A stretch of DNA of 64,000 bases from Loktanella atrilutea (GTDB lineage: Bacteria > Pseudomonadota > Alphaproteobacteria > Rhodobacterales > Rhodobacteraceae), in NCBI RefSeq assembly GCF_900128995.1, contig NZ_FQUE01000006.1:62001-126000 (forward strand), in the 5' to 3' direction. The notes under the pieces were generated by a model. The model saw only the letters and a program-made list of their open reading frames with translations, searched no databases and was not told where the DNA came from. Below are positions 1-64,000 of the stretch, piece by piece (position 1 is the stretch's first letter; each line of letters begins with the position of its first letter). The translations under genes and the position numbers were made by a program.

Positions 1-957
1 GGGAGAAATCAGCACCTCGACCGTCGACGTCTCTACCGCCGAGACCTGATCGACGCGGCGCAGTTCCCGCGTCGCCTGCAGCGACAGCAGTTCGGTCATC
101 GCGGTACGCAGCACGACGCGGTCCCCGACCTCGAGCGTGACGCTTTCGAGGTCGCGCCGCAGCGAGGCATCGCCGCGGATCACGTCGATCAGGCGCACGC
201 CCTCGCGCTTGAAGAGCTGGACAGTCAGCACCTCGCGGCCGATCAGGTTGCTGTCGGGCGGAATCACCGCCTCTGTGAAGAAGCGCATCTTGGACCGGTC
301 CGACAACATGGTCGCCATGCTGGCGCGGTCCGGCAGCAGGCGGTTGCCGAAGAGGATCAGGTAGCCCATCGTCCAGACCGCGATCACGAGGCCGATCGGC
401 GTCACCTCGAAGATGCCGAAGGGTTCCAGACCAGATTGCCGCGCCACCCCGTCGACCACGAGGTTGGTCGATGTACCGATCAGCGTCAGCGTGCCACCGA
501 CGATGGACCCGTAAGACAGGGGGATCAACAGCTTGGAGGCCGACATCTTCAGGGTGCGCGCCATCTGGACGAAGACCGGCAGCATCACCACGACGACGGG
601 CGTGTTGTTCACGAAGGCCGAGGCGGAGACGACGAAGCCCATGACGCCACCGATCGCCTGCCTGGGGTTCCGCTTGGCCGCGCGCTCGGCCAGTTGCGTG
701 ACGTAGTCGAGCGCACCCGTCCGCACCAGCGCGCCCATGATGATGAACATCATGGCGATGGTCCAAGGCGCCGCGTTCGACAGCACATCGACCGCGGCGG
801 CATAGGGCAGGATGCCGGTGAACAGCAGGAAGGCCGCGCCCAGCATCGCCACGACCTCGGTCGGGAAGGTCTCTCTCATGAAGAGCGCGAACATCACGGC
901 CAGCACCGCCAGCGTGACGATGGCCTGATGCTGCGTCAGGATGGCAAGGTCGATCAT
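1..957 (-). CDS. SLC13-family permease with TrkA-C domain (N-terminal 319 residues; cut by window edge)
   Basis: The frame is open from an ATG at 957 to base 1 without a stop, so the 3' part lies outside the window. The visible 319 residues begin with hydrophobic helices. They carry the motifs NNTPVVVVMLP and GTLTLIGTSTNL, typical of the divalent-anion/sodium symporter (SLC13, CitMHS-like) fold. A hydrophilic stretch from about residue 220 onward resembles the regulatory TrkA-C (RCK-C) domain that splits the transporter in this subfamily. The protein would be an inner-membrane carrier, perhaps for sulfate or dicarboxylates; the substrate cannot be told. The DMT exporter gene on the same strand ends about 10 bases upstream of its start, so the two may be cotranscribed. 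Confidence 0.85.
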   Translation of the reverse strand, partial: MIDLAILTQHQAIVTLAVLAVMFALFMRETFPTEVVAMLGAAFLLFTGILPYAAAVDVLSNAAPWTIAMMFIIMGALVRTGALDYVTQLAERAAKRNPRQAIGGVMGFVVSASAFVNNTPVVVVMLPVFVQMARTLKMSASKLLIPLSYGSIVGGTLTLIGTSTNLVVDGVARQSGLEPFGIFEVTPIGLVIAVWTMGYLILFGNRLLPDRASMATMLSDRSKMRFFTEAVIPPDSNLIGREVLTVQLFKREGVRLIDVIRGDASLRRDLESVTLEVGDRVVLRTAMTELLSLQATRELRRVDQVSAVETSTVEVLISP

Positions 958-967
958 CGCGGGTCTT

Positions 968-1894
968 TCAGGTTGACGGCGTGCCACTTTCGCCGTTTGC
1001 GACGGCGGGCGCAACAGGGTCACGGGGTCTGACGAGGGTCAGGCCAGCCGCCATCAGCGCCAGCGCCGCCCAGACCCAGAGGGAATAGCGCTCGCCCAGC
1101 AGCAGCATGGCCCAGAGCACGCCGAAGCCGGTGACGAGGTAGGCCACCTGCCCCGCGAAGGTCGCCCCGGCGCGGCCGACCAGCCAGACATAGGTGGTAT
1201 AGACCACGATATTGATCAGCGCGGCGGCCAGCAGCGTGGCGTCCTGCAGGACGAATGGCGGATGGGGGACGAAGAACTGGCCCGTGGCCCAGGCCAGCGG
1301 TCCGGCGATCAGCGCACCGGTGACGCTGGCACCGAAGAGCACCTGCACCGGGTCGAGCCCGGCCGTGCCCCAGCGGGCGACGCCGTTCGCCTCGACCGCG
1401 TAGCAGAAGGGCGCGACGAGGGCGAGCGGCAAGACCGCGACCATCGCCCTGTCCGGCAGCGCCGCCTGCGGCAGCGCGATCAGCGCGACACCACCGAGGC
1501 CCAGCAGGAGCCCCGCCAGACGCGGGGCCGAGAATCGATCGACGCCGAGGACCAGCGCGATGGGAAAGGCGAACATCGGGACCGAGGCGATGACGATGGA
1601 CATGATGCCCGACGGCAGAGTGGCGGCGGCGCGGAAGCTGGCGGAATTGGGCAGCACGGTGCCCATCACCGCAATGAAGAGCCAGACCATGAGGGCGGAC
1701 GGCACCACGGGAATCCGGCCCAGCCTGCGCCACAGCAGCGCCCCGAGGACGACCGCCCCGATCGCAAGTTGCCAGAAGACGAGGCCGAGGGGCTGATAGC
1801 CCCCGGAGACCGTGATCTTGGTCAGTGGTTGGGTCATCCCCCAGCCCGCGCCGAGGGCCATCAGCAGCAGTGTCAGCCGCAGGCGTTCGTTCAC
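968..1894 (-). CDS. EamA-family (DMT superfamily) transporter
   Basis: The product has 308 residues and about ten hydrophobic segments arranged as two EamA repeats. It begins VNERLRLTLLLMALGAGWG and ends in a short polar tail. I chose the GTG at 1894 because it overlaps the stop of the upstream ymdB-like gene as GTGA, a translational-coupling junction. A longer in-frame extension would run through that gene and has no hydrophobic logic. Members of the family export amino acids or metabolites across the inner membrane; the substrate is not predictable here. Confidence 0.85.
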   Translation of the reverse strand: MNERLRLTLLLMALGAGWGMTQPLTKITVSGGYQPLGLVFWQLAIGAVVLGALLWRRLGRIPVVPSALMVWLFIAVMGTVLPNSASFRAAATLPSGIMSIVIASVPMFAFPIALVLGVDRFSAPRLAGLLLGLGGVALIALPQAALPDRAMVAVLPLALVAPFCYAVEANGVARWGTAGLDPVQVLFGASVTGALIAGPLAWATGQFFVPHPPFVLQDATLLAAALINIVVYTTYVWLVGRAGATFAGQVAYLVTGFGVLWAMLLLGERYSLWVWAALALMAAGLTLVRPRDPVAPAVANGESGTPST

Positions 1895-2709
1895 GTGGCG
1901 GGACCTGACGGGGACAGGCGCCCGCCCTGCCGCACCATGGTGCAGGTCACGGCCCGCCCGGTGCGGTCGTCGGTCTCGACATACAGGCCGGACAGCGTCG
2001 CCTCGCCCTCGCCCGGGGTAAAGCGGCCCTTGGGCATGCCGGTGATGAAACGGCGCAGGGGCTCTGCCTTGTCCATGCCGATGACGCTGTCGTAATCGCC
2101 GCACATGCCCGCGTCGGACTGGAACGCCGTGCCGCCGGGCAGGACCATGGCATCGGCGGTGGGCACATGGGTATGGGTGCCGACGACGATGCTGACGCGG
2201 CCGTCGCAGAAATGACCGACGGCCATCTTCTCGGACGTCGCCTCGCAGTGGATGTCGACCAGCGAGGCCTGCACCTGACCGCCCATGGGATACTGCTTCA
2301 GCACTGCATCGAGGGCCGAGAAGGGATCATCGAAGGGCCGCTTCATGAAGACCTGGCCCAGCGCCTGCGCGACCAGCACGCGGCGTCCGCGGGCGTCGGT
2401 AAAGACGCGTGCCCCGGCACCCGGTGCCGATTTCGAGAAGTTCAGCGGCCGGATGATGCGCGGCTCTTTCTCGATGAAGCTGAGCATGTCCTTCTGGTCG
2501 AAGGCATGGTCGCCCAAGGTGACGACATCGGCGCCGGCGTCGAGGATACCCTTCGCATGGTCCGGCGACAGTCCCGCCCCGTTGGTGGCATTCTCGCCGT
2601 TCACGACGACGAAATCGAGCTTCCAGTCGGTCCGCAGACGGGTCAGATGGTCGGTGATGGCGCTGCGGCCGGCGCGTCCCATGACGTCGCCCAGGAACAA
2701 TATTTTCAT
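1891..2709 (-). CDS. YmdB-family metallophosphoesterase
   Basis: This 272-residue protein matches the TIGR00282/YmdB family in length and motifs. These include GDVMGRAGR at residues 7-15, NGENATNG at 37-44, GDHAFDQ at 66-72 and a C-terminal GTHTHVPTAD histidine motif. The conserved Asp, Asn and His residues would bind two metal ions. Family members hydrolyse 2',3'-cyclic nucleotides and have been linked to RNA turnover and biofilm control in Bacillus. The gene is followed by an overlapping DMT transporter gene and preceded by the 5-formyl-THF cyclo-ligase gene, from which it is separated by a double-palindrome element. Confidence 0.9.
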   Translation of the reverse strand: MKILFLGDVMGRAGRSAITDHLTRLRTDWKLDFVVVNGENATNGAGLSPDHAKGILDAGADVVTLGDHAFDQKDMLSFIEKEPRIIRPLNFSKSAPGAGARVFTDARGRRVLVAQALGQVFMKRPFDDPFSALDAVLKQYPMGGQVQASLVDIHCEATSEKMAVGHFCDGRVSIVVGTHTHVPTADAMVLPGGTAFQSDAGMCGDYDSVIGMDKAEPLRRFITGMPKGRFTPGEGEATLSGLYVETDDRTGRAVTCTMVRQGGRLSPSGPAT

Positions 2710-2730
2710 GGCCCCCTGTTAGGGGCTGGG

Positions 2731-2782
2731 CGAAAAATCTTCTAGAAGATTTTTCGGTCTCCGATTTTTCTAGAAAAATCGG
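2731..2782. repeat. Double-palindrome intergenic element, copy 1
   Basis: Two perfect palindromes lie 4 bases apart: 26 bp at 2731-2756 centred on TTCTAGAA, and 22 bp at 2761-2782 centred on TTCTAGAA. The element abuts the stop codon of the 5-formyl-THF cyclo-ligase gene (stop at 2783-2785). Closely similar pairs occur at 17426-17473 and 57267-57315, also directly after stop codons. In RNA each palindrome would fold into a hairpin rich in A-U pairs near the loop. The element could end transcription, protect 3' ends, or be a mobile palindromic repeat; I do not recognise a named family. Confidence 0.8.
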
Positions 2783-3343
2783 CTAGCGCCAGCGGTCGCA
2801 AACGCCGCTTTCGGTGACGATCATGTCAAGTGGCTGATCCGTGGGCTCCAGCGGCAGGGCCGCGGCCTCTTGCGCAGCGAAGGCATAGCCGATCGCCAGC
2901 ACGGGGCCGGTGCGCCGCAGCGCCTCGAGCGTGCGGTCGTAGAACCCGCCGCCGTAGCCGAGGCGTCCGCCACGGGCATCGAAGGCGACGAGGGGCACGA
3001 TCAGGATCCGGGGCACCATTGCCGTCCCGTCCGCCGGGACTGCGGTGCCGAAGGTGCCGGGCACGATGGCCCCATCCGGCGTCCATGTTCGGAAGCTCAG
3101 CGGCAGGCCGGCGCCGTGGATCACGGGTACGCCGACCGGGCCGTGGGCCGCCGCCTCTGCCATTGCGGGCAGCGGGTCGATCTCTGTCCGCATCGGCAGA
3201 TAGCCGGCGAGCGGCAGGCCGCGATAATTGGCCAGCACCGCAGTCAGATGACCCGCCTGCGGGCCGCTCGCGGCATGGGCCACGGCGCGCCGGCCCAGCG
3301 CCGCCTTGCGGGCGGCGGCCTTCGCGTCGGTCAGAGAAGCCAT
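2783..3343 (-). CDS. 5-formyltetrahydrofolate cyclo-ligase
   Basis: The 186-residue product has the family signature YGGGFYDR near residue 134 and an N-terminal basic RKAALGRR segment that contacts ATP/folate. The enzyme makes 5,10-methenyl-THF from 5-formyl-THF with ATP in the cytosol. The length is normal for the family. Its start overlaps the end of mgtE by 13 bases, so the two are probably translated from one message. Immediately after the stop lies the first double-palindrome element. Confidence 0.92.
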   Translation of the reverse strand: MASLTDAKAAARKAALGRRAVAHAASGPQAGHLTAVLANYRGLPLAGYLPMRTEIDPLPAMAEAAAHGPVGVPVIHGAGLPLSFRTWTPDGAIVPGTFGTAVPADGTAMVPRILIVPLVAFDARGGRLGYGGGFYDRTLEALRRTGPVLAIGYAFAAQEAAALPLEPTDQPLDMIVTESGVCDRWR

Positions 3344-4719
3344 ATCGCCGCGAGTCCGAGGAAGGCGAAGAAGCCGACGATATCCGTGACCGTGGTGACG
3401 AAGGCGCCGGAGGCAAGCGCCGGGTCCACGCCCATGCGCTCCAGCACGATGGGCACGCCGGTGCCTGCCAGACCCGCGACGACCATGTTGATGACCATGG
3501 CGCAGCCGATCACGATGCCCAGCATCGGCGAGCCGAACCAGACCACGCCGACGATGCCCATGACGACGGCAAAGAGCATGCCGTTGATCAGGCCCACCAG
3601 CACCTCACGCCGGATGACGCGCCAGACGTTCGATCCGGTCAGATCGCGGGTGGCCAGCGCGCGCACGGCGACGGTCAGGCTTTGGGTGCCGGCGTTGCCG
3701 CCCATAGACGCCACGATGGGCATCAGCACGGCAAGGGCCACGAGGGAGGAGATCGTCCCCTCGAAGAGCGAGATCACCAAAGAGGCCATGATCGCGGTAA
3801 AGAGGTTCACCGCCAGCCACGGCAGACGCTGCTTTGTCGTCTCGATCACCCGGTCGGACAGCGACCCCTCGCCCACACCGGCGAGGCGCAGAAGATCCTC
3901 CTCGGCTTCCTCTTCGAGGAAGGCCATGGCGTCGTCGATGGTGATGACGCCGACGATGCGGTCGTCGTCATCCACGACGGGGGCGGTGATCATGTGGTAG
4001 TGGTTGATCGCCTGGGCGACTTCCTCCACGTCCTGTTCGACATGGAAGGTGCGGAAGGTGTCTTCCATGATGTCGCGCAGTTTCGTGCCGCGCGGATGGC
4101 TGAGGACGCGGCCCAGCGTGACGTAGCCCACCGCCTTGAGCCGCGGATCGACGAGGATGATGTGGTAGAACTGGTCCGGCAGCACCACGTCGGACCGCAG
4201 GAAGTCGATGGTGTCGCCTACAGTCCAGTGTTCCGGCGCGCGCACCAGCTCCACCTGCATGTGGCGGCCGGCGGATTCCTCGGGGTAGGACAGCGACTGT
4301 TCCACCACGACCCGGTCGCCGGGGTCGAGGGCGTCGAGCACCGCCTCCTGCTGTTCCTCGTCGAGGTATTCGACGAGGTCCACCACATCGTCGCTGTCCA
4401 GATCGCGCACGGCGTCGGCCAGTTCGGCAGGGGCCAGAGAGGCGATGATCTCCTCGCGCAGGCGCTCGTCGAGTTCCGACAGGATCTCGCCGTCGAGGCC
4501 CCCTTTCCACAAGGTCAGCAGCTCGCGCCGCTGCCGGTCGTCGATCAACTCGATCAGGTGGGCGATGTCCGCGGGGTGCAGCGGTTCGAGAAGCGCCGAG
4601 ATATCCTCGACATTGCGGTCGTCGATCGCCTGCAGGACGTCGCTGACGACGCGGTCGGTGATGCCGAAGGCTTCGTCGTCGGCGTCGGCGACGTCGGGGA
4701 TCGTCTGGTCGTCGGTCAT
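3331..4719 (-). CDS. mgtE: Magnesium transporter MgtE
   Basis: The chosen ATG at 4719 gives 462 residues, the usual MgtE length. It follows a GGGGGA ribosome site, whereas longer in-frame starts lie in the divergent promoter region. The N-terminal MgtE_N superhelix covers roughly residues 40-140 and a CBS pair covers 140-270. About five membrane helices follow, with the ion-pore motif GGNAGTQSLTVAVRALA. The protein is a homodimeric Mg2+ channel gated by Mg2+ binding to the cytosolic N and CBS domains. It overlaps the folate cyclo-ligase gene downstream and is divergent from guaD. Confidence 0.95.
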   Translation of the reverse strand: MTDDQTIPDVADADDEAFGITDRVVSDVLQAIDDRNVEDISALLEPLHPADIAHLIELIDDRQRRELLTLWKGGLDGEILSELDERLREEIIASLAPAELADAVRDLDSDDVVDLVEYLDEEQQEAVLDALDPGDRVVVEQSLSYPEESAGRHMQVELVRAPEHWTVGDTIDFLRSDVVLPDQFYHIILVDPRLKAVGYVTLGRVLSHPRGTKLRDIMEDTFRTFHVEQDVEEVAQAINHYHMITAPVVDDDDRIVGVITIDDAMAFLEEEAEEDLLRLAGVGEGSLSDRVIETTKQRLPWLAVNLFTAIMASLVISLFEGTISSLVALAVLMPIVASMGGNAGTQSLTVAVRALATRDLTGSNVWRVIRREVLVGLINGMLFAVVMGIVGVVWFGSPMLGIVIGCAMVINMVVAGLAGTGVPIVLERMGVDPALASGAFVTTVTDIVGFFAFLGLAAIWLL

Positions 4720-4749
4720 GGCGGTCCCCCGGGATGTGTTGCGAGGGGC

Positions 4750-4777
4750 AACATAGACGGTCCATGGCCCACCACAA
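4750..4777 (-). promoter_or_regulatory. Possible sigma-70-type promoter for mgtE
   Basis: On the minus strand TTGTGG and TATGTT are separated by 16 bases, and the -10 box lies about 30 bases upstream of the mgtE ATG. This is a weak match found by eye in the 108-base divergent region between mgtE and guaD. Confidence 0.35.
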
Positions 4778-4827
4778 CCGCGTTGCGGCCGATTGTGGAC
4801 GCGGGCGCGGAACCATAAGGTGCGCGC

Positions 4828-6198
4828 ATGGAAAAACATCTTCTTCTTGGCCAGACGCTGGCTTTCGACGGCAATGCGATGCACGACTGGCAGGGGGCTG
4901 TGCGGCACGACAGCGCGGGCGGCGTGCTGGTGCAGGACGGCCGGATCGTCACGACCGGCCCGGGCGCCGCGCTGCGGTCCGATCACCCGGATGCCGCGGT
5001 CACGGACTACGGCGACTCGCTGATTACCGCGGGCTTCGTCGATGCGCACATGCACTATTCCCAGACGCCGATGATCGCGTCATGGGGCAAGCAGCTGATC
5101 GACTGGCTGAACACCTATACCTTCCCGCAGGAGATGCGGCTGGCGGACGCGGATTATGCCCGGCAGGTCGCGGACACCACGCTGGATCTTGCTCTGGCGC
5201 ATGGCACGACAACGGTGTGCAGCTTCTGCACGATCCATCCGGGCAGCGTCGACGCGTGGTTCGCGGCGGCAGAGGCCCGCGGCATGGCCGTCGTCGGCGG
5301 CAAGACCTGCATGGACCGCAACGCGCCCGAGGGGCTGCGGGATACGGCACGAACGGCCTACGACGACAGCAAGGCCCTGCTGGACCGCTGGCACGGGCGG
5401 GGGCGCGCGACCTATGCCATCACGCCGCGGTTCTCGCCCACATCGACGCCGGACCAACTGGCGGCGCTCGGGGCGCTCTGGGCCGAGCGGCCCGAGGTCC
5501 TGATGCAGACGCATCTGTCAGAGCAGTTGCCGGAGATCGACTGGGTGCGCGGTCTGTTTCCGCAGGCGCGCGACTACCTCGACACCTACGAGGCTTTCGG
5601 ATTGCTCGGGGCGCGCGGCCTTTATGGTCACGCGATCCATCTGGAACCGCGCGAGACCGAGCGGCTGCAGGAGGTAGCGGCCGCCGTCGTGCATTGCCCG
5701 ACGTCGAACACCTTCATCGGATCGGGGCTGTTCGACATGGCGGGGCTGGCGGCGCGGGGCCTGCGGATCGGGCTGGCGACGGACACGGGGGGTGGATCCA
5801 GCTTTTCGATGCTGCGGACGATGGCCGCCGCCTACGAGATCGGCCAGTTGCGGGGCACGGCACTGCACCCGGCGCAGCTGCTGTGGCTGGCGACCGAAGG
5901 TTCGGCACGCAGCCTGCACATGGGTGGCCGGATCGGCCATCTGGGTGCGGGGGCCGCGGCGGATCTGGTTGTGCTCGACCTCGCCTCCACCCCCGCGATC
6001 GCGCAGCGCGCGGCACAGGCTGGCGATATCTGGGACGCTGTGTTCCCGACGATCATGATGGGCGACGATCGGGCGGTCCGCGACACGTGGGTCGCGGGCC
6101 GCAGGGTCTTGCGTCAGGGAACGCAAGGCATCAGCAGGACCACGACCCAGACGTCGGCGCCGCGCCCGGACCGGTCGGCGGCGTGGCCGAAGCCGTAG
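4828..6198 (+). CDS. guaD: Guanine deaminase
   Basis: This 456-residue amidohydrolase has the zinc motif DAHMHYS (H74, H76), the later QTHLSE and GHAIHL histidines and the ATDTGGG aspartate. Length and the sequence SNTFIGSGLF fit guanine deaminases of the ATZ/TRZ family, which convert guanine to xanthine and ammonia. The start has a plausible AAGG site (AAGGTGCGCGC before ATG). The last ~25 residues (after VLRQGTQ) are polar and proline-rich. They are encoded antisense to the C-terminus of the convergent CAP-domain gene, giving an 85-base tail-to-tail overlap; this tail is probably not part of the catalytic fold. Confidence 0.93.
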   Translation: MEKHLLLGQTLAFDGNAMHDWQGAVRHDSAGGVLVQDGRIVTTGPGAALRSDHPDAAVTDYGDSLITAGFVDAHMHYSQTPMIASWGKQLIDWLNTYTFPQEMRLADADYARQVADTTLDLALAHGTTTVCSFCTIHPGSVDAWFAAAEARGMAVVGGKTCMDRNAPEGLRDTARTAYDDSKALLDRWHGRGRATYAITPRFSPTSTPDQLAALGALWAERPEVLMQTHLSEQLPEIDWVRGLFPQARDYLDTYEAFGLLGARGLYGHAIHLEPRETERLQEVAAAVVHCPTSNTFIGSGLFDMAGLAARGLRIGLATDTGGGSSFSMLRTMAAAYEIGQLRGTALHPAQLLWLATEGSARSLHMGGRIGHLGAGAAADLVVLDLASTPAIAQRAAQAGDIWDAVFPTIMMGDDRAVRDTWVAGRRVLRQGTQGISRTTTQTSAPRPDRSAAWPKP

Positions 6199-6656
6199 TT
6201 CGCATAGCGCGGGTTCAGCAGGGTCTTGCGCTGGTCCGCGTTCGACAGCCAAGAGGTGATCGCGGCGGAGTCGGAGGGGAAGCCCTGCGAGATCACCTCG
6301 CCCGCCGGGCAGTCGGACACGCCCGCAGCCTTGATCCGCGCTGTGGCCTTTGCGCCGGTGGGGGTGCCCATCATCAGCTTGTCCCCCTGTGCCAGGTCCG
6401 CCGCATATTGCGCGGCAACCCGGTCGAGGCCGCTGTTGGACACGAGCGGCCCGGCGCCCGCATCCGTCCGCGCCTTGTTCAGGGTCGCGTCGACCGTCGC
6501 GGATTGCGGCGGCGTCTGGCCCAGCCGCACGACCGGCTGGCCGTCGATGGGCTGGCCCGCGGGGCTGAGCGGCACGACGATCGGGATCGGCACCGGAACG
6601 CAGGCCGACAGGAATCCGGCCGCAAGGGTGGAGAGGGCAAAAGCGCGAATTGACAT
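6114..6656 (-). CDS. CAP-domain (SCP/PR1) lipoprotein
   Basis: The 180-residue product starts MSIRAFALSTLAAG and has a lipobox ending FLSAC (C19), so it should be a lipoprotein. The rest matches bacterial CAP-domain proteins: LNKARTDAG, a conserved GEVISQG stretch, and a C-terminal NPRYANYGFG motif. I preferred the ATG at 6656 (AGG eight bases upstream) over a GTG three codons earlier. The function of bacterial CAP proteins is mostly unknown. The gene ends inside the convergent guaD reading frame. Confidence 0.85.
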   Translation of the reverse strand: MSIRAFALSTLAAGFLSACVPVPIPIVVPLSPAGQPIDGQPVVRLGQTPPQSATVDATLNKARTDAGAGPLVSNSGLDRVAAQYAADLAQGDKLMMGTPTGAKATARIKAAGVSDCPAGEVISQGFPSDSAAITSWLSNADQRKTLLNPRYANYGFGHAADRSGRGADVWVVVLLMPCVP

Positions 6657-6714
6657 CGAGGGCACCTGTCATGCTGGGGTCTGGTTTCATAAGCGCCGCA
6701 ACAGGGGGCCGCTG

Positions 6715-8049
6715 TCAACCGGCGAGTGCCAGCGCCAGCCGCCGCTGCCGGGCCGCCAGCGCCCCGGTCTCCACCGTCGTCATCCGCCCCTGCGCCACGA
6801 CCTGCCGACCCTCGACAAAGAGGTCGCGCACGTGGGTCGGTCCGGCAAGGACCAATGCCGCGGCATCCCAGCTGCCTGCGCTGTCGATACCGGACACGTC
6901 CCAGACCGCCAGATCGGCACGCTTGCCTACGGTGATCTGCCCCAGATCGTCACGGCCCAGCACGGCGGCACCGCCGCGCGTGGCCAGCCGCAGGGCGGCG
7001 CGTGCGCTCATGCTGTCGGCACCGTAAGCCACGCGGCTCAGCAACATGGCCTGACGCGCCTCAGATATCAGGTTTCCGCTGTCGTTGCTGGCCGATCCGT
7101 CGACGCCAAGGCCGACATTGACGCCCGCATCCCGCATCCGCCGGACCGGCGCGATGCCGGAACCGAGCCGGCAGTTCGAGCAGGGGCAATGACTGATCCC
7201 CGTGCGGCTGCGCGCGAAGAGGTCGATCTCGCCTGCGTCGAGTTTCACGCAATGGGCGTGCCAGACGTCCGCCCCGGTCCACCCCAGATCTTCCGCGTAT
7301 TGTCCGGGGCGGCAGCCGAAACGGGCCAGCGAATAGGCGACGTCCTCGTCATTCTCTGCCAGGTGGGTGTGCAGCATGACACCCTTGTCGCGGGCCAAGA
7401 GGGCCGTGTCGCGCATCAGCTCGCGGCTGACCGAAAAGGGCGAACAGGGTGCCAGACCCACGCGCACCATGGCGCCCGGGCGGGGATCGTGGAAGGCGTC
7501 GATGACCCGGATGCTGTCCTTCAGGATCTTAGATTCCGCCTCTACCAGGCTGTCGGGAGGCAGGCCACCTGCGGATTCGCCGATGCTCATCGACCCGCGG
7601 GTGGGGTGAAACCGCAGACCGACCTCTGTCGCGGCGGCGATGGTGTCGTCCAGCCGCGCGCCATTGGGGTAAAGGTAGAGGTGGTCGGACGTGAGCGTGC
7701 AGCCCGACAGCGCCAGTTCGACGAGGCCGGTCAGGGCCGAGGAGAACATCTCCTCCGGTCCGAAGCGGGCCCAGATCGGGTAGAGCGTGCGCAGCCAGCC
7801 GAACAACAGCGCGTCCTGCGCGCCGGGCACGGCACGGGTCAGCGACTGATAGAGGTGGTGGTGGGTGTTGATCAGACCCGGCGTCACGACGCAGCCGGCC
7901 ATATCGTGCACCGTGCCGGTGGTGGCCAACCCCTGCCCTACCGCCGCGATGACGCCGTCGCGGATCAGGATGTCGGCCCGCGCCAGTTCGGTCCCCGCAT
8001 CGTCCATGGTGACGACGACATCGGCGCCGCGCAGCAGTGTCTCAGGCAT
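6715..8049 (-). CDS. 8-oxoguanine deaminase (ATZ/TRZ-type amidohydrolase)
   Basis: The 444-residue protein has NTHHHLYQS (metal histidines at 63-65), LHTHLAEN, HAHCVKL and GLGVDGSASND, the set found in 8-oxoguanine deaminases and related hydroxyatrazine-type hydrolases of COG0402. The expected reaction is 8-oxoguanine to urate and ammonia. It lies 0.5 kb from guaD, so guanine and its oxidised form may be handled by neighbouring genes. Its start overlaps the upstream phosphatase gene by 8 bases, indicating one transcript. A role as a different N-heterocycle deaminase cannot be excluded from sequence alone. Confidence 0.82.
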   Translation of the reverse strand: MPETLLRGADVVVTMDDAGTELARADILIRDGVIAAVGQGLATTGTVHDMAGCVVTPGLINTHHHLYQSLTRAVPGAQDALLFGWLRTLYPIWARFGPEEMFSSALTGLVELALSGCTLTSDHLYLYPNGARLDDTIAAATEVGLRFHPTRGSMSIGESAGGLPPDSLVEAESKILKDSIRVIDAFHDPRPGAMVRVGLAPCSPFSVSRELMRDTALLARDKGVMLHTHLAENDEDVAYSLARFGCRPGQYAEDLGWTGADVWHAHCVKLDAGEIDLFARSRTGISHCPCSNCRLGSGIAPVRRMRDAGVNVGLGVDGSASNDSGNLISEARQAMLLSRVAYGADSMSARAALRLATRGGAAVLGRDDLGQITVGKRADLAVWDVSGIDSAGSWDAAALVLAGPTHVRDLFVEGRQVVAQGRMTTVETGALAARQRRLALALAG

Positions 8050-8845
8050 CGACCACGTCCCGCAGGATCAACAGCGCCTGTGCGTGGATGTCGCCGTTCG
8101 CGGCGGCGATCACCCGCCCGCCGTGATGCGCAGGTCCGCCCCGCCAGTCCGTCACGATGCCGCCCGCCGCCTGCACGACGCAGATCGGGGCATGGACGTC
8201 ATAGGGCTGCAGCCCGGCCTCGATCACCAGATCGACCTGGCCGGCCGCCAGCAGGGCATAGCCGTAGCAGTCCATGCCGTAGCGGGTCAGCTGCATGCGC
8301 GACGCAACGGCGTGAAAGGCGCGGCCCTCGATGTCGGTGCCGACCTCGGGAAAGGTGGTCAGCACGATCGCACTGTCGAGCGGGCGGCCGGGGCGTGTCG
8401 CGAGTGGACGGGCCCCGTGCGGGCCGCGCACCTCGGCCTGACCGAAGCCGCCGATGAAGCGTTCCCCGATGAAGGGCTGGTCGATCAGCCCGAACAGCGG
8501 TCCCGTGGCATCCGCGACGGACACCAGAACCCCCCATGTCGGCGTGCCGCACAAAAAGCCGCGGGTGCCGTCTATCGGGTCGAGGACCCATGTCAGGCCG
8601 CTGCTGCCGTCGGTAGCGCCCATCTCCTCGCCAAGAATGCCGTCGGAAGGGCGTTCGCGACTGATGACCGCGCGCATCGCGGCCTCTGCCGCCCGGTCGG
8701 CGGCGGTGACGGGGTCAAAGCGATCCTGTCCCTTGTCGTCCGCCATCAGGCCGGCGGTGCGGAACAGGCGCAGGGTTTCGGGTCGTGCGGCATCCGCTAC
8801 AAGATGGGCGACGCGGACCAGATCCGCCTTCAGTTCGTCGTTCAC
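8042..8845 (-). CDS. hisN: Histidinol-phosphatase / inositol-monophosphatase family protein
   Basis: The product carries the Li-sensitive phosphatase motifs GEEMG and DPIDGTRGF, plus the PTWGVLVSV and GLIDQP segments typical of HisN-type histidinol-phosphatases. These bind Mg2+ and hydrolyse a sugar-alcohol phosphate. I chose GTG 8845 because GGGGA lies about seven bases upstream. An ATG at 8872 gives nine extra residues without a ribosome site. That gives 267 residues, normal for the family. Substrate assignment (histidinol phosphate versus inositol phosphate) is by overall resemblance. It overlaps the 8-oxoguanine deaminase gene. Confidence 0.8.
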   Translation of the reverse strand: MNDELKADLVRVAHLVADAARPETLRLFRTAGLMADDKGQDRFDPVTAADRAAEAAMRAVISRERPSDGILGEEMGATDGSSGLTWVLDPIDGTRGFLCGTPTWGVLVSVADATGPLFGLIDQPFIGERFIGGFGQAEVRGPHGARPLATRPGRPLDSAIVLTTFPEVGTDIEGRAFHAVASRMQLTRYGMDCYGYALLAAGQVDLVIEAGLQPYDVHAPICVVQAAGGIVTDWRGGPAHHGGRVIAAANGDIHAQALLILRDVVDA

Positions 8846-8965
8846 GTCAGCGTCCCCGGCCCGTGCGGCCATCTGTACCAGTCCGGCCCGACGTTAGCGC
8901 CTTCCGGGTCGAATGGAAACGGCGAACCGCGGCGCGCAACCCTGGCGTGCCACGGTTCGCCCCGG

Positions 8966-9337
8966 TCAGGCGGCTTCGCTCAATACCCGGGCCAGGTCAA
9001 AGAGCCGGCGGCGCTGGTGTTCGGGGATCGCATAGTAGGAGCGCAGCAGATCCAGCGCCTCCTTGTCGGCGAGGATGTCGCCCGGCAGGTCGCCGGTCTT
9101 GGGCGCCGTGGCGACGCCGTTGTCGAGCCCTTCGAAGAAGAATGCGACGGGTACGCCGAGGACGTTCGCGATATCCCACAGCCGAGAGGCACTGACGCGG
9201 TTCATCCCGGTCTCGTACTTCTGGATCTGCTGAAACTTGATGCCGACGGCCTCTGCCAGCTGCTGCTGGGTCGTGCCGTTCATCCAGCGCCGCTGACGGA
9301 TCCGCTTGCCGACGTGAACGTCTACTTCGTGCTTCAT
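8966..9337 (-). CDS. XRE-family helix-turn-helix regulator
   Basis: This 123-residue protein has an HTH of the Cro/CI type at about residues 10-65 (GKRIRQRRW ... TQQQLAEAVGIKFQQIQKYE), followed by a short acidic C-terminal region. Such regulators are widespread single-copy or low-copy genes in Rhodobacteraceae. From memory, a relative often lies next to metK, whereas the metK locus of this window has none. The target is unknown. The gene is followed by 120 bases before the HisN-like gene and preceded by a 300-base divergent region. Confidence 0.9.
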   Translation of the reverse strand: MKHEVDVHVGKRIRQRRWMNGTTQQQLAEAVGIKFQQIQKYETGMNRVSASRLWDIANVLGVPVAFFFEGLDNGVATAPKTGDLPGDILADKEALDLLRSYYAIPEHQRRRLFDLARVLSEAA

Positions 9338-9639
9338 CTATCGTATCCTTGCAATAAAAGGGAGGCTCGTTAACGACATTGACGGAACGCGCGCCTTCGA
9401 ACGGACCCGATGGTGTCGAACGTAGCTACCAATATCTGGTGCCATGGGGTATCCCATTGTAATCGAAACACGCAACGGTTGCACGTCATTGCCTTGACTA
9501 AAGGACAGTTTTGCCGCGGCACCATTAGCCAAAAGGCCAAATCTGACGCTTGGTCAGGTGCTTAAGGGGATAACTTGACAAATGAAAGCCGTTTCGGCCG
9601 GATAAGGCGAAATTTCCATGGCGAAAGGTTGCTCATCCC
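9338..9639. other. Divergent intergenic region without a gene
   Basis: The 302 bases between the XRE regulator and the quinone oxidoreductase contain no convincing coding region or RNA gene. The stretch is less G+C-rich than its surroundings and should hold the promoters of both genes. A TTGACA at 9575-9580 with a poor GGATAA at 9600-9605 is the best plus-strand candidate, but the spacing of 19 is long. An interrupted inverted repeat (GGGGTA-TCCC) occurs near 9446. Confidence 0.5.
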
Positions 9640-10611
9640 ATGCGCGCGTTTCAGGTTCAATCCTTCACCGCTCCACCGCAGATCGTGACCTGTCCCGTCC
9701 CCGTCCCCGGACCGGGTGAGGTCGCGCTGCGGATCGGAGCCTGCGGCATCAATTTCGCGGACATGCTGATGGCGCAAGGAAAATATCAGGACACGCCGCC
9801 CCTGCCCTTTACCCTCGGGATGGAGGTCTGCGGCACGGTGACGGCTCTGGGCGACGGGGTGACGACACCCCCCGTGGGGACCCGCGTCTGCGTCTTCGGT
9901 GGTCGGGGCGGCATGGCGGAAACGGGCGTCTTTCCGGCGGTCCTCTGCCGGCCGGTGCCAGACGACATGCCGGATACGGTCGCGGCCGGGTTCCAGGTGG
10001 CCTACGGCACCTCTCACCTCGCACTGACCCGGCGGGCGGGCCTGCGGCGGCGCGAGACCCTTCTGGTGCTGGGCGCGGCGGGTGGCGTCGGGCTGACCGC
10101 GGTCGAGATCGGCAAGGCACTGGGGGCCACTGTGATCGCGGTCGCCCGCGGCGCCGACAAGCTGGAGGTCGCCCGCAAGGCCGGCGCCGACTACCTGATC
10201 GATTCCACCGATGGCGACCTGAAGGCCCGTCTGAAGGCGCTCTGCGCCGGAATCGGTGGCGTCGACGTGGTCTACGACCCGGTCGGCGGCGATGCCTTCA
10301 TGGCGACCCTGTCCGTCTGCAATCCGGAGGCGCGCGTGATCGCGATCGGCTTTGCCAGCGGCACAGTGCCGCAGATCCCGGCCAACATTCTACTGGTCAA
10401 GAATATTTCCGTGATCGGATTTTATTGGGGCGGCTACCTGAAGTTCCACCCGGAGGCGCTGACCGAAAGTCTTGCGGAATTGATGAAATGGTACGCACAG
10501 GGGCTCCTGCATCCCCACATCAGCGAGGTTCTGCCGCTGGACCGCGCGCAGGAGGGGCTCGACCTTATCGCATCGCGCGCGGCGACCGGGAAGGTCGTCA
10601 TCACGCCGTGA
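9640..10611 (+). CDS. NADPH:quinone oxidoreductase, zinc-less MDR family
   Basis: The 323-residue protein has the MDR N-terminal GroES-like domain (PGPGEVALRIGACGINFAD) and a Rossmann fold with GAAGGVGLTAVEIGK near residue 145. The catalytic zinc ligands of alcohol dehydrogenases are missing, as in quinone oxidoreductases and enoyl reductases of this group. It probably reduces quinones or enones with NADPH in the cytosol. It stands alone between two intergenic regions, so it may have its own promoter. Confidence 0.88.
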   Translation: MRAFQVQSFTAPPQIVTCPVPVPGPGEVALRIGACGINFADMLMAQGKYQDTPPLPFTLGMEVCGTVTALGDGVTTPPVGTRVCVFGGRGGMAETGVFPAVLCRPVPDDMPDTVAAGFQVAYGTSHLALTRRAGLRRRETLLVLGAAGGVGLTAVEIGKALGATVIAVARGADKLEVARKAGADYLIDSTDGDLKARLKALCAGIGGVDVVYDPVGGDAFMATLSVCNPEARVIAIGFASGTVPQIPANILLVKNISVIGFYWGGYLKFHPEALTESLAELMKWYAQGLLHPHISEVLPLDRAQEGLDLIASRAATGKVVITP

Positions 10612-10666
10612 CCCTTGCGGCACCCGAAAGATGATGCGGCAAGCGGTCTTCGGCATGCGGCGGCCT

Positions 10667-10696
10667 CTTGATATGCAAGGCATCCGTCCCGATATT
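10667..10696 (+). promoter_or_regulatory. Promoter with heat-shock (RpoH-like) features upstream of the Bax-inhibitor-1 gene
   Basis: CTTGATA at 10667-10673 and CCCGATATT at 10688-10696 are separated by 14 bases. This resembles the sigma-32 pattern CTTGAAA-N(11-16)-CCCCATNT with one mismatch in each box. The same bases can be read as a sigma-70 promoter (TTGATA-17-GATATT). The start point would lie about 40 bases before the ATG at 10746. Confidence 0.5.
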
Positions 10697-10745
10697 GGGC
10701 GCAAGCGTCGGACGACTGGCGCGCATTTTTCTAACGGAGGTCCTG

Positions 10746-11516
10746 ATGGCTGAATATCAAACGATCCGGACCACGGGCACTGTCCGTGGCGCGGCAATCG
10801 ACGAAGGGCTGCGCGCCCATATGAACAAGGTCTACGGCATCATGTCGGTCGGCATGCTGATCACGGCGGCTGCCGCATGGGCGATCTCGGGCCTTGCCCT
10901 GTCCCCCGTGCCGACCGGCGCACAGATCGGTGCCAATACCTACCTGACCGACTTCGGCGTCCTGCTGTACACCAGCCCGCTGAAATGGGTCGTCATGTTC
11001 GCGCCGCTCGCGATGGTGTTCGCCATGGGAGCCATGATCAACAAGTTGTCGGTCGCCGGCGCGCAGACGTTCTTCTACGCCTTCGCGGCGCTGATGGGCC
11101 TGTCGCTGTCGTGGATCTTCGCGGTCTATACCGGCTTCTCGATCATTCAGGTCTTCCTGATCACCGCCGTGTCCTTTGCGGGCCTGTCGCTTTACGGCTA
11201 CACCACGAAGAAGGACATCAGCGGCTGGGGCAGCTTCCTGATCATGGGCGTGATCGGTCTGATCGTCGCCTCGATCGTGAACATCTTCCTCGGTTCGCCC
11301 GTCGTGCAACTGGCGATCTCGGCCATCGGCGTGCTGATCTTCGCGGGCCTGACCGCCTATGACACGCAGAAGATCAAGACCGACTACATCTCGCACGCCG
11401 CCCATGGCGATGCGGAGTGGCTGGGCAAGTCGGCGATCATGGGGGCGCTGAACCTCTACCTCGACTTCATCAACATGTTCATGTTCATGCTGCAACTGTT
11501 CGGCAACCGCGAATAA
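10746..11516 (+). CDS. Bax inhibitor-1 / YccA family membrane protein
   Basis: The 256-residue product begins MAEYQTIRTTGTVRGAAID after a GGAGG at 10736-10740 and has about seven membrane helices. It ends with the charged NLYLDFINMFMFMLQLFG region typical of the family. E. coli YccA is a substrate and modulator of the FtsH protease. Others act in Ca2+ leak or stress, and the exact function here is unknown. The upstream promoter has RpoH-like boxes, which would fit a link to FtsH and heat stress. A strong terminator follows. Confidence 0.92.
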   Translation: MAEYQTIRTTGTVRGAAIDEGLRAHMNKVYGIMSVGMLITAAAAWAISGLALSPVPTGAQIGANTYLTDFGVLLYTSPLKWVVMFAPLAMVFAMGAMINKLSVAGAQTFFYAFAALMGLSLSWIFAVYTGFSIIQVFLITAVSFAGLSLYGYTTKKDISGWGSFLIMGVIGLIVASIVNIFLGSPVVQLAISAIGVLIFAGLTAYDTQKIKTDYISHAAHGDAEWLGKSAIMGALNLYLDFINMFMFMLQLFGNRE

Positions 11517-11541
11517 GCCGCACAAAAGTTCAAGGCATCAA

Positions 11542-11567
11542 GGCCGGTCCCCGCGACCGGCCTTTTT
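11542..11567 (+). terminator. Rho-independent terminator after the Bax-inhibitor-1 gene
   Basis: An 8-bp perfect stem (GGCCGGTC / GACCGGCC) with a 5-base loop is followed by TTTTT, 25 bases after the stop codon. Confidence 0.85.
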
Positions 11568-11632
11568 CGTTGCCAATCCCCGTCGTTCGGCGCAGGCATC
11601 GAGCCAAGATCGCCTGACCCTGGACCCGACCG

Positions 11633-12517
11633 ATGACCGCAATGACGAAAGCCGCCCGCCGCGCAGACCTGATCGGCAGTGCGTTCATGGTCCTCGCCAT
11701 GGCGCTGTTCGCGGTCGAGGATACATTCATCAAGGCGGCGGCGCAGATATTGCCGGTGGGCGAGGTGCTGGTGCTATTCGGCCTTGGCGGCGCGCTGGTC
11801 TTTGCCGCGCTGGTGCGGGCCCAGAGCCTGCCACTTTTCGTGCCCGACATCCTGTCCCGCCCCATGCGCATCCGCGTGGTGTTCGAAGTGACGGGTCGCC
11901 TGTTCTATACCCTTGCCATCGCCATGATCCCGCTGTCGGTCGCGACGGTGATCCTGCAGGCGACGCCGCTGGTCGTCGTGGCGGGCGCTGCGCTGTTGTT
12001 CGGGGAACGGGTGGGCTGGCGGCGCTGGACCGCGATCCTGATCGGTCTGGCCGGCGTCGTGGTCATCGTCAGGCCGGGAACGGAAGGGTTCTCTGCGGTG
12101 TCGATCCTTGCCGTCGCGGGCATGATCGGCTTTGCGGGGCGAGACCTTGCCAGCCGCGCGGCACCGGTCACGGTAGGGACGCTGCGCCTTGGGATCACCG
12201 GCTTTGCCGCCATCGTCGTGGCCGGCGTGATCTTTGCCCTTTGGGACGGATCGGCCTTTCTGGTGCCGACTCCTCCGGCAGCGCTGTTCCTGCTGGGCGC
12301 GGTCACCGCGGGCACCATGGCATACGCCAGTCTAATGAAAGCGATGCGCAGCGGTGACGTCTCTGCCGTGACGCCGTTCCGCTATACCCGGCTGCTGTTC
12401 GGCGTCACGCTGGGCGTCGCGCTGTTCGGCGAATCCCCCGGTCCCGCGATATGGATGGGGTCAGGGCTGATCGTGCTGTCGGGCCTGTTCATCATGTGGC
12501 GCGGCGGCCGACGCTGA
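11633..12517 (+). CDS. EamA-family (DMT superfamily) transporter
   Basis: The 294-residue product has a short basic N-terminus and ten predicted membrane helices in two EamA repeats (the second repeat begins near residue 155). It resembles the RhaT/YdcZ-type DMT carriers of Roseobacters that export or import amino acids, S-adenosylmethionine or drugs. The gene is convergent with rpmG and shares its 3' flank with the rpmG terminator. Confidence 0.85.
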   Translation: MTAMTKAARRADLIGSAFMVLAMALFAVEDTFIKAAAQILPVGEVLVLFGLGGALVFAALVRAQSLPLFVPDILSRPMRIRVVFEVTGRLFYTLAIAMIPLSVATVILQATPLVVVAGAALLFGERVGWRRWTAILIGLAGVVVIVRPGTEGFSAVSILAVAGMIGFAGRDLASRAAPVTVGTLRLGITGFAAIVVAGVIFALWDGSAFLVPTPPAALFLLGAVTAGTMAYASLMKAMRSGDVSAVTPFRYTRLLFGVTLGVALFGESPGPAIWMGSGLIVLSGLFIMWRGGRR

Positions 12518-12522
12518 AACGC

Positions 12523-12546
12523 AAAAGGCCCCGCAGATGCGAGGCC
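12523..12546 (-). terminator. Rho-independent terminator of rpmG
   Basis: On the minus strand GGCCTCGC and GCGGGGCC pair (one G-U) around an ATCT loop and are followed by TTTT. It lies 27 bases after the rpmG stop and close to the convergent transporter stop. Confidence 0.8.
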
Positions 12547-12572
12547 CAGCGAAAGGATCGGGGTCGGATCAA

Positions 12573-12740
12573 TTACTTGATCTTGCCTTCCTTGTATTCG
12601 ACGTGCTTGCGCACGACGGGATCGTATTTCTTGATGACCATCTTCTCGGTCATGGTGCGGGCGTTCTTCTTGGTGACGTAGAAGTGCCCGGTGCCCGCGC
12701 TGGAGTTCAGGCGGATCTTGATGGTGGTTGGCTTCGCCAT
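12573..12740 (-). CDS. rpmG: 50S ribosomal protein L33
   Basis: The reverse-strand frame encodes 55 residues, [18 protein letters not shown] at the N-terminus and [14 protein letters not shown] at the C-terminus, which is the alphaproteobacterial L33. It is preceded by a GGAGA ribosome site. The protein lacks the two CXXC pairs of zinc-binding L33 forms, so it is the zinc-independent type. It is a structural protein of the large subunit near the E site. A terminator follows and a TTGACT/TAGAAG promoter precedes, so it is a single-gene unit. Confidence 0.97.
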
Positions 12741-12800
12741 GTGTCGTCTCCTGTTCGCGGCGCGGAATGCGTGCTGCGCATCAAATCTCTTGAAGTCTGC

Positions 12801-12828
12801 CTTCTAACCACCGGCGGGCCCGAGTCAA
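12801..12828 (-). promoter_or_regulatory. Sigma-70-type promoter of rpmG
   Basis: On the minus strand TTGACT and TAGAAG are spaced by 16 bases, giving a leader of about 55 bases before the rpmG ATG. The match is good for an alphaproteobacterial housekeeping promoter. Confidence 0.55.
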
Positions 12829-12878
12829 CCACAAAAGCCGTCGTTGCGGCGGCCCGTCGTGTCACCGGCAGGTCATGT

Positions 12879-13265
12879 GCGGATGGCCTGTAAGCCGGAT
12901 TCTGTCCACCGCCTTGCGGCGGCTGGACGATCATTCATCTAAAGCCGCCGTTGCCGACGACCCTCTAGCTGCCAACCCGGGCCTTTCGGGTCAGGCGTCC
13001 CTGCCGGGATATCCATCGCTGGATCACACCGGCGCAAGGCCCCTATTTGGCATTGCTCCCGGTGGGGCTTGCCGTGCCGCTTCCGTTGCCGGTCGCGCGG
13101 TGGGCTCTTACCCCACCGTTTCACCTTTCCCCTGCACGCAGGGTAGTCTCTTCTCTGTGGCGCTTTCCCTGGGGTTGCCCCCGCCGGGTGTTACCCGGCA
13201 CCGTTGCCGTCATGGAGTCCGGACTTTCCTCGAGCGTTGCCGCCCGCGACCGTCCAGCCATCCGC
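12879..13265 (-). ncRNA. rnpB: RNase P RNA (type A)
   Basis: The minus strand from 13265 starts GCGGATGGCTGGACGGTCGC. It contains the universal GAGGAAAGTCCGGACTCC element (13214-13231 on the plus strand) and ends with ACAGAATCCGGCTTACAGGCC and GGATGG-type pairing bases, the P4 strand and the 3' end. The length of about 387 nt fits an alphaproteobacterial type A RNA. It is the catalytic subunit that trims the 5' ends of tRNA precursors. The ends are set from the P1 pairing and may be off by a few bases. The promoter would lie in the 3' part of the amidase gene. Confidence 0.95.
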
Positions 13266-13277
13266 ACGGGCCATCGC

Positions 13278-13964
13278 CTAAGCGGTGGCGGGCGAAGCGT
13301 CAACGGGAAAGCGTTCCGCCAGATCGGCGATCAGCGCCATGTCCGCCGGACACAAGGGCCCCGTCGCGCGGGGCCGGAACCGCATGCGGAAGGCAGAGAG
13401 CAGCACCTCGTCGGCCACGTCGGCGGTATAGCCGACGCTCCGCATCAGCGGGATGAACATATCCGATGAGGGCGCGTCAGCAACCGAAGAGGGCCAGACC
13501 GAAAGACCCAGCCGCGCCAGCCTGCGCCAGTCGAAACGTGCGCCGGGATCGATCTTGCGCCCCGGTGCCATGTCGGAATGGCCGATGATCCGCTCCGGCA
13601 GGATCGCCCAGCGGTCCCGGATGCCATCCAGCAGGTCGCAGAGTGCGTCCATCTGCGATGCGGCAAAGGGACAATGGCCGGGATTGGCCAGTTCGATGCC
13701 GATGGACCGGCTGTTGACGTCGGTGACGTCGCCCCACTGCCCTGCCCCCGCATGCCATGCCCGCATCTCCTCCGGGACGAGGTTCAGCACGCAACCGTCC
13801 TCGGCAATCAGGTAGTGGGCCGAGACCTGCGTGTCAGGATTGCACAGCGTGTCGCAGGCGGCGGCGGCCGTCCGCATGGCGGTGTAATGGATCACGACCA
13901 GATCGGGCCGCGCCTCGTCGCGGCGGGGCCCCTGATTGGGCGAGGTGCGGTCGGTCAGGATCAG
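13278..13964 (-). CDS. N-acetylmuramoyl-L-alanine amidase (AmpD-like)
   Basis: The amidase_2 domain is visible as LVVIHYTAM (zinc His), SAHYLIAEDG, RAWHAGAGQW, SIGIELAN and IIGHSDMAPGRKIDPG, in the right order for an AmpD-type zinc amidase that cuts the bond between muramic acid and L-Ala. No ATG, GTG or TTG lies between the upstream stop and the domain in a sensible place. The domain begins about 13 residues after a CTG at 13964 that overlaps the stop of the preceding gene as CTGA, so I take this rare start (228 residues). An upstream ATG at 14162 would require reading antisense-like sequence through the neighbouring gene. The stop is 12 bases from RNase P RNA. Confidence 0.85.
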   Translation of the reverse strand: MILTDRTSPNQGPRRDEARPDLVVIHYTAMRTAAAACDTLCNPDTQVSAHYLIAEDGCVLNLVPEEMRAWHAGAGQWGDVTDVNSRSIGIELANPGHCPFAASQMDALCDLLDGIRDRWAILPERIIGHSDMAPGRKIDPGARFDWRRLARLGLSVWPSSVADAPSSDMFIPLMRSVGYTADVADEVLLSAFRMRFRPRATGPLCPADMALIADLAERFPVDASPATA

Positions 13965-14731
13965 TTGCCGCCCGCCGCCAGCAGGAAGGGCGCCGGGTCC
14001 CAGCCGCAGGCAAAGCCGTCGCCATCGGGATCGAGACCGCGGGGATCCTTCTCGGGCCCGCCGCGCGCAAGGAAATCGCGCTGGGCGGCGTCGGGGGAGT
14101 TGTAGGCGGCACAGTTGCGCTCGAACTTGCCCTTGCCGGCGAAGATCGAGCGAGAATACCACTCCTGCCCCATCTTGTTTGGGGCGTTCAGGGCATATTG
14201 CACGATGTTCGGGCCGGTATCGGAGGGACGCTCCGGCAGGGCCGACGGCATCACGATCTGACGGGCGGCCGCCTGCCGCGCCCGGCGCTCGGCATCGCTC
14301 TCGATGCTTTCCCGGTTGGACACGGCCTCGAACGACTGTTCGTCCGACAGGCCGGGATTGTTCGGAATGATCGGTGCCGCGTTGGCGGGCGACGCCTCTA
14401 CCCCTTGCACGCGCAGGATATCGCCGGAAGTGTCGAGCGGCTGCTGCATCGCCTGATCCTGTGCCAGACCCACCGGCCCGCCGCCGATGCCCAGTGCCGC
14501 CAGTTCGGACGTGGCGACGACAGGCGCGGGCCCGGCATCCGGCTGCGGCAGGCTGGCCGCCTGCACCGGTGCGGGCGGTGCGAAGGTCGCGGTCTGGCTG
14601 GCGCGTTCCGCGTCGCGGGCGGCCTGTTCGCGCTGGGCTGCGGCAATCGCCGCGGGGCGCCCGCTGTCGGGCACTTTCGGCGCGCAGGCCGCAGCGGTCA
14701 GAAGGGACAGAAGGACGACGGAACGGATCAC
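13961..14731 (-). CDS. Excalibur calcium-binding domain lipoprotein
   Basis: The 256-residue product has a signal sequence with lipobox LTAAAC (C16), a long low-complexity alanine/proline-rich middle and a C-terminal excalibur motif. The motif comprises a cysteine in NCAAYNSP and then DPDGDGFACG, resembling the EF-hand-like loop of extracellular nucleases and cell-wall proteins. It is probably anchored to a membrane and faces the periplasm. The next gene is an amidase with a 4-base overlap, suggesting a joint role in the cell wall. Confidence 0.85.
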   Translation of the reverse strand: MIRSVVLLSLLTAAACAPKVPDSGRPAAIAAAQREQAARDAERASQTATFAPPAPVQAASLPQPDAGPAPVVATSELAALGIGGGPVGLAQDQAMQQPLDTSGDILRVQGVEASPANAAPIIPNNPGLSDEQSFEAVSNRESIESDAERRARQAAARQIVMPSALPERPSDTGPNIVQYALNAPNKMGQEWYSRSIFAGKGKFERNCAAYNSPDAAQRDFLARGGPEKDPRGLDPDGDGFACGWDPAPFLLAAGGN

Positions 14732-14764
14732 GGCAGAAAGCCCTTTGCAGAGGTTAAGGCGGTG

Positions 14765-16249
14765 TTACCACCAACGGTCCGGCTTTGCGACAAAACCGGC
14801 TGCACGTTCAAGTGAATACGCGACGTTCAGCAGATCGCCTTCTTCCCATGGCCGTCCGATCAGCTGGAGGCCGAGCGGCAGACCGGTGGCGTCGGTTCCT
14901 GTCGGCACCGCGATGCCCGGCAGGCCTGCCAGATTGACCGTGACCGTGAAGACGTCGTTGAGATACATCTTGATCGGGTCCGCATCCGCCATCTCTCCCA
15001 GCCCGAAGGCGGCGGAGGGGGTGGCGGGCGTCAGGATCGCATCGACGCCGTCGGCGAAAACCTGGTCGAAATCGCGCTTGATCAGCGCGCGGACCTTGCG
15101 GGCGCGGTTGTAGTAGGCGTCGTAGAAGCCCGCGGACAGCACGTAGGTCCCGACCATGACGCGGCGCTGCACTTCCGGCCCGAAGCCTTCGGCGCGGGTC
15201 TTCTCGTACATCTCTGTGATGCCGTCGCCCTGCGCGATCCTGGCGCGATGCCCGAAGCGGACGCCGTCGTAGCGGGCAAGGTTCGACGATGCCTCTGCCG
15301 GGGCGATGACGTAATAGGCGGGCAGCGCGTATTTCGTATGCGGCAGGGTGATGTCGCGGATCTCTGCGCCTGCGTCCTTCAGCATGGCGGTGCCGTCGGA
15401 CCAGAGCTTCTCGATCTCCGCCGGCATCCCGTCCATGCGGTATTCCCTGGGGATGCCGATGACCTTGCCGCGGATGTCGCCGGTCAGCGCGGCCTCGAAA
15501 TCCGGGACGGCGATGTCGGCAGAGGTGCTGTCCTTCGGATCGAAGCCCGACATGGCGCGCAGCAGGATCGCGCTGTCGCGCACGTCCTTGGTCATCGGGC
15601 CGGCCTGATCGAGCGACGAGGCGAAGGCCACGATGCCCCAGCGGCTGACGCGGCCATAGGTCGGCTTGATGCCGGTGATGCCGGTGAAGGCGGCGGGCTG
15701 GCGGATCGATCCGCCGGTGTCGGTGCCGGTGGCCCCGAGGCAAAGATCGGCAGCCACGGCGCTCGCAGAGCCGCCGGAGGAGCCGCCTGGCGTCAGCTTG
15801 CGGTCGTCGACCTTCCACGGGTTCACGGCGTCGCCGTAGACAGAGGTTTCGTTCGACGAGCCCATGGCGAATTCGTCCATGTTGAGCTTGCCCAGCATGA
15901 CCGCGCCCGCATCGAAGAGCTGCGTCGTCACGGTGGATTCGTATTCCGGCCGGAATCCTTCGAGGATGCGACTGGCGGCCTGGCTCGGCACGCCCTTGGT
16001 ACAGAAAAGGTCCTTGATCCCCAGAGGGATGCCGCACAGGTCGGGCGCATCGCCCGCCTGAAGGCGCTGATCTGCAGCCGCGGACTGAGCCTGCGCCACA
16101 TCCGGCGTCTTGTGGACGAAGGCGTTCAGCGCGTCCGCCGCGTCGATCGCGGTCAGGCAGGCGGTGGTCAGTTCGGCACTCGTGACCTCGCCCTTGCGCA
16201 GGGCGTCGCGGGCGGCGGCAATGGTCAGCTTGGTCAGGTCGGTCATCAT
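14765..16249 (-). CDS. gatA: Asp-tRNA(Asn)/Glu-tRNA(Gln) amidotransferase subunit A
   Basis: The 494-residue protein has the amidase signature: K79 in [10 protein letters not shown], the cis-serine in TPGGSSGG (157-158) and the nucleophile in [10 protein letters not shown] (S181). GatA releases ammonia from glutamine and channels it to GatB for Gln-tRNA(Gln) formation. The start ATGATG overlaps the gatC stop as ATGA, so the two are co-translated. gatB is not in the window, which is common in alphaproteobacteria. Confidence 0.97.
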
Positions 16250-16533
16250 TCCACCACTTTCGGCACGGCAAAGAATCCCTCTCGGGCGTCGGGGGCATTG
16301 GCCAGCACCCGCGCCTGCTGATCGCCGTCATTCACGACATCGTCGCGACGATAGAGCCGCTGCGGCGTGACGCTGGTCATGGGGTCGATGCCGTCGACAT
16401 CGACCTCGTTCAACTGCTCGATGAAGCCCAGGATCGCGCTGAATTCCTGCGCCAGTGCGGGCAGAGCCTCGTCCTCGACCTTGATGCGGGCTAGTTTCGC
16501 CACGCGGCGGGCGGTGTCTGTATCGATGGCCAT
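16246..16533 (-). CDS. gatC: Asp-tRNA(Asn)/Glu-tRNA(Gln) amidotransferase subunit C
   Basis: The 95-residue product ([19 protein letters not shown]...) has the family's [16 protein letters not shown] and MTSVTP motifs. GatC is a small belt that holds GatA and GatB together. I placed the start at ATG 16533, in line with the usual length; a longer frame upstream is not conserved in style. It overlaps gatA by four bases. Confidence 0.96.
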
Positions 16534-16731
16534 GCGCACTCCGATCGGATCGTTGCGGGGTTGTTGCGCCCGCATTTACCCCGGCCTTGCCGCGGCTACA
16601 ACCGTCTGCCCGCGCGGGATGTAATGGCGCCGCGTATGGAATTCCGCGGGACGGCGCGGCGGCGCGCCCTACAACAACGGACACGGGGCGGCCCGGTCCG
16701 GGTCGCCCGATCCCTTTTTCGGAGAAGTCCC

Positions 16732-17421
16732 ATGAACATCATCTGGCTCGGCCATGCCAGCTTTCGCATCGAGATCGAGGACGCCATCCTGCTGATCGAC
16801 CCCTGGCTGGAGGGCAATCCATCGTTCCCGCAAGACCGGCGCGACGATGCGCTGAAAGGTGCGACCCATGTCGTGCTGACCCATGGCCACGGCGACCATG
16901 CCGCCAACGCGGGTGCGATCGCACGCGAGACCGGCGCCACGCTGGTCGGCATCCCGGAGCTGTGCGGCCTGCTGGGCGGCGACGGGATCGAGACGGTCGA
17001 ATTCAACAAGGGCGGTACCGTCGATCTGAACGGCGCCAAGGTGACGATGGTGAACGCGACGCATTCGTCCTCTATCGGCACCGACGACGGCCCGCGCTAT
17101 GCCGGGCACGAGGCGGGCTACATGATCGCCGGCGAGGGTCACACGATCTATCTGTCCGGCGATACGGACATCATGGCCGACATGGAATGGATGGGCGACC
17201 TGCACAAACCGGACATCGGCATCCTCTGCGCCGGCGGGCATTACACGATGGACATGGCGCGGGCGGCCTATGCGGCGAAGCGCTATTTCAAGTTCGGGAC
17301 GGTGATCCCCTGTCACTACAAGACCTTCCCGGCGCTGGCGCAAGACGCACAAATCCTGATTGACGGCCTGCCCGGTGTCGATGTCAGGACGCCGGCGGTG
17401 ATGGAGACCGTCAGCCTCTAG
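16732..17421 (+). CDS. UlaG-like metal-dependent hydrolase (UPF0173)
   Basis: The 229-residue protein starts MNIIWLGHASFRIE after a GGAGAAG ribosome site. It has the metallo-beta-lactamase motif THGHGDH (H51, H53, D55, H56) and later SGDTDI and CHYKTF. These match the UPF0173 family of small MBL-fold hydrolases, whose substrates are mostly unknown. The gene is divergent from gatC and convergent with tadA. A double-palindrome element starts five bases after its stop. Confidence 0.88.
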   Translation: MNIIWLGHASFRIEIEDAILLIDPWLEGNPSFPQDRRDDALKGATHVVLTHGHGDHAANAGAIARETGATLVGIPELCGLLGGDGIETVEFNKGGTVDLNGAKVTMVNATHSSSIGTDDGPRYAGHEAGYMIAGEGHTIYLSGDTDIMADMEWMGDLHKPDIGILCAGGHYTMDMARAAYAAKRYFKFGTVIPCHYKTFPALAQDAQILIDGLPGVDVRTPAVMETVSL

Positions 17422-17425
17422 GTCG

Positions 17426-17473
17426 CCGAATTTTCCAGAAAATTCGGAGCATGCGATTTTTCGAGAAAAATCG
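17426..17473. repeat. Double-palindrome intergenic element, copy 2
   Basis: A 22-base palindrome (17426-17447, one central mismatch) and a 20-base one (17454-17473) are separated by a six-base spacer. They fill the gap between the convergent stops of the UlaG-like gene and tadA. Sequence and layout match copies 1 and 3. Here the pair could serve as a bidirectional terminator. Confidence 0.8.
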
Positions 17474-17920
17474 TCAGCGGCGTTGCGCGAAGAATGTCTT
17501 CAGCAGCGCCTCTGACGCGGTGGCGTCGATGCCGTCGTAGACCTGCGGTACATGATGGCACTGGGGCTGCGCGAAGATGCGCGGCCCCTGGGCGACGCCA
17601 CCGGATTTCGGATCGGCGGCGCCGTAGTAGAGCCGCGCGATGCGCGCGTTGGCGATGGCCGCGGCGCACATCGGGCACGGTTCGAGGGTGACGTAAAGAT
17701 CGCAGCCGGCCAGCCTCTCCTGCCCGAGGGCGGCGCAGGCGGCGCGGATCGCCAGAACCTCCGCGTGGGCCGTGGGGTCGTGCAGCTCTCGTGTGCGGTT
17801 GCCGGCGCGGGCCAGGACGCCGTCCGGGCCGACGACGACAGCGCCGACCGGCACCTCGCCGCGGCCACCCGCGGCCTGCGCCTCTGCCAGCGCCAACTGC
17901 ATGAAACTGCGGAATGTCAT
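17474..17920 (-). CDS. tadA: tRNA-specific adenosine deaminase
   Basis: The 148-residue product has the cytidine-deaminase-fold zinc site H52-A-E54 and PCPMC (C82, C85). It converts A34 to inosine in tRNA-Arg(ACG), needed to read CGN codons. Length and the ELHDPTAHAEV segment fit TadA. It is divergent from the pseudouridine synthase gene, a pairing seen in other alphaproteobacteria. Confidence 0.95.
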   Translation of the reverse strand: MTFRSFMQLALAEAQAAGGRGEVPVGAVVVGPDGVLARAGNRTRELHDPTAHAEVLAIRAACAALGQERLAGCDLYVTLEPCPMCAAAIANARIARLYYGAADPKSGGVAQGPRIFAQPQCHHVPQVYDGIDATASEALLKTFFAQRR

Positions 17921-17984
17921 GGCCCCTGATGCCCGGACCTGCCCCGCTCTGGCAAGCCCCCACGAAAGGGGCTATGCGAAGGGC

Positions 17985-18836
17985 ATGACCGATACCCCCC
18001 CTGACGGCGACCGAATCGCCAAAGTCCTGTCGCGCGCCGGCATCGCGTCGCGTCGCGACGCCGAACGCATGATCGAGGAAGGGCGCGTGTCGGTGAACGG
18101 CAAGACCATCACCAGCCCCGCCCTGAACGTGACCGACCGCGACCGCATCGTCGTCGACGGCAAGCCTGTCGGCCAGCCGGAGGCGGCGCGCCTCTGGCTC
18201 TATCACAAGCCGGCGGGCCTCGTGACCTCGGCCAGGGACGAAAAGGACCGCGAGACGGTCTTCGACGCCTTGCCCGATGACATGCCGCGGGTGATGTCGG
18301 TGGGGCGGCTCGACATCAATTCCGAAGGGCTTCTGCTGCTGACAAACGACGGCGGGATCAAGCGCAAGCTGGAGCTGCCATCGACCGGCTGGCTGCGCCG
18401 CTACCGCGTGCGGATCAACGGATCGGTGTCAGAGGCGCGGCTGGACGAATTGCGCAAGGGAATCACCGTCGATGGCGTGAAGTATCAGCCGATGATCGTG
18501 ACCTTCGACCGGCAGCAGGGCGCCAACGCCTGGCTGACGATCAGCATCCGTGAAGGCAAGAACCGCGAGATCCGCCGCGCGATGGAGGCGGTGAACGCCA
18601 CCGTGAACCGCTTGATCCGCGTCAGCTACGGCCCGTTCCAGCTGGGCAAGCTGGAGCCCGGCGCGGTGGAGGAGGTCAAGGGCCGTGTCCTGCGCGAGCA
18701 GCTTGGGCTGGAGACGCCGGCCCCGCAGAAGGCGAAGGCGCGCAAGCCGATCACGCGTGTGATGAAATCCGAAGGCGCCGCCCCTGCCCGCAAGGGTCCG
18801 GGCAAGCCCGCCGGACCGAAGCGCGGTCCCCGGTGA
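17985..18836 (+). CDS. rluB: Ribosomal large-subunit pseudouridine synthase (RluB/RsuA family)
   Basis: The 283-residue protein has an N-terminal S4 RNA-binding domain (residues 6-45, RIAKVLSRAGIASRRDAERM) and the catalytic motif GRLDINSEGLLLLTNDG. It would isomerise a uridine in 23S rRNA; RluB is the usual call, and RluE/RluF-type specificity is not excluded. The C-terminal 40 residues are Lys/Arg/Pro-rich and probably bind RNA non-specifically. I chose the ATG at 17985 because the S4 domain starts directly after it. Confidence 0.88.
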   Translation: MTDTPPDGDRIAKVLSRAGIASRRDAERMIEEGRVSVNGKTITSPALNVTDRDRIVVDGKPVGQPEAARLWLYHKPAGLVTSARDEKDRETVFDALPDDMPRVMSVGRLDINSEGLLLLTNDGGIKRKLELPSTGWLRRYRVRINGSVSEARLDELRKGITVDGVKYQPMIVTFDRQQGANAWLTISIREGKNREIRRAMEAVNATVNRLIRVSYGPFQLGKLEPGAVEEVKGRVLREQLGLETPAPQKAKARKPITRVMKSEGAAPARKGPGKPAGPKRGPR

Positions 18837-18923
18837 GCTAATATCGGCAGGATGGACGCTCGCAATGCGGTGCGGTCGCACCTACCTTGTCCCTGACGAT
18901 CCGGAACGAGAGACGACTGCGAC

Positions 18924-19130
18924 ATGGCACGACTGATCCTTTTCTTCGCCCTGCTGACAGGTCTGGCGCTGGCCGCGATGGCGGCACTGGCGGCCCTTCG
19001 TAATCTGAGCGATTCAGAGCACGCGGCGACGCCGGTGACGGGCCTGCCGGGGCCGGTGCGCATGATTTCCTTCGGCTTCATGATCCTGCTGTTGCTGGGT
19101 GTCAGCACCGGTCTGGTCGGAGCGGGCTGA
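18924..19130 (+). CDS. Small membrane protein preceding the XpaC-like gene
   Basis: The 68-residue product has two hydrophobic segments (about 2-24 and 46-66) joined by a short polar loop (LRNLSDSEHAATPV). I do not recognise a family. The stop TGA overlaps the start of the next gene (TGATG), so it is translationally coupled to the XpaC-like gene and belongs to this set. Start ATG is preceded by only a weak ribosome site. Confidence 0.75.
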   Translation: MARLILFFALLTGLALAAMAALAALRNLSDSEHAATPVTGLPGPVRMISFGFMILLLLGVSTGLVGAG

Positions 19131-19996
19131 TGGCGAAACCCTACGGCGGCAAATACAGCCCCGGTGCCACCGCCGTGCCGGATGCGGGCACGCGGCCGGT
19201 GGTCGATCCGGTGGGCGCGCGGGCGAACCTGATGCTGTTGCCGCCGGTCATCCTGCTGTTCAGGTCCCTGACGGGCGGCCCCGCGCTGCTGGCAACGGGG
19301 CTGGCGGGTGCGGTGGCTTTGGGCCTGGGCGCCTGGCTGCTGCGCGGTGGGCTGCGGGCGGATGCGGCGTGGCGGGCGCGCACGGTGGCACGTCGCCCGC
19401 CTGTGCCGCGCAAGATCCTCGCTGCGCTGCTGACTGGCGCCGGTGTGGCGCTGGCGACAGTCACGGGGGCCGGCCCTGTCGGCTGCGTGGTCTACGGCCT
19501 CGTGGCGATGCTGGCGCATCTGGCGGCCTTCGGCATCGATCCGATGCAGGACAAGCGGGCGGCCGGCGTCGATGCCTTCCAGCAGGACCGCGTCGCGCGC
19601 GTGGTCGAGGAAGCGGAGGCGCTGTTGACCGCGATGTCGTCGCAGGCCTCCCGACTGGACGACCGGCCCCTGCAGGCCCGCGTTGCCGCCTTCCAGACGA
19701 CGGCGCGCCGCATGATCGATACGGTCGAGGAAGATCCGCGCGATCTGACCGGCGCGCGGAAGTATCTGGGCGTCTATCTGCAGGGTGCCCGCGACGCGAC
19801 GGAGAAATACGCCGATGTCGCGCTGCGCGGTGACGCACCGGATGCGCGCGATGACTACATGGCGCTGCTGGACGATCTGGATCGGAACTTTGCCGCCCAC
19901 ACGACACGTTTGTTACGTGATGACCGCAGTGATATGGATATCGAAATCAAGGTGCTTCGCGACCGGTTGGCGCGGGACGGCATCGCAGACGAGTAG
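19130..19996 (+). CDS. XpaC-like (5-bromo-4-chloroindolyl phosphate hydrolysis family) membrane protein
   Basis: The 288-residue protein has a polar N-terminus, hydrophobic hairpins at about 32-75 and 97-125, and a helical C-terminal region (RVARVVEEAEALLTAM ...). This layout matches XpaC/PF10112, named after a Bacillus phosphatase phenotype but of unknown biochemistry. In many genomes an xpaC gene stands directly before telA, as here, with a nine-base gap. It probably anchors a complex at the inner membrane together with the TelA-like protein. Confidence 0.8.
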   Translation: MAKPYGGKYSPGATAVPDAGTRPVVDPVGARANLMLLPPVILLFRSLTGGPALLATGLAGAVALGLGAWLLRGGLRADAAWRARTVARRPPVPRKILAALLTGAGVALATVTGAGPVGCVVYGLVAMLAHLAAFGIDPMQDKRAAGVDAFQQDRVARVVEEAEALLTAMSSQASRLDDRPLQARVAAFQTTARRMIDTVEEDPRDLTGARKYLGVYLQGARDATEKYADVALRGDAPDARDDYMALLDDLDRNFAAHTTRLLRDDRSDMDIEIKVLRDRLARDGIADE

Positions 19997-20005
19997 GACA
20001 GGACA

Positions 20006-21175
20006 ATGGCCGACAAGACCCGCGACCGCGCACAGGCGACCCTTGCCGAGGTCGAGCGCATGACCGCAGTGGTGCTGCCGGAACCTGCCGGCGATGCGGT
20101 GACACTGGAAACCGCCGACCGGTCCACCAGCGAGGCGATCACCCGCCGCATGGCGGAGATCGACCTGACCGATACCAATTCCATCGTGAAGTTCGGCACG
20201 GCGGCGCAGTCGGGCCTGCAGCAAATCTCTCAGGACATGCTGGCCGGCGTACGCAACAAGGACGTGGGGCCGGCGGGCGATTCCCTGCGCAGTATCGTCA
20301 GCACGATCCGCGGCTTTTCGGCGAACGAGTTGAACCCCGAAGCCAAGCGCGGGTGGTTCGACAAGCTGCTGGGGCGTGCCACCCCCCTGTCGAAGTTCGT
20401 GGCGCGGTTCGAGGATGTGCAGACCCAGATCGACAAGATCACCGACGACCTGCTGGGGCACGAGACGACGCTGATGAAGGATATCGAATCCCTCGACCGA
20501 CTGTATGCGAAGACATTGGCGTTCTACGACGAGCTGGGTCTTTACATTGCCGCAGGCGAAGCGCGTCTGGCCCGCATCGATGCCGAGGAGATCCCCGCCA
20601 AGGAACGCGAGGCCGCCGCCTCGTCCGAGGGCGACGGTGTCATGGAAGCGCAGGAGCTGCGCGACCTGCGCACCGCGCGCGATGATCTGGAACGGCGCGT
20701 CCATGACCTGAAGCTGACGCGACAGGTGACGATGCAGTCCCTGCCCTCGATCCGGCTTGTGCAGGAAAACGACAAGAGTCTTGTCACCAAGATCAACTCT
20801 ACCCTGCTGAACACCGTGCCGCTGTGGGAGAACCAGCTGGCGCAGGCGCTGACGATCCAGCGGTCGGCAGAGGCGGCGGGCGCCGTGCGCGAGGCGAGTG
20901 ATCTGACCAACGACCTGCTGCGTGCCAATGCCAAGAACCTGCGGGATTCGAATACCGCGATCCGGACGGAGGTCGAGCGCGGCGCCTTCGACATCGCGGC
21001 GATTCAGGCGGCGAACGCCGATCTGATCGCCACCATCGACGAAAGCCTTGCCATCGCGGACGAAGGCAAGCGCAAGCGAGCCGCCGCGGAGGAAGAGCTT
21101 CAGCGGATGGAGGGCGACCTGAAGGCCACCCTGTCCGCCGCGAAGTCGCGAACCACTCCGGCGGGGACCGCCTGA
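20006..21175 (+). CDS. TelA-like toxic-anion-resistance protein
   Basis: The 389-residue product lacks a signal or membrane segment. It is largely helical with long coiled-coil-like stretches, as in the TelA family (PF05816). Landmarks are LNPEAKRGWFDKLLG and LRDLRTARDDLERRVHDLKL, then ALTIQRSAEAAGAV. TelA is linked to tellurite and colicin/phage stress tolerance, mechanism unknown. Comparative work by others has placed TelA and XpaC homologues in stress systems related to Ter. It sits between the XpaC-like gene and a DUF2927 gene (three-base gap). Confidence 0.88.
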   Translation: MADKTRDRAQATLAEVERMTAVVLPEPAGDAVTLETADRSTSEAITRRMAEIDLTDTNSIVKFGTAAQSGLQQISQDMLAGVRNKDVGPAGDSLRSIVSTIRGFSANELNPEAKRGWFDKLLGRATPLSKFVARFEDVQTQIDKITDDLLGHETTLMKDIESLDRLYAKTLAFYDELGLYIAAGEARLARIDAEEIPAKEREAAASSEGDGVMEAQELRDLRTARDDLERRVHDLKLTRQVTMQSLPSIRLVQENDKSLVTKINSTLLNTVPLWENQLAQALTIQRSAEAAGAVREASDLTNDLLRANAKNLRDSNTAIRTEVERGAFDIAAIQAANADLIATIDESLAIADEGKRKRAAAEEELQRMEGDLKATLSAAKSRTTPAGTA

Positions 21176-21178
21176 ACC

Positions 21179-22144
21179 ATGGTCCGTCGGGCCCTGTCGC
21201 TGCCGGTCGCGGCCCTGCTGGGCCTGTCGGCCTGCGCCGCACCGCCGCCACCGGTGGTGGCGCCCGTCGCGCCGTCCATCGTGGCGCGCCCGGTCAGCCG
21301 CGTCGTGACCCCGCCGCCGGACGAAGTGCCGGTGCCGAGCGCGGAAAGCGAGGCGCTGCGCATCTATTACCGGCGCCTTCAGAACGACCTGCTGGCGCAG
21401 GGCCTGCTGCGCGGCGATGGAGGTGGACCCGACACGCCCTTTACCGACACCATGCTGGCGCGCGATTTCATCCGCATCGCGCTTTACGATGAATACGTCA
21501 GCGACGGTGACATGCTGCGCGCCGAGGCGACGGAATCGAAGTTGCGGCGCTGGGACCAGCCGGTCCGCATGTCCGTGGAGTTCGGCGCCTCGGTACCGGC
21601 GGCGCAGCGCGACCGTGACCGGACCAGCGTGACAGCCTACGCGGCGCGGCTGTCGCGGATTTCCGGCCTGCCGATCCGCATGACGGACAGCAATCCGAAC
21701 TATCACGTCCTCTTCCTGTCTGAAGACGACCGCGCCGGGTACGAAGCGCGTCTGCGCGAACTGGTGCCGGGCATCGGCGGCAGCAGCCTGCGCGCCATCA
21801 TGAACCTGCCGCGCGATCAGCTGTGCATCGTCATCGCCTTTTCCGAAGGCGGATCGAGCAGCTATGCCAAGGCCATCGCCGTCATCCGTGCGGAGCATCC
21901 GGACCTGCTGACGACGTCCTGCATCCACGAGGAGTTGTCGCAGGGCCTTGGTCTGGCCAACGACAGCCCTCAGGCCCGTCCCTCGATCTTCAACGACGAC
22001 GAGGAATTCGGGCTGCTGACGAACCACGACGAACTGCTGCTGAAGATGCTTTACGACAAGCGTTTCACCACCGGCATGACCGCCGCCGAAGCCGCCCCCA
22101 TCGCCCGCCAGATCGCGACGGAGCTGGTAGGCGGCAACAGCTGA
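21179..22144 (+). CDS. DUF2927 lipoprotein with zincin-like motif
   Basis: The 321-residue protein has a signal with lipobox LGLSAC (C19), a proline-rich linker to about residue 55 and a DUF2927 domain. Near residue 250 it carries CIHEELSQGLGLAND, which recalls the HExxH..G zinc helix of metalloproteases, with S254 in place of the second His. A conserved acidic FNDDEEFGLL follows. It would act in the periplasm, attached to a membrane. Catalytic activity is uncertain. It starts three bases after the telA-like stop. Confidence 0.82.
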   Translation: MVRRALSLPVAALLGLSACAAPPPPVVAPVAPSIVARPVSRVVTPPPDEVPVPSAESEALRIYYRRLQNDLLAQGLLRGDGGGPDTPFTDTMLARDFIRIALYDEYVSDGDMLRAEATESKLRRWDQPVRMSVEFGASVPAAQRDRDRTSVTAYAARLSRISGLPIRMTDSNPNYHVLFLSEDDRAGYEARLRELVPGIGGSSLRAIMNLPRDQLCIVIAFSEGGSSSYAKAIAVIRAEHPDLLTTSCIHEELSQGLGLANDSPQARPSIFNDDEEFGLLTNHDELLLKMLYDKRFTTGMTAAEAAPIARQIATELVGGNS

Positions 22145-22166
22145 CACATTCAAAGGAGGCACGACC

Positions 22167-23273
22167 ATGGGTATTCTCGATTTCCTGTCCGGCCAGTTCA
22201 TCGACGTCATCGCATGGACCGACGATACCCGCGACACCATGGTCTGGCGGTTCGAGCGGCAGGGCCACGAGATCAAGTACGGCGCCAAGCTGACGGTGCG
22301 CGAGGGACAGGCCGCGGTCTTCGTCCACGAAGGACAGCTCGCCGATGTCTTCACCCCCGGCATGTACATGCTGGAAACCAACAACATGCCGATCATGACG
22401 TCGCTGCAGCACTGGGACCACGGGTTCCAGAGCCCGTTCAAGTCGGAAATCTACTTCATCAACACGACGCGGTTCACCGACCTGAAGTGGGGCACCAAGA
22501 ACCCGATCATGCTGCGCGACCCGGAGTTCGGGCTGATCCGCCTGCGCGCCTACGGCACCTATGCGATGAAGGTCAGCGATCCGGCTATCTTCATGCGCGA
22601 GATCGTGGGCACGGACGGCGAATTCACCGCGGACGAGATCAGCTTTCAGGTCCGCAACGTGATCGTGCAGGAATTCTCCCGCGCCATCGCGGCCTCGGGG
22701 ATCCCGGCGCTCGACATGGCGGCGAACACGAAGGATCTAGGCGATCTGGTCGCCAAGGCCATCGACGCCACCATGACCGCCTACGGCATCGACATTCCCG
22801 AGCTTTACATCGAGAACGTGAGCCTGCCGGCGGAGGTCGAGAAGGCGCTCGACGCCCGCACGTCGCGCGGGATCACGGGCAACCTCGACGACCACATGAA
22901 GTGGAAGGCGGCAGAGGCGATGACCCAACCCGGCAGCGCTGCCGGTCAGGCGATGGGCATGGGCATGGGTGCCGGTCTTGGCATGCAGATGGGCAACATG
23001 ATGCAGGGCGGACCATGGGGTCCGGCGCCGCAGGCAGTTCCGGTCGCGGCACCGCCACCGCCGCCCGTGACCGAGAAGGTCTGGCATATCGCCGATGCGG
23101 GTCAGGTGTCCGGCCCGTTCTCGAAGGCCGCGATGGGCCGCAAAGTCACCGACGGCGGTCTGTCCCGCGACAGCATGGTCTGGACGCAGGGACAGGACGG
23201 ATGGAAACCCGCGGTCGACACGGAGCTGGCGCAGCTGTTCACCGTGATGCCGCCCCCGCCCCCGGGCGCCTGA
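22167..23273 (+). CDS. SPFH-domain protein (virion-core-like, YdjI type) with C-terminal GYF_2 domain
   Basis: The 368-residue protein begins with a conserved segment typical of COG4260 (residues 1-50, WTDDTRDTMVWRF) and an SPFH/band-7 domain to about residue 235. A Gly/Met-rich linker (255-302) ends in PPPPP, and a GYF_2 module follows at 305-358 (VWHIADAGQVSGPFS). B. subtilis YdjI, of this type, binds the zinc-ribbon membrane protein YdjG in envelope stress. Here a zinc-ribbon membrane protein is encoded shortly after. An AGGAGG ribosome site precedes the ATG. It is probably a membrane-associated scaffold. Confidence 0.88.
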   Translation: MGILDFLSGQFIDVIAWTDDTRDTMVWRFERQGHEIKYGAKLTVREGQAAVFVHEGQLADVFTPGMYMLETNNMPIMTSLQHWDHGFQSPFKSEIYFINTTRFTDLKWGTKNPIMLRDPEFGLIRLRAYGTYAMKVSDPAIFMREIVGTDGEFTADEISFQVRNVIVQEFSRAIAASGIPALDMAANTKDLGDLVAKAIDATMTAYGIDIPELYIENVSLPAEVEKALDARTSRGITGNLDDHMKWKAAEAMTQPGSAAGQAMGMGMGAGLGMQMGNMMQGGPWGPAPQAVPVAAPPPPPVTEKVWHIADAGQVSGPFSKAAMGRKVTDGGLSRDSMVWTQGQDGWKPAVDTELAQLFTVMPPPPPGA

Positions 23274-23288
23274 GTTTTCGTTGGACGG

Positions 23289-23708
23289 TTGCGACGGTCC
23301 TGTGCTGACGCTGGTCGCGCCCTGCGCACCCGGTTTCGACAGGATCAGACGGGATTCGAGGGTAACACCTGGCACGTCTGGCTGGGCACGGCCGTGCTGC
23401 TGCTGGTGCTGATCCGCATGATCGTGCGCCGCACCCAAGGCGCCCCCGCGCCGGTCAACGACACGCCGCCATTGCTGCACAGGGCGGGCATCTGGGGGCA
23501 TCGGCTGCTGTATCTGCTGATGCTTCTCGTCCCGGTGTTGGGGGCGCTTACCTGGTACTTCAAGATCGGGGCGCTCGGCGATCCCCATGCGGTCGTCGCC
23601 AATGGCCTGATGATCGTGGCGCTGGGCCATGCACTCGTGGCGCTTTACCATCACTATGCGCTGAAGGACGGCACACTGCGGCGCATGACCCGCGGCGCCA
23701 CCGCCTGA
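23289..23708 (+). pseudogene. Truncated cytochrome b561 remnant
   Basis: From about base 23346 the frame encodes three membrane segments with heme-ligand histidines of the cytochrome b561 family: HVWLG, GHRLLYLLMLLVP and LGHALVALYHHYALKDGT. The first helix with its HW ligand is missing. Only 77 bases separate the similarity from the stop of the SPFH gene, too few to encode it. No ATG precedes the similarity; the best start is a TTG. It therefore looks like a 5'-deleted remnant, although a short membrane protein might still be made. It lies between two genes of the stress module. Confidence 0.7.
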
Positions 23709-23777
23709 ACGGTGCTGGTGTCCCGCGCGGCCCCCCGCTATCCCTTGGGCTGACCGTCCCCCCAGCCCGAGGGCCCG

Positions 23778-24878
23778 ATGCCGACCGACGCCGCCCAGAC
23801 CGAACACCGTTTCCCCTGCGACACCTGCGGATCGGACCTGCGCTTCGATCCGGCGGCAGGCCAGTTGGTATGCGACCATTGCGGCAATACCGAGTCGATC
23901 GGCAATGCGGCGGGTCCCTTCGCCACCGTGGCCGAGCTGGATTTTCGGCAGGCCCTGAACGCCGCCCTGCCCGAGGCCGAGATCGAGGAGACCCGTGTCC
24001 AGTCCTGCCCCAACTGCGGCGCACAGTTCGAGCTGCAGGGTGACACCCACGCCGCCGAATGCCCCTTCTGCGCGACGCCGGTCGTCACCGGTACCGGCAC
24101 CCACCGCCATATCAAGCCGCGCGGCCTTCTTCCCTTTGCGCTGGACCAGTCCCGCGCGCGGGACGCGATGACCGACTGGCTGGGCAGCCTGTGGTTCGCG
24201 CCGAACGGTCTGACCGATTATGCCCGCAAGGGCCGGGCGATGGACGGCATCTACGTGCCCTACTGGACCTTCGACGCCCAGACCCAAAGCGCCTACACCG
24301 GCCAGCGCGGCACCTATTACTACACCACCCACACCGTCATGCGTGACGGCAAGCCGCACACGGTCCAGCAGCGCCATACCCGCTGGCGCGGCGTGTCGGG
24401 CCGCGTGCAGCGGTTCTTCGACGATGTGCTGGTCCTCGCGTCCCACAGCCTGCCAAAGCAGTATACCGACGGGCTGGAACCCTGGGACCTGTCGGAACTG
24501 GAGCCTTACCAGCCGCAATACCTCGCCGGTTTCCGGGCTGAAGGCTATCAGGTCGAGCTGCAGGACGGCTTTGCCGAGGCACGCGGTTACATGGACCGGA
24601 TGATCCTGCGCGACGTGCGTTTCGATATCGGCGGCGACGAGCAGCGGGTGACGGACGTGCAGACGCAGGTTTCCGCCGTGACCTTCAAACATATCCTGCT
24701 GCCGGTCTGGCTGGCCGCCTACAAGTACAATGGGCAGACCTACCGCTTCGTCGTCAACGGCCGGACCGGGCGTGTGCAGGGCGAGAGGCCTTACTCCAAA
24801 TGGAAGATCGGCTTCGCCGTCCTCCTCGGGCTGGTGATTGCGCTAACGGTCGGTTATTTCTACGCGATGAGCCAATGA
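23778..24878 (+). CDS. Zinc-ribbon membrane protein (primosomal N'-like annotation in relatives)
   Basis: The 366-residue product has two treble-clef/zinc-ribbon units: C14-C17-C32-C35 and C77-C80-C95-C98. A beta-rich middle region follows (YVPYWTFDAQTQSAYTG, repeats of YYYTTHTVM type), with a single C-terminal membrane helix at about 345-363. Homologues are often named TFIIB-type zinc-ribbon or primosomal protein N', but nothing supports a role in replication. Topology (zinc ribbons in the cytosol, C-terminal anchor) and its place after the SPFH gene make a YdjG-like partner role likely. Confidence 0.8.
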   Translation: MPTDAAQTEHRFPCDTCGSDLRFDPAAGQLVCDHCGNTESIGNAAGPFATVAELDFRQALNAALPEAEIEETRVQSCPNCGAQFELQGDTHAAECPFCATPVVTGTGTHRHIKPRGLLPFALDQSRARDAMTDWLGSLWFAPNGLTDYARKGRAMDGIYVPYWTFDAQTQSAYTGQRGTYYYTTHTVMRDGKPHTVQQRHTRWRGVSGRVQRFFDDVLVLASHSLPKQYTDGLEPWDLSELEPYQPQYLAGFRAEGYQVELQDGFAEARGYMDRMILRDVRFDIGGDEQRVTDVQTQVSAVTFKHILLPVWLAAYKYNGQTYRFVVNGRTGRVQGERPYSKWKIGFAVLLGLVIALTVGYFYAMSQ

Positions 24879-24891
24879 GGGAGACCGGCAC

Positions 24892-25797
24892 ATGATCATC
24901 TGTTGCGGCGAGGCGCTGATCGACATGCTGCCGCGCGACACACCGGCAGGAGAGGCGGCCTTTGCCCCCTACGCCGGCGGTGCCGTCTTCAATACGGCGA
25001 TCGCGCTGGGACGGCTGGGCGCGCCGGTCCAGTTCTTCAGCGGCCTGTCGTCGGACCTCTTCGGAGAGCAGCTGCGCAGCGTTCTGGCCGACAGCAAGGT
25101 CGACAGCGGCCCGGCGCATGTCTCGGACCGGCCCACCACTCTTGCTTTCGTGCGGCTGACTGACGGCCACGCCAGCTATGCCTTCTACGATGAAAACACG
25201 GCGGGCCGGATGCTGACCCCCGCCGATCTGCCCGACGTCACCGCCGACGCCCTGTTCTTCGGTGGCATAAGCCTTGTCGTCGAGCCCTGCGGCGAGGCCT
25301 ACAAGGCGCTGATGCTGCGCGAAGCACCAGCGAAACTGACGATGATCGACCCCAACATCCGCCCAGGCTTCATCACCGATGAAAACGCTTATCGCGCCCG
25401 CCTGAATGCGATGCTGGCGGTGGCCGACGTGGTGAAGATCTCGGACGAGGATCTGCAGTGGCTGACCGGCGACAGCGACGGCGCCGGGCTGCTGGACAAC
25501 GAAGCCACGCAGGTCGTGCTGCTGACCCGCGGTGCCGACGGCGTGACCATCATCACCCGGCGTGGCCGCTTCGACGTCGCCGCGCAGCGGGCGCAGGTCG
25601 TGGATACGGTCGGCGCCGGCGACACTTTCAACGCGGGCTTCCTGGCCGGTCTGGACCGCGCCGGTCTGCTGACCAAGGCCGGCGTCGCGGGCGCGACCGA
25701 TAACCAGTTGCGCAGCGCCGCCGAGCTGGGGGCAAAGGCTGCCGCGATCACCGTCGCCCGCGCCGGGGCCAACCCACCCTGGGCTCACGAGCTCTAG
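24892..25797 (+). CDS. PfkB-family carbohydrate kinase (fructokinase-like)
   Basis: The 301-residue protein has the ribokinase fold with [16 protein letters not shown] near residue 28 and the C-terminal signature [13 protein letters not shown] with the catalytic Asp. It resembles fructokinases of Rhodobacteraceae. It would phosphorylate fructose or a similar sugar with ATP. It is 13 bases after the zinc-ribbon gene and followed two bases later by dtd. Lactate and amylosucrase genes follow, so sugar use is a theme of this region. Confidence 0.88.
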
Positions 25798-25798
25798 G

Positions 25799-26236
25799 AT
25801 GCGCGCCCTCATCCAGCGGGTCAGCGCGGCCTCCGTCGCCATCGACGGCGATATGGTGGGCGAGACTGGCCCCGGCCTGCTGATCCTGATCTGCGCCATG
25901 GGTGGCGATGCGCCCGATGCGCCCGCGAAGATGGCCGCAAAGATCGCCAGGCTACGCATCTTCAAGGACGACGCGGGCAAGATGAACCTGTCGCTGCTGG
26001 ACACCCACCGCAGCGCGCTGATCGTCTCGCAGTTCACCCTCGCCGGCGACACCAGCCGTGGCAACCGTCCCGGGTTTTCGTCTGCCGCCCCGCCGGACGA
26101 AGGACGAGCCGCCTACGAGACGTTCGTCGCAGAGGTGGGCAAGCTGGGCATCGCGACCGCCACGGGGCAGTTCGGCGCCGACATGGCGGTCAGCCTCGTC
26201 AACGACGGACCCGTGACGCTGATGCTCGAGGTCTAG
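25799..26236 (+). CDS. dtd: D-aminoacyl-tRNA deacylase
   Basis: The 145-residue product has the DTD motifs [18 protein letters not shown] and the C-terminal [11 protein letters not shown] (Gly-cisPro). It releases D-amino acids from tRNA. Length and start (ATG two bases after the kinase stop) are regular, so it is cotranscribed with the kinase. Confidence 0.96.
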
Positions 26237-26297
26237 GATTGCACCCCTGTGCCGCAACCGGCAAGGTAGGCCGACCCATTCAGACAGGTGGCGCCCC

Positions 26298-27461
26298 ATG
26301 CCCGTGATCACGACCATCGACGACCTCAAGCGGATGCACCGCCGCCGCGCGCCCAAGATGTTCTTCGACTACTGCGAAAGCGGCAGCTGGACCGAACAGA
26401 CCTTCCGCGAGAACACCTCCGACTTCGACAAGCTGCGCCTGCGCCAGCGCATCGCCGTCGACATGTCGGACCGCACCCTGCGCAGCACCATGATCGGGCA
26501 GGACGTGACGATCCCCGTCGCCCTTGCCCCCGTCGGCATGACGGGGATGCAGAATGCGGACGGCGAGATCAAGGCCGCCCGCGCCGCTCGCGATTTCGGC
26601 GTGCCCTATACGCTGTCCACCATGTCGATCTGCTCGATCGAGGATGTGGCCAAGGCGACGAAGGCCCCGTTCTGGTTCCAGCTTTACGTCATGCGCGACG
26701 AGGAATTCGTGGACAACATCATCCAGCGGGCGAAGAATGCGGGCTGCGACGCGCTGGTGCTGACGCTCGACCTACAATTGCTGGGGCAGCGGCACAAGGA
26801 TCTCAAGAACGGCCTCTCGGCCCCGCCGAAGCTGACGCCGAAGACGATCCTGAACCTCGCCACCAAGTGGTCCTGGGGATGGGAGATGCTGCAGACCAGG
26901 AACCGCAACTTCGGCAACATCGTGGGTCACGCGAAATCCGCCACCGACATGTCGTCCCTGTCGTCCTGGACGGCCGAGCAGTTCGAGCCGAAGCTCGACT
27001 GGGACATGGTCGCCCGGCTGAAGGAGAAGTGGGGCGGCAAGTTGATCCTGAAAGGCATCCTCGACGTGGAGGATGCGAAGAAGGCGGCCGACCTCGGCTG
27101 CGATGCCATCGTCGTATCGAACCACGGCGGGCGGCAGCTCGACGGCGCGCTGTCGGCAATCCGGATGCTGCCCGCCATCGTCGCCGCCGTCGGCGACCGG
27201 GTCGAGGTGCTGATGGATTCGGGGATCCGCTCCGGCCAGGACATCCTGAAGGCCCGCGCGTTGGGGGCGCACGGTGTGATGATCGGCCGGGCCTACATCT
27301 ACGGGCTGGGGGCCATGGGCCAGAAGGGCGTCACCACCGCTCTGGAGATCCTGCAAAGGGAAATGGACCTGACCATGGCGCTCTGCGGCAAGCGCGACAT
27401 CGCCGACGTGAACCGCGATATCCTGCTGGTGCCCAGGGACTTCGAGGGCGACTGGGCCTGA
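26298..27461 (+). CDS. lldD: FMN-dependent L-lactate dehydrogenase (alpha-hydroxy-acid oxidase family)
   Basis: The 387-residue protein matches LldD: N-terminal MPVITTIDDLKRMHRRRAPK, the FMN-binding PVALAPVGMTGM and the catalytic His in SNHGGRQLDGA. The final MDSGIRSGQDILKA and GRAYIYGLGA motifs are also present. It oxidises L-lactate to pyruvate and passes electrons to quinone at the inner membrane. Glycolate or other 2-hydroxy acids are possible substrates. It has its own short intergenic gap on both sides. Confidence 0.92.
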   Translation: MPVITTIDDLKRMHRRRAPKMFFDYCESGSWTEQTFRENTSDFDKLRLRQRIAVDMSDRTLRSTMIGQDVTIPVALAPVGMTGMQNADGEIKAARAARDFGVPYTLSTMSICSIEDVAKATKAPFWFQLYVMRDEEFVDNIIQRAKNAGCDALVLTLDLQLLGQRHKDLKNGLSAPPKLTPKTILNLATKWSWGWEMLQTRNRNFGNIVGHAKSATDMSSLSSWTAEQFEPKLDWDMVARLKEKWGGKLILKGILDVEDAKKAADLGCDAIVVSNHGGRQLDGALSAIRMLPAIVAAVGDRVEVLMDSGIRSGQDILKARALGAHGVMIGRAYIYGLGAMGQKGVTTALEILQREMDLTMALCGKRDIADVNRDILLVPRDFEGDWA

Positions 27462-27620
27462 CGCCCCCCCTTCCTGGCGCGCGCACCCGACTAGGACGAT
27501 CATCGCCCATCCTCGCTTTTTCCCAAATACTCCCCCGCGGGAGGCGTCCCGCCCTCGCCCCCGCATCCCACCCTTGCCGTGGCGCGCAGGCCCGCCATAG
27601 TCGAAAGACAGGAGGACAGC

Positions 27621-29497
<1,877 letters not shown>

Positions 29498-29501
<4 letters not shown>

Positions 29502-30121
29502 CGTTCCTGCGCGCCCTTGCCCGCAAGGATCCTGTCGCGCCCCTTCGCAATCCGCGCGACGCGGGTGGCCGGCACCTTTGTGCTTTCCAGATGCAGCACC
29601 CATGACCGCTGGCGTCCCGGCGTCAGGCGGACGAAGGCCTCTGCCATCTCGGGGTCGTCGTCGAGCGTGGCAACAAGTTCGTCCGGCAGCGTAAAGCTGA
29701 CCGGTATCTTCTCGGGTTTCGTCCCGGCCTCTGCGTGGCGCATCAACTGTCCAAGGTAGTCACGGATGATCGGTTCCCTCTCGGCCACCTGCGCGCTGTC
29801 GGTGAACTTCAGCGATCCGGCGGTCTGGCTGTTGTCGCCCTGCCTTTCCAGCACCCCCGCCGTGTCGTCCAAAAGCGCCGGGTTCATGAAGTTCAGTCGA
29901 AAATCCTCGCGGAACGCGCCGATCAGCGCGATGTTGCGTCCGGCGTGCACATAGCAGGGATGCGCCCACTTCACCGTCTCCTTCAACCCCGTGTCGCGAC
30001 AGATGCGACGCAGATCGTTCAGACCTTCGATCCATCGGCGCGCGGAACAGTCCGGCGTCGCGAAGCGGTCACAGCGACCGCAACCTTGCGTGAAGTAATC
30101 CTCGACATCCGTGATCATCAT
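29498..30121 (-). CDS. YdeI / OmpD-associated family protein
   Basis: The 207-residue protein combines a DUF1801-like N-terminus ([35 protein letters not shown]) with a C-terminal YdeI region ([16 protein letters not shown] ... [22 protein letters not shown]). YdeI proteins are small cytosolic proteins linked to tolerance of peptides and fosmidomycin, function unknown. Start ATG 30121 follows AGGAC; a second ATG follows at once. Four bases of its 3' end overlap the amylosucrase stop. Confidence 0.8.
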
Positions 30122-30184
30122 GGCGAACGTCCTGCCCGACGACGGACCGTCACCGCGATCCGCGCGAAACCCTGCGATGCCCCC

Positions 30185-30213
30185 TTCCAAAACCGCGCGA
30201 CTGGCCCTATAGG
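30185..30213 (+). promoter_or_regulatory. Possible promoter of rplY
   Basis: TTCCAA and TATAGG are spaced by 17 bases, about 60 bases before the rplY start. The match is modest and was found by eye. Confidence 0.35.
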
Positions 30214-30274
30214 GGCGACTTCATCGGGCCGCACACCCTTGGAGGGCGGTCCCACTACAATCGGAGAATTACCA

Positions 30275-30943
30275 ATGGCTGACAAGATCCCTGATCTGCA
30301 CGCCGAGGTTCGCGCGGGGACAGGCAAGGGGGCCGCCCGCACAGCTCGTCGTAACGGAATGGTTCCGGGAATCGTTTACGGTGGGGGCGCCGATCCGCTG
30401 CCCATCAACCTCGATTTCAACAAACTGCTGACGCGCCTGCGCAAGGGCCGCTTCATGTCGACGCTCTTCAACCTGAAGGTCGACGGCCATGACGACGTGC
30501 GGATCATCTGCCGCGGTGTCCAGCGCCACGTGGTCAAGGACCTGCCGACGCACGTCGATTTCATGCGCCTGAAGCGCACGAGCCGCGTCGACATCTTCAT
30601 CCCCGTCGAGTTCATCAACGAGGAAGAGTGCAAGGCGCTGAAATCCGGCGGCGGCACGCTGACCGTGGTCCGTAACGAAGTCGAGATGAACGTGCTGGCC
30701 GGTGACATTCCGGACCACATCACCGTCGATCTGGCGGGCCGCAAGATGGGCGACGTCATCCACTTCAGCGACATCGCGCTGCCGGGCGACATCAAGCCGG
30801 TCATCAGCGACCGCGACTTCGTCATCGCCAACATCGCGGCGCCCAAGACGATCGCAGCCGACGACGACGAGGATGTCGCGGTGGACGAGGTCCCGACGAC
30901 CGAGATGGGCCCGCCGGCCGATCCCGAGAACGAAGAGAACTGA
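30275..30943 (+). CDS. rplY: 50S ribosomal protein L25 (TL5/CTC type)
   Basis: The 222-residue protein has the L25 domain (residues 1-95, ending VDFMRL) and the C-terminal TL5 domain (DIFIPVEF ... LPGDIKP). An acidic tail rich in Asp/Glu follows. It binds 5S rRNA in the large subunit. CGGAGAA precedes the ATG. A strong terminator follows immediately, so only part of the transcript would continue to pth. Confidence 0.97.
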
Positions 30944-30949
30944 TGGATC

Positions 30950-30971
30950 GGGGCCCTGCGGGGCCCCTTTT
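30950..30971 (+). terminator. Rho-independent terminator after rplY
   Basis: A 7-bp G-C stem (GGGGCCC / GGGCCCC) with a TGCG loop is followed by TTTT, six bases after the rplY stop. Confidence 0.85.
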
Positions 30972-31018
30972 CATATCCGGCCCTTTTCGCGGTGCCGCGT
31001 GCGGGCTATCTGGGGTGC

Positions 31019-31690
31019 ATGAAACTTCTCGTAGGCCTCGGCAATCCCGGCTCGCAATATGCGGGTCACCGTCACAACATCGGATTCATGGCACTTGACC
31101 GGATCGCGTCCGATCACGGCTTCGGCCCCTGGCGCGCCAAGTTCAACGGCGAGCTTGCCGAGGGCCGGTTCGGCAGCGACAAGGTCCTGCTTCTTAAGCC
31201 CACCACGTTCATGAACGATTCGGGACGGTCGGTGCAGGCAGCCTGCGCCTTTCACAAGGTCGCCCCCGCCGAGGTCGTCGTCTTTCATGACGAGATCGAT
31301 CTTGCCCCCGGCAAGGTCAGGCTGAAGACCGGCGGCGGCCACGCCGGCCACAACGGGCTGCGGTCGATCCATGCCCACATCGGGCCGGACTATGACCGCG
31401 TGCGGCTGGGTGTCGGCCATCCGGGGCACAAGGACCGGGTGCCGGGCTACGTGCTGCACGACTTCTCCAAGGCCGATCAGGACTGGCTGGACGACGAATT
31501 GCGCGGCATCTCGGACGGCATTGCAGAGCTAGTGTCAGGCCACGGCGATCGTTTCCTGAATGCCATCGCCCTGCGCACGGCGCCGGCGCGATCATCGACC
31601 ACGAAGACCGCAAAACCGATACCGGAGGCCGCGCCGGAACCGGATGATACGCGCAGCGCGATGGAAAAGCTCCGGGACCGCTTCCGGTGA
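31019..31690 (+). CDS. pth: Peptidyl-tRNA hydrolase
   Basis: The 223-residue product has the Pth motifs LLVGLGNPG, the catalytic His in HRHNIGFMALD, and KPTTFMNDSG and HDEIDLAPG. A C-terminal extension of about 30 residues, rich in Ala/Pro, is common in alphaproteobacteria. It rescues tRNA from aborted peptidyl-tRNA. The rplY-pth order is widely conserved. It overlaps the next gene as GTGA. Confidence 0.96.
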   Translation: MKLLVGLGNPGSQYAGHRHNIGFMALDRIASDHGFGPWRAKFNGELAEGRFGSDKVLLLKPTTFMNDSGRSVQAACAFHKVAPAEVVVFHDEIDLAPGKVRLKTGGGHAGHNGLRSIHAHIGPDYDRVRLGVGHPGHKDRVPGYVLHDFSKADQDWLDDELRGISDGIAELVSGHGDRFLNAIALRTAPARSSTTKTAKPIPEAAPEPDDTRSAMEKLRDRFR

Positions 31691-32724
31691 CGCCGGTGGC
31701 TGTTGTTCAGGCCTTCACGGCGCAGGCCGCCCACTGCGCCAATCTGGATTCGCCGTTCCTTGCCCGCCTCTGCACCCTTCTGGCCACGCGGGAGTGGCCG
31801 GCGGGCCCTATCCGAGATCGCATCTTTTCCTGGCCGGGAAACCCGTCACACCGGGCCGACGCAGTGCCTCTGCGCCTGTGCGGCGCACTGCACGCCCTGC
31901 GCCTGAAAGGCGATGCCGCGCTGATGCTGGCCTATCCGCCGCATGACGTCAGCGACGAGGACCTTTGGCGCGCGGTCGGTGCCGCGCTGACCGATCATGC
32001 TGCGGAAATCGACCGCTTCATCGACAGCCCGCCCCAGACGAACGAGGTACGACGGGCTGGCGGGATCATCGCAGCGGCGCATTGGCTGCATGCCCGCCAC
32101 CCCTTGCCCTTCCGCCTGACGGAACTCGGCGCCAGCGGCGGGCTGAACCTGATGTTCGACCATTTCGCGCTGGCATTGCCAGGCAAGACCCTCGGACCGC
32201 AGGTGCCCGCGTTGACGCTGACCCCCACGTGGACGGGACCGCTGCCGCCGGACTCTGCCCCGCAGATCGTCGAGCGCACGGGTTTTGACCTGAACCCTTT
32301 GAATCCCGCAGTCCCGGACGATGCCCTGCGGCTTCAAGCCTACCTTTGGGCCGATCAGCCCCACCGGATGGACCTGACCCGCGCGGCGATGAAGGTTGCC
32401 ACCGGGCCGGTGATCCGCGCGGACGCGATCGACGGCCTTACCCCGCGCCTGACCCACGTGCCGGGGCAGCTTCATCTGATCTACCACACCATCGCCTGGC
32501 AGTATTTTCCTTTCGAACGGCAGGCCATGGGGCGTGACAGGATCGCGGCCGCCGGTGCGGCTGCCACCGCCTACAACCCGCTGGCCTGGCTGGGGATGGA
32601 GGCGGACGGCACCGATGCGCCGGGTGCGGCGCTGACCCTGCGGATTTGGCCGGGGGACATCACCGTGCAGCTGGCGCGGATGGACTTCCACGGGCGCTGG
32701 ATCGACTGGACCGCCCCCGACTGA
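31687..32724 (+). CDS. DUF2332 family protein
   Basis: The 345-residue protein starts with a GTG that overlaps the pth stop. It fits DUF2332: N-terminal QAFTAQAAHCANLDSPFLARL, ELGASGGLNLMFDHF (a methyltransferase-like glycine motif), VVERTGFDLNPL-type and HLIYHTIAWQYFP segments. The family has no known function. The ELGASGGLN sequence resembles motif I of SAM-dependent methyltransferases, so a methyl transfer role is possible but unproven. Confidence 0.85.
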   Translation: MTPVAVVQAFTAQAAHCANLDSPFLARLCTLLATREWPAGPIRDRIFSWPGNPSHRADAVPLRLCGALHALRLKGDAALMLAYPPHDVSDEDLWRAVGAALTDHAAEIDRFIDSPPQTNEVRRAGGIIAAAHWLHARHPLPFRLTELGASGGLNLMFDHFALALPGKTLGPQVPALTLTPTWTGPLPPDSAPQIVERTGFDLNPLNPAVPDDALRLQAYLWADQPHRMDLTRAAMKVATGPVIRADAIDGLTPRLTHVPGQLHLIYHTIAWQYFPFERQAMGRDRIAAAGAAATAYNPLAWLGMEADGTDAPGAALTLRIWPGDITVQLARMDFHGRWIDWTAPD

Positions 32725-32763
32725 CCCTTTCGCACCGAAGCCCGGCACGTTATGGTCCGGGGT

Positions 32764-33138
32764 ATGGAAAAAGACCCCTCCTTCAACGTCCTCGGCAGCA
32801 CGCTGCAACCCTGTTCCACGGCGCCCATGACCGGGTTCTTTCGCAACGGGGCCTGCGACACCTGCGCCGCCGATCAGGGCAGCCATACGGTCTGCGCCGT
32901 GATGACGGCGGAATTCCTGGCCTACTCGAAATACGTCGGCAACGATCTGTCGACACCGCGGCCCGAATTCGGGTTTGCGGGGCTGCAGCCGGGCGACAGC
33001 TGGTGTCTGTGCGCTAGCAGGTTCCTGCAGGCCCATGACGAAGGCTGCGCGCCGCAGGTCAGCCTGCACGCCACCCACGTCCGGGCGCTGGAAATCGTGC
33101 CGGTGGACGTGCTGCGCCGCTACGCCACGCGGGAATGA
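32764..33138 (+). CDS. DUF2237 family protein
   Basis: The 124-residue protein (MEKDPSFNVLGSTLQPCS...) has the cysteine-rich start and the WCLCASRFLQAHDEGCAPQV segment of DUF2237, cytosolic proteins of unknown function. The Cys pairs may bind a metal. Its stop overlaps the ATG of the next gene (ATGA). Confidence 0.87.
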   Translation: MEKDPSFNVLGSTLQPCSTAPMTGFFRNGACDTCAADQGSHTVCAVMTAEFLAYSKYVGNDLSTPRPEFGFAGLQPGDSWCLCASRFLQAHDEGCAPQVSLHATHVRALEIVPVDVLRRYATRE

Positions 33139-33791
33139 TCCGCGCCGCCTGCCTTGCAGTCCTGTGTCTGCCCGGACCGGCCACGGCGCAGGACGTCGCG
33201 CTGCGCCCTGCGGATCGGGCACGGCTTGATGCCTTCGAGGCCACCGTCGGGCCCGCCCTGCTGCAGGCTTTCGCCGGGGGCCGTCTGGGCGATGTCGATA
33301 TGCTGCAGGAGGTGCTGTCGGGGCAACCGGTCGCACCGTTGGAAACCACGCTGCCGGGCGACTGGAGCTGTCGGATGTTCAAGCTGGGCGGCAATCTGAA
33401 CCCGCTTGTCGTCTACGCGCCCTTCGACTGCACGATCGCCCCGGACGGAAGCGGGTTCACGCTGGACAAGGTCACGGGATCGCAGCGCCTGACCGGGCGG
33501 ATATCCTTGCTGGATGGCAGAATGGTGCTGACCGGGACCGGTTACGTCGCGGACACGCCACCGGTGCCCTACGCCGACCTCCCGCCCGATGCGGGCGGTG
33601 ACGGCACGATCTGGCCCGTCGTGGGAGCCGCGGAGCAGGTCGGGCCGGACCGGGTTCGCATCCTGATGCCGCAGCCGGTGCTCGAATCCGACCTCGACAT
33701 CCTCGACCTGCGGCGCAGACCTGCGGCAGAACCGGCGCCTGACATCCCGGCGGATACGGTGCCGGACGCGCCGACACCGACGGACGGCTAG
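33135..33791 (+). CDS. Exported DUF4893-like protein
   Basis: The 218-residue protein has a signal peptide (cleavage likely after ATAQ, residue 19) and a DUF4893-like region (LRPADRARLDAFE ... DWSCRMFKLGG), with two cysteines probably joined by a disulfide in the periplasm. The C-terminus is rich in Pro/Asp. Function is unknown. It is coupled to the DUF2237 gene by a four-base overlap and ends 15 bases from the convergent trpB. Confidence 0.8.
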   Translation: MIRAACLAVLCLPGPATAQDVALRPADRARLDAFEATVGPALLQAFAGGRLGDVDMLQEVLSGQPVAPLETTLPGDWSCRMFKLGGNLNPLVVYAPFDCTIAPDGSGFTLDKVTGSQRLTGRISLLDGRMVLTGTGYVADTPPVPYADLPPDAGGDGTIWPVVGAAEQVGPDRVRILMPQPVLESDLDILDLRRRPAAEPAPDIPADTVPDAPTPTDG

Positions 33792-33806
33792 ACCGCAGCG
33801 GTCGAT

Positions 33807-35033
33807 TCAGATCTTCATGTCGAAGCCGAGGTGCTTGGCCACGGTGAAGATGTCCTTGTCGCCGCGACCGCACATGTTCATCACCAGCAGGTGATCCTTC
33901 GGCAGCGTGGGCGCGATCTTCATCACGTGTGCCAGCGCGTGCGACGGTTCCAGCGCAGGAATGATCCCTTCCAGCGCGCAGGACAGCTGGAACGCCTCCA
34001 GCGCCTCGACATCCGTGATCGAGACATATTGCGCCCGGCCGATGTCATGCAGCCAGGCGTGTTCCGGCCCGATGCCGGGATAGTCGAGACCGGCGGAGAT
34101 GCTGAATCCCTCGAGGATCTGGCCGTCGTCGTCCTGCAGAAGGTAGGTGCGGTTGCCATGCAGCACGCCCGGGCGTCCGCCGGTGAGGGAGGCGCAATGC
34201 TCCATCTTGGCGTTGACGCCCTTGCCGCCAGCCTCGACCCCGATGATGTTGACACTCTTGTCGTCGAGGAAGGGGAAGAACAGCCCCATCGCATTCGATC
34301 CGCCGCCGATGGCGGCGATCAGCGTATCGGGCAGACGGCCCTCGGCCTCGTGCATCTGATCGCGCACTTCCTTGCCGATGATCGACTGGAAGTCGCGGAC
34401 CATCGCTGGATAGGGGTGCGGCCCCGCTACGGTGCCGATGCAGTAGAATGTATCGCGCACGTTCGTGACCCAGTCACGCAGCGCGTCGTTCATTGCGTCC
34501 TTCAGCGTGCCGCGGCCGGACGTGACGGGAATCACCTCTGCCCCCAGAAGGCGCATCCGAAAGACGTTCGGCGCCTGGCGCTCGACGTCATGTGCGCCCA
34601 TGTAAACAACGCATTGCAGGCCGAACTTCGCGCAGACGGTGGCGGTCGCGACGCCATGCTGGCCAGCGCCTGTCTCGGCGATGATCCGGGTCTTGCCCAT
34701 GCGGCGGGCAAGGATGATCTGCCCCAACACGTTGTTGATCTTGTGCGCGCCGGTATGGTTCAGTTCATCACGCTTCATATAGACCTTGGCACCGCCGAGG
34801 TGGTCAGTCAGCCGTTCGGCAAAGTAAAGGGGGCTGGGACGGCCGACGTAGTGGGTCCACAGATCGTGCATCTCTGCCCAGAAGCTGTCGTCGGTCTTGG
34901 CCTTCTCGTATTCCTCTTCCAGAGACAGGATCAGTGGCATCAGCGTTTCGGACACGAAACGGCCGCCGTAATTGCCGAAGCGGCCCTTTTCGTCGGGGCC
35001 GTTCATGAAGCTGTTGAAAAGATCGTCAGGCAT
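33807..35033 (-). CDS. trpB: Tryptophan synthase beta chain
   Basis: The 408-residue protein is a standard TrpB. The PLP lysine K98 lies in HTGAHKIN, with GGSNAMG phosphate loop and ETGAGQHG. It joins indole and serine to tryptophan in a complex with TrpA, whose gene is not in this window. It is the last gene of ihfB-lapA-trpF-trpB. Confidence 0.98.
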
Positions 35034-35097
35034 CGTCGGTCCCCCGTGAAAAGTGTCGCAATAGCAGTAGACCCGGCACGTCGCCGGGTAAAGGCGG

Positions 35098-35739
35098 TCA
35101 GACGCCGCGGACGGCGGCGCAGAAGTCGCGGATCATGTCAGGATCCTTCACGCCCGGCGCGCTTTCGACGCCGGACGAGACATCGACCTGCGGTGCCCCG
35201 GTCAGGCGGATCGCCTCTGCCACGTTGGACGGCCGCAGGCCGCCGGCCAGCATCCATGGCACCGGCCACGATCGCCCTTCCAGCAGCGTCCAGTCGAACG
35301 CCAGACCGTTGCCCCCGGGCAGGACGCCGCCGCGTGGCGGCTTGGCATCGACCAGCACCTGCTCGCACACGGCCATGTAGGCGTCCAGCTCGTCGAGGTC
35401 CGCGGCCTCGGCGATGCCGACGGCCTTCATCACGGGAATCCCGGTGCCCTGCCTGATCTCTTGCACACGGTCCGGGGTTTCGTGGCCGTGCAACTGCAGC
35501 AGATCAATTGGAACACGCGCCAGAAGTGCGTCGAGCGTGGCATCGTCAGCGTCCACGGTCAGCGCCACCTTGCGGATCCCGACCGGCACGGTCAGGGCCA
35601 ATTCGGCCGCGTCGTCGAGCGTCAGGTGACGCGGCGAGCGGTCGAAGAATACCAGACCGATGTCATCCGCACCGCAGGCAACGGCTGCGGCGACGTCTTG
35701 CGCGGTGCGCAAGCCGCAGATCTTGATACGAACGGGCAA
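35098..35739 (-). CDS. trpF: Phosphoribosylanthranilate isomerase
   Basis: The 213-residue protein has KICGL (catalytic Cys8) and the C-terminal phosphate site AGGLRPSN and DVSSGVE. It catalyses the Amadori step of tryptophan synthesis. It lies 3 bases after the LapA-family gene and 64 bases before trpB, so all form one operon. Confidence 0.96.
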
Positions 35740-35742
35740 GGA

Positions 35743-36111
35743 TCAGGCGATCCGACGGTTGGGCGAGTCGAGAAGCGCGATGACATCGTCACCTTTCTTC
35801 GGGCTGCCAGCAGCAAGACGCAGCTGCGCCACTTCCTTGCGCAGGCTGTCGATCTCACGCGCCCGCGCGCGTGCTTCGACCCGCTCGGGGTATTCGCGGA
35901 TCCATTCCCAAATCAGCCCCAGCAGCATGCCGGCACCGACCGACAGGAAGATGACGATGAACAGCGGCAGCGTGATTTCCGGCGAAATGTTGAAAAGGTT
36001 CGCGAAGGCCGTAGGCATCGCCTGCAGCGTCGTTGCGTCGCGGTTGGCCAGACCCACCAGCACCAGCAGCACAGCCACGATGGCCCAGAAGACGTATTTC
36101 AGAGTTTTCAT
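35743..36111 (-). CDS. LapA-family (DUF1049) inner-membrane protein
   Basis: The 122-residue product has two membrane helices (about 5-24 and 48-68) and a basic coiled-coil-like cytosolic tail (EYPERVEARARAREI). LapA (YciS) of E. coli works with LapB in control of LpxC and lipopolysaccharide; whether this holds here is unknown. It stands between ihfB and trpF, a conserved arrangement in Rhodobacteraceae. Confidence 0.87.
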   Translation of the reverse strand: MKTLKYVFWAIVAVLLVLVGLANRDATTLQAMPTAFANLFNISPEITLPLFIVIFLSVGAGMLLGLIWEWIREYPERVEARARAREIDSLRKEVAQLRLAAGSPKKGDDVIALLDSPNRRIA

Positions 36112-36147
36112 CGGGGCGTGATCCTTGTTGGGTCGGTTGGGCGAAGG

Positions 36148-36429
36148 TTAAGCGCCATTCAGACGGTCGCGCAACAGCTTGCCCGTCTTGAAGAATGGCA
36201 CATGTTTCTCTTCCACTTCAACCGCTTCGCCCGTCCGCGGGTTCCGTCCGGTGCGCCCGTCACGCTTCTTGACGGAGAACGCGCCGAAACCGCGCAGTTC
36301 CACACGATCGCCCCGCACCAGTGCGCCGGTGATTTCGTCGAAGATGGTGCTGACGATCCGCTCGACATCGCGCTGGAACAGATGGGGATTATCCTCTGCA
36401 ATCTTCTGGATCAGTTCGGAACGAATCAT
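36148..36429 (-). CDS. ihfB: Integration host factor subunit beta
   Basis: The 93-residue protein has the HU/IHF fold, with [15 protein letters not shown] and GRNPRTGE (DNA-binding arm). It pairs with IHF-alpha to bend DNA. It follows rpsA, as in most proteobacteria. Confidence 0.96.
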
Positions 36430-36480
36430 AGGAAACCCCGCAGGCCTAAACAGCAGAACGGGCAGTCACGCCCTTGCCGG

Positions 36481-36508
36481 ACTATAGGGTGGAACGGCGG
36501 TTCACGAA
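36481..36508 (-). promoter_or_regulatory. Possible promoter of the ihfB operon
   Basis: On the minus strand TTCGTG and TATAGT are spaced by 16 bases, about 50 bases upstream of ihfB. The -10 is good, the -35 poor. Confidence 0.4.
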
Positions 36509-36651
36509 ATAGGTCGCGGCGCCGTGATTGTGCAAAAAGCCGCCGCCTCGATTGCATAAATCGAACCATCTGCCGCCGACGAGGGTCGACGCCCGCAGGC
36601 GGCCGATGCACGGCGCAGTCCCCCGCCCCGCCGATTGCGCGATTCGACGCG

Positions 36652-36684
36652 AAAAGGCCCCGCAGGATTGCTCCGGCGGGGCCC
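36652..36684 (-). terminator. Rho-independent terminator of rpsA
   Basis: GGCCCCGC / GCGGGGCC pair around an inner GGA-TTGC-TCC hairpin. On the minus strand the stem ends in TTTT, about 30 bases after the rpsA stop. It separates rpsA from ihfB. Confidence 0.85.
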
Positions 36685-36715
36685 TAAATCGTTTCCGTTC
36701 GTCAGAACAGCGTGA

Positions 36716-38395
36716 TCAGTTGTCGCCCTTCAAAGCGGCGCCGAGGATATCGCCCAGCGACGCGCCGGAGTCGGAGGAGCCGTACTGGTCGATGGCTTCC
36801 TTCTCTTCCGCAATCTCGCGCGCCTTGATCGAAAGGCCCAGCTTGCGGGTCTTGGAGTCGATGTTGGTCACGCGCACGTCGACCTTGTCGCCCACGCCGA
36901 ACCGCTCGGGGCGCTGCTCGGCCCGGTCACGGGACAGGTCGGAGCGACGGATGAAGCTCTTCATGCCCTCGTATTCGACCTCGATGCCGCCGTCCTCGAT
37001 CTTGGTCACTTCGACCGTGATGATCGAGCCGCGCTTCACGCCGCCGATGGCGTCGGCAAACGGATCACCGTCCAGCGCCTTGATCGAGAGCGAGATGCGC
37101 TCCTTCTCGACGTCGACTTCGGAGACCTTGGCCTTGACAATGTCGCCCTTGCGGAAGTCGCCGATGACGTCCTCGCCACGGCCGTCCCAGGTCAGGTCGG
37201 ACAGGTGGACCATGCCGTCGATGTCGCCCGGCAGGCCGATGAACAGACCGAATTCGGTGATGTTCTTGACCTCGCCTTCGACCTCGGTGCCCTCGGGGTG
37301 CGTTTCAGCGAACACCTCCCACGGGTTGCGCTGGGTCTGCTTGAGACCGAGCGAGACGCGACGCTTGGCAGAGTCGATCTCCAGCACCATCACTTCGACT
37401 TCCTGAGAGGTCGAGACGATCTTGCCGGGGTGGACGTTCTTCTTGGTCCAGGACATCTCGGACACGTGGACCAGACCTTCGACGCCCGGTTCCAGTTCCA
37501 CGAATGCGCCGTAGTCCGTGATGTTGGTCACGCGGCCCGTATGGGTGGATTCAAGCGTGTACTTCTGTTCGACGGCATCCCACGGATCGGCCTGCAGCTG
37601 CTTCATGCCAAGGCTGATGCGGTGGGTTTCCTTGTTGATCTTGATGACCTGCACCTTGATCGTCTCGCCGATCGAGAGGATCTCGGACGGGTGGTTCACA
37701 CGGCGCCATGCCATGTCGGTGACGTGCAGCAGGCCATCGACACCGCCCAGATCAACGAACGCACCGTATTCGGTGATGTTCTTGACCACGCCGTCGACTT
37801 CCTGACCTTCGGTCAGGTTGCCGATGACTTCGGCACGCTGTTCGGCACGGGATTCTTCGAGGATGGCACGGCGCGACACGACGATGTTGCCCCGGCGGCG
37901 GTCCATCTTCAGGATCTGGAACGGCTGCTTGAGACCCATCAGCGGGCCGGCATCGCGCACGGGGCGGACGTCAACCTGAGAGCCGGGCAGGAACGCAACC
38001 GCGCCGCCCAGATCGACGGTGAAGCCACCCTTCACGCGGCCAAAGATCGCGCCATCGACACGTTCTTCGTCGGCGTAGGCTTTTTCCAGACGGTCCCACG
38101 CTTCTTCGCGACGGGCCATTTCACGGGAAATGACGGCTTCGCCACGGGCGTTTTCCACCTGACGCAGGAACACTTCGACTTCGTCGCCAACCTTGATGTT
38201 GGGCTCTTCGCCGGGTTCCGCAAATTCCTTGAGATCGATGCGGCCTTCCATCTTGTAGCCGACGTCGATGATGGCCTGACCGGCTTCGATCGCGATGACC
38301 TTGCCCTTGACGACCGAGCCCTCTGCGGGCGTATCGATTTCGAAGCTTTCGTTCAGAAGGGCTTCGAATTCTTCCATGCTTGTGTTGCTTGCCAT
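36716..38395 (-). CDS. rpsA: 30S ribosomal protein S1
   Basis: The 559-residue protein has six S1 repeats, two degenerate N-terminal ones (from about residue 20) that bind the 30S and four canonical ones with the GAFV and GLVHVSEMSW motifs. It binds mRNA leaders and aids initiation. A promoter, a terminator-like hairpin and a 170-base leader precede it, which suggests autoregulation. A terminator follows. Confidence 0.98.
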   Translation of the reverse strand: MASNTSMEEFEALLNESFEIDTPAEGSVVKGKVIAIEAGQAIIDVGYKMEGRIDLKEFAEPGEEPNIKVGDEVEVFLRQVENARGEAVISREMARREEAWDRLEKAYADEERVDGAIFGRVKGGFTVDLGGAVAFLPGSQVDVRPVRDAGPLMGLKQPFQILKMDRRRGNIVVSRRAILEESRAEQRAEVIGNLTEGQEVDGVVKNITEYGAFVDLGGVDGLLHVTDMAWRRVNHPSEILSIGETIKVQVIKINKETHRISLGMKQLQADPWDAVEQKYTLESTHTGRVTNITDYGAFVELEPGVEGLVHVSEMSWTKKNVHPGKIVSTSQEVEVMVLEIDSAKRRVSLGLKQTQRNPWEVFAETHPEGTEVEGEVKNITEFGLFIGLPGDIDGMVHLSDLTWDGRGEDVIGDFRKGDIVKAKVSEVDVEKERISLSIKALDGDPFADAIGGVKRGSIITVEVTKIEDGGIEVEYEGMKSFIRRSDLSRDRAEQRPERFGVGDKVDVRVTNIDSKTRKLGLSIKAREIAEEKEAIDQYGSSDSGASLGDILGAALKGDN

Positions 38396-38490
38396 GTGGC
38401 GCTGTTTTCCTAATCTTGAGCTTTATACGGGCCGAGCGGTTGTCTCCGCCGGTCTTTGGATTGCGGTTTGGCATCGGCGACGAGTCGAAC

Positions 38491-38524
38491 ATAAAACAAC
38501 AGGGCCGGTGCAATACCGACCCTG
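38491..38524 (-). terminator. Terminator-like hairpin in the rpsA leader
   Basis: On the minus strand CAGGGTCGGT and ACCGGCCCTG pair with one mismatch around an ATTGC loop and are followed by TTGTTTTAT. It lies between the putative rpsA promoter (38569-38597) and the rpsA start. It could end read-through from upstream genes or attenuate rpsA itself. Confidence 0.6.
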
Positions 38525-38568
38525 CTCGAGTCTCATGCCCGCACCTGTCTCGGCGCTTCAGCACGGTT

Positions 38569-38597
38569 TTTATATCCTGTGGGGCCGGCTATCGCAA
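38569..38597 (-). promoter_or_regulatory. Sigma-70-type promoter of rpsA
   Basis: On the minus strand TTGCGA and TATAAA are spaced by 17 bases. The start point would be near 38562, leaving a leader of about 166 bases. Confidence 0.6.
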
Positions 38598-38609
38598 GCC
38601 CCGCGGGGG

Positions 38610-39242
38610 TCAATCGATTCGCGTGAAAAGCCGGTCGCGATCGCGGCGCACCTTCGGCGCGTCCTTCAGCCAATCACCCTCTGTCGCGCGGTAGCCCAGA
38701 GGCAGGATCACCACGGACCGCAGGCCCTTGTCGCGCAGGCCCAGCACCGCATCGAAGGTGTCGGGATCGAAGCCTTCCATCGGTGTGGCATCGACCTGCT
38801 GTTCCGCCGCGGCGACCATCGCCACGCCAAGCGCAATATAGGCCTGACGCGCCGCATGCTGAAAGTTTACCTCGGCGTCGCGGGCGGTGTAGTTGCCCTT
38901 CAGCGTCTTGTAGTAGTCCATCAGGCGTTCGGTCACGCCGCCGCGGGCCGCACCCGTCTCGTCGCGGACCATGTCGATCCGGGCGTCGGTATAGGTGTCC
39001 CAGGCCGCGAATACGAGAAGGTGGCTGCCGTCGACGAGCTGTTCCTGACCGTAGGCGGCGTCCTTCAGCCTTTCGCGGATGTCCCGGTCGGTGATGACCA
39101 GCACCTCGAAGGGCTGCAACCCGCTGGAGGTCGGCGCCAGCCGTATCGCGTCGAGGATCGCCTCGACCTTGTCCTCCGGCACGGATCTGTCCGCGTCCAT
39201 CTTCTTGGTGGCGTAGCGCCAGTTCAGCAGGTCGTTCAACAT
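38610..39242 (-). CDS. NAD(P)H-dependent nitroreductase-family oxidoreductase
   Basis: The 210-residue protein starts MLNDLLNWRYATKKMD, the FMN-binding RYATK motif of NfsB-like flavoproteins, and has APTSSGLQPFEVLVI and the C-terminal LPLGYRA. It would reduce nitro- or quinone compounds with NAD(P)H. It lies between the glutathione peroxidase gene and rpsA, a place usually empty in relatives. Confidence 0.9.
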   Translation of the reverse strand: MLNDLLNWRYATKKMDADRSVPEDKVEAILDAIRLAPTSSGLQPFEVLVITDRDIRERLKDAAYGQEQLVDGSHLLVFAAWDTYTDARIDMVRDETGAARGGVTERLMDYYKTLKGNYTARDAEVNFQHAARQAYIALGVAMVAAAEQQVDATPMEGFDPDTFDAVLGLRDKGLRSVVILPLGYRATEGDWLKDAPKVRRDRDRLFTRID

Positions 39243-39423
39243 GTGAGGTCTCTTTCTGAGTGTCATTGCCGCCCGCTGCGGGCGGCGCTGACACCCACTT
39301 AAAGGCCCCCAGACGGATCGAAAGAGCCCGGCGCCGCACACCGCCTGTGCGACGCTGCACCCGGTACCGGCGATCAGCAGATGGCCTCAGAGATGTGCCG
39401 GCAATATCTACGTTTGGTCGGGT

Positions 39424-39942
39424 CTAGTTCAGCAACGCCTCGACCGGGGCGGTGATGGCCTGCGACATCGGGCCAACGGGAGAGCCCCATGTCCCCACCA
39501 CCTTGCCCTGCCCGTCCAGCAGGATCTTGTTGAAATTCCAGCCCGGAGCGAAGCCGGTGCTGGCGGCCACCGCCTTGTAGAACGGATGCGCCGCGTCGCC
39601 ACGCACATGCGTGATGTCCGTCATCGGCAGGTCGATGCCATACTGGATCTCGCAGAAATCCTTCACCTCTGCAGCCGTGCCGAGTTCCTGGTTGAAGTCG
39701 TCGGACGGCACCGCCAGCACCACGAGGCCGCGGTCGCGATAGGTGTCGTACAGATCCTGCAAGGCCGTGAACTGCGGGGTGTAGCCGCACATCGACGCGG
39801 TGTTCACGACAAGGATCGGCTGCCCCTTCCAGTCGTCGAGTGACAGGGTGCCGCCGTCGATGGACGGGAACGTCACCGCATCCGACGCCGCCCAAAGCGG
39901 CCCGGCGACGCACATCAGCACCACAGACATCGTCAATCGCAT
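39424..39942 (-). CDS. Periplasmic glutathione peroxidase
   Basis: The 172-residue product has an N-terminal signal (cleavage after about residue 19, PLWAA) and the GPx motifs NTASMCGYTPQF (peroxidatic C52), DDFNQE (Gln) and the Trp-containing GWNFNK site. It reduces peroxides, with a thiol partner that may be thioredoxin-like rather than glutathione. The signal makes it periplasmic, where it would guard lipids or exported proteins. It is inserted between cmk and rpsA. Confidence 0.88.
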   Translation of the reverse strand: MRLTMSVVLMCVAGPLWAASDAVTFPSIDGGTLSLDDWKGQPILVVNTASMCGYTPQFTALQDLYDTYRDRGLVVLAVPSDDFNQELGTAAEVKDFCEIQYGIDLPMTDITHVRGDAAHPFYKAVAASTGFAPGWNFNKILLDGQGKVVGTWGSPVGPMSQAITAPVEALLN

Positions 39943-40099
39943 GGCACCCTCATGTTTTGACCATACCCCAATTCTAGCGCCGGTCGGCGCGAAGGAAAGC
40001 GGGTCGTTCGTCGCAGGTTGCTTCGGGACATGGCCGGACCGAGGAGGTCACAGCTCCTGTCCTCCGCGATATCTCTTCGACTGAAGAAAGGCAGCCGGG

Positions 40100-40708
40100 T
40101 CAGAGCCTGCGGGTTTCCACCACCGCGATCGCCTGACGCGCCGCAGCTTCCGCCGAAAGGTCCGACGTGTCGATGAGGGTCGCATCGGCGGCCGCGACGA
40201 GCGGTGCCGTGGCGCGGTCCTGATCCCGGGCGTCGCGGGCCAGCACCTCTGCCAGGATGGCGGTGCGGTCGGCGGTGATGCCGCGCGCGACGAGTTCCAG
40301 ATATCGGCGCTCGGCCCGGACGTCCGGGCTGGCGGTGACGAAGAGCTTCACCGCCGCGTCGGGGCAGATCACCGTGCCAATGTCGCGTCCGTCGAGGACG
40401 ACGCCGCCGTCACGGCGGGCGAAGTCGCGCTGAAACGCGACCAGCGCCGCACGCACCTCTGGTATGACGGCGACCTGGCTGGCTGCATCGGCCACCGCCT
40501 GTGTCCGCAGGGCGTCGTTTTCCAGATCGGCGGGGTCCAGTGCGCGCGCCACGGCAATCGGCGTCCCGCCTGCCAGCACCCCTGCCCCAACCGCGCGGTA
40601 CAGCAGGCCCGTATCGAGATAGGCGAAGCCGAAGTGCGCCGCCAGCGCCCGCGCAAGGGTGCCCTTGCCAGCTGCCGCCGGCCCATCGATGGCGACGGTA
40701 AAGTTCAT
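40100..40708 (-). CDS. cmk: Cytidylate kinase
   Basis: The 202-residue protein has the P-loop [14 protein letters not shown] and the CMP-binding [14 protein letters not shown] motif. It phosphorylates CMP and dCMP. Its start overlaps the aroA stop as ATGA. Confidence 0.96.
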
Positions 40709-42057
40709 GCCTTTGACCCGTCGATAAGGGCGCCAAGACTGGCCATGAGGGGGCCGAAAATAGGGAAGGATGTGGTGATGGGACTGCCGTCATCGACGCT
40801 GACGGGTTGCTGTGTGGCCATGCCCATGACCATGAAGGCCATTGCGATGCGGTGATCGAGCCGGCTCTCGGCGGTGTTGCCGCCCGGGACCTGACCATGA
40901 CCGAGGCCGGTCACGACCCACCAGTCCTCGCCTTCGTCGACCGTCACCCCTGCGGCGCGCAGGCCCTTGGCCATCGCGTCGATCCGGTCACTTTCCTTGA
41001 CGCGCAGCTCCTTTACGCCGCGCATCTCGGTCTTGCCTTGCGCGAAGGCAGCCACCACGGACAGCACCGGGTATTCATCGATCATGCTGGCCGCCCGTGC
41101 GGGCGGGACGACGACGCCGTGCAGATCGGGCGAGAACCGCGCCCGCAGGTCGGCGACCGGCTCGCCGCCCTCCTCGCGCTCATTCTCGTAGGTCAGATCG
41201 GCGCCCATCTCACGCAGTGTCGTGAAGAGACCCGCACGGGTCGGGTTGAGGCCGATGCCCGGCACCAGCACGTCGGACCCCGGCACGATCAGCGCGGCAC
41301 AGACCGGAAAGGCGGCGCTGCTGGGGTCGCGGGGCACCGCGATGACCTGCGCCTGCAACTCCGGGCGGCCCTGCAGGGTGATGACCCGGCCTTCGTCGGT
41401 CTGTTCGACATCGATCTCGGCGCCGAAGCCCGCCAGCATCCGCTCCGTATGGTCGCGCGTCGCCTCGCGCTCGATCACGACGGTTTCGCCCGGGGCATTC
41501 AGGCCGGCCAGCAGCACTGCGGACTTCACCTGTGCAGACGGGACCGGCACGACGTATCGCACCGGTACCGGATCCGCCGCGCCGACCAGCGTCATCGGCA
41601 GCCGTCCGCCCTGCCGCCCGTGGGCGCGGCAGCCAAACAGCGCCAGCGGATCGGTGACGCGCCCCATGGGCCGACCGCAAAGGGATGCATCCCCCGTGAA
41701 CGTCGCGGTGATCCCCGTGGTGGCCATCGCGCCCATGATCAGCCTGACGCCGGTGCCGGAGTTGCCGCAGTCGATCACGCCGGACGGCTCCGCAAATCCG
41801 CCCACGCCGACGCCCTGCACACTCCACGCGCCGCCGCCGTGATCGGTGACGGTCGCCCCGAAGGCGCGCATGGCACGGGCCGTGTCAAGGACGTCGTCAC
41901 CCTCCAGCAGGCCGGTGATCCGCGTCTCGCCGACGCTCAGCGCCCCCAGGATCAACGACCGGTGAGAGATCGACTTGTCGCCCGGCACCTCCGCGACACC
42001 GGTCAGCGGCCCGCAGGCGCGGGACGTCATCGGAACGGGGGTGCCATGGCCGGACAT
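40705..42057 (-). CDS. aroA: 3-phosphoshikimate 1-carboxyvinyltransferase (class II)
   Basis: The 450-residue protein has the EPSP synthase motifs [42 protein letters not shown] and RVKESDRI. Sequence detail ([19 protein letters not shown]) fits class II enzymes. It makes EPSP from shikimate-3-phosphate and PEP in the shikimate pathway. The motif around the active-site loop reads GNSGTG, with Gly where the tolerant CP4 enzyme has Ala. aroA-cmk-rpsA order is conserved, but accessory genes interrupt it after cmk. Confidence 0.96.
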
Positions 42058-42178
42058 AGGGTGGTTTCCTTCGTGGATGCTGGGATCGCTTTAGCGCAGC
42101 CGCCGGTCCGGGTCGAGACCTCTGGGGACGGCGGGCGGGGCGCCTTGGCCCGGCACGGGCCAACAGCGCCGCACGGCG

Positions 42179-42895
42179 TCACGCAGGCTTGCGGAAGGTC
42201 AGGTAGTGCGGCCGGCGCCCCTCGCGCAGCGCCTTCATCTCGTAGCGGGTCGAAATCCAGTCGTCCCAGGGGACGCCCATGCCGTCCGGCAGCTCCGTCT
42301 GCAGGACGAAGCCCGCCTTCGGTACCTCGGCCAGCGTCTGGCGGACGTAGTCGGGTATGTCCGTCGCCACGCGAAACGCCGCACCGGGCCTCAGCACACG
42401 ATACAGCGGATCGAGATGCTCTGCCGTCACGAACCGCCGCCGGTGGTGGCGGGTCTTGGGCCAGGGGTCCGGGTAGTTGAGGAACGCCTTCTCGATGCAG
42501 CCCTCCGGCAGGACATCGAAGAGATCGCGCACGTCGCCGGGATGGACCGCGAGGTTCGACACTTCAGCCCTGCGGATCTTGCCCAGCAGCATCGCCACGC
42601 CGTTGATGAAGGGCTCGCAGCCGATCAGGCCGATGTCCGGATAGCGTTGCGCCATCGCGACCATGTGCTCTCCGGCCCCAAAACCGATTTCAAGCCAGAG
42701 CGGCCGACCTCCGAGGATGGTTGCCGGATCGAGAGGCACCCGGTCCGGATTCACGTCCCAACCGACGGGGCCCGGCGACAGGGCGTCGAGATCGTTGTCG
42801 AGATAGTCCTTCTGGCTCGACCGGATCGTCTTGCCGCGGAACCGACCGTAGAAGTTGCGCCACGGGGCGCCGGAGGGATGTCTGTCATTCTGCAT
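42179..42895 (-). CDS. trmB: tRNA (guanine-N7-)-methyltransferase
   Basis: The 238-residue product has the SAM motif LEIGFGAGEHM and the TrmB signatures FLNYPDPWPKTRHHRRR. It methylates G46 in the variable loop of several tRNAs. It follows metK, its likely SAM source, after a strong hairpin. Confidence 0.95.
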   Translation of the reverse strand: MQNDRHPSGAPWRNFYGRFRGKTIRSSQKDYLDNDLDALSPGPVGWDVNPDRVPLDPATILGGRPLWLEIGFGAGEHMVAMAQRYPDIGLIGCEPFINGVAMLLGKIRRAEVSNLAVHPGDVRDLFDVLPEGCIEKAFLNYPDPWPKTRHHRRRFVTAEHLDPLYRVLRPGAAFRVATDIPDYVRQTLAEVPKAGFVLQTELPDGMGVPWDDWISTRYEMKALREGRRPHYLTFRKPA

Positions 42896-42947
42896 GGGCG
42901 CGCTTTAGCGTCAGACGCCCCGCCCTGCAACCATGCCTTGACTGCGC

Positions 42948-42981
42948 TGCGGGGGGCGGGCCAGACCGCCCGCCCCCCGCA
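42948..42981 (-). other. Strong G-C hairpin between metK and trmB
   Basis: A perfect 14-bp stem (TGCGGGGGGCGGGC with its complement) and a six-base CAGACC loop lie 9 bases after the metK stop. No T-run follows, so it is not a canonical terminator; it may stabilise the metK mRNA or act with Rho. Confidence 0.7.
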
Positions 42982-42990
42982 GGGGTCGCA

Positions 42991-44172
42991 TCAGACAGCG
43001 CGTGTCAGCGCATCCACGAGGTCCGTCCGCTCCCAGCTGAAGCCGCCATCGGCCTCCGGCGCCCGGCCGAAGTGGCCATAGGCCGCGGTGCGGGCATAGA
43101 TCGGGCGGTTCAGGCCAAGGTGGGTGCGGATGCCCTGCGGCGTCAGGTCGATGGTCTGGCGGATCGCCTTTTCCACCGCCGCCGGGTCGACATCGCCGGT
43201 GTCGTGCAGATCGACGTAGACCGACAGCGGCTGCGCGATGCCGATGGCATAGGACAGCTGCAGCGTGCATTTGTCCGCCATGCCGGAGGCTACGACGTTC
43301 TTCGCCAGATAGCGCGCCACATAGGCGGCGGAACGGTCGACCTTGGTCGGATCCTTGCCGGAGAACGCGCCGCCGCCGTGGGGCGCGGCGCCGCCGTAGG
43401 TGTCCACGATGATCTTGCGCCCGGTCAGGCCGGCATCGCCGTCCGGGCCGCCGATGACGAAGGTCCCCGTAGGGTTCACCCACCATTCGGTCGCATCGGT
43501 GATGAAGCCGTCCGGCAGGACCTCGCGGATGTAGGGCTCCACGATGGCGCGGATGTCCGCGCTCGACTGGGTCTCATCCGCGTGCTGGGTGGACAGGACG
43601 ATCGATGTCGCCTCGACCGGCTTGCCGCCCGCGTAGCGCAGGCTGATCTGGCTTTTTGCGTCGGGGCGCAGGGTGGGTTCGGCGCCCGATTTGCGCACCT
43701 CTGCCAGACGGCGCAGGATCGCGTGGGCATACTGGATGGGTGCTGGCATCAGGTCGGGCGTCTCGCGCGTGGCGAAGCCGAACATGATGCCCTGATCGCC
43801 GGCCCCTTCCGGCTTGTTGTCGCCGGCATCGACGCCCTGCTTGATGTGGGCGGACTGTTCGTGCAGCAGGTTGGTGATTTCGCAGGTGGCGTGGTGGAAC
43901 TTGTCCTGCTCGTAGCCGATGTCCCTGATCGCGGCGCGGGCGATGTCCGGCACACCGGTCAGGAAGGCATGCGTCTTGTCCAGCGTGCTCAGCCCGACCT
44001 CTCCGCCGATGACGACGCGGTTGGTGGTGGCGAAGGTCTCGCAGGCGACGCGGGCCTCCGGCTCTTCGGTCAGAAAGGCGTCGAGGATGCTGTCGGAGAT
44101 GCGGTCGCAGACCTTGTCAGGATGCCCCTCCGACACGGATTCAGAGGTGAATATGTAGTCTTGTCGTGCCAT
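42991..44172 (-). CDS. metK: S-adenosylmethionine synthetase
   Basis: The 393-residue protein has the MetK motifs [21 protein letters not shown] and GGGAFSGKD. It makes SAM from methionine and ATP. The short leader holds a SAM/SAH-type riboswitch. lnt lies upstream and trmB downstream. Confidence 0.98.
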
Positions 44173-44179
44173 GGGGATG

Positions 44180-44226
44180 TGCTCCAGTCAAAAATACTCC
44201 GCCACGTCAGGAAGCCGTTGTGGCGG
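44180..44226 (-). promoter_or_regulatory. SAM/SAH riboswitch upstream of metK
   Basis: The minus strand reads CCGCCAC-AACGGCTTCCTGAC-GTGGCGG (7-bp P1 stem, 44199-44205 with 44220-44226), then after an A/T-rich linker TGGAGCA (44180-44186), eight bases before the ATG. The loop GCTTCC can pair with GGAGC to form the pseudoknot that hides the ribosome site when SAM or SAH is bound. The loop and tail agree with the consensus I remember for the SAM/SAH riboswitch, known from Rhodobacterales in front of metK. It would repress metK translation when SAM is plentiful. Confidence 0.9.
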
Positions 44227-44261
44227 GTCAAGGGCTTGGTTACGCAGGCCGCCCATCGGGG

Positions 44262-45761
44262 TCAACGCAATTCGTGCCGCATCCGACGGTTGCGCAGGGC
44301 GATCAGGATCAGACCCAGCACAACGAAAATCATCACGGGCCAGTCGCCCCAGCGCACGTAGAGGGTTGCGGCCCGCGCCGGCGGCAGGGGGGCGTCGACA
44401 TAGCCCGCCCGGTCGAGCGGGATCATTGCCCTGACCCGGCCCCGCGCGTCGATCATCGCGCTGATTCCGGTGTTGGCCGACCGCACCATCGGCAACCCCT
44501 GCTCGATCGCACGCAGACGAGCCTGCAACAGGTGCTGCGTCGGCCCCGCCCCCTTGCCGAACCACGCGTCGTTGGTGATCATCATCAACAGGCGGGGACG
44601 TTCCGGTGTCGCGATCTCCTCGGCAAAGATGCCTTCGTAGCAGATCAGCGCGCGGGCCTTGCCGATGCCCGGCAGATCGATCAGCGGCTGCGGCACGGGC
44701 CCCTTGGCAAAGCCGCCGCCTTCGGAGGTGGCGATGCCGTGCACGCCGAACTGCTTCAGCAGTTCACCGAACGGGGTATATTCCCCGAAGGGCACCAGAT
44801 GCGCCTTGTCGTACGTCTGCTCCACCAGCCCCATCCGGCCCAGCAGGATCAGGGAATTGTAGTAAAGCCCGTTCTGGCTGCGGTTGATGCCGGTGACCAG
44901 CGGCGTGCCTTGCGCCGCCTCCGAAATCGCCTCGAGCTCCGGCTGGGCATAGTCCAGCAGGTCGGGCACGGCGGTTTCCGGCCAGACGATCAGCGCGGGG
45001 CGCGGCGCGGCCTGCGTATAGGCGATCATGCGCTGGAAGAAGATCAGGTTCTGGGTCGGGTCCCATTTCTGGTCCTGCGGCGCGTTCGGCTGCACGATGC
45101 GGATCACCGGCGCGTCGGGATTGACCGGGTCCGGCCCCGGCACCAGCAGAGGGGCCGCGGCGGCTGCCACGATCAGCGGAATGGCCCCTGTCCAGCGCCG
45201 TTGCGCCATCCAGACCAGCCCCGCCGCCACGGTCAGCGCCAGCAGTGTCAGCAGGTGCGGCCCGCCGAAGGCCGCCAGTTGCGCCCAGGGCGTCGGGATC
45301 AGGACGTGACCGATCAGCGCCCAGGGAAAGCCGGTAAAGAGATAGCCGCGCAGCGCCTCTGCCAATGTCAGGCACAGGACCAGCGCCGACAGGCGCTGCG
45401 GCGCGATCAGCCGCGCGACCAGCGTGCCGGCGACCCAGAACAGGCTTTCGCGCAGCGCCATCAGGCTGACCGCCAGCGGCGCGGCCCAGCCCCATGTCGC
45501 GGCATCCACGAGGAACGGATCGACCAGCCAGCGCAGGGTGAGGCCGAAATAGCCCAGACCGATCAGCAAGGCCGCCCAGAGGGCGGACCGCAGCGCGGGC
45601 TCGGTCGTCAGGACTGCCAGCACGACGGCCCATGCCGGGACGGCGATCCACCACCAGTCAAGCGGCGCCATGCCCAGCGCGACGACGACGCCCAGCAGCA
45701 CCAGCGCAAAGGCGCGCGGCCAGCGGCCCAGCCGCCACAGGCGATCCGTCAGTGGTGTCAT
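44262..45761 (-). CDS. lnt: Apolipoprotein N-acyltransferase
   Basis: The 499-residue protein has about seven membrane helices followed by a C-N hydrolase domain with the triad in WPETAVPD (Glu), YDKAHLVPFGEY (Lys) and LICYEGIFAEE (Cys). A last C-terminal membrane helix is also present. It adds the third acyl chain to lipoproteins at the periplasmic face. Several lipoproteins in this window would be its substrates. It is 36 bases upstream of the riboswitch. Confidence 0.96.
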   Translation of the reverse strand: MTPLTDRLWRLGRWPRAFALVLLGVVVALGMAPLDWWWIAVPAWAVVLAVLTTEPALRSALWAALLIGLGYFGLTLRWLVDPFLVDAATWGWAAPLAVSLMALRESLFWVAGTLVARLIAPQRLSALVLCLTLAEALRGYLFTGFPWALIGHVLIPTPWAQLAAFGGPHLLTLLALTVAAGLVWMAQRRWTGAIPLIVAAAAAPLLVPGPDPVNPDAPVIRIVQPNAPQDQKWDPTQNLIFFQRMIAYTQAAPRPALIVWPETAVPDLLDYAQPELEAISEAAQGTPLVTGINRSQNGLYYNSLILLGRMGLVEQTYDKAHLVPFGEYTPFGELLKQFGVHGIATSEGGGFAKGPVPQPLIDLPGIGKARALICYEGIFAEEIATPERPRLLMMITNDAWFGKGAGPTQHLLQARLRAIEQGLPMVRSANTGISAMIDARGRVRAMIPLDRAGYVDAPLPPARAATLYVRWGDWPVMIFVVLGLILIALRNRRMRHELR

Positions 45762-45773
45762 GTCAGCCCCGGG

Positions 45774-46667
45774 TCATGCCTGCGACAGGCGCACGCGCAG
45801 CCGCTTGATCCGGCGCGGGTCGGCGTCGAGCACCTCGAACTCCGGTCCGTCGGGGTGGATGATCACCTCTCCGCGGACTGGCACGTGGCCCGACAGCATC
45901 ATCACAAGCCCGCCGAGGCTGTCGATCTCCTCCTCGTCGATATCCTCGTGGCGGGTCAGGTCCATGCCGATCTCGGCCTCGAAATCCTCCAGCGCGGTCT
46001 TGGCCTGCGCGATGTAGACCCCGGGGCTTTCCAGCGAGAAGCTCTTCACCTCGTCGACGTCATGCTCGTCCTCGATGGCGCCGACGACCTGCTCGATCAG
46101 ATCCTCGATCGTGACCAGCCCGTCTGTGCCGCCGTATTCGTCGATCACCAGCGCCATGTGGGTGCGGTCCGCCTGCATCTTCTGCAGCAGGATGCCAAGC
46201 GTCATGGAGGGCGGCACGAACAGCAGCGGCCGCAGCAATGCACGCAGGTCGAAGGCCATCGCGTCGCCCTCGAACCCGTACTTCAGCGCGAAATCCTTGA
46301 GGTTCACGAAGCCCATCGGCGTGTCCAGCGTGCCGTCGTAGACCGGCAGACGCGTCAGGCCGCTGTCGCGAAAGGTGGCCACGAGGTCGTCCTTGCTGGT
46401 GGTGACGGGGGCGGCCACGATATCGGCCTTGGGAACGGAAACATCCTCGACCCGCATCCGCCGCAGGTTCAGCATGCCGGGCATCGGAATCGTCGGCGGG
46501 GCCGGTCGCGCGCTATCGTTGCCGTCGTCGTCGCCTTCACCGTTGGGTGACAACGCTTCGAACAGCCGGCTGAAGAAATTGCCTTTCTGTTCGTCGCTCT
46601 GGTCTGGTGCCTCTTCGGACTGCGCGCCCTGCGCTGCCCCTCTGGACCCGTCGTCGGTATCGCCCAT
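45774..46667 (-). CDS. CorC/HlyC-family CBS-domain protein
   Basis: The 297-residue product starts at ATG 46667 after AGGGAGA; a longer frame adds 23 residues without a ribosome site. Residues 90-205 form a CBS pair (VPKADIVAAP ... VIDEYGGTDGLVTIEDLIEQVVG), and the rest is the CorC_HlyC domain to residue 297. No membrane domain is present. It is linked to Mg2+/Co2+ efflux in enterobacteria. The gene lies between ybeY and lnt, as usual. Confidence 0.93.
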   Translation of the reverse strand: MGDTDDGSRGAAQGAQSEEAPDQSDEQKGNFFSRLFEALSPNGEGDDDGNDSARPAPPTIPMPGMLNLRRMRVEDVSVPKADIVAAPVTTSKDDLVATFRDSGLTRLPVYDGTLDTPMGFVNLKDFALKYGFEGDAMAFDLRALLRPLLFVPPSMTLGILLQKMQADRTHMALVIDEYGGTDGLVTIEDLIEQVVGAIEDEHDVDEVKSFSLESPGVYIAQAKTALEDFEAEIGMDLTRHEDIDEEEIDSLGGLVMMLSGHVPVRGEVIIHPDGPEFEVLDADPRRIKRLRVRLSQA

Positions 46668-46698
46668 CGTCTCCCTGCCTATGTTGTGCCTTGCGGCG

Positions 46699-47190
46699 TC
46701 ATGTCCGGTATGGATCATCCAGACCCATCTTGCCAAGTATCTGCGCCTCCAGCCCCTCCATCAGGGTGGCATCGGCTTCGCGGTCGTGATCGAAGCCCAG
46801 CAGATGAAGCGTCGCGTGGACGATCAGATGCGTGACATGGTCCGCCAGCGGCTTGTCCGCCGCGCGCGCTTCCGCTTCGCAGGTCTGGTACGCGATGGCA
46901 ATATCCCCGAGTTCCGGGTCGGCGGGATCGGGTGCCAGCGGCATTTCGCCGGCCACCGCGACGCCGCGTTCGTCCGATGGCCATGAAAGCACGTTTGTGG
47001 GTGTCGGCTTGCCGCGGAAATCCGCGTTCAGCGCCGCTATGCGCGCGTCGTCGCAGCCCATTAGGCTGATCTCCCAGACCGAGGGTTCCAGCCCGAGCTC
47101 GGAGAGCGCCGCGTCCGACGCGGCTTCGGCCAGCGCAGCAAGGTCGAGCGCGTCCCAGCGGTCGTCCTCGATCAGGCAATCGACGGTCAT
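46699..47190 (-). CDS. ybeY: Endoribonuclease YbeY
   Basis: The 163-residue product has the zinc motif HATLHLLGFDH and GDIAIAY. It is a metalloenzyme for rRNA maturation and quality control. It overlaps the ORF6N gene upstream as ATGA, so translation may depend on that gene. Confidence 0.95.
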   Translation of the reverse strand: MTVDCLIEDDRWDALDLAALAEAASDAALSELGLEPSVWEISLMGCDDARIAALNADFRGKPTPTNVLSWPSDERGVAVAGEMPLAPDPADPELGDIAIAYQTCEAEARAADKPLADHVTHLIVHATLHLLGFDHDREADATLMEGLEAQILGKMGLDDPYRT

Positions 47191-47993
47191 CGGTCATCGT
47201 CCTTCAACGGCAGCACCGCCAGCGGAACCGCCTGACCGAAGCTTTCATCCAGCAGACCGCTGAGGTCGTCACGTTCGATCTGCTGCACCATCAGGCGCAA
47301 CTGCCGCACCGCGTCGAGTCGTTTCAGCACCGTATCCGCCCAGAGGTTCGCCGTTTCCGCATCCGTGCGCCGCACTTCGGCGTAGGCCCTTTGCGTATCG
47401 GCAGCGAGCTTTGCGATTTCCGCATCCAGTTTCGTGTTCTGCTTGCCCGGCTGATCCATCCACGCCCGCACGCGGCCCAGCGCGGCCTGCGTGGTCTGGT
47501 CGAGTTCCTCCAGAACCGTTGATCCGCCGGGCATCGGCATTGATGCGATGGCGGACAGCATGTCCGACAACTGGCTGCGCAGGGAATTGCGCAAGCCCTT
47601 GTCCGACTTGTCGAACACCCGTTCCATCGGTAACTCTCCGCGCCGGTAGGCGACAAAGGTTTCCGCCACGGTGCGCGCGATGCGGTCCGCCTCGGGCCCG
47701 CGAAAACCCGTGGCCAGCATGATGAAGCCCTGTTCGGAATAGGCCCATGGCCTGCCCCGCCGCCCGCCATGGGCACTTGAAATCACATTCTGTGATTTCA
47801 AGTCGTCCCATTCGTCTGGCGTCAGCTGAAAGGCGTAGTCGTCGAGGAACCGCCCGGCGTTGCGGCTGCGGTGCTGGTTCACCGCAGAGGTCGTGCGCCC
47901 GAAGATCGCGGCGACGTCCGCATCAAGAATGACGGCCACGCCACGCAGGCGAAAGATCGCCCGCGCCACGCCCGCCGCAAGGTCGTCCGTCAT
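47187..47993 (-). CDS. ORF6N-domain (phage antirepressor-like) protein inserted in the core operon
   Basis: The 268-residue protein has an ORF6N DNA-binding domain: residues 16-50, LRGVAVILDADVAAIFG ... AVNQHRSRNAGRF, then the F-x-L-T-x-D-E-W-D-D motif at 55-65 and SAHGGRRGRPWAYSEQGF. A helical C-terminal half follows. ORF6N/KilA-N proteins are common in phages and mobile elements and often act as antirepressors. Here the gene starts with ATGA overlapping the phoH stop and ends with ATGA overlapping ybeY, so it is fully built into the operon. This seems unusual for the phoH-ybeY pair. I chose ATG 47993. Confidence 0.85.
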   Translation of the reverse strand: MTDDLAAGVARAIFRLRGVAVILDADVAAIFGRTTSAVNQHRSRNAGRFLDDYAFQLTPDEWDDLKSQNVISSAHGGRRGRPWAYSEQGFIMLATGFRGPEADRIARTVAETFVAYRRGELPMERVFDKSDKGLRNSLRSQLSDMLSAIASMPMPGGSTVLEELDQTTQAALGRVRAWMDQPGKQNTKLDAEIAKLAADTQRAYAEVRRTDAETANLWADTVLKRLDAVRQLRLMVQQIERDDLSGLLDESFGQAVPLAVLPLKDDDR

Positions 47994-49003
47994 CCCGACT
48001 TTTCCGCGTCCGCCTCGTAGGCCTCGATGATGCGGGCGACCAGCGGGTGCCGCACGACGTCCTTGGAGGTGAAGTAGTTGAAGCTGATCTTGGGGATGTT
48101 CTTGAGAAGGCGCTCCGCCTCCCACAGGCCGGAATTGACGCCGCGCGGCAGGTCGATCTGCGTACGGTCGCCGGTGATTGCCATGCGGGACCCCTCGCCA
48201 AGGCGGGTCAGGAACATCTTCATCTGCATGGTCGTGGCGTTCTGCGCCTCGTCCAGCACGACGGCGGCATTGGCCAGCGTGCGGCCCCGCATGAAGGCCA
48301 GCGGTGCGATCTCGATCCGCTTCTCCTCAATCAGCTTCTGCACCTGCTTGGCCGGGAAGAAGTCGTTCAGCGCGTCGTACAGCGGCTGCATGTAGGGATC
48401 GACCTTGTCCTTCATGTCGCCCGGCAGGTAGCCCAGCTTCTCGCCCGCCTCGACGGCGGGGCGCGACAGGATGATCCGGTCGACGTTGCCACTGATGAAA
48501 TGGTTCACGGCCACGGCCACGGCAAGGTAGGTCTTGCCGGTACCCGCAGGCCCGATGCCGAAGCAAAGCTCGTTCTCGAACAACGCGCGGACATAAGCCT
48601 TCTGCGCCTCCGTCCGGGGCTCCACCAGCTTCTTGCGGGTCTTGATCTCGACCCGGTTGGCCAGTTCGCCCTTGAACAGTTCTTTCTGCTCGCCGGTCAT
48701 CAGGCTTTCGTCCGGGTGCATCCGCAATTCGCGGTCGATATCCCCCGGTTCCAGCGTCTTGCCGGCCTCCAGCCGCTGATAAAGCGCCTTCAGGATATCG
48801 AGCGCATCCTTGCGCGGCACCTCTTCGCCGATCACTTCCAGCCGGTTGCCCCGGCGCAGCACCTGCACACCCAGCGCGCTTTCGATGGCGGTCAGGTTGC
48901 GGTCGTACTGGCCGCACAGGTCGATCAGCAGGAAGTTGTCGGGAAATTCCAGAACGGATTCCGAAACATTTTCAGCGGTGGGGGTCAGCGCGCCTGTGGG
49001 CAA
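47990..49003 (-). CDS. phoH: PhoH-family ATPase
   Basis: The 337-residue protein has Walker A GPAGTGKT at 151-158 and the PhoH LSRPAVEAGE and DEAQN motifs, with an N-terminal PhoL/YbeZ-type extension. It starts with TTG at 49003 after a GGAG. It is probably an ATPase that acts with YbeY on rRNA. Between it and ybeY an ORF6N gene is inserted. Confidence 0.93.
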   Translation of the reverse strand: MPTGALTPTAENVSESVLEFPDNFLLIDLCGQYDRNLTAIESALGVQVLRRGNRLEVIGEEVPRKDALDILKALYQRLEAGKTLEPGDIDRELRMHPDESLMTGEQKELFKGELANRVEIKTRKKLVEPRTEAQKAYVRALFENELCFGIGPAGTGKTYLAVAVAVNHFISGNVDRIILSRPAVEAGEKLGYLPGDMKDKVDPYMQPLYDALNDFFPAKQVQKLIEEKRIEIAPLAFMRGRTLANAAVVLDEAQNATTMQMKMFLTRLGEGSRMAITGDRTQIDLPRGVNSGLWEAERLLKNIPKISFNYFTSKDVVRHPLVARIIEAYEADAEKSG

Positions 49004-49103
49004 TCAAGTCTCCGGGGTGAAGCGTCGTTGGGTCCAAAGTGGCGACCGGGGCGGTCAATGACAACCCTCGGGGTGACATTGCGCGGCATTTGACCGGGAC
49101 CCG

Positions 49104-49141
49104 CCCAAGAAAGAAGCCGCAGAGGTGATCTGCGGCTTCTT
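49104..49141 (-). terminator. Rho-independent terminator after the lipoprotein gene
   Basis: AAGAAGCCGCAG and CTGCGGCTTCTT form a 12-bp perfect stem with a 7-base loop, followed on the minus strand by a T-rich stretch. It follows the lipoprotein stop by 7 bases, so phoH must use its own start. Confidence 0.8.
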
Positions 49142-49148
49142 AAAGGGA

Positions 49149-49475
49149 TCAGGCGGGGGGGAAGTCATCGGGTCGTGTCGGGTCGTAGATCGGCGACCCG
49201 GACTTGAACGGCCCCACGACCGTGTTGGGCGGCGCGACGCCAGAACAGACCGGGCGGCCATCGGGTGTCAGACGTTCGGACAGATAGCCTTCGAGGCCGT
49301 CGTCGATGATCCAGTGATCGCAGCCTTCGGGATCGACCCAGATGCCGGCGACCATGGTGGACAAGTGGTGGGCGTTGATGCCGCGGTCATAGCCCTTGTT
49401 CGGCCCGACGGCCTGATCGCAGGCGGTCAGCGCCAGACCGGCACCCAGAAGGCCGAGCAGTTTCATCGTGTTCAT
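49149..49475 (-). CDS. Lipoprotein with IWxDPxGCxHW module
   Basis: The 108-residue product has a signal with lipobox LTAC (C19). Residues 45-77 carry IWVDPEGCDHWIIDDG-LEG ... DGRPVC, a motif shared with the next gene upstream (its residues 42-74). I know no named domain for it. The two cysteines (51 and 77) may form a disulfide. It lies 12 bases after the OmpA-family gene and probably forms an operon with it. The start may also be the Met at residue 4. Confidence 0.8.
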   Translation of the reverse strand: MNTMKLLGLLGAGLALTACDQAVGPNKGYDRGINAHHLSTMVAGIWVDPEGCDHWIIDDGLEGYLSERLTPDGRPVCSGVAPPNTVVGPFKSGSPIYDPTRPDDFPPA

Positions 49476-49487
49476 GTCAGGTCCCCT

Positions 49488-50048
49488 TCAGCGGATGCAG
49501 TAGATTTCGACGCGGCGGTTCTGCTGCATCCCGGCGGCGGTGTCATTCGTGGCGCGGGGCATCCGCTCTCCGAAGCCCTTGATGTCCACGACGCGCGCGC
49601 CGATGCCCTGCGCCACGCTGGCGACAGAGGCGGCCCGGTTGTTCGACAGGCGGATGTTGTACTCGTCAGAGGCGCGGCTGTCCGTGTGTCCGTAGATCAG
49701 GAACCCGAAGGCATTTGCCGACTGAAAGAAGTTCGCGAGTGTCGCACGGGCCTGCGCGCTGAGGGCATACCTGTCGGTCGCGAACAGTTGGTCGGTGGGG
49801 AAGACACCGCAGATCTCTGACCGGTGGCAGACGGCACTGCCGTCGCGACGGCGGTGCGGCGACATGAAGCCTTCGGCGCCGTCGTCCATCGCCCAGTGTT
49901 CGCAGCCGTCGGGATCGATCCAGATGGTCGGTTCGTAGATCTCGGGCCGGCTGGTCTGCTGGGCAGACACGGCGGACCCTGCGGCCATGGTCAAAGCCAG
50001 AACGCCCGCAAATGCGGTCCTTGCAAAATGGGACGGTGTGGTAGCCAC
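49488..50048 (-). CDS. OmpA-family protein with IWxDPxGCxHW module
   Basis: The 186-residue product starts with GTG 50048 after AGAGGAATTC. It has a signal peptide (cleavage near residue 29-30, VSAQ), the module IWIDPDGCEHWAMDDG ... VC at 42-74, and an OmpA C-like peptidoglycan-binding domain (88-186, with GHTDSRASDEYN and NRRVEI). It should sit in the periplasm and bind the cell wall, with the short module as a specific add-on. Two further cysteines, C80 and C184, are present. Confidence 0.85.
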   Translation of the reverse strand: MATTPSHFARTAFAGVLALTMAAGSAVSAQQTSRPEIYEPTIWIDPDGCEHWAMDDGAEGFMSPHRRRDGSAVCHRSEICGVFPTDQLFATDRYALSAQARATLANFFQSANAFGFLIYGHTDSRASDEYNIRLSNNRAASVASVAQGIGARVVDIKGFGERMPRATNDTAAGMQQNRRVEIYCIR

Positions 50049-50100
50049 GGCGAATTCCTCTTGATTGAACGGCGCACCCCGGGGATGCGAGGTCGATGCG

Positions 50101-50129
50101 ATAACACTCAATACATCGGACCTTAGCAA
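50101..50129 (-). promoter_or_regulatory. Possible promoter of the OmpA-family gene
   Basis: On the minus strand TTGCTA and TGTTAT are spaced by 17 bases, about 55 bases before the GTG. It lies in an A/T-rich gap of 196 bases between miaB and this gene. Confidence 0.3.
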
Positions 50130-50244
50130 GCTACACCACAACCGAAAGAAAAAAACACCACATATTGTAGTTTGGCCGGAAACAATCACCGTAACTGGCA
50201 GGAATTGCCGCGCGGCCCGCAACGCAGGTCGGCACGGGTGCACG

Positions 50245-51555
50245 TCAGGCGATCAGCTCGCCGCCAAGCGAGTTCGGTCCCGCGCTGGTGATTCTGACCG
50301 GCAGGACCTGCCCCACCGCAGCGGCCGGGGCCACGGCATGGACGGCGTGCAAATAGTCAGACTTGCCAATCATCTGCCCGGCGATGCGGCCCGGCTTTTC
50401 GAACAATACCTTGACCGTCCGGCCGACCATGCCGTCCTGAATGGCGTGCTGCTGCTGCGTCAGCAAAGCCTGCAACCGGGCCAGACGCTCTGCCATCACC
50501 CCCTCCGGCAATTGTGGCTTTTCCGCGGCGGGCGTGCCGGGGCGGGTGGAGTATTTGAACGAATAGGCCTGCCCGAATTCGACAGCCCGGATCAGATCCA
50601 TGGTCGCCTCGAAATCGGCATCGGTCTCTCCCGGGAATCCAACGATGAAGTCCGACGACAGCAGAAGGTCCGGCCGCGCGGCACGGATGCGTTCGACCAG
50701 CTTCAGATATTGTTCGGCGGTGTGCTTGCGGTTCATCGCCTTCAGCATCCGATCCGACCCCGACTGCACCGGCAGGTGCAGGTAGGGCATCAGCTTTTCG
50801 CAGTCACCGTGCGCGGCGATCAGCGCGTCATCCATGTCATTGGGATGGCTGGTGGTGAAGCGGATCCGCTCCAGCCCGTCGATCTTCGCAAGATCGCGGA
50901 TCAGACCGGCAAGCCCGCCGTCGTGACCGTGATAGGCATTCACGTTCTGCCCCAGCAGCGTGATCTCGACGACGCCCGCCTCGACCAGATCGCGCGCCTC
51001 GCGCAGCACGCGGTCGGCGGGGCGGCTGACCTCTGCCCCGCGGGTGTAGGGCACGACGCAGAAGGCGCAGAACTTGTCGCAGCCTTCCTGCACCGTCAGA
51101 AAGGCCGCGGGCGCGCGGCGGGCCTTGGGGCGGTCGGTCAGCGTGTCGAACTTGTCGTCGAGCGGAAAATCGGTGTCGAGGGCGCGCTCTCCCGCCCGGA
51201 CGGCCCGGTCCATCGCCGGCAGACGGTGATAGCTTTGCGGTCCGACCACCAGATCGACCAGCGGCGCGCGGCGCATGATCTCTTCCCCCTCGGCCTGCGC
51301 CACGCAGCCGGCGACACCGATCTTCAGGTCGGGATTGATGTCCTTTAAAGCCCGCAGACGCCCAAGCTCGGAATAGACCTTCTCTGCCGCCTTTTCGCGG
51401 ATGTGGCAGGTGTTCAACAGGATCATGTCCGCGTCATCGGCCTTGTCCGTGGCAACGTAGCCCTCGCCCCCCAGTGCCTCGGTCATCCGTTCGGAGTCGT
51501 AGACATTCATCTGGCAGCCATAGGTCTTGACGAAAAGCTTACGGGGCGCGGTCAT
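50245..51555 (-). CDS. miaB: tRNA-2-methylthio-N6-dimethylallyladenosine synthase
   Basis: The 436-residue protein has the UPF0004 cluster cysteines (C14, C50, C84), the radical-SAM CxxxCxxC (C159, C163, C166) and a C-terminal TRAM domain. It adds 2-methylthio to A37 in tRNA reading UNN codons. It is followed by two IWxDPxGC genes before phoH. Confidence 0.97.
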
Positions 51556-51674
51556 GATAAGGCAGCCTGACTGACGGGAAAGGGACGGCCCTGTCCTTAT
51601 CCCGCAGGGGCCGGGCTTGCAATGCGATGCAATTTCGCGGAGCGTGCGCGCGACCCGATCCGGACGCCCCTGCC

Positions 51675-52538
51675 ATGACCTTTCCCAGCCTGCGCGACTT
51701 TCTGGCCAACGGCCGCGGCCTGCTGGCCAAGGGTCCGCTCGCGTTGATCCTGATCGAGGATCAGGTCGAGGTCGACAGCACCCTGCGGCACGTCATCAAC
51801 TGCGGCTTCCACCGCGTCGTCGCCGTCGGTGCGCCGGACATTGCGGTCGCGGACGATCTGGCAGAACCGGTCATTCGGGTGCATCACGACATGCTGATCC
51901 CCGGCGCGCTGGAGGATGTGATCAATGGCGTGATCGCCGCCGCCCCGGGGCAGTGGATTCATTACGCCTACAACTCGGAATATTTGTTCTATCCCTTCTG
52001 CGAGACGCGAACCGTGGGCGAGATGCTGGCATTTTCCACCGAGGAGCGGCGTGACAGCCTGCTGACCTTCGTCGTGGACCTTTACGCCGGGGATCTGGAC
52101 GCGCATCCAACGGCGGTCAGCCTGACGGACGCGCATCTGGACAAGTCGGGCTATTACGCGCTGGCCCGCAAGGACGAGAACGGCGCCCTGCTGGACCGGC
52201 AGCTGGATTTCTTCGGCGGCCTGCGCTGGCGGTTCGAAGAGCATGTCCCGCCGCCACGACGCCGGATCGACCGCGTCGCCCTCTTTCGTGCCCGGCCTGG
52301 CCTGCAGCTAAGGCCGGATCACACCTTTTCGGACCCCGAATACAACACGTTTGCCTGCCCTTGGCACAACAGCCTGACGGCCAGCCTCTGCTCTTTCCGG
52401 ACGGCCAAGGCCTTGCGCCGCAATGCCGGATCGGCCCCGCATATCAAAACCTTCCGGTGGCTCAATACCGCGCCTTTCCGCTGGCACTCCCAGCAATTGC
52501 TGGAACTGGGGCTGATGGAGCCGGGGCAGTGGTTCTGA
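51675..52538 (+). CDS. Conserved hypothetical protein next to miaB
   Basis: The 287-residue cytosolic protein begins [20 protein letters not shown]. It has an alpha/beta pattern ([20 protein letters not shown]) and [21 protein letters not shown]. It ends [12 protein letters not shown]. The acidic [12 protein letters not shown] and the FFGGLRWRF run suggest a glycosyltransferase-like fold, but I cannot name a family. It is divergent from miaB. Confidence 0.7.
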
Positions 52539-52586
52539 TCGGGACTCCCGCCCCGCGCTGCAAGGGCCGCCCCTGCCTTGCCCCGG

Positions 52587-53090
52587 TCAGTCCTTGACGA
52601 GGCGAAGGACCGGCGCACCGGAGGGGCGGCGGAACTGGGCCGTCAGGCGTGCATCGCGGCTGTAGGGCCAGACGGAAGGATCATCGACCAGCCCGGCCTG
52701 CACAGGCGCCATGCGGATCATCTCTCGACATTCCTTCAACGCCTCGCGCGTCTCGATCGGCTGTTCCCAGAACCGGCGCTGCCAGATGCTGCCTTGCGGT
52801 CCACCGTGCGTCGCGTCTGGGGGCAGATGCTGGGCAAAGGTCGCCTTGATCGCCTTCCACCGCTTCGTGTAGTCCTGATCGTCGGGCGGCAGGGACCAGA
52901 TCATGTGCAACCGGTTCGGCAGGATGACAGCGTCGTCGATGGCGAACGGATACCTGAACTGGCAAAGCCGCACGGCGAGGCGCAGGATCTCGACATGCCG
53001 GACGAGCAGATCGGCACCTTCATCGCGAAGCCGAACGGTAAAGAACATCGATCGAGGGGCCGGTGTCGGCGAAGGGTATGTCTGCATCAT
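52587..53090 (-). CDS. RAYT-like (Y1/IS200-type) transposase protein with substituted catalytic residues
   Basis: The 167-residue product resembles REP-associated tyrosine transposases: MFFTVRL near residue 15, AVILPNRLHMIWSLP, QRRFWE and WPYS. In active proteins the HUH motif reads LPNHxH and a tyrosine lies five residues before the final Pro-Val. Here the first His is R60 and the Tyr position is M124, so strand cleavage is unlikely. It may have been kept as a DNA-binding protein. A CtrA-like box lies 24 bases upstream. I chose the double ATG at 53090. Confidence 0.8.
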   Translation of the reverse strand: MMQTYPSPTPAPRSMFFTVRLRDEGADLLVRHVEILRLAVRLCQFRYPFAIDDAVILPNRLHMIWSLPPDDQDYTKRWKAIKATFAQHLPPDATHGGPQGSIWQRRFWEQPIETREALKECREMIRMAPVQAGLVDDPSVWPYSRDARLTAQFRRPSGAPVLRLVKD

Positions 53091-53113
53091 GACACGACCC
53101 TGCATGCAAAAGG

Positions 53114-53130
53114 GTTAATGCGCGATTAAC
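53114..53130. promoter_or_regulatory. CtrA-type binding site
   Basis: TTAA at 53115-53118 and TTAA at 53126-53129 are separated by exactly seven bases, inside a perfect palindrome GTTAAT-GCGCG-ATTAAC. This equals the full CtrA consensus TTAA-N7-TTAA. It lies between irr (3' end) and the RAYT-like gene start. Confidence 0.6.
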
Positions 53131-53155
53131 ACGATAACGCCGTTCAAGAGGCCCG

Positions 53156-53590
53156 TCAGACGCGGCGCAGGCGGATCACGACGTCGACGGCCACCACCTC
53201 GGCCCCCTCCGGCGCATGCGGCAGGCGCCGGATTTCAAGCGCCTCGCGCGGCGCGTCCGTCAGCTCGGCGGTGTCTTCCCAATAGAAATGGGGGTGATCA
53301 CCCATGTCCGTGTCGAAATAGCTCTTGGCGCCATCGACCGTGATCTCGCGCAGCAGCCCTGCGTCGCAGAAGGCGCGCAGGGTATTGTAGACAGTGGCAA
53401 GCGACACGCGTTCGTCGCGCAGGGCGGCGGCGGCGAAAAGCCCCTCTGCCGTCGCATGACGATCCATGCCGTCGCCGATCAGTAGCGCGGCAAGAGTCAG
53501 ACGCTGCCGTGTCGGGCGCAGACCGGCGGCCGCCAGCCAGCGGCTGCCGTGATCGGTCGCGTCGGATGAGAGCGTGGCGAAATCGGTCAT
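53156..53590 (-). CDS. irr: Iron response regulator Irr (Fur family)
   Basis: The 144-residue protein has the Fur winged helix (residues 20-85, [13 protein letters not shown] ... [16 protein letters not shown]) and the DHPHFYWED motif with a heme- or iron-sensing His pair. It fits Rhodobacterales Irr, which lacks the N-terminal heme motif of Bradyrhizobium. It senses heme or iron and controls iron genes. It is divergent from fabA, as in relatives. Start ATG 53590. Confidence 0.9.
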
Positions 53591-53767
53591 GTCGCATACA
53601 TATGGGATGGACGGGCCGTGGATCAATGGCTTTTCCCCGCCGGGGCCCCGCAACGCGGCGGCGGCGGGGGCGGCAGGCTTGCACGAACGAAGCCGCCGGT
53701 GCTAGAGGTCGCGCGCAGCAAAGCCGGCGGCCCCACAAGGCCCCGGACCCGGATCAGAAGGACCGCC

Positions 53768-54277
53768 ATGGCCGATTTCCCTACGCATTTCGACAAAGAC
53801 GCCCTGCTGGCCTGCGCCCGCGGCGAACTCTTCGGGCCGGGCAACGCACAGCTGCCCGCGCCGCCGATGCTGATGATGGACCGTATCACCGATATCTCTG
53901 GCGATGGCGGCGCCCATGGCAAGGGGCACGTCGTGGCGGAATTCGACATCACGCCGGACCTGTGGTTCTTCGACTGCCACTTTCCCGGCAACCCGATCAT
54001 GCCCGGCTGCCTCGGCCTTGACGGTTTGTGGCAGCTGACGGGTTTCAACCTGGGCTGGCGCGGCTGGCAGGGGCGCGGCTACGCGCTTGGCGTCGGCGAG
54101 GTGAAGCTGACCGGCATGGTCCGCCCGGATCGCAAGCTGCTGACCTACAAGATCGACTTTACGAAGGCCGTCCAGACGCGTCGCCTGACGATGGGCGTGG
54201 CCGACGGCATCGTCGAGGCGGACGGTGACGTGATCTATCAGGTCAAGGACATGAAGGTCGCGCTCAGCGAAAGCTGA
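53768..54277 (+). CDS. fabA: 3-hydroxydecanoyl-ACP dehydratase/isomerase
   Basis: The 169-residue protein has the FabA active site H71 in [13 protein letters not shown] and D85 in LGLDGLWQL. It introduces the cis double bond in unsaturated fatty acid synthesis. It starts at ATG 53768. fabB, the usual next gene, lies 960 bases away behind an antisense GST gene. Confidence 0.96.
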
Positions 54278-54341
54278 ACGGTCGCTGTCGCGGCTCTCTG
54301 TCCTTGCTTGTCAGTGCGCGAAGCGTCCCTGATCGACAGAC

Positions 54342-55025
54342 CTACAGCTTCAGGGCAAGAAACCGGTCCGGTATCCGGTCGCGGTACGGATAATATTGAT
54401 ACCACGGCTGTGCCTCGACAAGAGCGCGTCGATAGGACGGGCGGGCCAGCAGGCGCTCGAAATATGCCGTCAGATTTGGCCTGTTCCCGAAAGGCACGAT
54501 GATCCCGGCGTAGAACAGCGCCGGGGCCGCGGCGCAATCGGCGAGCGAGAAAGTCTCTGCCGCGGCCCAATGCCGACCGGCCATGTGCGCCTCGATCATA
54601 TCGTAGGTCGCACCGATCCGCGCCTCGTCCTCCGCGGCACCGCGGATATCCTTCTCGGTGTCGGGGCGCATGTGGTTCGCCACAAGCCGCTGCATCGGGT
54701 GATGCACGTAAAGGTCGAAGATCCGGTCCCACAGCCGCGCCTGCAACTGCGCATCGGGATCTGCTGGCAGCAGAGGATGCAGCCCCGGGTAGTGGGTATC
54801 GAGGTATTCGATAATGATCGATGTTTCCGCCACGGTGGCGTCGCGGTCCACGTCGTGCAGCACCGGCATCTTGCCGACGGGCCAAAGCGCCACGAAAGCG
54901 GCGTGTGATTCCGGGTTGCCGAAATCGACGAGGACCTGCTCGAACTCCGTACCGGCTTCGTAGAGGGCGGTGAGCACCTTATGACAGGAAGATGACAATG
55001 GGTGGGCGTGCAGGCGAAGAACCAT
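54342..55025 (-). CDS. Glutathione S-transferase family protein
   Basis: The 227-residue protein has an N-terminal thioredoxin fold (LRLHAHPLSSSCHKVLTAL, WPVGKMPVL, AETSIIIEYLD) and the helical C-domain with SLADCAAAPAL. It would bind glutathione and detoxify electrophiles. It lies antisense between fabA and fabB, an unusual place. Confidence 0.9.
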   Translation of the reverse strand: MVLRLHAHPLSSSCHKVLTALYEAGTEFEQVLVDFGNPESHAAFVALWPVGKMPVLHDVDRDATVAETSIIIEYLDTHYPGLHPLLPADPDAQLQARLWDRIFDLYVHHPMQRLVANHMRPDTEKDIRGAAEDEARIGATYDMIEAHMAGRHWAAAETFSLADCAAAPALFYAGIIVPFGNRPNLTAYFERLLARPSYRRALVEAQPWYQYYPYRDRIPDRFLALKL

Positions 55026-55238
55026 GAGGGGACCCGTATGAAGCGTTCACCACACATTAGGATCGCTGACACTGCCCGGCAAAGAAATTCGCCAGTGGTG
55101 GACGCACCCTTCATCTAGCGCGAAAGCGCCGTGTGCACCCCAAAATCTGCGCCCTGCATTCCGTGCCGCGGCCCTATATGGTTGCGGCGCATCCCCCCAC
55201 TGGCCTAAACAGGGTCCAACAACCGAAGGAGTGCGCCC

Positions 55239-56468
55239 ATGCGTCGCGTCGTCATCACCGGGCTGGGCATCGTCTCGCCGATCGGGAACAACGCCGAGGA
55301 AGTCACAGCCGCCCTGAAGGCCGGGACCAGCGGGATCGAGGCCTCGCCCGAAATGGCGGAACATGGCTTTCGCAGCCGCGTCGCCGGCACGCTGAAGATC
55401 GACGTGTCCGACCATGTCGACAAGCGAACGCTGCGATTCATGGGACCGGGGGCCGCCTATGCCCATATCGCGATGACGCAGGCGATCGCCGATGCCGGAC
55501 TGACCGAAGACCAGATAGTGAGCCCGATGACCGGAGTCATCGCAGGCTCTGGCGGGCCGTCGACCTCGGCCATGTTCACAGCCCATCAGTCGGTGCTGTC
55601 CACCGGCGCCACGAAGCGAATCGGACCCTTTGCGGTGCCCAAGACCATGTCCTCGACAATCAGCGCCAACCTCGCGACGGCGCACCGGATCAAGGGCATG
55701 AACTTCTCGATCACCTCCGCCTGCTCCACCTCGCTGCACTGCATCGGCATGGCGGCCCAGCAGGTGGCGCTTGGCACGCAGGACATCATGTTCGCCGGCG
55801 GCGGAGAGGAGTTGGACTGGACGCTGTCCTGCCTCTTCGACGCGATGGGCGCGATGAGCAGCAAGTACAACGACACGCCGACCAAGGCATCGCGCGCCTT
55901 CGACGCGGGCCGCGACGGCTTCGTCATCGCAGGCGGCGGCGGGATCGTCGTGCTGGAGTCGCTGGAAGGCGCTCTGGCCCGCGGCGCAAAGATTTACGCG
56001 GAAGTGACCGGGTTTTCCGCCACCTCCGACGGGGCGGACATGGTCGCACCCTCTGGCGAAGGCGGCGAACGGGCGATGCGACAGGCGCTGACCACCCTGC
56101 CAGACGGGCGAAAGATCAGTTACATCAACGCCCACGGGACCAGCACGCCGGTCGGGGACGTCGGAGAGGTTGAGGCGGTACGCCGGGTGTTCGGACAGGG
56201 CAGCACGCCGCCGATCAGTTCGACCAAGTCGATGACCGGTCATAGCCAGGGCGCCACCGGCGCGCAGGAGGCGATTTACTGCCTGCTGATGCTGCAGGAC
56301 GACTTCATCGCGCCCTCGATCAACGTAGAGACTCTGGACGAGGCGCTGGACCCGGCGGAGATCGCGACGGTGCGCGTCGACAATGCGGATCTGGACACGA
56401 TCATGACGAATTCTTTCGGATTTGGCGGGACCAACGGGTCGATGCTGCTGTCGCGGTTCAAGGGGTAA
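55239..56468 (+). CDS. fabB: Beta-ketoacyl-ACP synthase I
   Basis: The 409-residue protein has C162 in SACSTS and the His pair H299 (NAHGTS) and H335 (MTGHSQGATG). FabB elongates cis-3-decenoyl-ACP. GGAG precedes the ATG. It needs a promoter in the 213-base gap after the GST gene; a weak TATATG lies at 55175-55180. fabI follows after six bases. Confidence 0.97.
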   Translation: MRRVVITGLGIVSPIGNNAEEVTAALKAGTSGIEASPEMAEHGFRSRVAGTLKIDVSDHVDKRTLRFMGPGAAYAHIAMTQAIADAGLTEDQIVSPMTGVIAGSGGPSTSAMFTAHQSVLSTGATKRIGPFAVPKTMSSTISANLATAHRIKGMNFSITSACSTSLHCIGMAAQQVALGTQDIMFAGGGEELDWTLSCLFDAMGAMSSKYNDTPTKASRAFDAGRDGFVIAGGGGIVVLESLEGALARGAKIYAEVTGFSATSDGADMVAPSGEGGERAMRQALTTLPDGRKISYINAHGTSTPVGDVGEVEAVRRVFGQGSTPPISSTKSMTGHSQGATGAQEAIYCLLMLQDDFIAPSINVETLDEALDPAEIATVRVDNADLDTIMTNSFGFGGTNGSMLLSRFKG

Positions 56469-56474
56469 GGTGAC

Positions 56475-57260
56475 ATGATCGAACTGAATGGCAAACGCGG
56501 GCTGATCATGGGCGTCGCGAACGACCGGTCCATCGCATGGGGCATCGCAAAGGCGATGTCGGCGGCGGGCGCGGAACTGGCCTTTACCTATCAGGGCGAG
56601 GCGTTCGGCAAGCGGTTGTCGCCATTGGCGGAAAGCGTCGGGTCGGACATCATGATCGATGTCGACGTGACCGACGACGACAGCATGGATGCGGCCTTCG
56701 CCACCCTGAAGGAACGCTGGGGCAGCCTCGACTTCGTGGTCCATGCCATCGCCTATTCGGACAAGTCGGAACTGGCGGGGCGCTTCATCAACACGACGCG
56801 GGCCAATTTCAAGAATTCGATGACGATCTCCTGCTATTCTCTGATCGACGTGGCGAAACGCGCGTCAGAGCTGATGCCGGAGGGCGGGACGATCCTGACG
56901 CTGACCTATCAGGGCAGCAATCGCGTCACCCCCTTCTACAACGTGATGGGGGTCGCCAAGGCAGCGCTGGAATCGGCGGTGCGCTATCTTGCCAACGACC
57001 TCGGTCCGCAGGGCATCCGGGTGAACGCGATCAGCCCCGGCCCGATGAAGACCCTTGCCGGGTCGGCCATCGCCGGCGCGCGCCGCACCTTCAAGCATAC
57101 AGAACAGAATACGCCAGCCCGATCCAACGCGACGCTGGAGGCGGTCGGCGGCACGGCGGTCTACCTCGCATCCGATGTCGGCAGGTTCACCAACGGCGAA
57201 ATCATCCGGGTCGACGGCGGGTTCCATGTTCTGGGTATGCCGCAGCCGGACCATCTGTAG
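56475..57260 (+). CDS. fabI: Enoyl-ACP reductase (NADH)
   Basis: The 261-residue protein has the SDR-like FabI pattern: GVANDRSIAWGIA, and Y155 with K162 in YNVMGVAKAA. It performs the last reduction of each elongation cycle. It is cotranscribed with fabB. A double-palindrome element follows its stop. Confidence 0.96.
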   Translation: MIELNGKRGLIMGVANDRSIAWGIAKAMSAAGAELAFTYQGEAFGKRLSPLAESVGSDIMIDVDVTDDDSMDAAFATLKERWGSLDFVVHAIAYSDKSELAGRFINTTRANFKNSMTISCYSLIDVAKRASELMPEGGTILTLTYQGSNRVTPFYNVMGVAKAALESAVRYLANDLGPQGIRVNAISPGPMKTLAGSAIAGARRTFKHTEQNTPARSNATLEAVGGTAVYLASDVGRFTNGEIIRVDGGFHVLGMPQPDHL

Positions 57261-57266
57261 CGCCAG

Positions 57267-57315
57267 CCGATTTTTCTGGAAAAATCGGAGTCTCCAAATT
57301 TTCTAGAAAATTTGG
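57267..57315. repeat. Double-palindrome intergenic element, copy 3
   Basis: Two 22-base palindromes, at 57267-57288 (one central mismatch) and 57294-57315 (perfect, centre TTCTAGAA), start six bases after the fabI stop. They match copies 1 and 2 in order, spacing and sequence. Confidence 0.8.
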
Positions 57316-57422
57316 CGGGGGCCAAGCCCCCCGTCCGCACAGGGCGCGGACTTCCGCCAAGGTATTTCCGACTAGACGAAAGTCGTGATACCCCTAGGTC
57401 ACGCTATCACGGGAGGGTTCCC

Positions 57423-57836
57423 ATGCGCATGATCTTCGTCAACCTGCCGATCACCAGCCTCGCGCGAAGCCGCGCGTTGTACGAAGGCCTGGGGTTCAAC
57501 ATCAACCCGCAGTTTTCCGATGAAACCTCGGCCTGCGTCGTCATTTCCGATGCGATCTACGTCATGATCCTCGAACATGAAAAGTTCGGCGGATTCTCAC
57601 CGCAGCCGATCGCCGACACGCTGGCCACGACCGGCGCCATGTTCGCACTGACCTGCGACGATCGCGCAGGTGTCGATGCGGTGGTTGCAGCGGCTGTCGC
57701 CCATGGCGGCAGCGATACCGGGAAGGTGCAGGACATCGATGGCTTCATGTATGCCCGCACGATCCGCGATCCCGACGGCCACGTGTTCGAACCCTTCTGG
57801 ATGAACCCCGCGGCCGTCGAGGGCCAGCCGGCTTAG
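57423..57836 (+). CDS. VOC-family (glyoxalase-like) protein
   Basis: The 137-residue protein starts MRMIFVNLPITSLARSRALYEG and has the paired VOC fold with the C-terminal IRDPDGHVFEPFWM metal ligand region. Its substrate is unknown; proteins like this include dioxygenase-like and antibiotic-binding types. Its stop TAG overlaps the stop of the convergent FKBP gene (TTAG). Confidence 0.87.
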   Translation: MRMIFVNLPITSLARSRALYEGLGFNINPQFSDETSACVVISDAIYVMILEHEKFGGFSPQPIADTLATTGAMFALTCDDRAGVDAVVAAAVAHGGSDTGKVQDIDGFMYARTIRDPDGHVFEPFWMNPAAVEGQPA

Positions 57837-58267
57837 GCTGCCTTGATCTCGACCATCTGAATGGCGAAGGTCAGGTCCTTGCCTGCCAGCGGATGGTTCG
57901 CATCGAGCGTGACTTCCTTCTCGCTGACGTCGGCCACGGTCACCGGCACGACCTGTCCCTGCGGCGTCTGCATCTGCAGTTGCGTGCCGACCTCGACGGG
58001 GATGTCCGCGGGAATGTCGGTGCGCGGGATGGCCTGACGCGCCTGATCGTTGACCGGGCCATAGGCCTGATCGGCGGGCACGTTCACGGTTTTCGCGTCA
58101 CCCACCGTCATGCCGGGGATCGCGGCGTCGAGACCGGGGATAATCGTGCCGGAGCCGACCTCGAATTCGAGGGGGTCGCGCCCTTCGGATGTGTCGAAGA
58201 CCGTCCCGTCGTCGAGGGTGCCCTTGTAGTGGATGCGGACCGTGTCGCCCTGTTTTGCAGTCGTCAT
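57833..58267 (-). CDS. FKBP-type peptidyl-prolyl isomerase (SlyD-like)
   Basis: The 144-residue protein has an FKBP domain interrupted by an insert-in-flap region (VNVPADQAYGPVNDQARQAIPRTD), the mark of SlyD-like enzymes. It lacks the His-rich tail. It assists protein folding. I chose ATG 58267; a longer frame is not supported. Confidence 0.9.
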   Translation of the reverse strand: MTTAKQGDTVRIHYKGTLDDGTVFDTSEGRDPLEFEVGSGTIIPGLDAAIPGMTVGDAKTVNVPADQAYGPVNDQARQAIPRTDIPADIPVEVGTQLQMQTPQGQVVPVTVADVSEKEVTLDANHPLAGKDLTFAIQMVEIKAA

Positions 58268-58385
58268 GTTGCGTCCTTTCGTTTCAAAATCCCGCCGAAG
58301 GTAACGAATCAACAGCCGGGATGCAAACCGCTTTGCCCCCGCCGCCGCGTCGTGCCACTGTCGGCGCGCATACCAAGAGGCCTTC

Positions 58386-59063
58386 ATGACCATCACGACC
58401 TGCATCTTCGACGCCTACGGCACGCTGTTCGACGTCAATTCCGCAGCCCGCCGCGCCGCCGAAGAACCCGGGCAGGACAGGCTGGCCGCCGTCTGGCCGC
58501 AGCTGGCCCGCGACTGGCGGCAAAAGCAGCTGGAATACAGCTGGCTGCGGGCCATTGCCGACCGGCACTGCGACTTCTGGCAAGTGACGCAGGACGGTCT
58601 CGATTGGGCGATGGAGGCCGCAGGGCTGGACGATGCGGACCTGCGCAAACGTCTTCTGGCGCTCTATTGGGAGCTTGAGGCCTACCCGGAGGTGCCGCAG
58701 ATGCTGCGGACGCTGAAGACCCGCGGCCTGCAGACGGCGATCCTGTCGAACGGCGCGCCCGACATGCTGCGGGCGGCGATCACGCTGGCCGGACTGACCG
58801 ACCTGCTGGACGATGCCCTGTCGGTCGAGGACGTCGGCATCTTCAAGCCGCATACGCTTGTCTACGACATGGTGGGCAAGCGGTTCGGTTGCCGGCGCGA
58901 CGAGGTGCTGTTCGTCTCGTCCAACGGGTGGGACGCGGCGGGGGGCGCCGGTTACGGCTTTCACACGGTCTGGGCGAATCGCAGCGATGCGCCGGTCGAC
59001 CGGCTCTATGCCCGACCGGAGCACATCATGCCCGACCTTTCCAGACTACCGGAGATCATCTGA
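58386..59063 (+). CDS. Type II (S)-2-haloacid dehalogenase, HAD superfamily
   Basis: The 225-residue protein has the full set of L-2-haloacid dehalogenase residues: FDAYGTLFDV (nucleophilic Asp), WRQKQLEYSWLRA (Arg), LSNGAPDML (Asn), FKPHTLVYDM (Lys, Tyr) and SSNGWDAAG (Ser, Asn, Asp). It would turn 2-haloacids to 2-hydroxyacids. Its stop overlaps the start of the next hydrolase gene (TGATG). Confidence 0.9.
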   Translation: MTITTCIFDAYGTLFDVNSAARRAAEEPGQDRLAAVWPQLARDWRQKQLEYSWLRAIADRHCDFWQVTQDGLDWAMEAAGLDDADLRKRLLALYWELEAYPEVPQMLRTLKTRGLQTAILSNGAPDMLRAAITLAGLTDLLDDALSVEDVGIFKPHTLVYDMVGKRFGCRRDEVLFVSSNGWDAAGGAGYGFHTVWANRSDAPVDRLYARPEHIMPDLSRLPEII

Positions 59064-59878
59064 TGCCCCGTTTCGACGCCCCCGACGGCACGTCCCTCTA
59101 TTACGAAGAAGCCGGCGACGGGCTTCCGGTCCTCGCGCTGGCGGGGCTGACGCGCAACGGAACGGATTTCGATCATGTTGCGCCGCACCTGTCCTGCCGG
59201 CTGATCCGACTGGACTATCGCGGTCGGGGTCGGTCAGACTGGGCCGCGCCCGCAACTTACACCGTGCCGACCGAGGCTGCCGATGCACTGGCCCTGCTGG
59301 ATCATCTTGGGCTCGACAAGGCCGCAGTCCTCGGCACGTCCCGCGGAGGTCTGATCGCGATGATGCTGGCCGCCACGGCACACCACCGGCTGCTGGGCGT
59401 GGCGCTGAACGACATCGGCCCGGTCATCGACCCGGCGGGGCTGAAGGTCATCACCGGATACGTCGGGCACAACCCGCCGCAGAAGACCCATGCCGAGGCG
59501 GCGGACTTCCGCGCGCGCACATGGGCTGCCTTCAAGGGCGTGCCGCTGGACCGCTGGCTGGCAGAGGTCGCGCAGCACTATGAACAGACCGACGACGGCC
59601 TCGTGATCCGCTACGATCCGGCGCTCGCGACGACGCTGGGCGATGGCAAGACCGGCATGCCGGACCTGTGGCCGATCTTTGACGCGACCGCCGGCCTGCC
59701 GCTGGCCGCGATCCGGGGAGCGAACAGCGACTTGCTGTCCGTGGCGACATGGGCCGAGATGCAGCGCCGCCGCCCCGACGGCATCTTTGCCGAGGTGCCG
59801 GACCGGGGCCACGTCCCCTTCCTCGACGAACGACAGGCAACCGATGCCCTGACGCGCTGGCTGGAGGCGATGCAATGA
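59063..59878 (+). CDS. Alpha/beta hydrolase
   Basis: The 271-residue product has the alpha/beta-hydrolase fold with nucleophile elbow GTSRGGL (Ser) and the last RGHVPFLDE His. It may be an esterase or C-C hydrolase. It is coupled to the haloacid dehalogenase gene upstream and the PLP dehydratase gene downstream by ATG overlaps. Confidence 0.87.
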   Translation: MPRFDAPDGTSLYYEEAGDGLPVLALAGLTRNGTDFDHVAPHLSCRLIRLDYRGRGRSDWAAPATYTVPTEAADALALLDHLGLDKAAVLGTSRGGLIAMMLAATAHHRLLGVALNDIGPVIDPAGLKVITGYVGHNPPQKTHAEAADFRARTWAAFKGVPLDRWLAEVAQHYEQTDDGLVIRYDPALATTLGDGKTGMPDLWPIFDATAGLPLAAIRGANSDLLSVATWAEMQRRRPDGIFAEVPDRGHVPFLDERQATDALTRWLEAMQ

Positions 59879-60849
59879 ATATCGACATGATCCGTGCAGC
59901 TGCCGACCGCCTCGACGGTCACGTCCGGCGGACGCCGATGCTGTCGTCGCCTTTCCTCGACGAGATCGCGGGGCGTCGGGTGCTGGTCAAGGCCGAATGC
60001 CTGCAGCACACCGGCAGCTTCAAGTTCCGCGGCGGCTGGTCAGCAGTCTCTGCCCTGACGGACGCGCAGCGGCACGCCGGTGTCATCGCGTTCTCTTCCG
60101 GCAACCATGCGCAGGGCGTGGCGCTGGCGGCGCGGATGCACGGTGCACCCGCCGTCATCATCATGCCGTCGAATGCGCCGGCGGTGAAGATCGCGAACAC
60201 CCGTGCGCTGGGGGCGGAGGTCGTGCTCTATGATCGCGCCACCGAAAGCCGAGAGGCGATCGGCGACCGCCTTGCAACGGATCGCGGCCTGACCCTGATC
60301 CGCCCCTACGACGACCCGCAGGTCATCGCCGGACAAGGCACCTGCGGGCTGGAAATCGCGGCGCAGGCGCATGAGTCGGGCGTTACGCAGGCTGACGTGC
60401 TGGTCTGTTGCGGCGGTGGCGGCCTCACGTCCGGTGTGGCGCTGGCCCTGCAGGCCGAGGCACCCGGCCTGCGCGCCCGCCCCTGCGAGCCGGAGGGGTT
60501 CGACGATGCGACCCGCAGCCTTGCCACCGGGACGATCCAGCGCAACGCCCGCGCCGAAGGATCGATCTGCGACGCCATCGTGACGCCGCAACCGGGAGAG
60601 CTGACCTTCCCGATCATGCAGGCGCTGTGCGGTCCGGGCATCGCAGTCAGCGACGAAGACTGCCTGCGCGCCCTGGCGCTGGCCTTCCACCGCCTGCGCA
60701 TCGTGGTGGAGCCGGGGGGCGCCGCGGCCCTTGCCGCGGCCCTGTTCCATCCCGATGCCGCGCAGGGTGACGCCGTGATCGCCATCACGACCGGCGGCAA
60801 CGTGGACCCGGACCTTTTCGCCGATGCGATCCGGCGGTATCCGGGCTAG
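59875..60849 (+). CDS. Threonine/serine dehydratase-like PLP enzyme
   Basis: The 324-residue product is a fold-type II PLP enzyme with the lysine in GSFKFRGG and the phosphate loop CGGGGLTSG. It resembles threonine/serine dehydratase, hydroxyaspartate ammonia-lyase or hydroxyectoine-type dehydratases (EutB). It lacks the regulatory ACT domain of biosynthetic IlvA. Start ATG 59875 overlaps the hydrolase stop. Confidence 0.85.
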   Translation: MNIDMIRAAADRLDGHVRRTPMLSSPFLDEIAGRRVLVKAECLQHTGSFKFRGGWSAVSALTDAQRHAGVIAFSSGNHAQGVALAARMHGAPAVIIMPSNAPAVKIANTRALGAEVVLYDRATESREAIGDRLATDRGLTLIRPYDDPQVIAGQGTCGLEIAAQAHESGVTQADVLVCCGGGGLTSGVALALQAEAPGLRARPCEPEGFDDATRSLATGTIQRNARAEGSICDAIVTPQPGELTFPIMQALCGPGIAVSDEDCLRALALAFHRLRIVVEPGGAAALAAALFHPDAAQGDAVIAITTGGNVDPDLFADAIRRYPG

Positions 60850-60937
60850 TTCCGCAGAAGGGGGGCCGGCCGCCCGTCACCGCTTGACCGCGCGGCCCAT
60901 AGCGGGTCTGTCTGCGGTATCGCGACAGGAGGCCACC

Positions 60938-61741
60938 ATGACAGAACACCGCATCACCCGCGACGGCATCACGCTGCACGCCCGCACGGACGGCGCCGAC
61001 AGCGCGGATGCCCCCACGGTCGTCTTCGCCAACTCTCTCGGGACCACGCTGCATCTGTGGGATCCGATCATGGATCTGCTGCCGCAAGGCCTGCGCTATG
61101 TGCGGTGGGACAAGCGCGGGCACGGACAGTCCGACTGCCCTGACGCGCCCTACGCCATGGGACAGCTCGTTTCCGACGCAGAGGCTGTCTGTGATCACCT
61201 GCAGGTCCGCAACTGCGTCTTCGTGGGGCTCAGCGTCGGCGGCATGATCGCGCAGGGGCTGGCGGTCAAGCGCATGGACATCGTGCGCGCCATGGTCCTG
61301 TCAAACACGGCGGCCAAGATCGGCAATCCGAAGCTCTGGTCCGACCGGATCGCCGCCGTGACCCGCGACGGCATGGGGCCGGTCGCCGACAGTGTCATGC
61401 AGCGATGGTTCGGTCGCGACTTCTACGGCACCCCGGCGATGGCCCCGTGGCAGGCGATGCTGGAGGCGACGCCGGTGAAGGGCTACACGGGCGTTTGCGC
61501 CGCAATCTCCGGCACCGATTTCATGACGCCCACCAGCGGGCTGCGCCTGCCCACCATGGGCATCGCGGGCAGCGAGGACGGGTCCACACCGCCGGACCTC
61601 GTCCGAGAGACCGTCGACCTGATCCCCGGCAGCAGCTTTCATATCATTCGCCGCGCGGGGCACCTGCCCTGCGTCGAACAACCCGAGGCCTATGCCCGAT
61701 TGTTGACGGACTTCCTGACGCGGACGGGCACCGTCGCGTAA
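60938..61741 (+). CDS. pcaD: 3-oxoadipate enol-lactonase-like hydrolase
   Basis: The 267-residue protein starts after AGGAGG at 60938 and has the alpha/beta hydrolase elbow GLSVGGMIAQGL and the final RRAGHLPCVEQP. The string LSNTAAKIGN near residue 125 is typical of PcaD. The lactonase acts in the beta-ketoadipate pathway. The other pca genes are absent here, so the role could be different. Confidence 0.8.
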   Translation: MTEHRITRDGITLHARTDGADSADAPTVVFANSLGTTLHLWDPIMDLLPQGLRYVRWDKRGHGQSDCPDAPYAMGQLVSDAEAVCDHLQVRNCVFVGLSVGGMIAQGLAVKRMDIVRAMVLSNTAAKIGNPKLWSDRIAAVTRDGMGPVADSVMQRWFGRDFYGTPAMAPWQAMLEATPVKGYTGVCAAISGTDFMTPTSGLRLPTMGIAGSEDGSTPPDLVRETVDLIPGSSFHIIRRAGHLPCVEQPEAYARLLTDFLTRTGTVA

Positions 61742-61824
61742 GCATGCCGCCCGACCCGCGACAGGGGTTGCAGGCCCCGCGGGCACGGCACAGGATGCCT
61801 CAGGACACAAAGCGCGAGAAACCG

Positions 61825-62907
61825 ATGACCCAGATCAAGGCTGCCGTCTGCCATGCCCATGGCGCCCCCCTGCAGATCGAGACCGTGAACCTGCGCGCCC
61901 CCGACATGGGCGAAGTCGAGGTCACCTTGAAAGCCTGCGCCATCTGCCATTCGGACATCCATTTCGCCGACGGCGCCTGGGGCGGCAAGTTGCCTGCGAT
62001 CTTCGGTCACGAGGCTGCGGGCCATGTGTCCGCCGTCGGGGCAGGCATCCGCGGTGTCGCCGTCGGCGATCCTGTCGTCGTGACCCTGATCCGCGCCTGC
62101 GGCACCTGCCCCACCTGCGGCAGCGGCAGGCCGGTGCTGTGCGCGGCACCGCCGCAGCACGACGGCCCGCTGACGACGCTGGACGGCGGGCCCATCGTGC
62201 AGGCGATGGACAGCGGCGCCTTCGCAGAGCGTGTGGTCGTGGACCAGAGCCAGGTGGTGAAGCTGCCGGCGGACATGGACCTCGCCGCCGCGGCGCTGTT
62301 GGCCTGCGGCGTCATCACGGGCGTCGGTGCCGTGGTCAATGCCGCCGGGCTGCGCGCGGGTCAGGATGTCGTGGTGATCGGGGCCGGCGGCGTCGGCCTG
62401 AACGCGATTCAGGGCGCCCGGATCGCCGGCGCCCGCCGCATCGTCGCCGTCGACATGACAGAGGACAAGCTGGCCATCGCCCGCGACTTCGGCGCCACCG
62501 ACGGCGTGCTTGCGACGGACGAAAAGCCGTGGCGCGCCGCCAAGAAGGCGCTCGGCAAGGGGGCCGACGTCGTCATCGTCACCGTCGGCGCGATCCCCGC
62601 CTATGACACGGCGCCGCAATACCTCGCGATGGGTGGCAGGCTCATCATGGTGGGCATGCCGCATTCCGGGGCCACATCCAGCTACGAGCCGGTGATGATC
62701 GCCGCCACCGGTCAGGGCATGATCGGGTCGAAGATGGGCGACGTCGTCATCGCCCGCGATATCCCCTGGCTCGTCGATCTTTACCGTCAGGACCGGCTGA
62801 AGCTCGACGAATTGATCAGTCGGACATGGTCGCTGGACCAGATCAACGATGCGATCGCCGACACCCGCACCGGTGCCGCGAAGCGCAACGTCATCCTCTT
62901 CGACTGA
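61825..62907 (+). CDS. Zinc-dependent alcohol dehydrogenase (MDR)
   Basis: The 360-residue protein has the catalytic zinc residues in CAICHSD and GHEAAGH, four structural-zinc cysteines in CGTCPTCGSGRPVLC, and the NAD fold VIGAGGVGLNAIQG. It oxidises an alcohol, perhaps formaldehyde-glutathione or a short aliphatic alcohol. I chose ATG 61825; a start ten codons earlier is possible. Confidence 0.88.
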   Translation: MTQIKAAVCHAHGAPLQIETVNLRAPDMGEVEVTLKACAICHSDIHFADGAWGGKLPAIFGHEAAGHVSAVGAGIRGVAVGDPVVVTLIRACGTCPTCGSGRPVLCAAPPQHDGPLTTLDGGPIVQAMDSGAFAERVVVDQSQVVKLPADMDLAAAALLACGVITGVGAVVNAAGLRAGQDVVVIGAGGVGLNAIQGARIAGARRIVAVDMTEDKLAIARDFGATDGVLATDEKPWRAAKKALGKGADVVIVTVGAIPAYDTAPQYLAMGGRLIMVGMPHSGATSSYEPVMIAATGQGMIGSKMGDVVIARDIPWLVDLYRQDRLKLDELISRTWSLDQINDAIADTRTGAAKRNVILFD

Positions 62908-63036
62908 ACCGCCCGGCCCCCGATGGGAACGGATCGCACCGACGCGCCGCGTTCCGCATTTACCTGGTCAGTAAACGCCTGCCGAAGGCTCCGTCATCAC
63001 TACGACACTGGTCGCCCGACCCGTCGCATGGCGGTG

Positions 63037-63432
63037 CTATCCGGCGTAGTCCGCATCCGTCACGGGGTCGCCCCAGGTAACGGCGCTGCCGTCCACCGCC
63101 TCGTGGATCGCGATATGAGTCATCGCGCTGTCGGGGGCGGCGCCGTGCCAGTGCCGTTCATCGGGATCGAAGCGCACCACGTCGCCCGCGTGGATCGCCG
63201 TCACGGGTCCGCCGTCGCGCTGCACGCGGCCCTCGCCCGCCGTGACGATCAGCACCTGTCCCAGCGGATGGGTATGCCAGTGGGTGCGGGCGCCGGGCTG
63301 GAACGTAACCTCGGCACCGGCAGCCCGTGACGGTGCCTCGTCGTGGAACAGCGGCGACATCGTGACAGCGCCGGTAAACCACGCAGGGTCGGCGGTCTTG
63401 ATGGGCAAATCGGCATGCGGCGTGATCTTCAT
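63037..63432 (-). CDS. Cupin-domain protein
   Basis: The 131-residue protein has the cupin metal motif THWHTHPLGQVLIV and the second half HAGDVVRFDPDERHWHG. Its role is unknown; relatives are carboxymuconolactone-decarboxylase-associated or small dioxygenase-like. It starts at ATG 63432. Confidence 0.88.
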   Translation of the reverse strand: MKITPHADLPIKTADPAWFTGAVTMSPLFHDEAPSRAAGAEVTFQPGARTHWHTHPLGQVLIVTAGEGRVQRDGGPVTAIHAGDVVRFDPDERHWHGAAPDSAMTHIAIHEAVDGSAVTWGDPVTDADYAG

Positions 63433-63545
63433 GGTCCTGTCCCTTCGCAACGTCCAGCATCATCGGCACCGCAGCAGCGGATTGTAAACCCTGCGCAGGA
63501 TCGGATTCGCAGGATCAAAGCCCCGCCAGCACGCGGGGCGCATGA

Positions 63546-63572
63546 AAAAACCGGCCCCGCGGGGCCGGTTTT
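63546..63572 (-). terminator. Rho-independent terminator of katG (bidirectional)
   Basis: CCGGCCCC and GGGGCCGG form an 8-bp stem around GC. A-run on one side and T-run on the other allow use on both strands. It lies 18 bases after the katG stop. Confidence 0.8.
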
Positions 63573-63589
63573 CCTGTCACGCCACCTTA

Positions 63590-64000
63590 TCAGCAGACGG
63601 CGACGGCCTTCGCGCGCTCTGCCGGCACATCGAACCGGTCGAGCATCATCACCTTGTGCCACGCCTTCACGAAGTCCTTGACCAGACGGGCGTGACCGTC
63701 GTCGGCGGCATAGACTTCGGCCACCTGACGCAGCTGCGCGTTGGCGCCGAAGACCAGATCGCAGCGGGTCGCGGTATAGCGCGACTCACCGCCCTCGCGC
63801 GTCACGAGGGCGAACGTCATCTCGTCCTCCCCCTGCGGTTCCCACGTGTAGTCCATGCTGCACAACGTCTTGAAGAAATCGTTGGTCAACACGCCGGGGC
63901 GGTCGGTGAAGACGCCGGCAGAGGCGCCGTCGTAGTTTCCGGCCAGCACCTTCAGGCCCCCCGTGATGGCGGTCCACTCCGGGGCGGTCAGGCCCAGCAG
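63590..64000 (-). CDS. katG: Catalase-peroxidase C-terminal part (cut by window edge)
   Basis: The 137 visible residues match the end of Kat[30 protein letters not shown], and the final [10 protein letters not shown]. KatG breaks down H2O2 with a heme. The frame stays open at base 64000. A strong terminator follows the stop. Confidence 0.95.

Follow-up and report, generated by a model that had tools for sequence, protein, structure and literature searches.

A conserved XpaC-TelA-DUF2927-SPFH-zinc-ribbon operon in Rhodobacteraceae as a candidate submembrane scaffold system

Analysis of a 64,000-nucleotide stretch of Loktanella atrilutea DNA (the window) revealed a conserved row of six genes, not counting a cytochrome b561 reading frame. 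We judge it roughly 60% probable that they form an operon dedicated to a scaffold beneath the inner membrane, one that preserves the integrity of this membrane, or restores it, when the envelope is under stress. The stress role in this reading is carried over by analogy from Firmicutes. The first-pass annotation had described intact and tightly packed genes, and indeed every named gene is open at its coordinates (Table 1), with gaps of -1, 9, 3 and 22 nt from p68 through XpaC, TelA and DUF2927 to SPFH. The SPFH and zinc-ribbon (ZnR) genes are separated by 504 nt containing the b561 frame.

Table 1. Positions in the window of the operon genes and of the sequence elements discussed in the text
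Feature	Position	Strand	Description
Two-box promoter-like element	18856..18888	+	boxes 18856-18865 and 18881-18888, 15 nt apart
p68	18924-19130	+	68 aa, two predicted membrane helices
XpaC	19130-19996	+	PF10112, E 1.2e-26
TelA	20006-21175	+	PF05816, E 7.3e-108
DUF2927	21179-22144	+	PF11150, E 9.8e-64; predicted lipoprotein, matrixin-like metzincin fold
DUF2927 C19, lipobox-like cysteine	21233..21235	+	in 32/32 aligned cluster members
DUF2927 E251-E252-x-x-Q255-x-x-G258-x-x-N261-D262	21929..21964	+	replaced zinc-binding motif, aligned to L080
SPFH Band_7_1 + GYF_2	22167-23273	+	PF13421, E 6.1e-101; PF14237, E 5.4e-17
GYF_2 domain of SPFH	23082..23219	+	residues 306-351, E 5.4e-17
PPPPP, SPFH C-terminus	23250..23264	+	residues 362-366, within last 9 residues
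b561 ORF, truncated	23289-23708	+	between SPFH and ZnR
ZnR (zinc-ribbon protein)	23778-24878	+	Zn_ribbon_RRN7, E 3.3e-8

The order XpaC-TelA-DUF2927-SPFH-ZnR is complete in 27 of 37 Rhodobacteraceae genomes, in three additional genomes of the family (G390, G251 and G399), and in 67 of the 68 loci that could be assessed. SPFH and TelA occur together in 34 of the 37 genomes, mostly within this operon, and both are absent from the remaining three (G021, G029 and G036); they lie 129 kb apart in G048, and G396, an additional family genome, yielded no SPFH match at E<=1e-20. Where the row is incomplete, four genomes (G093, G100, G153 and G167) lack DUF2927 with the remaining order identical, while XpaC and TelA stand apart from SPFH and ZnR in G012 and from DUF2927, SPFH and ZnR in G025, such that these splits coincide with the borders of submodules. 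Outside the class, 9 of 16 stretches carry SPFH-ZnR without the other operon genes, and DUF2927 has been seen within the gene row in this family only. This distribution suggests a stepwise history of the operon. In a sample of 142 genomes of the class, the ZnR family occurs in six, TelA in 11 and a strong Band_7_1 match in seven; all six ZnR genomes fall within both the TelA and the Band_7_1 sets, and the genes are adjacent in each of them. The hypergeometric probabilities are 4.5e-8 for TelA and 6.8e-10 for Band_7_1 when genomes are treated as independent, though they are related, and the association is far beyond chance. The genes had been proposed to constitute one functional set, to be checked by counting their neighbourhoods in relatives; scattering in most relatives is not borne out, because the genes form one conserved unit. 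The combination had also been thought undescribed, and our literature searches found neither a publication describing it nor any treating TelA, XpaC and SPFH together.

Two reading frames of the locus are less constant. The p68 protein, which matches no family in Pfam, NCBIfam or PADLOC, is present in its own genus and patchily elsewhere (profile match in 30 of 80 named loci); it had been suggested as a membrane anchor, but it is clade-variable rather than a constant part of the module. The b561 frame is probably not part of the module at all: the profile matches in only four of the 80 named loci (L083 of Loktanella, L086 and L087 of Yoonia, and L109 of Pseudoruegeria), and we rejected it as a rare insertion. 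Its earlier designation as a remnant is apt, since the window copy of 139 aa, with a Pfam match starting at profile position 39, lacks the first membrane helix that is kept in the same-genus frames of 174, 166 and 186 codons (L033, L036 and L038); L033, the one of the three covered by the Pfam scan, matches profile positions 1-179. In G001, G003, G004 and G006 the slot is held by what is, judged by sequence, a different b561-like protein, and the Pfam scan places the G003 copy (L034) just above the cut-off as b561-like.

A promoter-like element precedes the operon. Of 68 upstream regions ranked by a self-trained search, the top 45 include 39 with the same two boxes at exactly this 15-nt spacing. 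Scores exceeded the 95% point of shuffles in 44 of the 68 regions and the highest shuffle in 38, but they are partly circular because the script was trained on its own sequences; what is informative is solely the fixed spacing that emerged, and the sequences are related. The relaxed pattern has a single match in its own genome, at this cluster, and the strict pattern occurs once each in two of 61 family genomes, in G027 at the cluster and in G486; a regulon controlled through this element was consequently rejected.

The SPFH and ZnR proteins had been likened to YdjI and YdjG of Bacillus, and this resemblance holds. The pspA-ydjGHI operon of B. subtilis likewise encodes a soluble Band_7_1 SPFH protein with a double-zinc-ribbon membrane protein (PMC11237479), and the PF13421 profile also matches in B. 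subtilis. In the window, no membrane helix is predicted for the SPFH protein, while ZnR carries two zinc ribbons (four CxxC pairs; Cys 14,17,32,35 and 77,80,95,98), a large middle domain and then a C-terminal membrane helix (residues 344-362, by hydropathy). ZnR is likened to YdjG by its two ribbons and membrane helix, these features alone; against solved structures, sequence searches gave a weak RNA-polymerase zinc-ribbon match (E 0.014) and none that was convincing. The two systems differ in that the B. subtilis operon has PspA and the TPM-domain protein YdjH, both lacking here (no TPM family was found among the nine window proteins scanned), whereas the present operon adds XpaC, TelA and DUF2927. 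Furthermore, the tail of YdjI is a zinc ribbon according to the cited paper, while the SPFH tail here consists of GYF_2 and oligoproline.

The PPPPP stretch lies within the last nine residues of 23 of 27 aligned SPFH proteins. GYF domains bind proline-rich motifs. The GYF_2 family profile matches a solved chain (7z3c, E 2.3e-6) of the Adventurous gliding motility protein X; the SPFH tail is thus alike by sequence profile, with the domain sitting there in a gliding-machinery protein and here on an SPFH domain. We found no literature linking GYF, GltJ and polyproline.

The other half of the operon, in which PF10112 adjoins PF05816, has the composition of an xpaC-yaaN pair: the same two families are adjacent and in the same order in the gene lists reported for Bacillus, Listeria and Lactococcus. 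In Bacillus, xpaC-yaaN is an operon separate from ydjGHI; here it is joined to SPFH-ZnR. A rather doubtful alternative to the stress operon is that the genes encode a constitutive membrane-domain organiser, a flotillin-like housekeeping scaffold that serves membrane fluidity or protein sorting and is not specially linked to stress. The stable gene order across most of the family fits this, as does the reported lowering of membrane fluidity upon loss of YdjI in Bacillus (PMC8581546). However, the sigma-W stress regulon lists both xpaC-yaaN and pspA-ydjGHI (PMC3498285), and XpaC-TelA pairs elsewhere are reported to react to envelope challenge: an XpaC-like gene (10.3-fold) and telA1 (3.4-fold) appear in the Lactococcus transcriptome table of PMC3139573, which deals with CesSR and the overproduction of membrane proteins, and the Listeria pair rose slightly under bacteriocin (log2 about 0.6; PMC12791056). 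The absence of TelA and SPFH from some family genomes also speaks against a housekeeping role.

The DUF2927 protein had been proposed as a lipoprotein forming the periplasmic arm. Its lipobox-like cysteine, invariant among the aligned cluster members, fits a predicted lipoprotein, but the protein looks like more than that, namely a degenerate metzincin with its zinc ligands replaced. This reading comes from a predicted structure (pLDDT 90.7) with the matrixin-like fold; sequence searches yielded no convincing relative among solved structures, and no literature on DUF2927 was found. In place of the HExxHxxGxxH of the matrixin metzincins MMP-7, MMP-8 and karilysin, it carries EExxQxxGxxND, which an hmmsearch alignment sets against HELAHGFGFAH of the relative L080; it further differs from them as a predicted lipoprotein within a conserved operon. 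Among the class-sample DUF2927 stretches, HExxHxxGxxH/D is exact in one of 23, namely L213, which is the L080 protein again, while five of 23 carry HExxHxxGxxxH; no cluster DUF2927 is among the carriers of HExxH-type motifs. It is unlikely, in our estimation, that DUF2927 is instead an enzyme with an unusual E/E/Q/N/D site, which would give the module a periplasmic hydrolase arm. Within the cluster there is hardly any variation in the motif or in the residues around it (CxHEExxQxxGLxND...RPSIFNDDxEF), a tighter constraint than a bare binding surface requires, and the glutamate that pairs with the catalytic residue in the alignment is retained. Against this, histidine is missing from all three aligned places in 31 of 32 cluster members (L040 has one, at the second), and we know of no active site of this kind. 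If DUF2927 is periplasmic, then, judged by hydropathy, XpaC, p68 and ZnR have little that could reach it.

PspA is the textbook membrane-stress effector, and TelA had been suggested to take its place. PspA (PF04012) has no match in the genome of the window and matches in nine of 37 family genomes, in none of them near the cluster, leaving 28 without it. Among the 34 genomes with SPFH and TelA, 26 lack PspA, the genome of the window included, but eight have PspA too. In an hhalign comparison TelA failed to align with PspA (probability 0.5%, against a PspA alignment of two sequences only). A phmmer search of the ORFs of the cluster loci with two PspA sequences returned only the queries themselves, and a PspA gene adjoining SPFH-ZnR in other lineages was thereby rejected. 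The AF2 model of TelA (pLDDT 82.1) is all-helical, with a long hairpin formed by residues 126-205 and 208-300; its fold matches are generic, to long-helix bundles in general, and no ESCRT-III structure is among the matches listed, an absence that carries no weight against a relation. Sequence searches found no convincing relative of TelA among solved structures. By hydropathy, no membrane helix is predicted in TelA, while XpaC has three, all in the N-terminal half.

The name TelA raises the prospect of a toxic-anion or metal resistance operon of the tellurite, Ter-like kind, which we consider quite improbable. A reading of Ter systems has TelA forming sub-membrane structures (PMC7824862), and a Listeria TelA-gene mutant showed a tellurite effect; this was 2-fold, however, against a 4-fold increase in nisin sensitivity, both as cited in PMC12791056. 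Moreover, TelA is the sole Ter family among the nine window proteins scanned, with no TerD, TerC or TerB, and its partners are SPFH, ZnR and XpaC. An anti-phage defence island is extremely improbable, despite TelA in jumbo phages and a proposed Ter-system role against superinfection (PMC7824862), as PADLOC gives no families for seven proteins and a fixed gene order across the family is uncharacteristic of such islands.

For the proposed stress scaffold, the following arrangement may be envisaged. In Bacillus, YdjI and YdjG are reported to act together with PspA, and recruitment of YdjI to the membrane to require YdjG and YdjH (PMC8581546). By analogy with that docking, ZnR would be tail-anchored and provide the membrane docking site for the SPFH protein, itself soluble, and SPFH units may be cross-linked by GYF domains binding the oligoproline linker and C-terminal PPPPP. 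XpaC, with p68 where present, would anchor the long-helix TelA at the same membrane, so that TelA and SPFH would form one submembrane lattice, working without PspA. On the periplasmic side, the lipoprotein DUF2927 may bind, without cutting, a ligand such as a peptide, peptidoglycan or a misplaced protein and report or recruit. In its fullest form, which we consider less likely than not, this would be a PspA-free membrane-repair machine of the Rhodobacterales, in which TelA and GYF/polyproline-cross-linked SPFH form the submembrane scaffold and a lipid-anchored degenerate matrixin, DUF2927, serves as periplasmic damage sensor, derived from an exported zinc protease that was active until all three of its zinc histidines were replaced.

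For DUF2927, a domain of unknown function, the analysis supplies a fold prediction and an interpretation of its evolution, as a pseudo-metzincin branch beside relatives resembling active zinc proteases. The joining of the xpaC-yaaN and ydjGI halves of Bacillus into one operon provides independent evidence for TelA and SPFH acting together and makes the long-unclear role of TelA testable. If the operon does the work of PspA, one of the major groups of bacteria would possess an envelope-maintenance system that is as yet untested.

The p68, XpaC, TelA, DUF2927, SPFH, cytochrome b561 and double-zinc-ribbon (ZnR) genes lie on one strand, with intergenic gaps of -1, 9, 3 and 22 nt between the first five, from p68 (a 68-aa protein) to SPFH, and are followed in the window by a PfkB kinase gene. 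The seven proteins yielded a single NCBIfam match, to b561 and below cut-off, and no PADLOC match.

Gene row and upstream element in the window (membrane helices by simple hydropathy)
Feature	Position	Strand	Features of product
Two-box element, 35 nt ahead of p68	18856-18888
p68	18924-19130	+	two membrane helices
XpaC	19130-19996	+	three membrane helices
TelA	20006-21175	+	no membrane helix
DUF2927	21179-22144	+	signal-peptide-like start, lipobox-like cysteine C19
SPFH with C-terminal GYF_2 domain	22167-23273	+	no membrane helix
Cytochrome b561, truncated	23289-23708	+
ZnR, double zinc ribbon	23778-24878	+	one membrane helix, extreme C-terminus

PF13421 (Band_7_1, SPFH) and PF05816 (TelA) were run against 61 genomes (own, 8 genus, 28 family, 24 class). 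The family accounts for 37 of these, spread over 29 genera; 34 of the 37 gave strong matches to both profiles, and G021, G029 and G036 to neither. When profiles built from the proteins of the window were run over the neighbourhoods of these matches, XpaC-TelA-DUF2927-SPFH-ZnR was matched completely, in order and on one strand, in 27/37 family genomes, a count of profile matches that takes in G015 (where the contig stops within ZnR) and G020 (ZnR in two frames; L052, about 10034-11181, with neighbours that look intact). Elsewhere the row is split 2+2 (G012), has XpaC and TelA ~37 kb apart from DUF2927, SPFH and ZnR (G025), lacks DUF2927 (G022) or a recognised XpaC (G030), shows no ZnR in the 2.6 kb remaining on the contig (G032), or is cut at SPFH by contig ends (G028, G035). 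The phylum sample added four genomes of the family: in G390, G251 and G399 the row is complete, and in G396 SPFH gave no match at E<=1e-20. A genome_contigs scan with the ZnR alignment matched at least 590 stretches; the best 80, a selection favouring close relatives, bear titles nearly all of Rhodobacterales genera or Rhodobacteraceae bins. Of these, 68 extend 6.5 kb or more upstream of ZnR (the other twelve were too short to count), and 67 of the 68 contain all four ZnR partners, the exception being L132 (Rhodosalinus), with SPFH as sole partner. The gene set reported by the first-pass annotation was correct and even understated, and its view of the genes as one module was right.

A two-box element with a consensus close to CCCCTAGCAA, 15 nt, CCTAAGTT occurs upstream of p68 or XpaC in many loci; when 68 upstream regions were ranked in a self-trained search, 39 of the best 45 had identical box spacing. 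This shared sequence supports a putative single transcription start for the operon, and it points to no particular sigma factor.

Several variations accompany the row. G010, G027 and G032 (L041, L059, L063) encode an additional XpaC-like protein ahead of XpaC, in the position that p68 takes in some other genomes. The b561 frame of the window is without the first membrane helix of the longer copies in G002, G005 and G007; the same slot holds a different b561-like protein in G001, G003, G004 and G006, and apparently remains of both types in G008. The cluster is also carried by a probably mislabelled record titled Enemella evansiae (L120; Actinomycetota by taxonomy).

Among 142 evenly drawn genomes of the class, ZnR (E<=1e-15) occurred in 6, TelA (E<=1e-10) in 11 and strong Band_7_1 (E below 1e-70) in 7. 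TelA and SPFH neighbour ZnR in all six ZnR genomes: two belong to the family (G000, the own genome, and G061), and the others, from four other families (G093, G100, G153, G167), have an XpaC-TelA-SPFH-ZnR row from which DUF2927 is missing, its genes sitting on other contigs in G100. In G048, TelA is 129 kb away from an SPFH protein without a GYF tail, and in G040 TelA precedes XpaC, with no SPFH nearby. G100 also has a second TelA match outside the cluster (C289:1411-2385), with an in-frame TAG and a score above that of the cluster copy. Band_7_1 (E<=1e-20) was found in 35 of 299 phylum-sample genomes, 19 of them outside the class, and 16 of these 19 were fetched and examined around SPFH. SPFH adjoins ZnR (>300 bits) in nine of the 16 stretches; six have weak (20-32 bit) zinc-ribbon matches beside SPFH, one ends at a contig end, and TelA, XpaC and DUF2927 were found in none. 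SPFH-ZnR is thus the most widespread pair in the Pseudomonadota samples and, from this distribution, probably the oldest; we read XpaC-TelA as having joined it in Alphaproteobacteria, and DUF2927 as having joined within Rhodobacteraceae.

The proposed likeness of the SPFH/zinc-ribbon pair to Bacillus YdjI/YdjG holds. A PSP survey describes YdjG as two zinc ribbons combined with a membrane segment and an NTF2-like domain (PMC11237479). According to PMC8581546, YdjI is likely soluble, depends on YdjG and YdjH to be recruited to the membrane, and is an interaction partner of PspA. The companion proposal, that TelA may take the place of PspA, is not supported in so far as it would make TelA a PspA relative. 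PspA (PF04012) has no match in G000 and occurs in 9/37 family genomes, of which eight also count among the 34 carrying both SPFH and TelA, where it lies on other contigs or >150 kb away; one low-power comparison of TelA with PspA gave no alignment. The predicted TelA structure (pLDDT 82.1, with a weak stretch near residues 300-309) combines a long helical hairpin with a third long helix, and its structural matches are generic. That TelA would take the place of PspA therefore stands at present only as an analogy.

By word search, the main text of the PSP survey contains Band-7 and lacks TelA, XpaC and SPFH, and that of a second survey (PMC9239133) lacks TelA and XpaC. Individual passages or tables elsewhere list xpaC-yaaN and pspA-ydjGHI in the sigma-W regulon (PMC3498285), an XpaC-like gene and telA1 in a Lactococcus transcriptome (PMC3139573), a slight rise of the Listeria XpaC-TelA pair under a bacteriocin, together with a cited nisin-sensitive Listeria mutant (PMC12791056), TelA as a proposed builder of sub-membrane structures in Ter systems (PMC7824862), and TelA expression by Paracoccus in a plastisphere proteome (PMC11962581). 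A literature search with most subscription journals outside its coverage returned no paper that deals with DUF2927 and none that brings the TelA/XpaC and SPFH/ZnR pairs together.

The GYF_2 domain of the SPFH protein follows a proline-rich linker, and PPPPP lies within the last nine residues of 23 of 27 aligned proteins, the exceptions being L061, L055 and L047 (broken proline runs) and L068 (no GYF domain). At E<=0.01 the SPFH profile matches a single solved chain, that of gliding motility protein X (7z3c), the match (E 2.3e-6) covering the GYF part. Proline-rich sequences are the ligands of GYF domains, and the SPFH protein may self-associate in this way. Both L068 (G048) and L185 (G387) hold SPFH proteins of the same family; the former has a tail that, judged by eye, we take to be SHOCT-like, and in the latter zinc-ribbon-like ORFs of another kind lie beside SPFH.

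C19 of DUF2927 is kept in 32/32 aligned cluster members. Most family genomes have a chromosomal DUF2927 paralogue with an open frame of about 450-630 codons and the same replaced zinc motif (HEELAQxLGPLND-like) as the cluster copy; in G000 it lies at L070:6085-7575 (C26, about 910384). G022, with no DUF2927 in its cluster, has three consecutive same-strand ORFs (L192, C2) with weak DUF2927 matches and a common CMREEAxNSxGL motif.

The stress role that had been proposed for the module is unproven, and what the operon does is something we infer. New here are the breadth of the operon, its probable stepwise build-up, and our reading of DUF2927 as a pseudo-metzincin.
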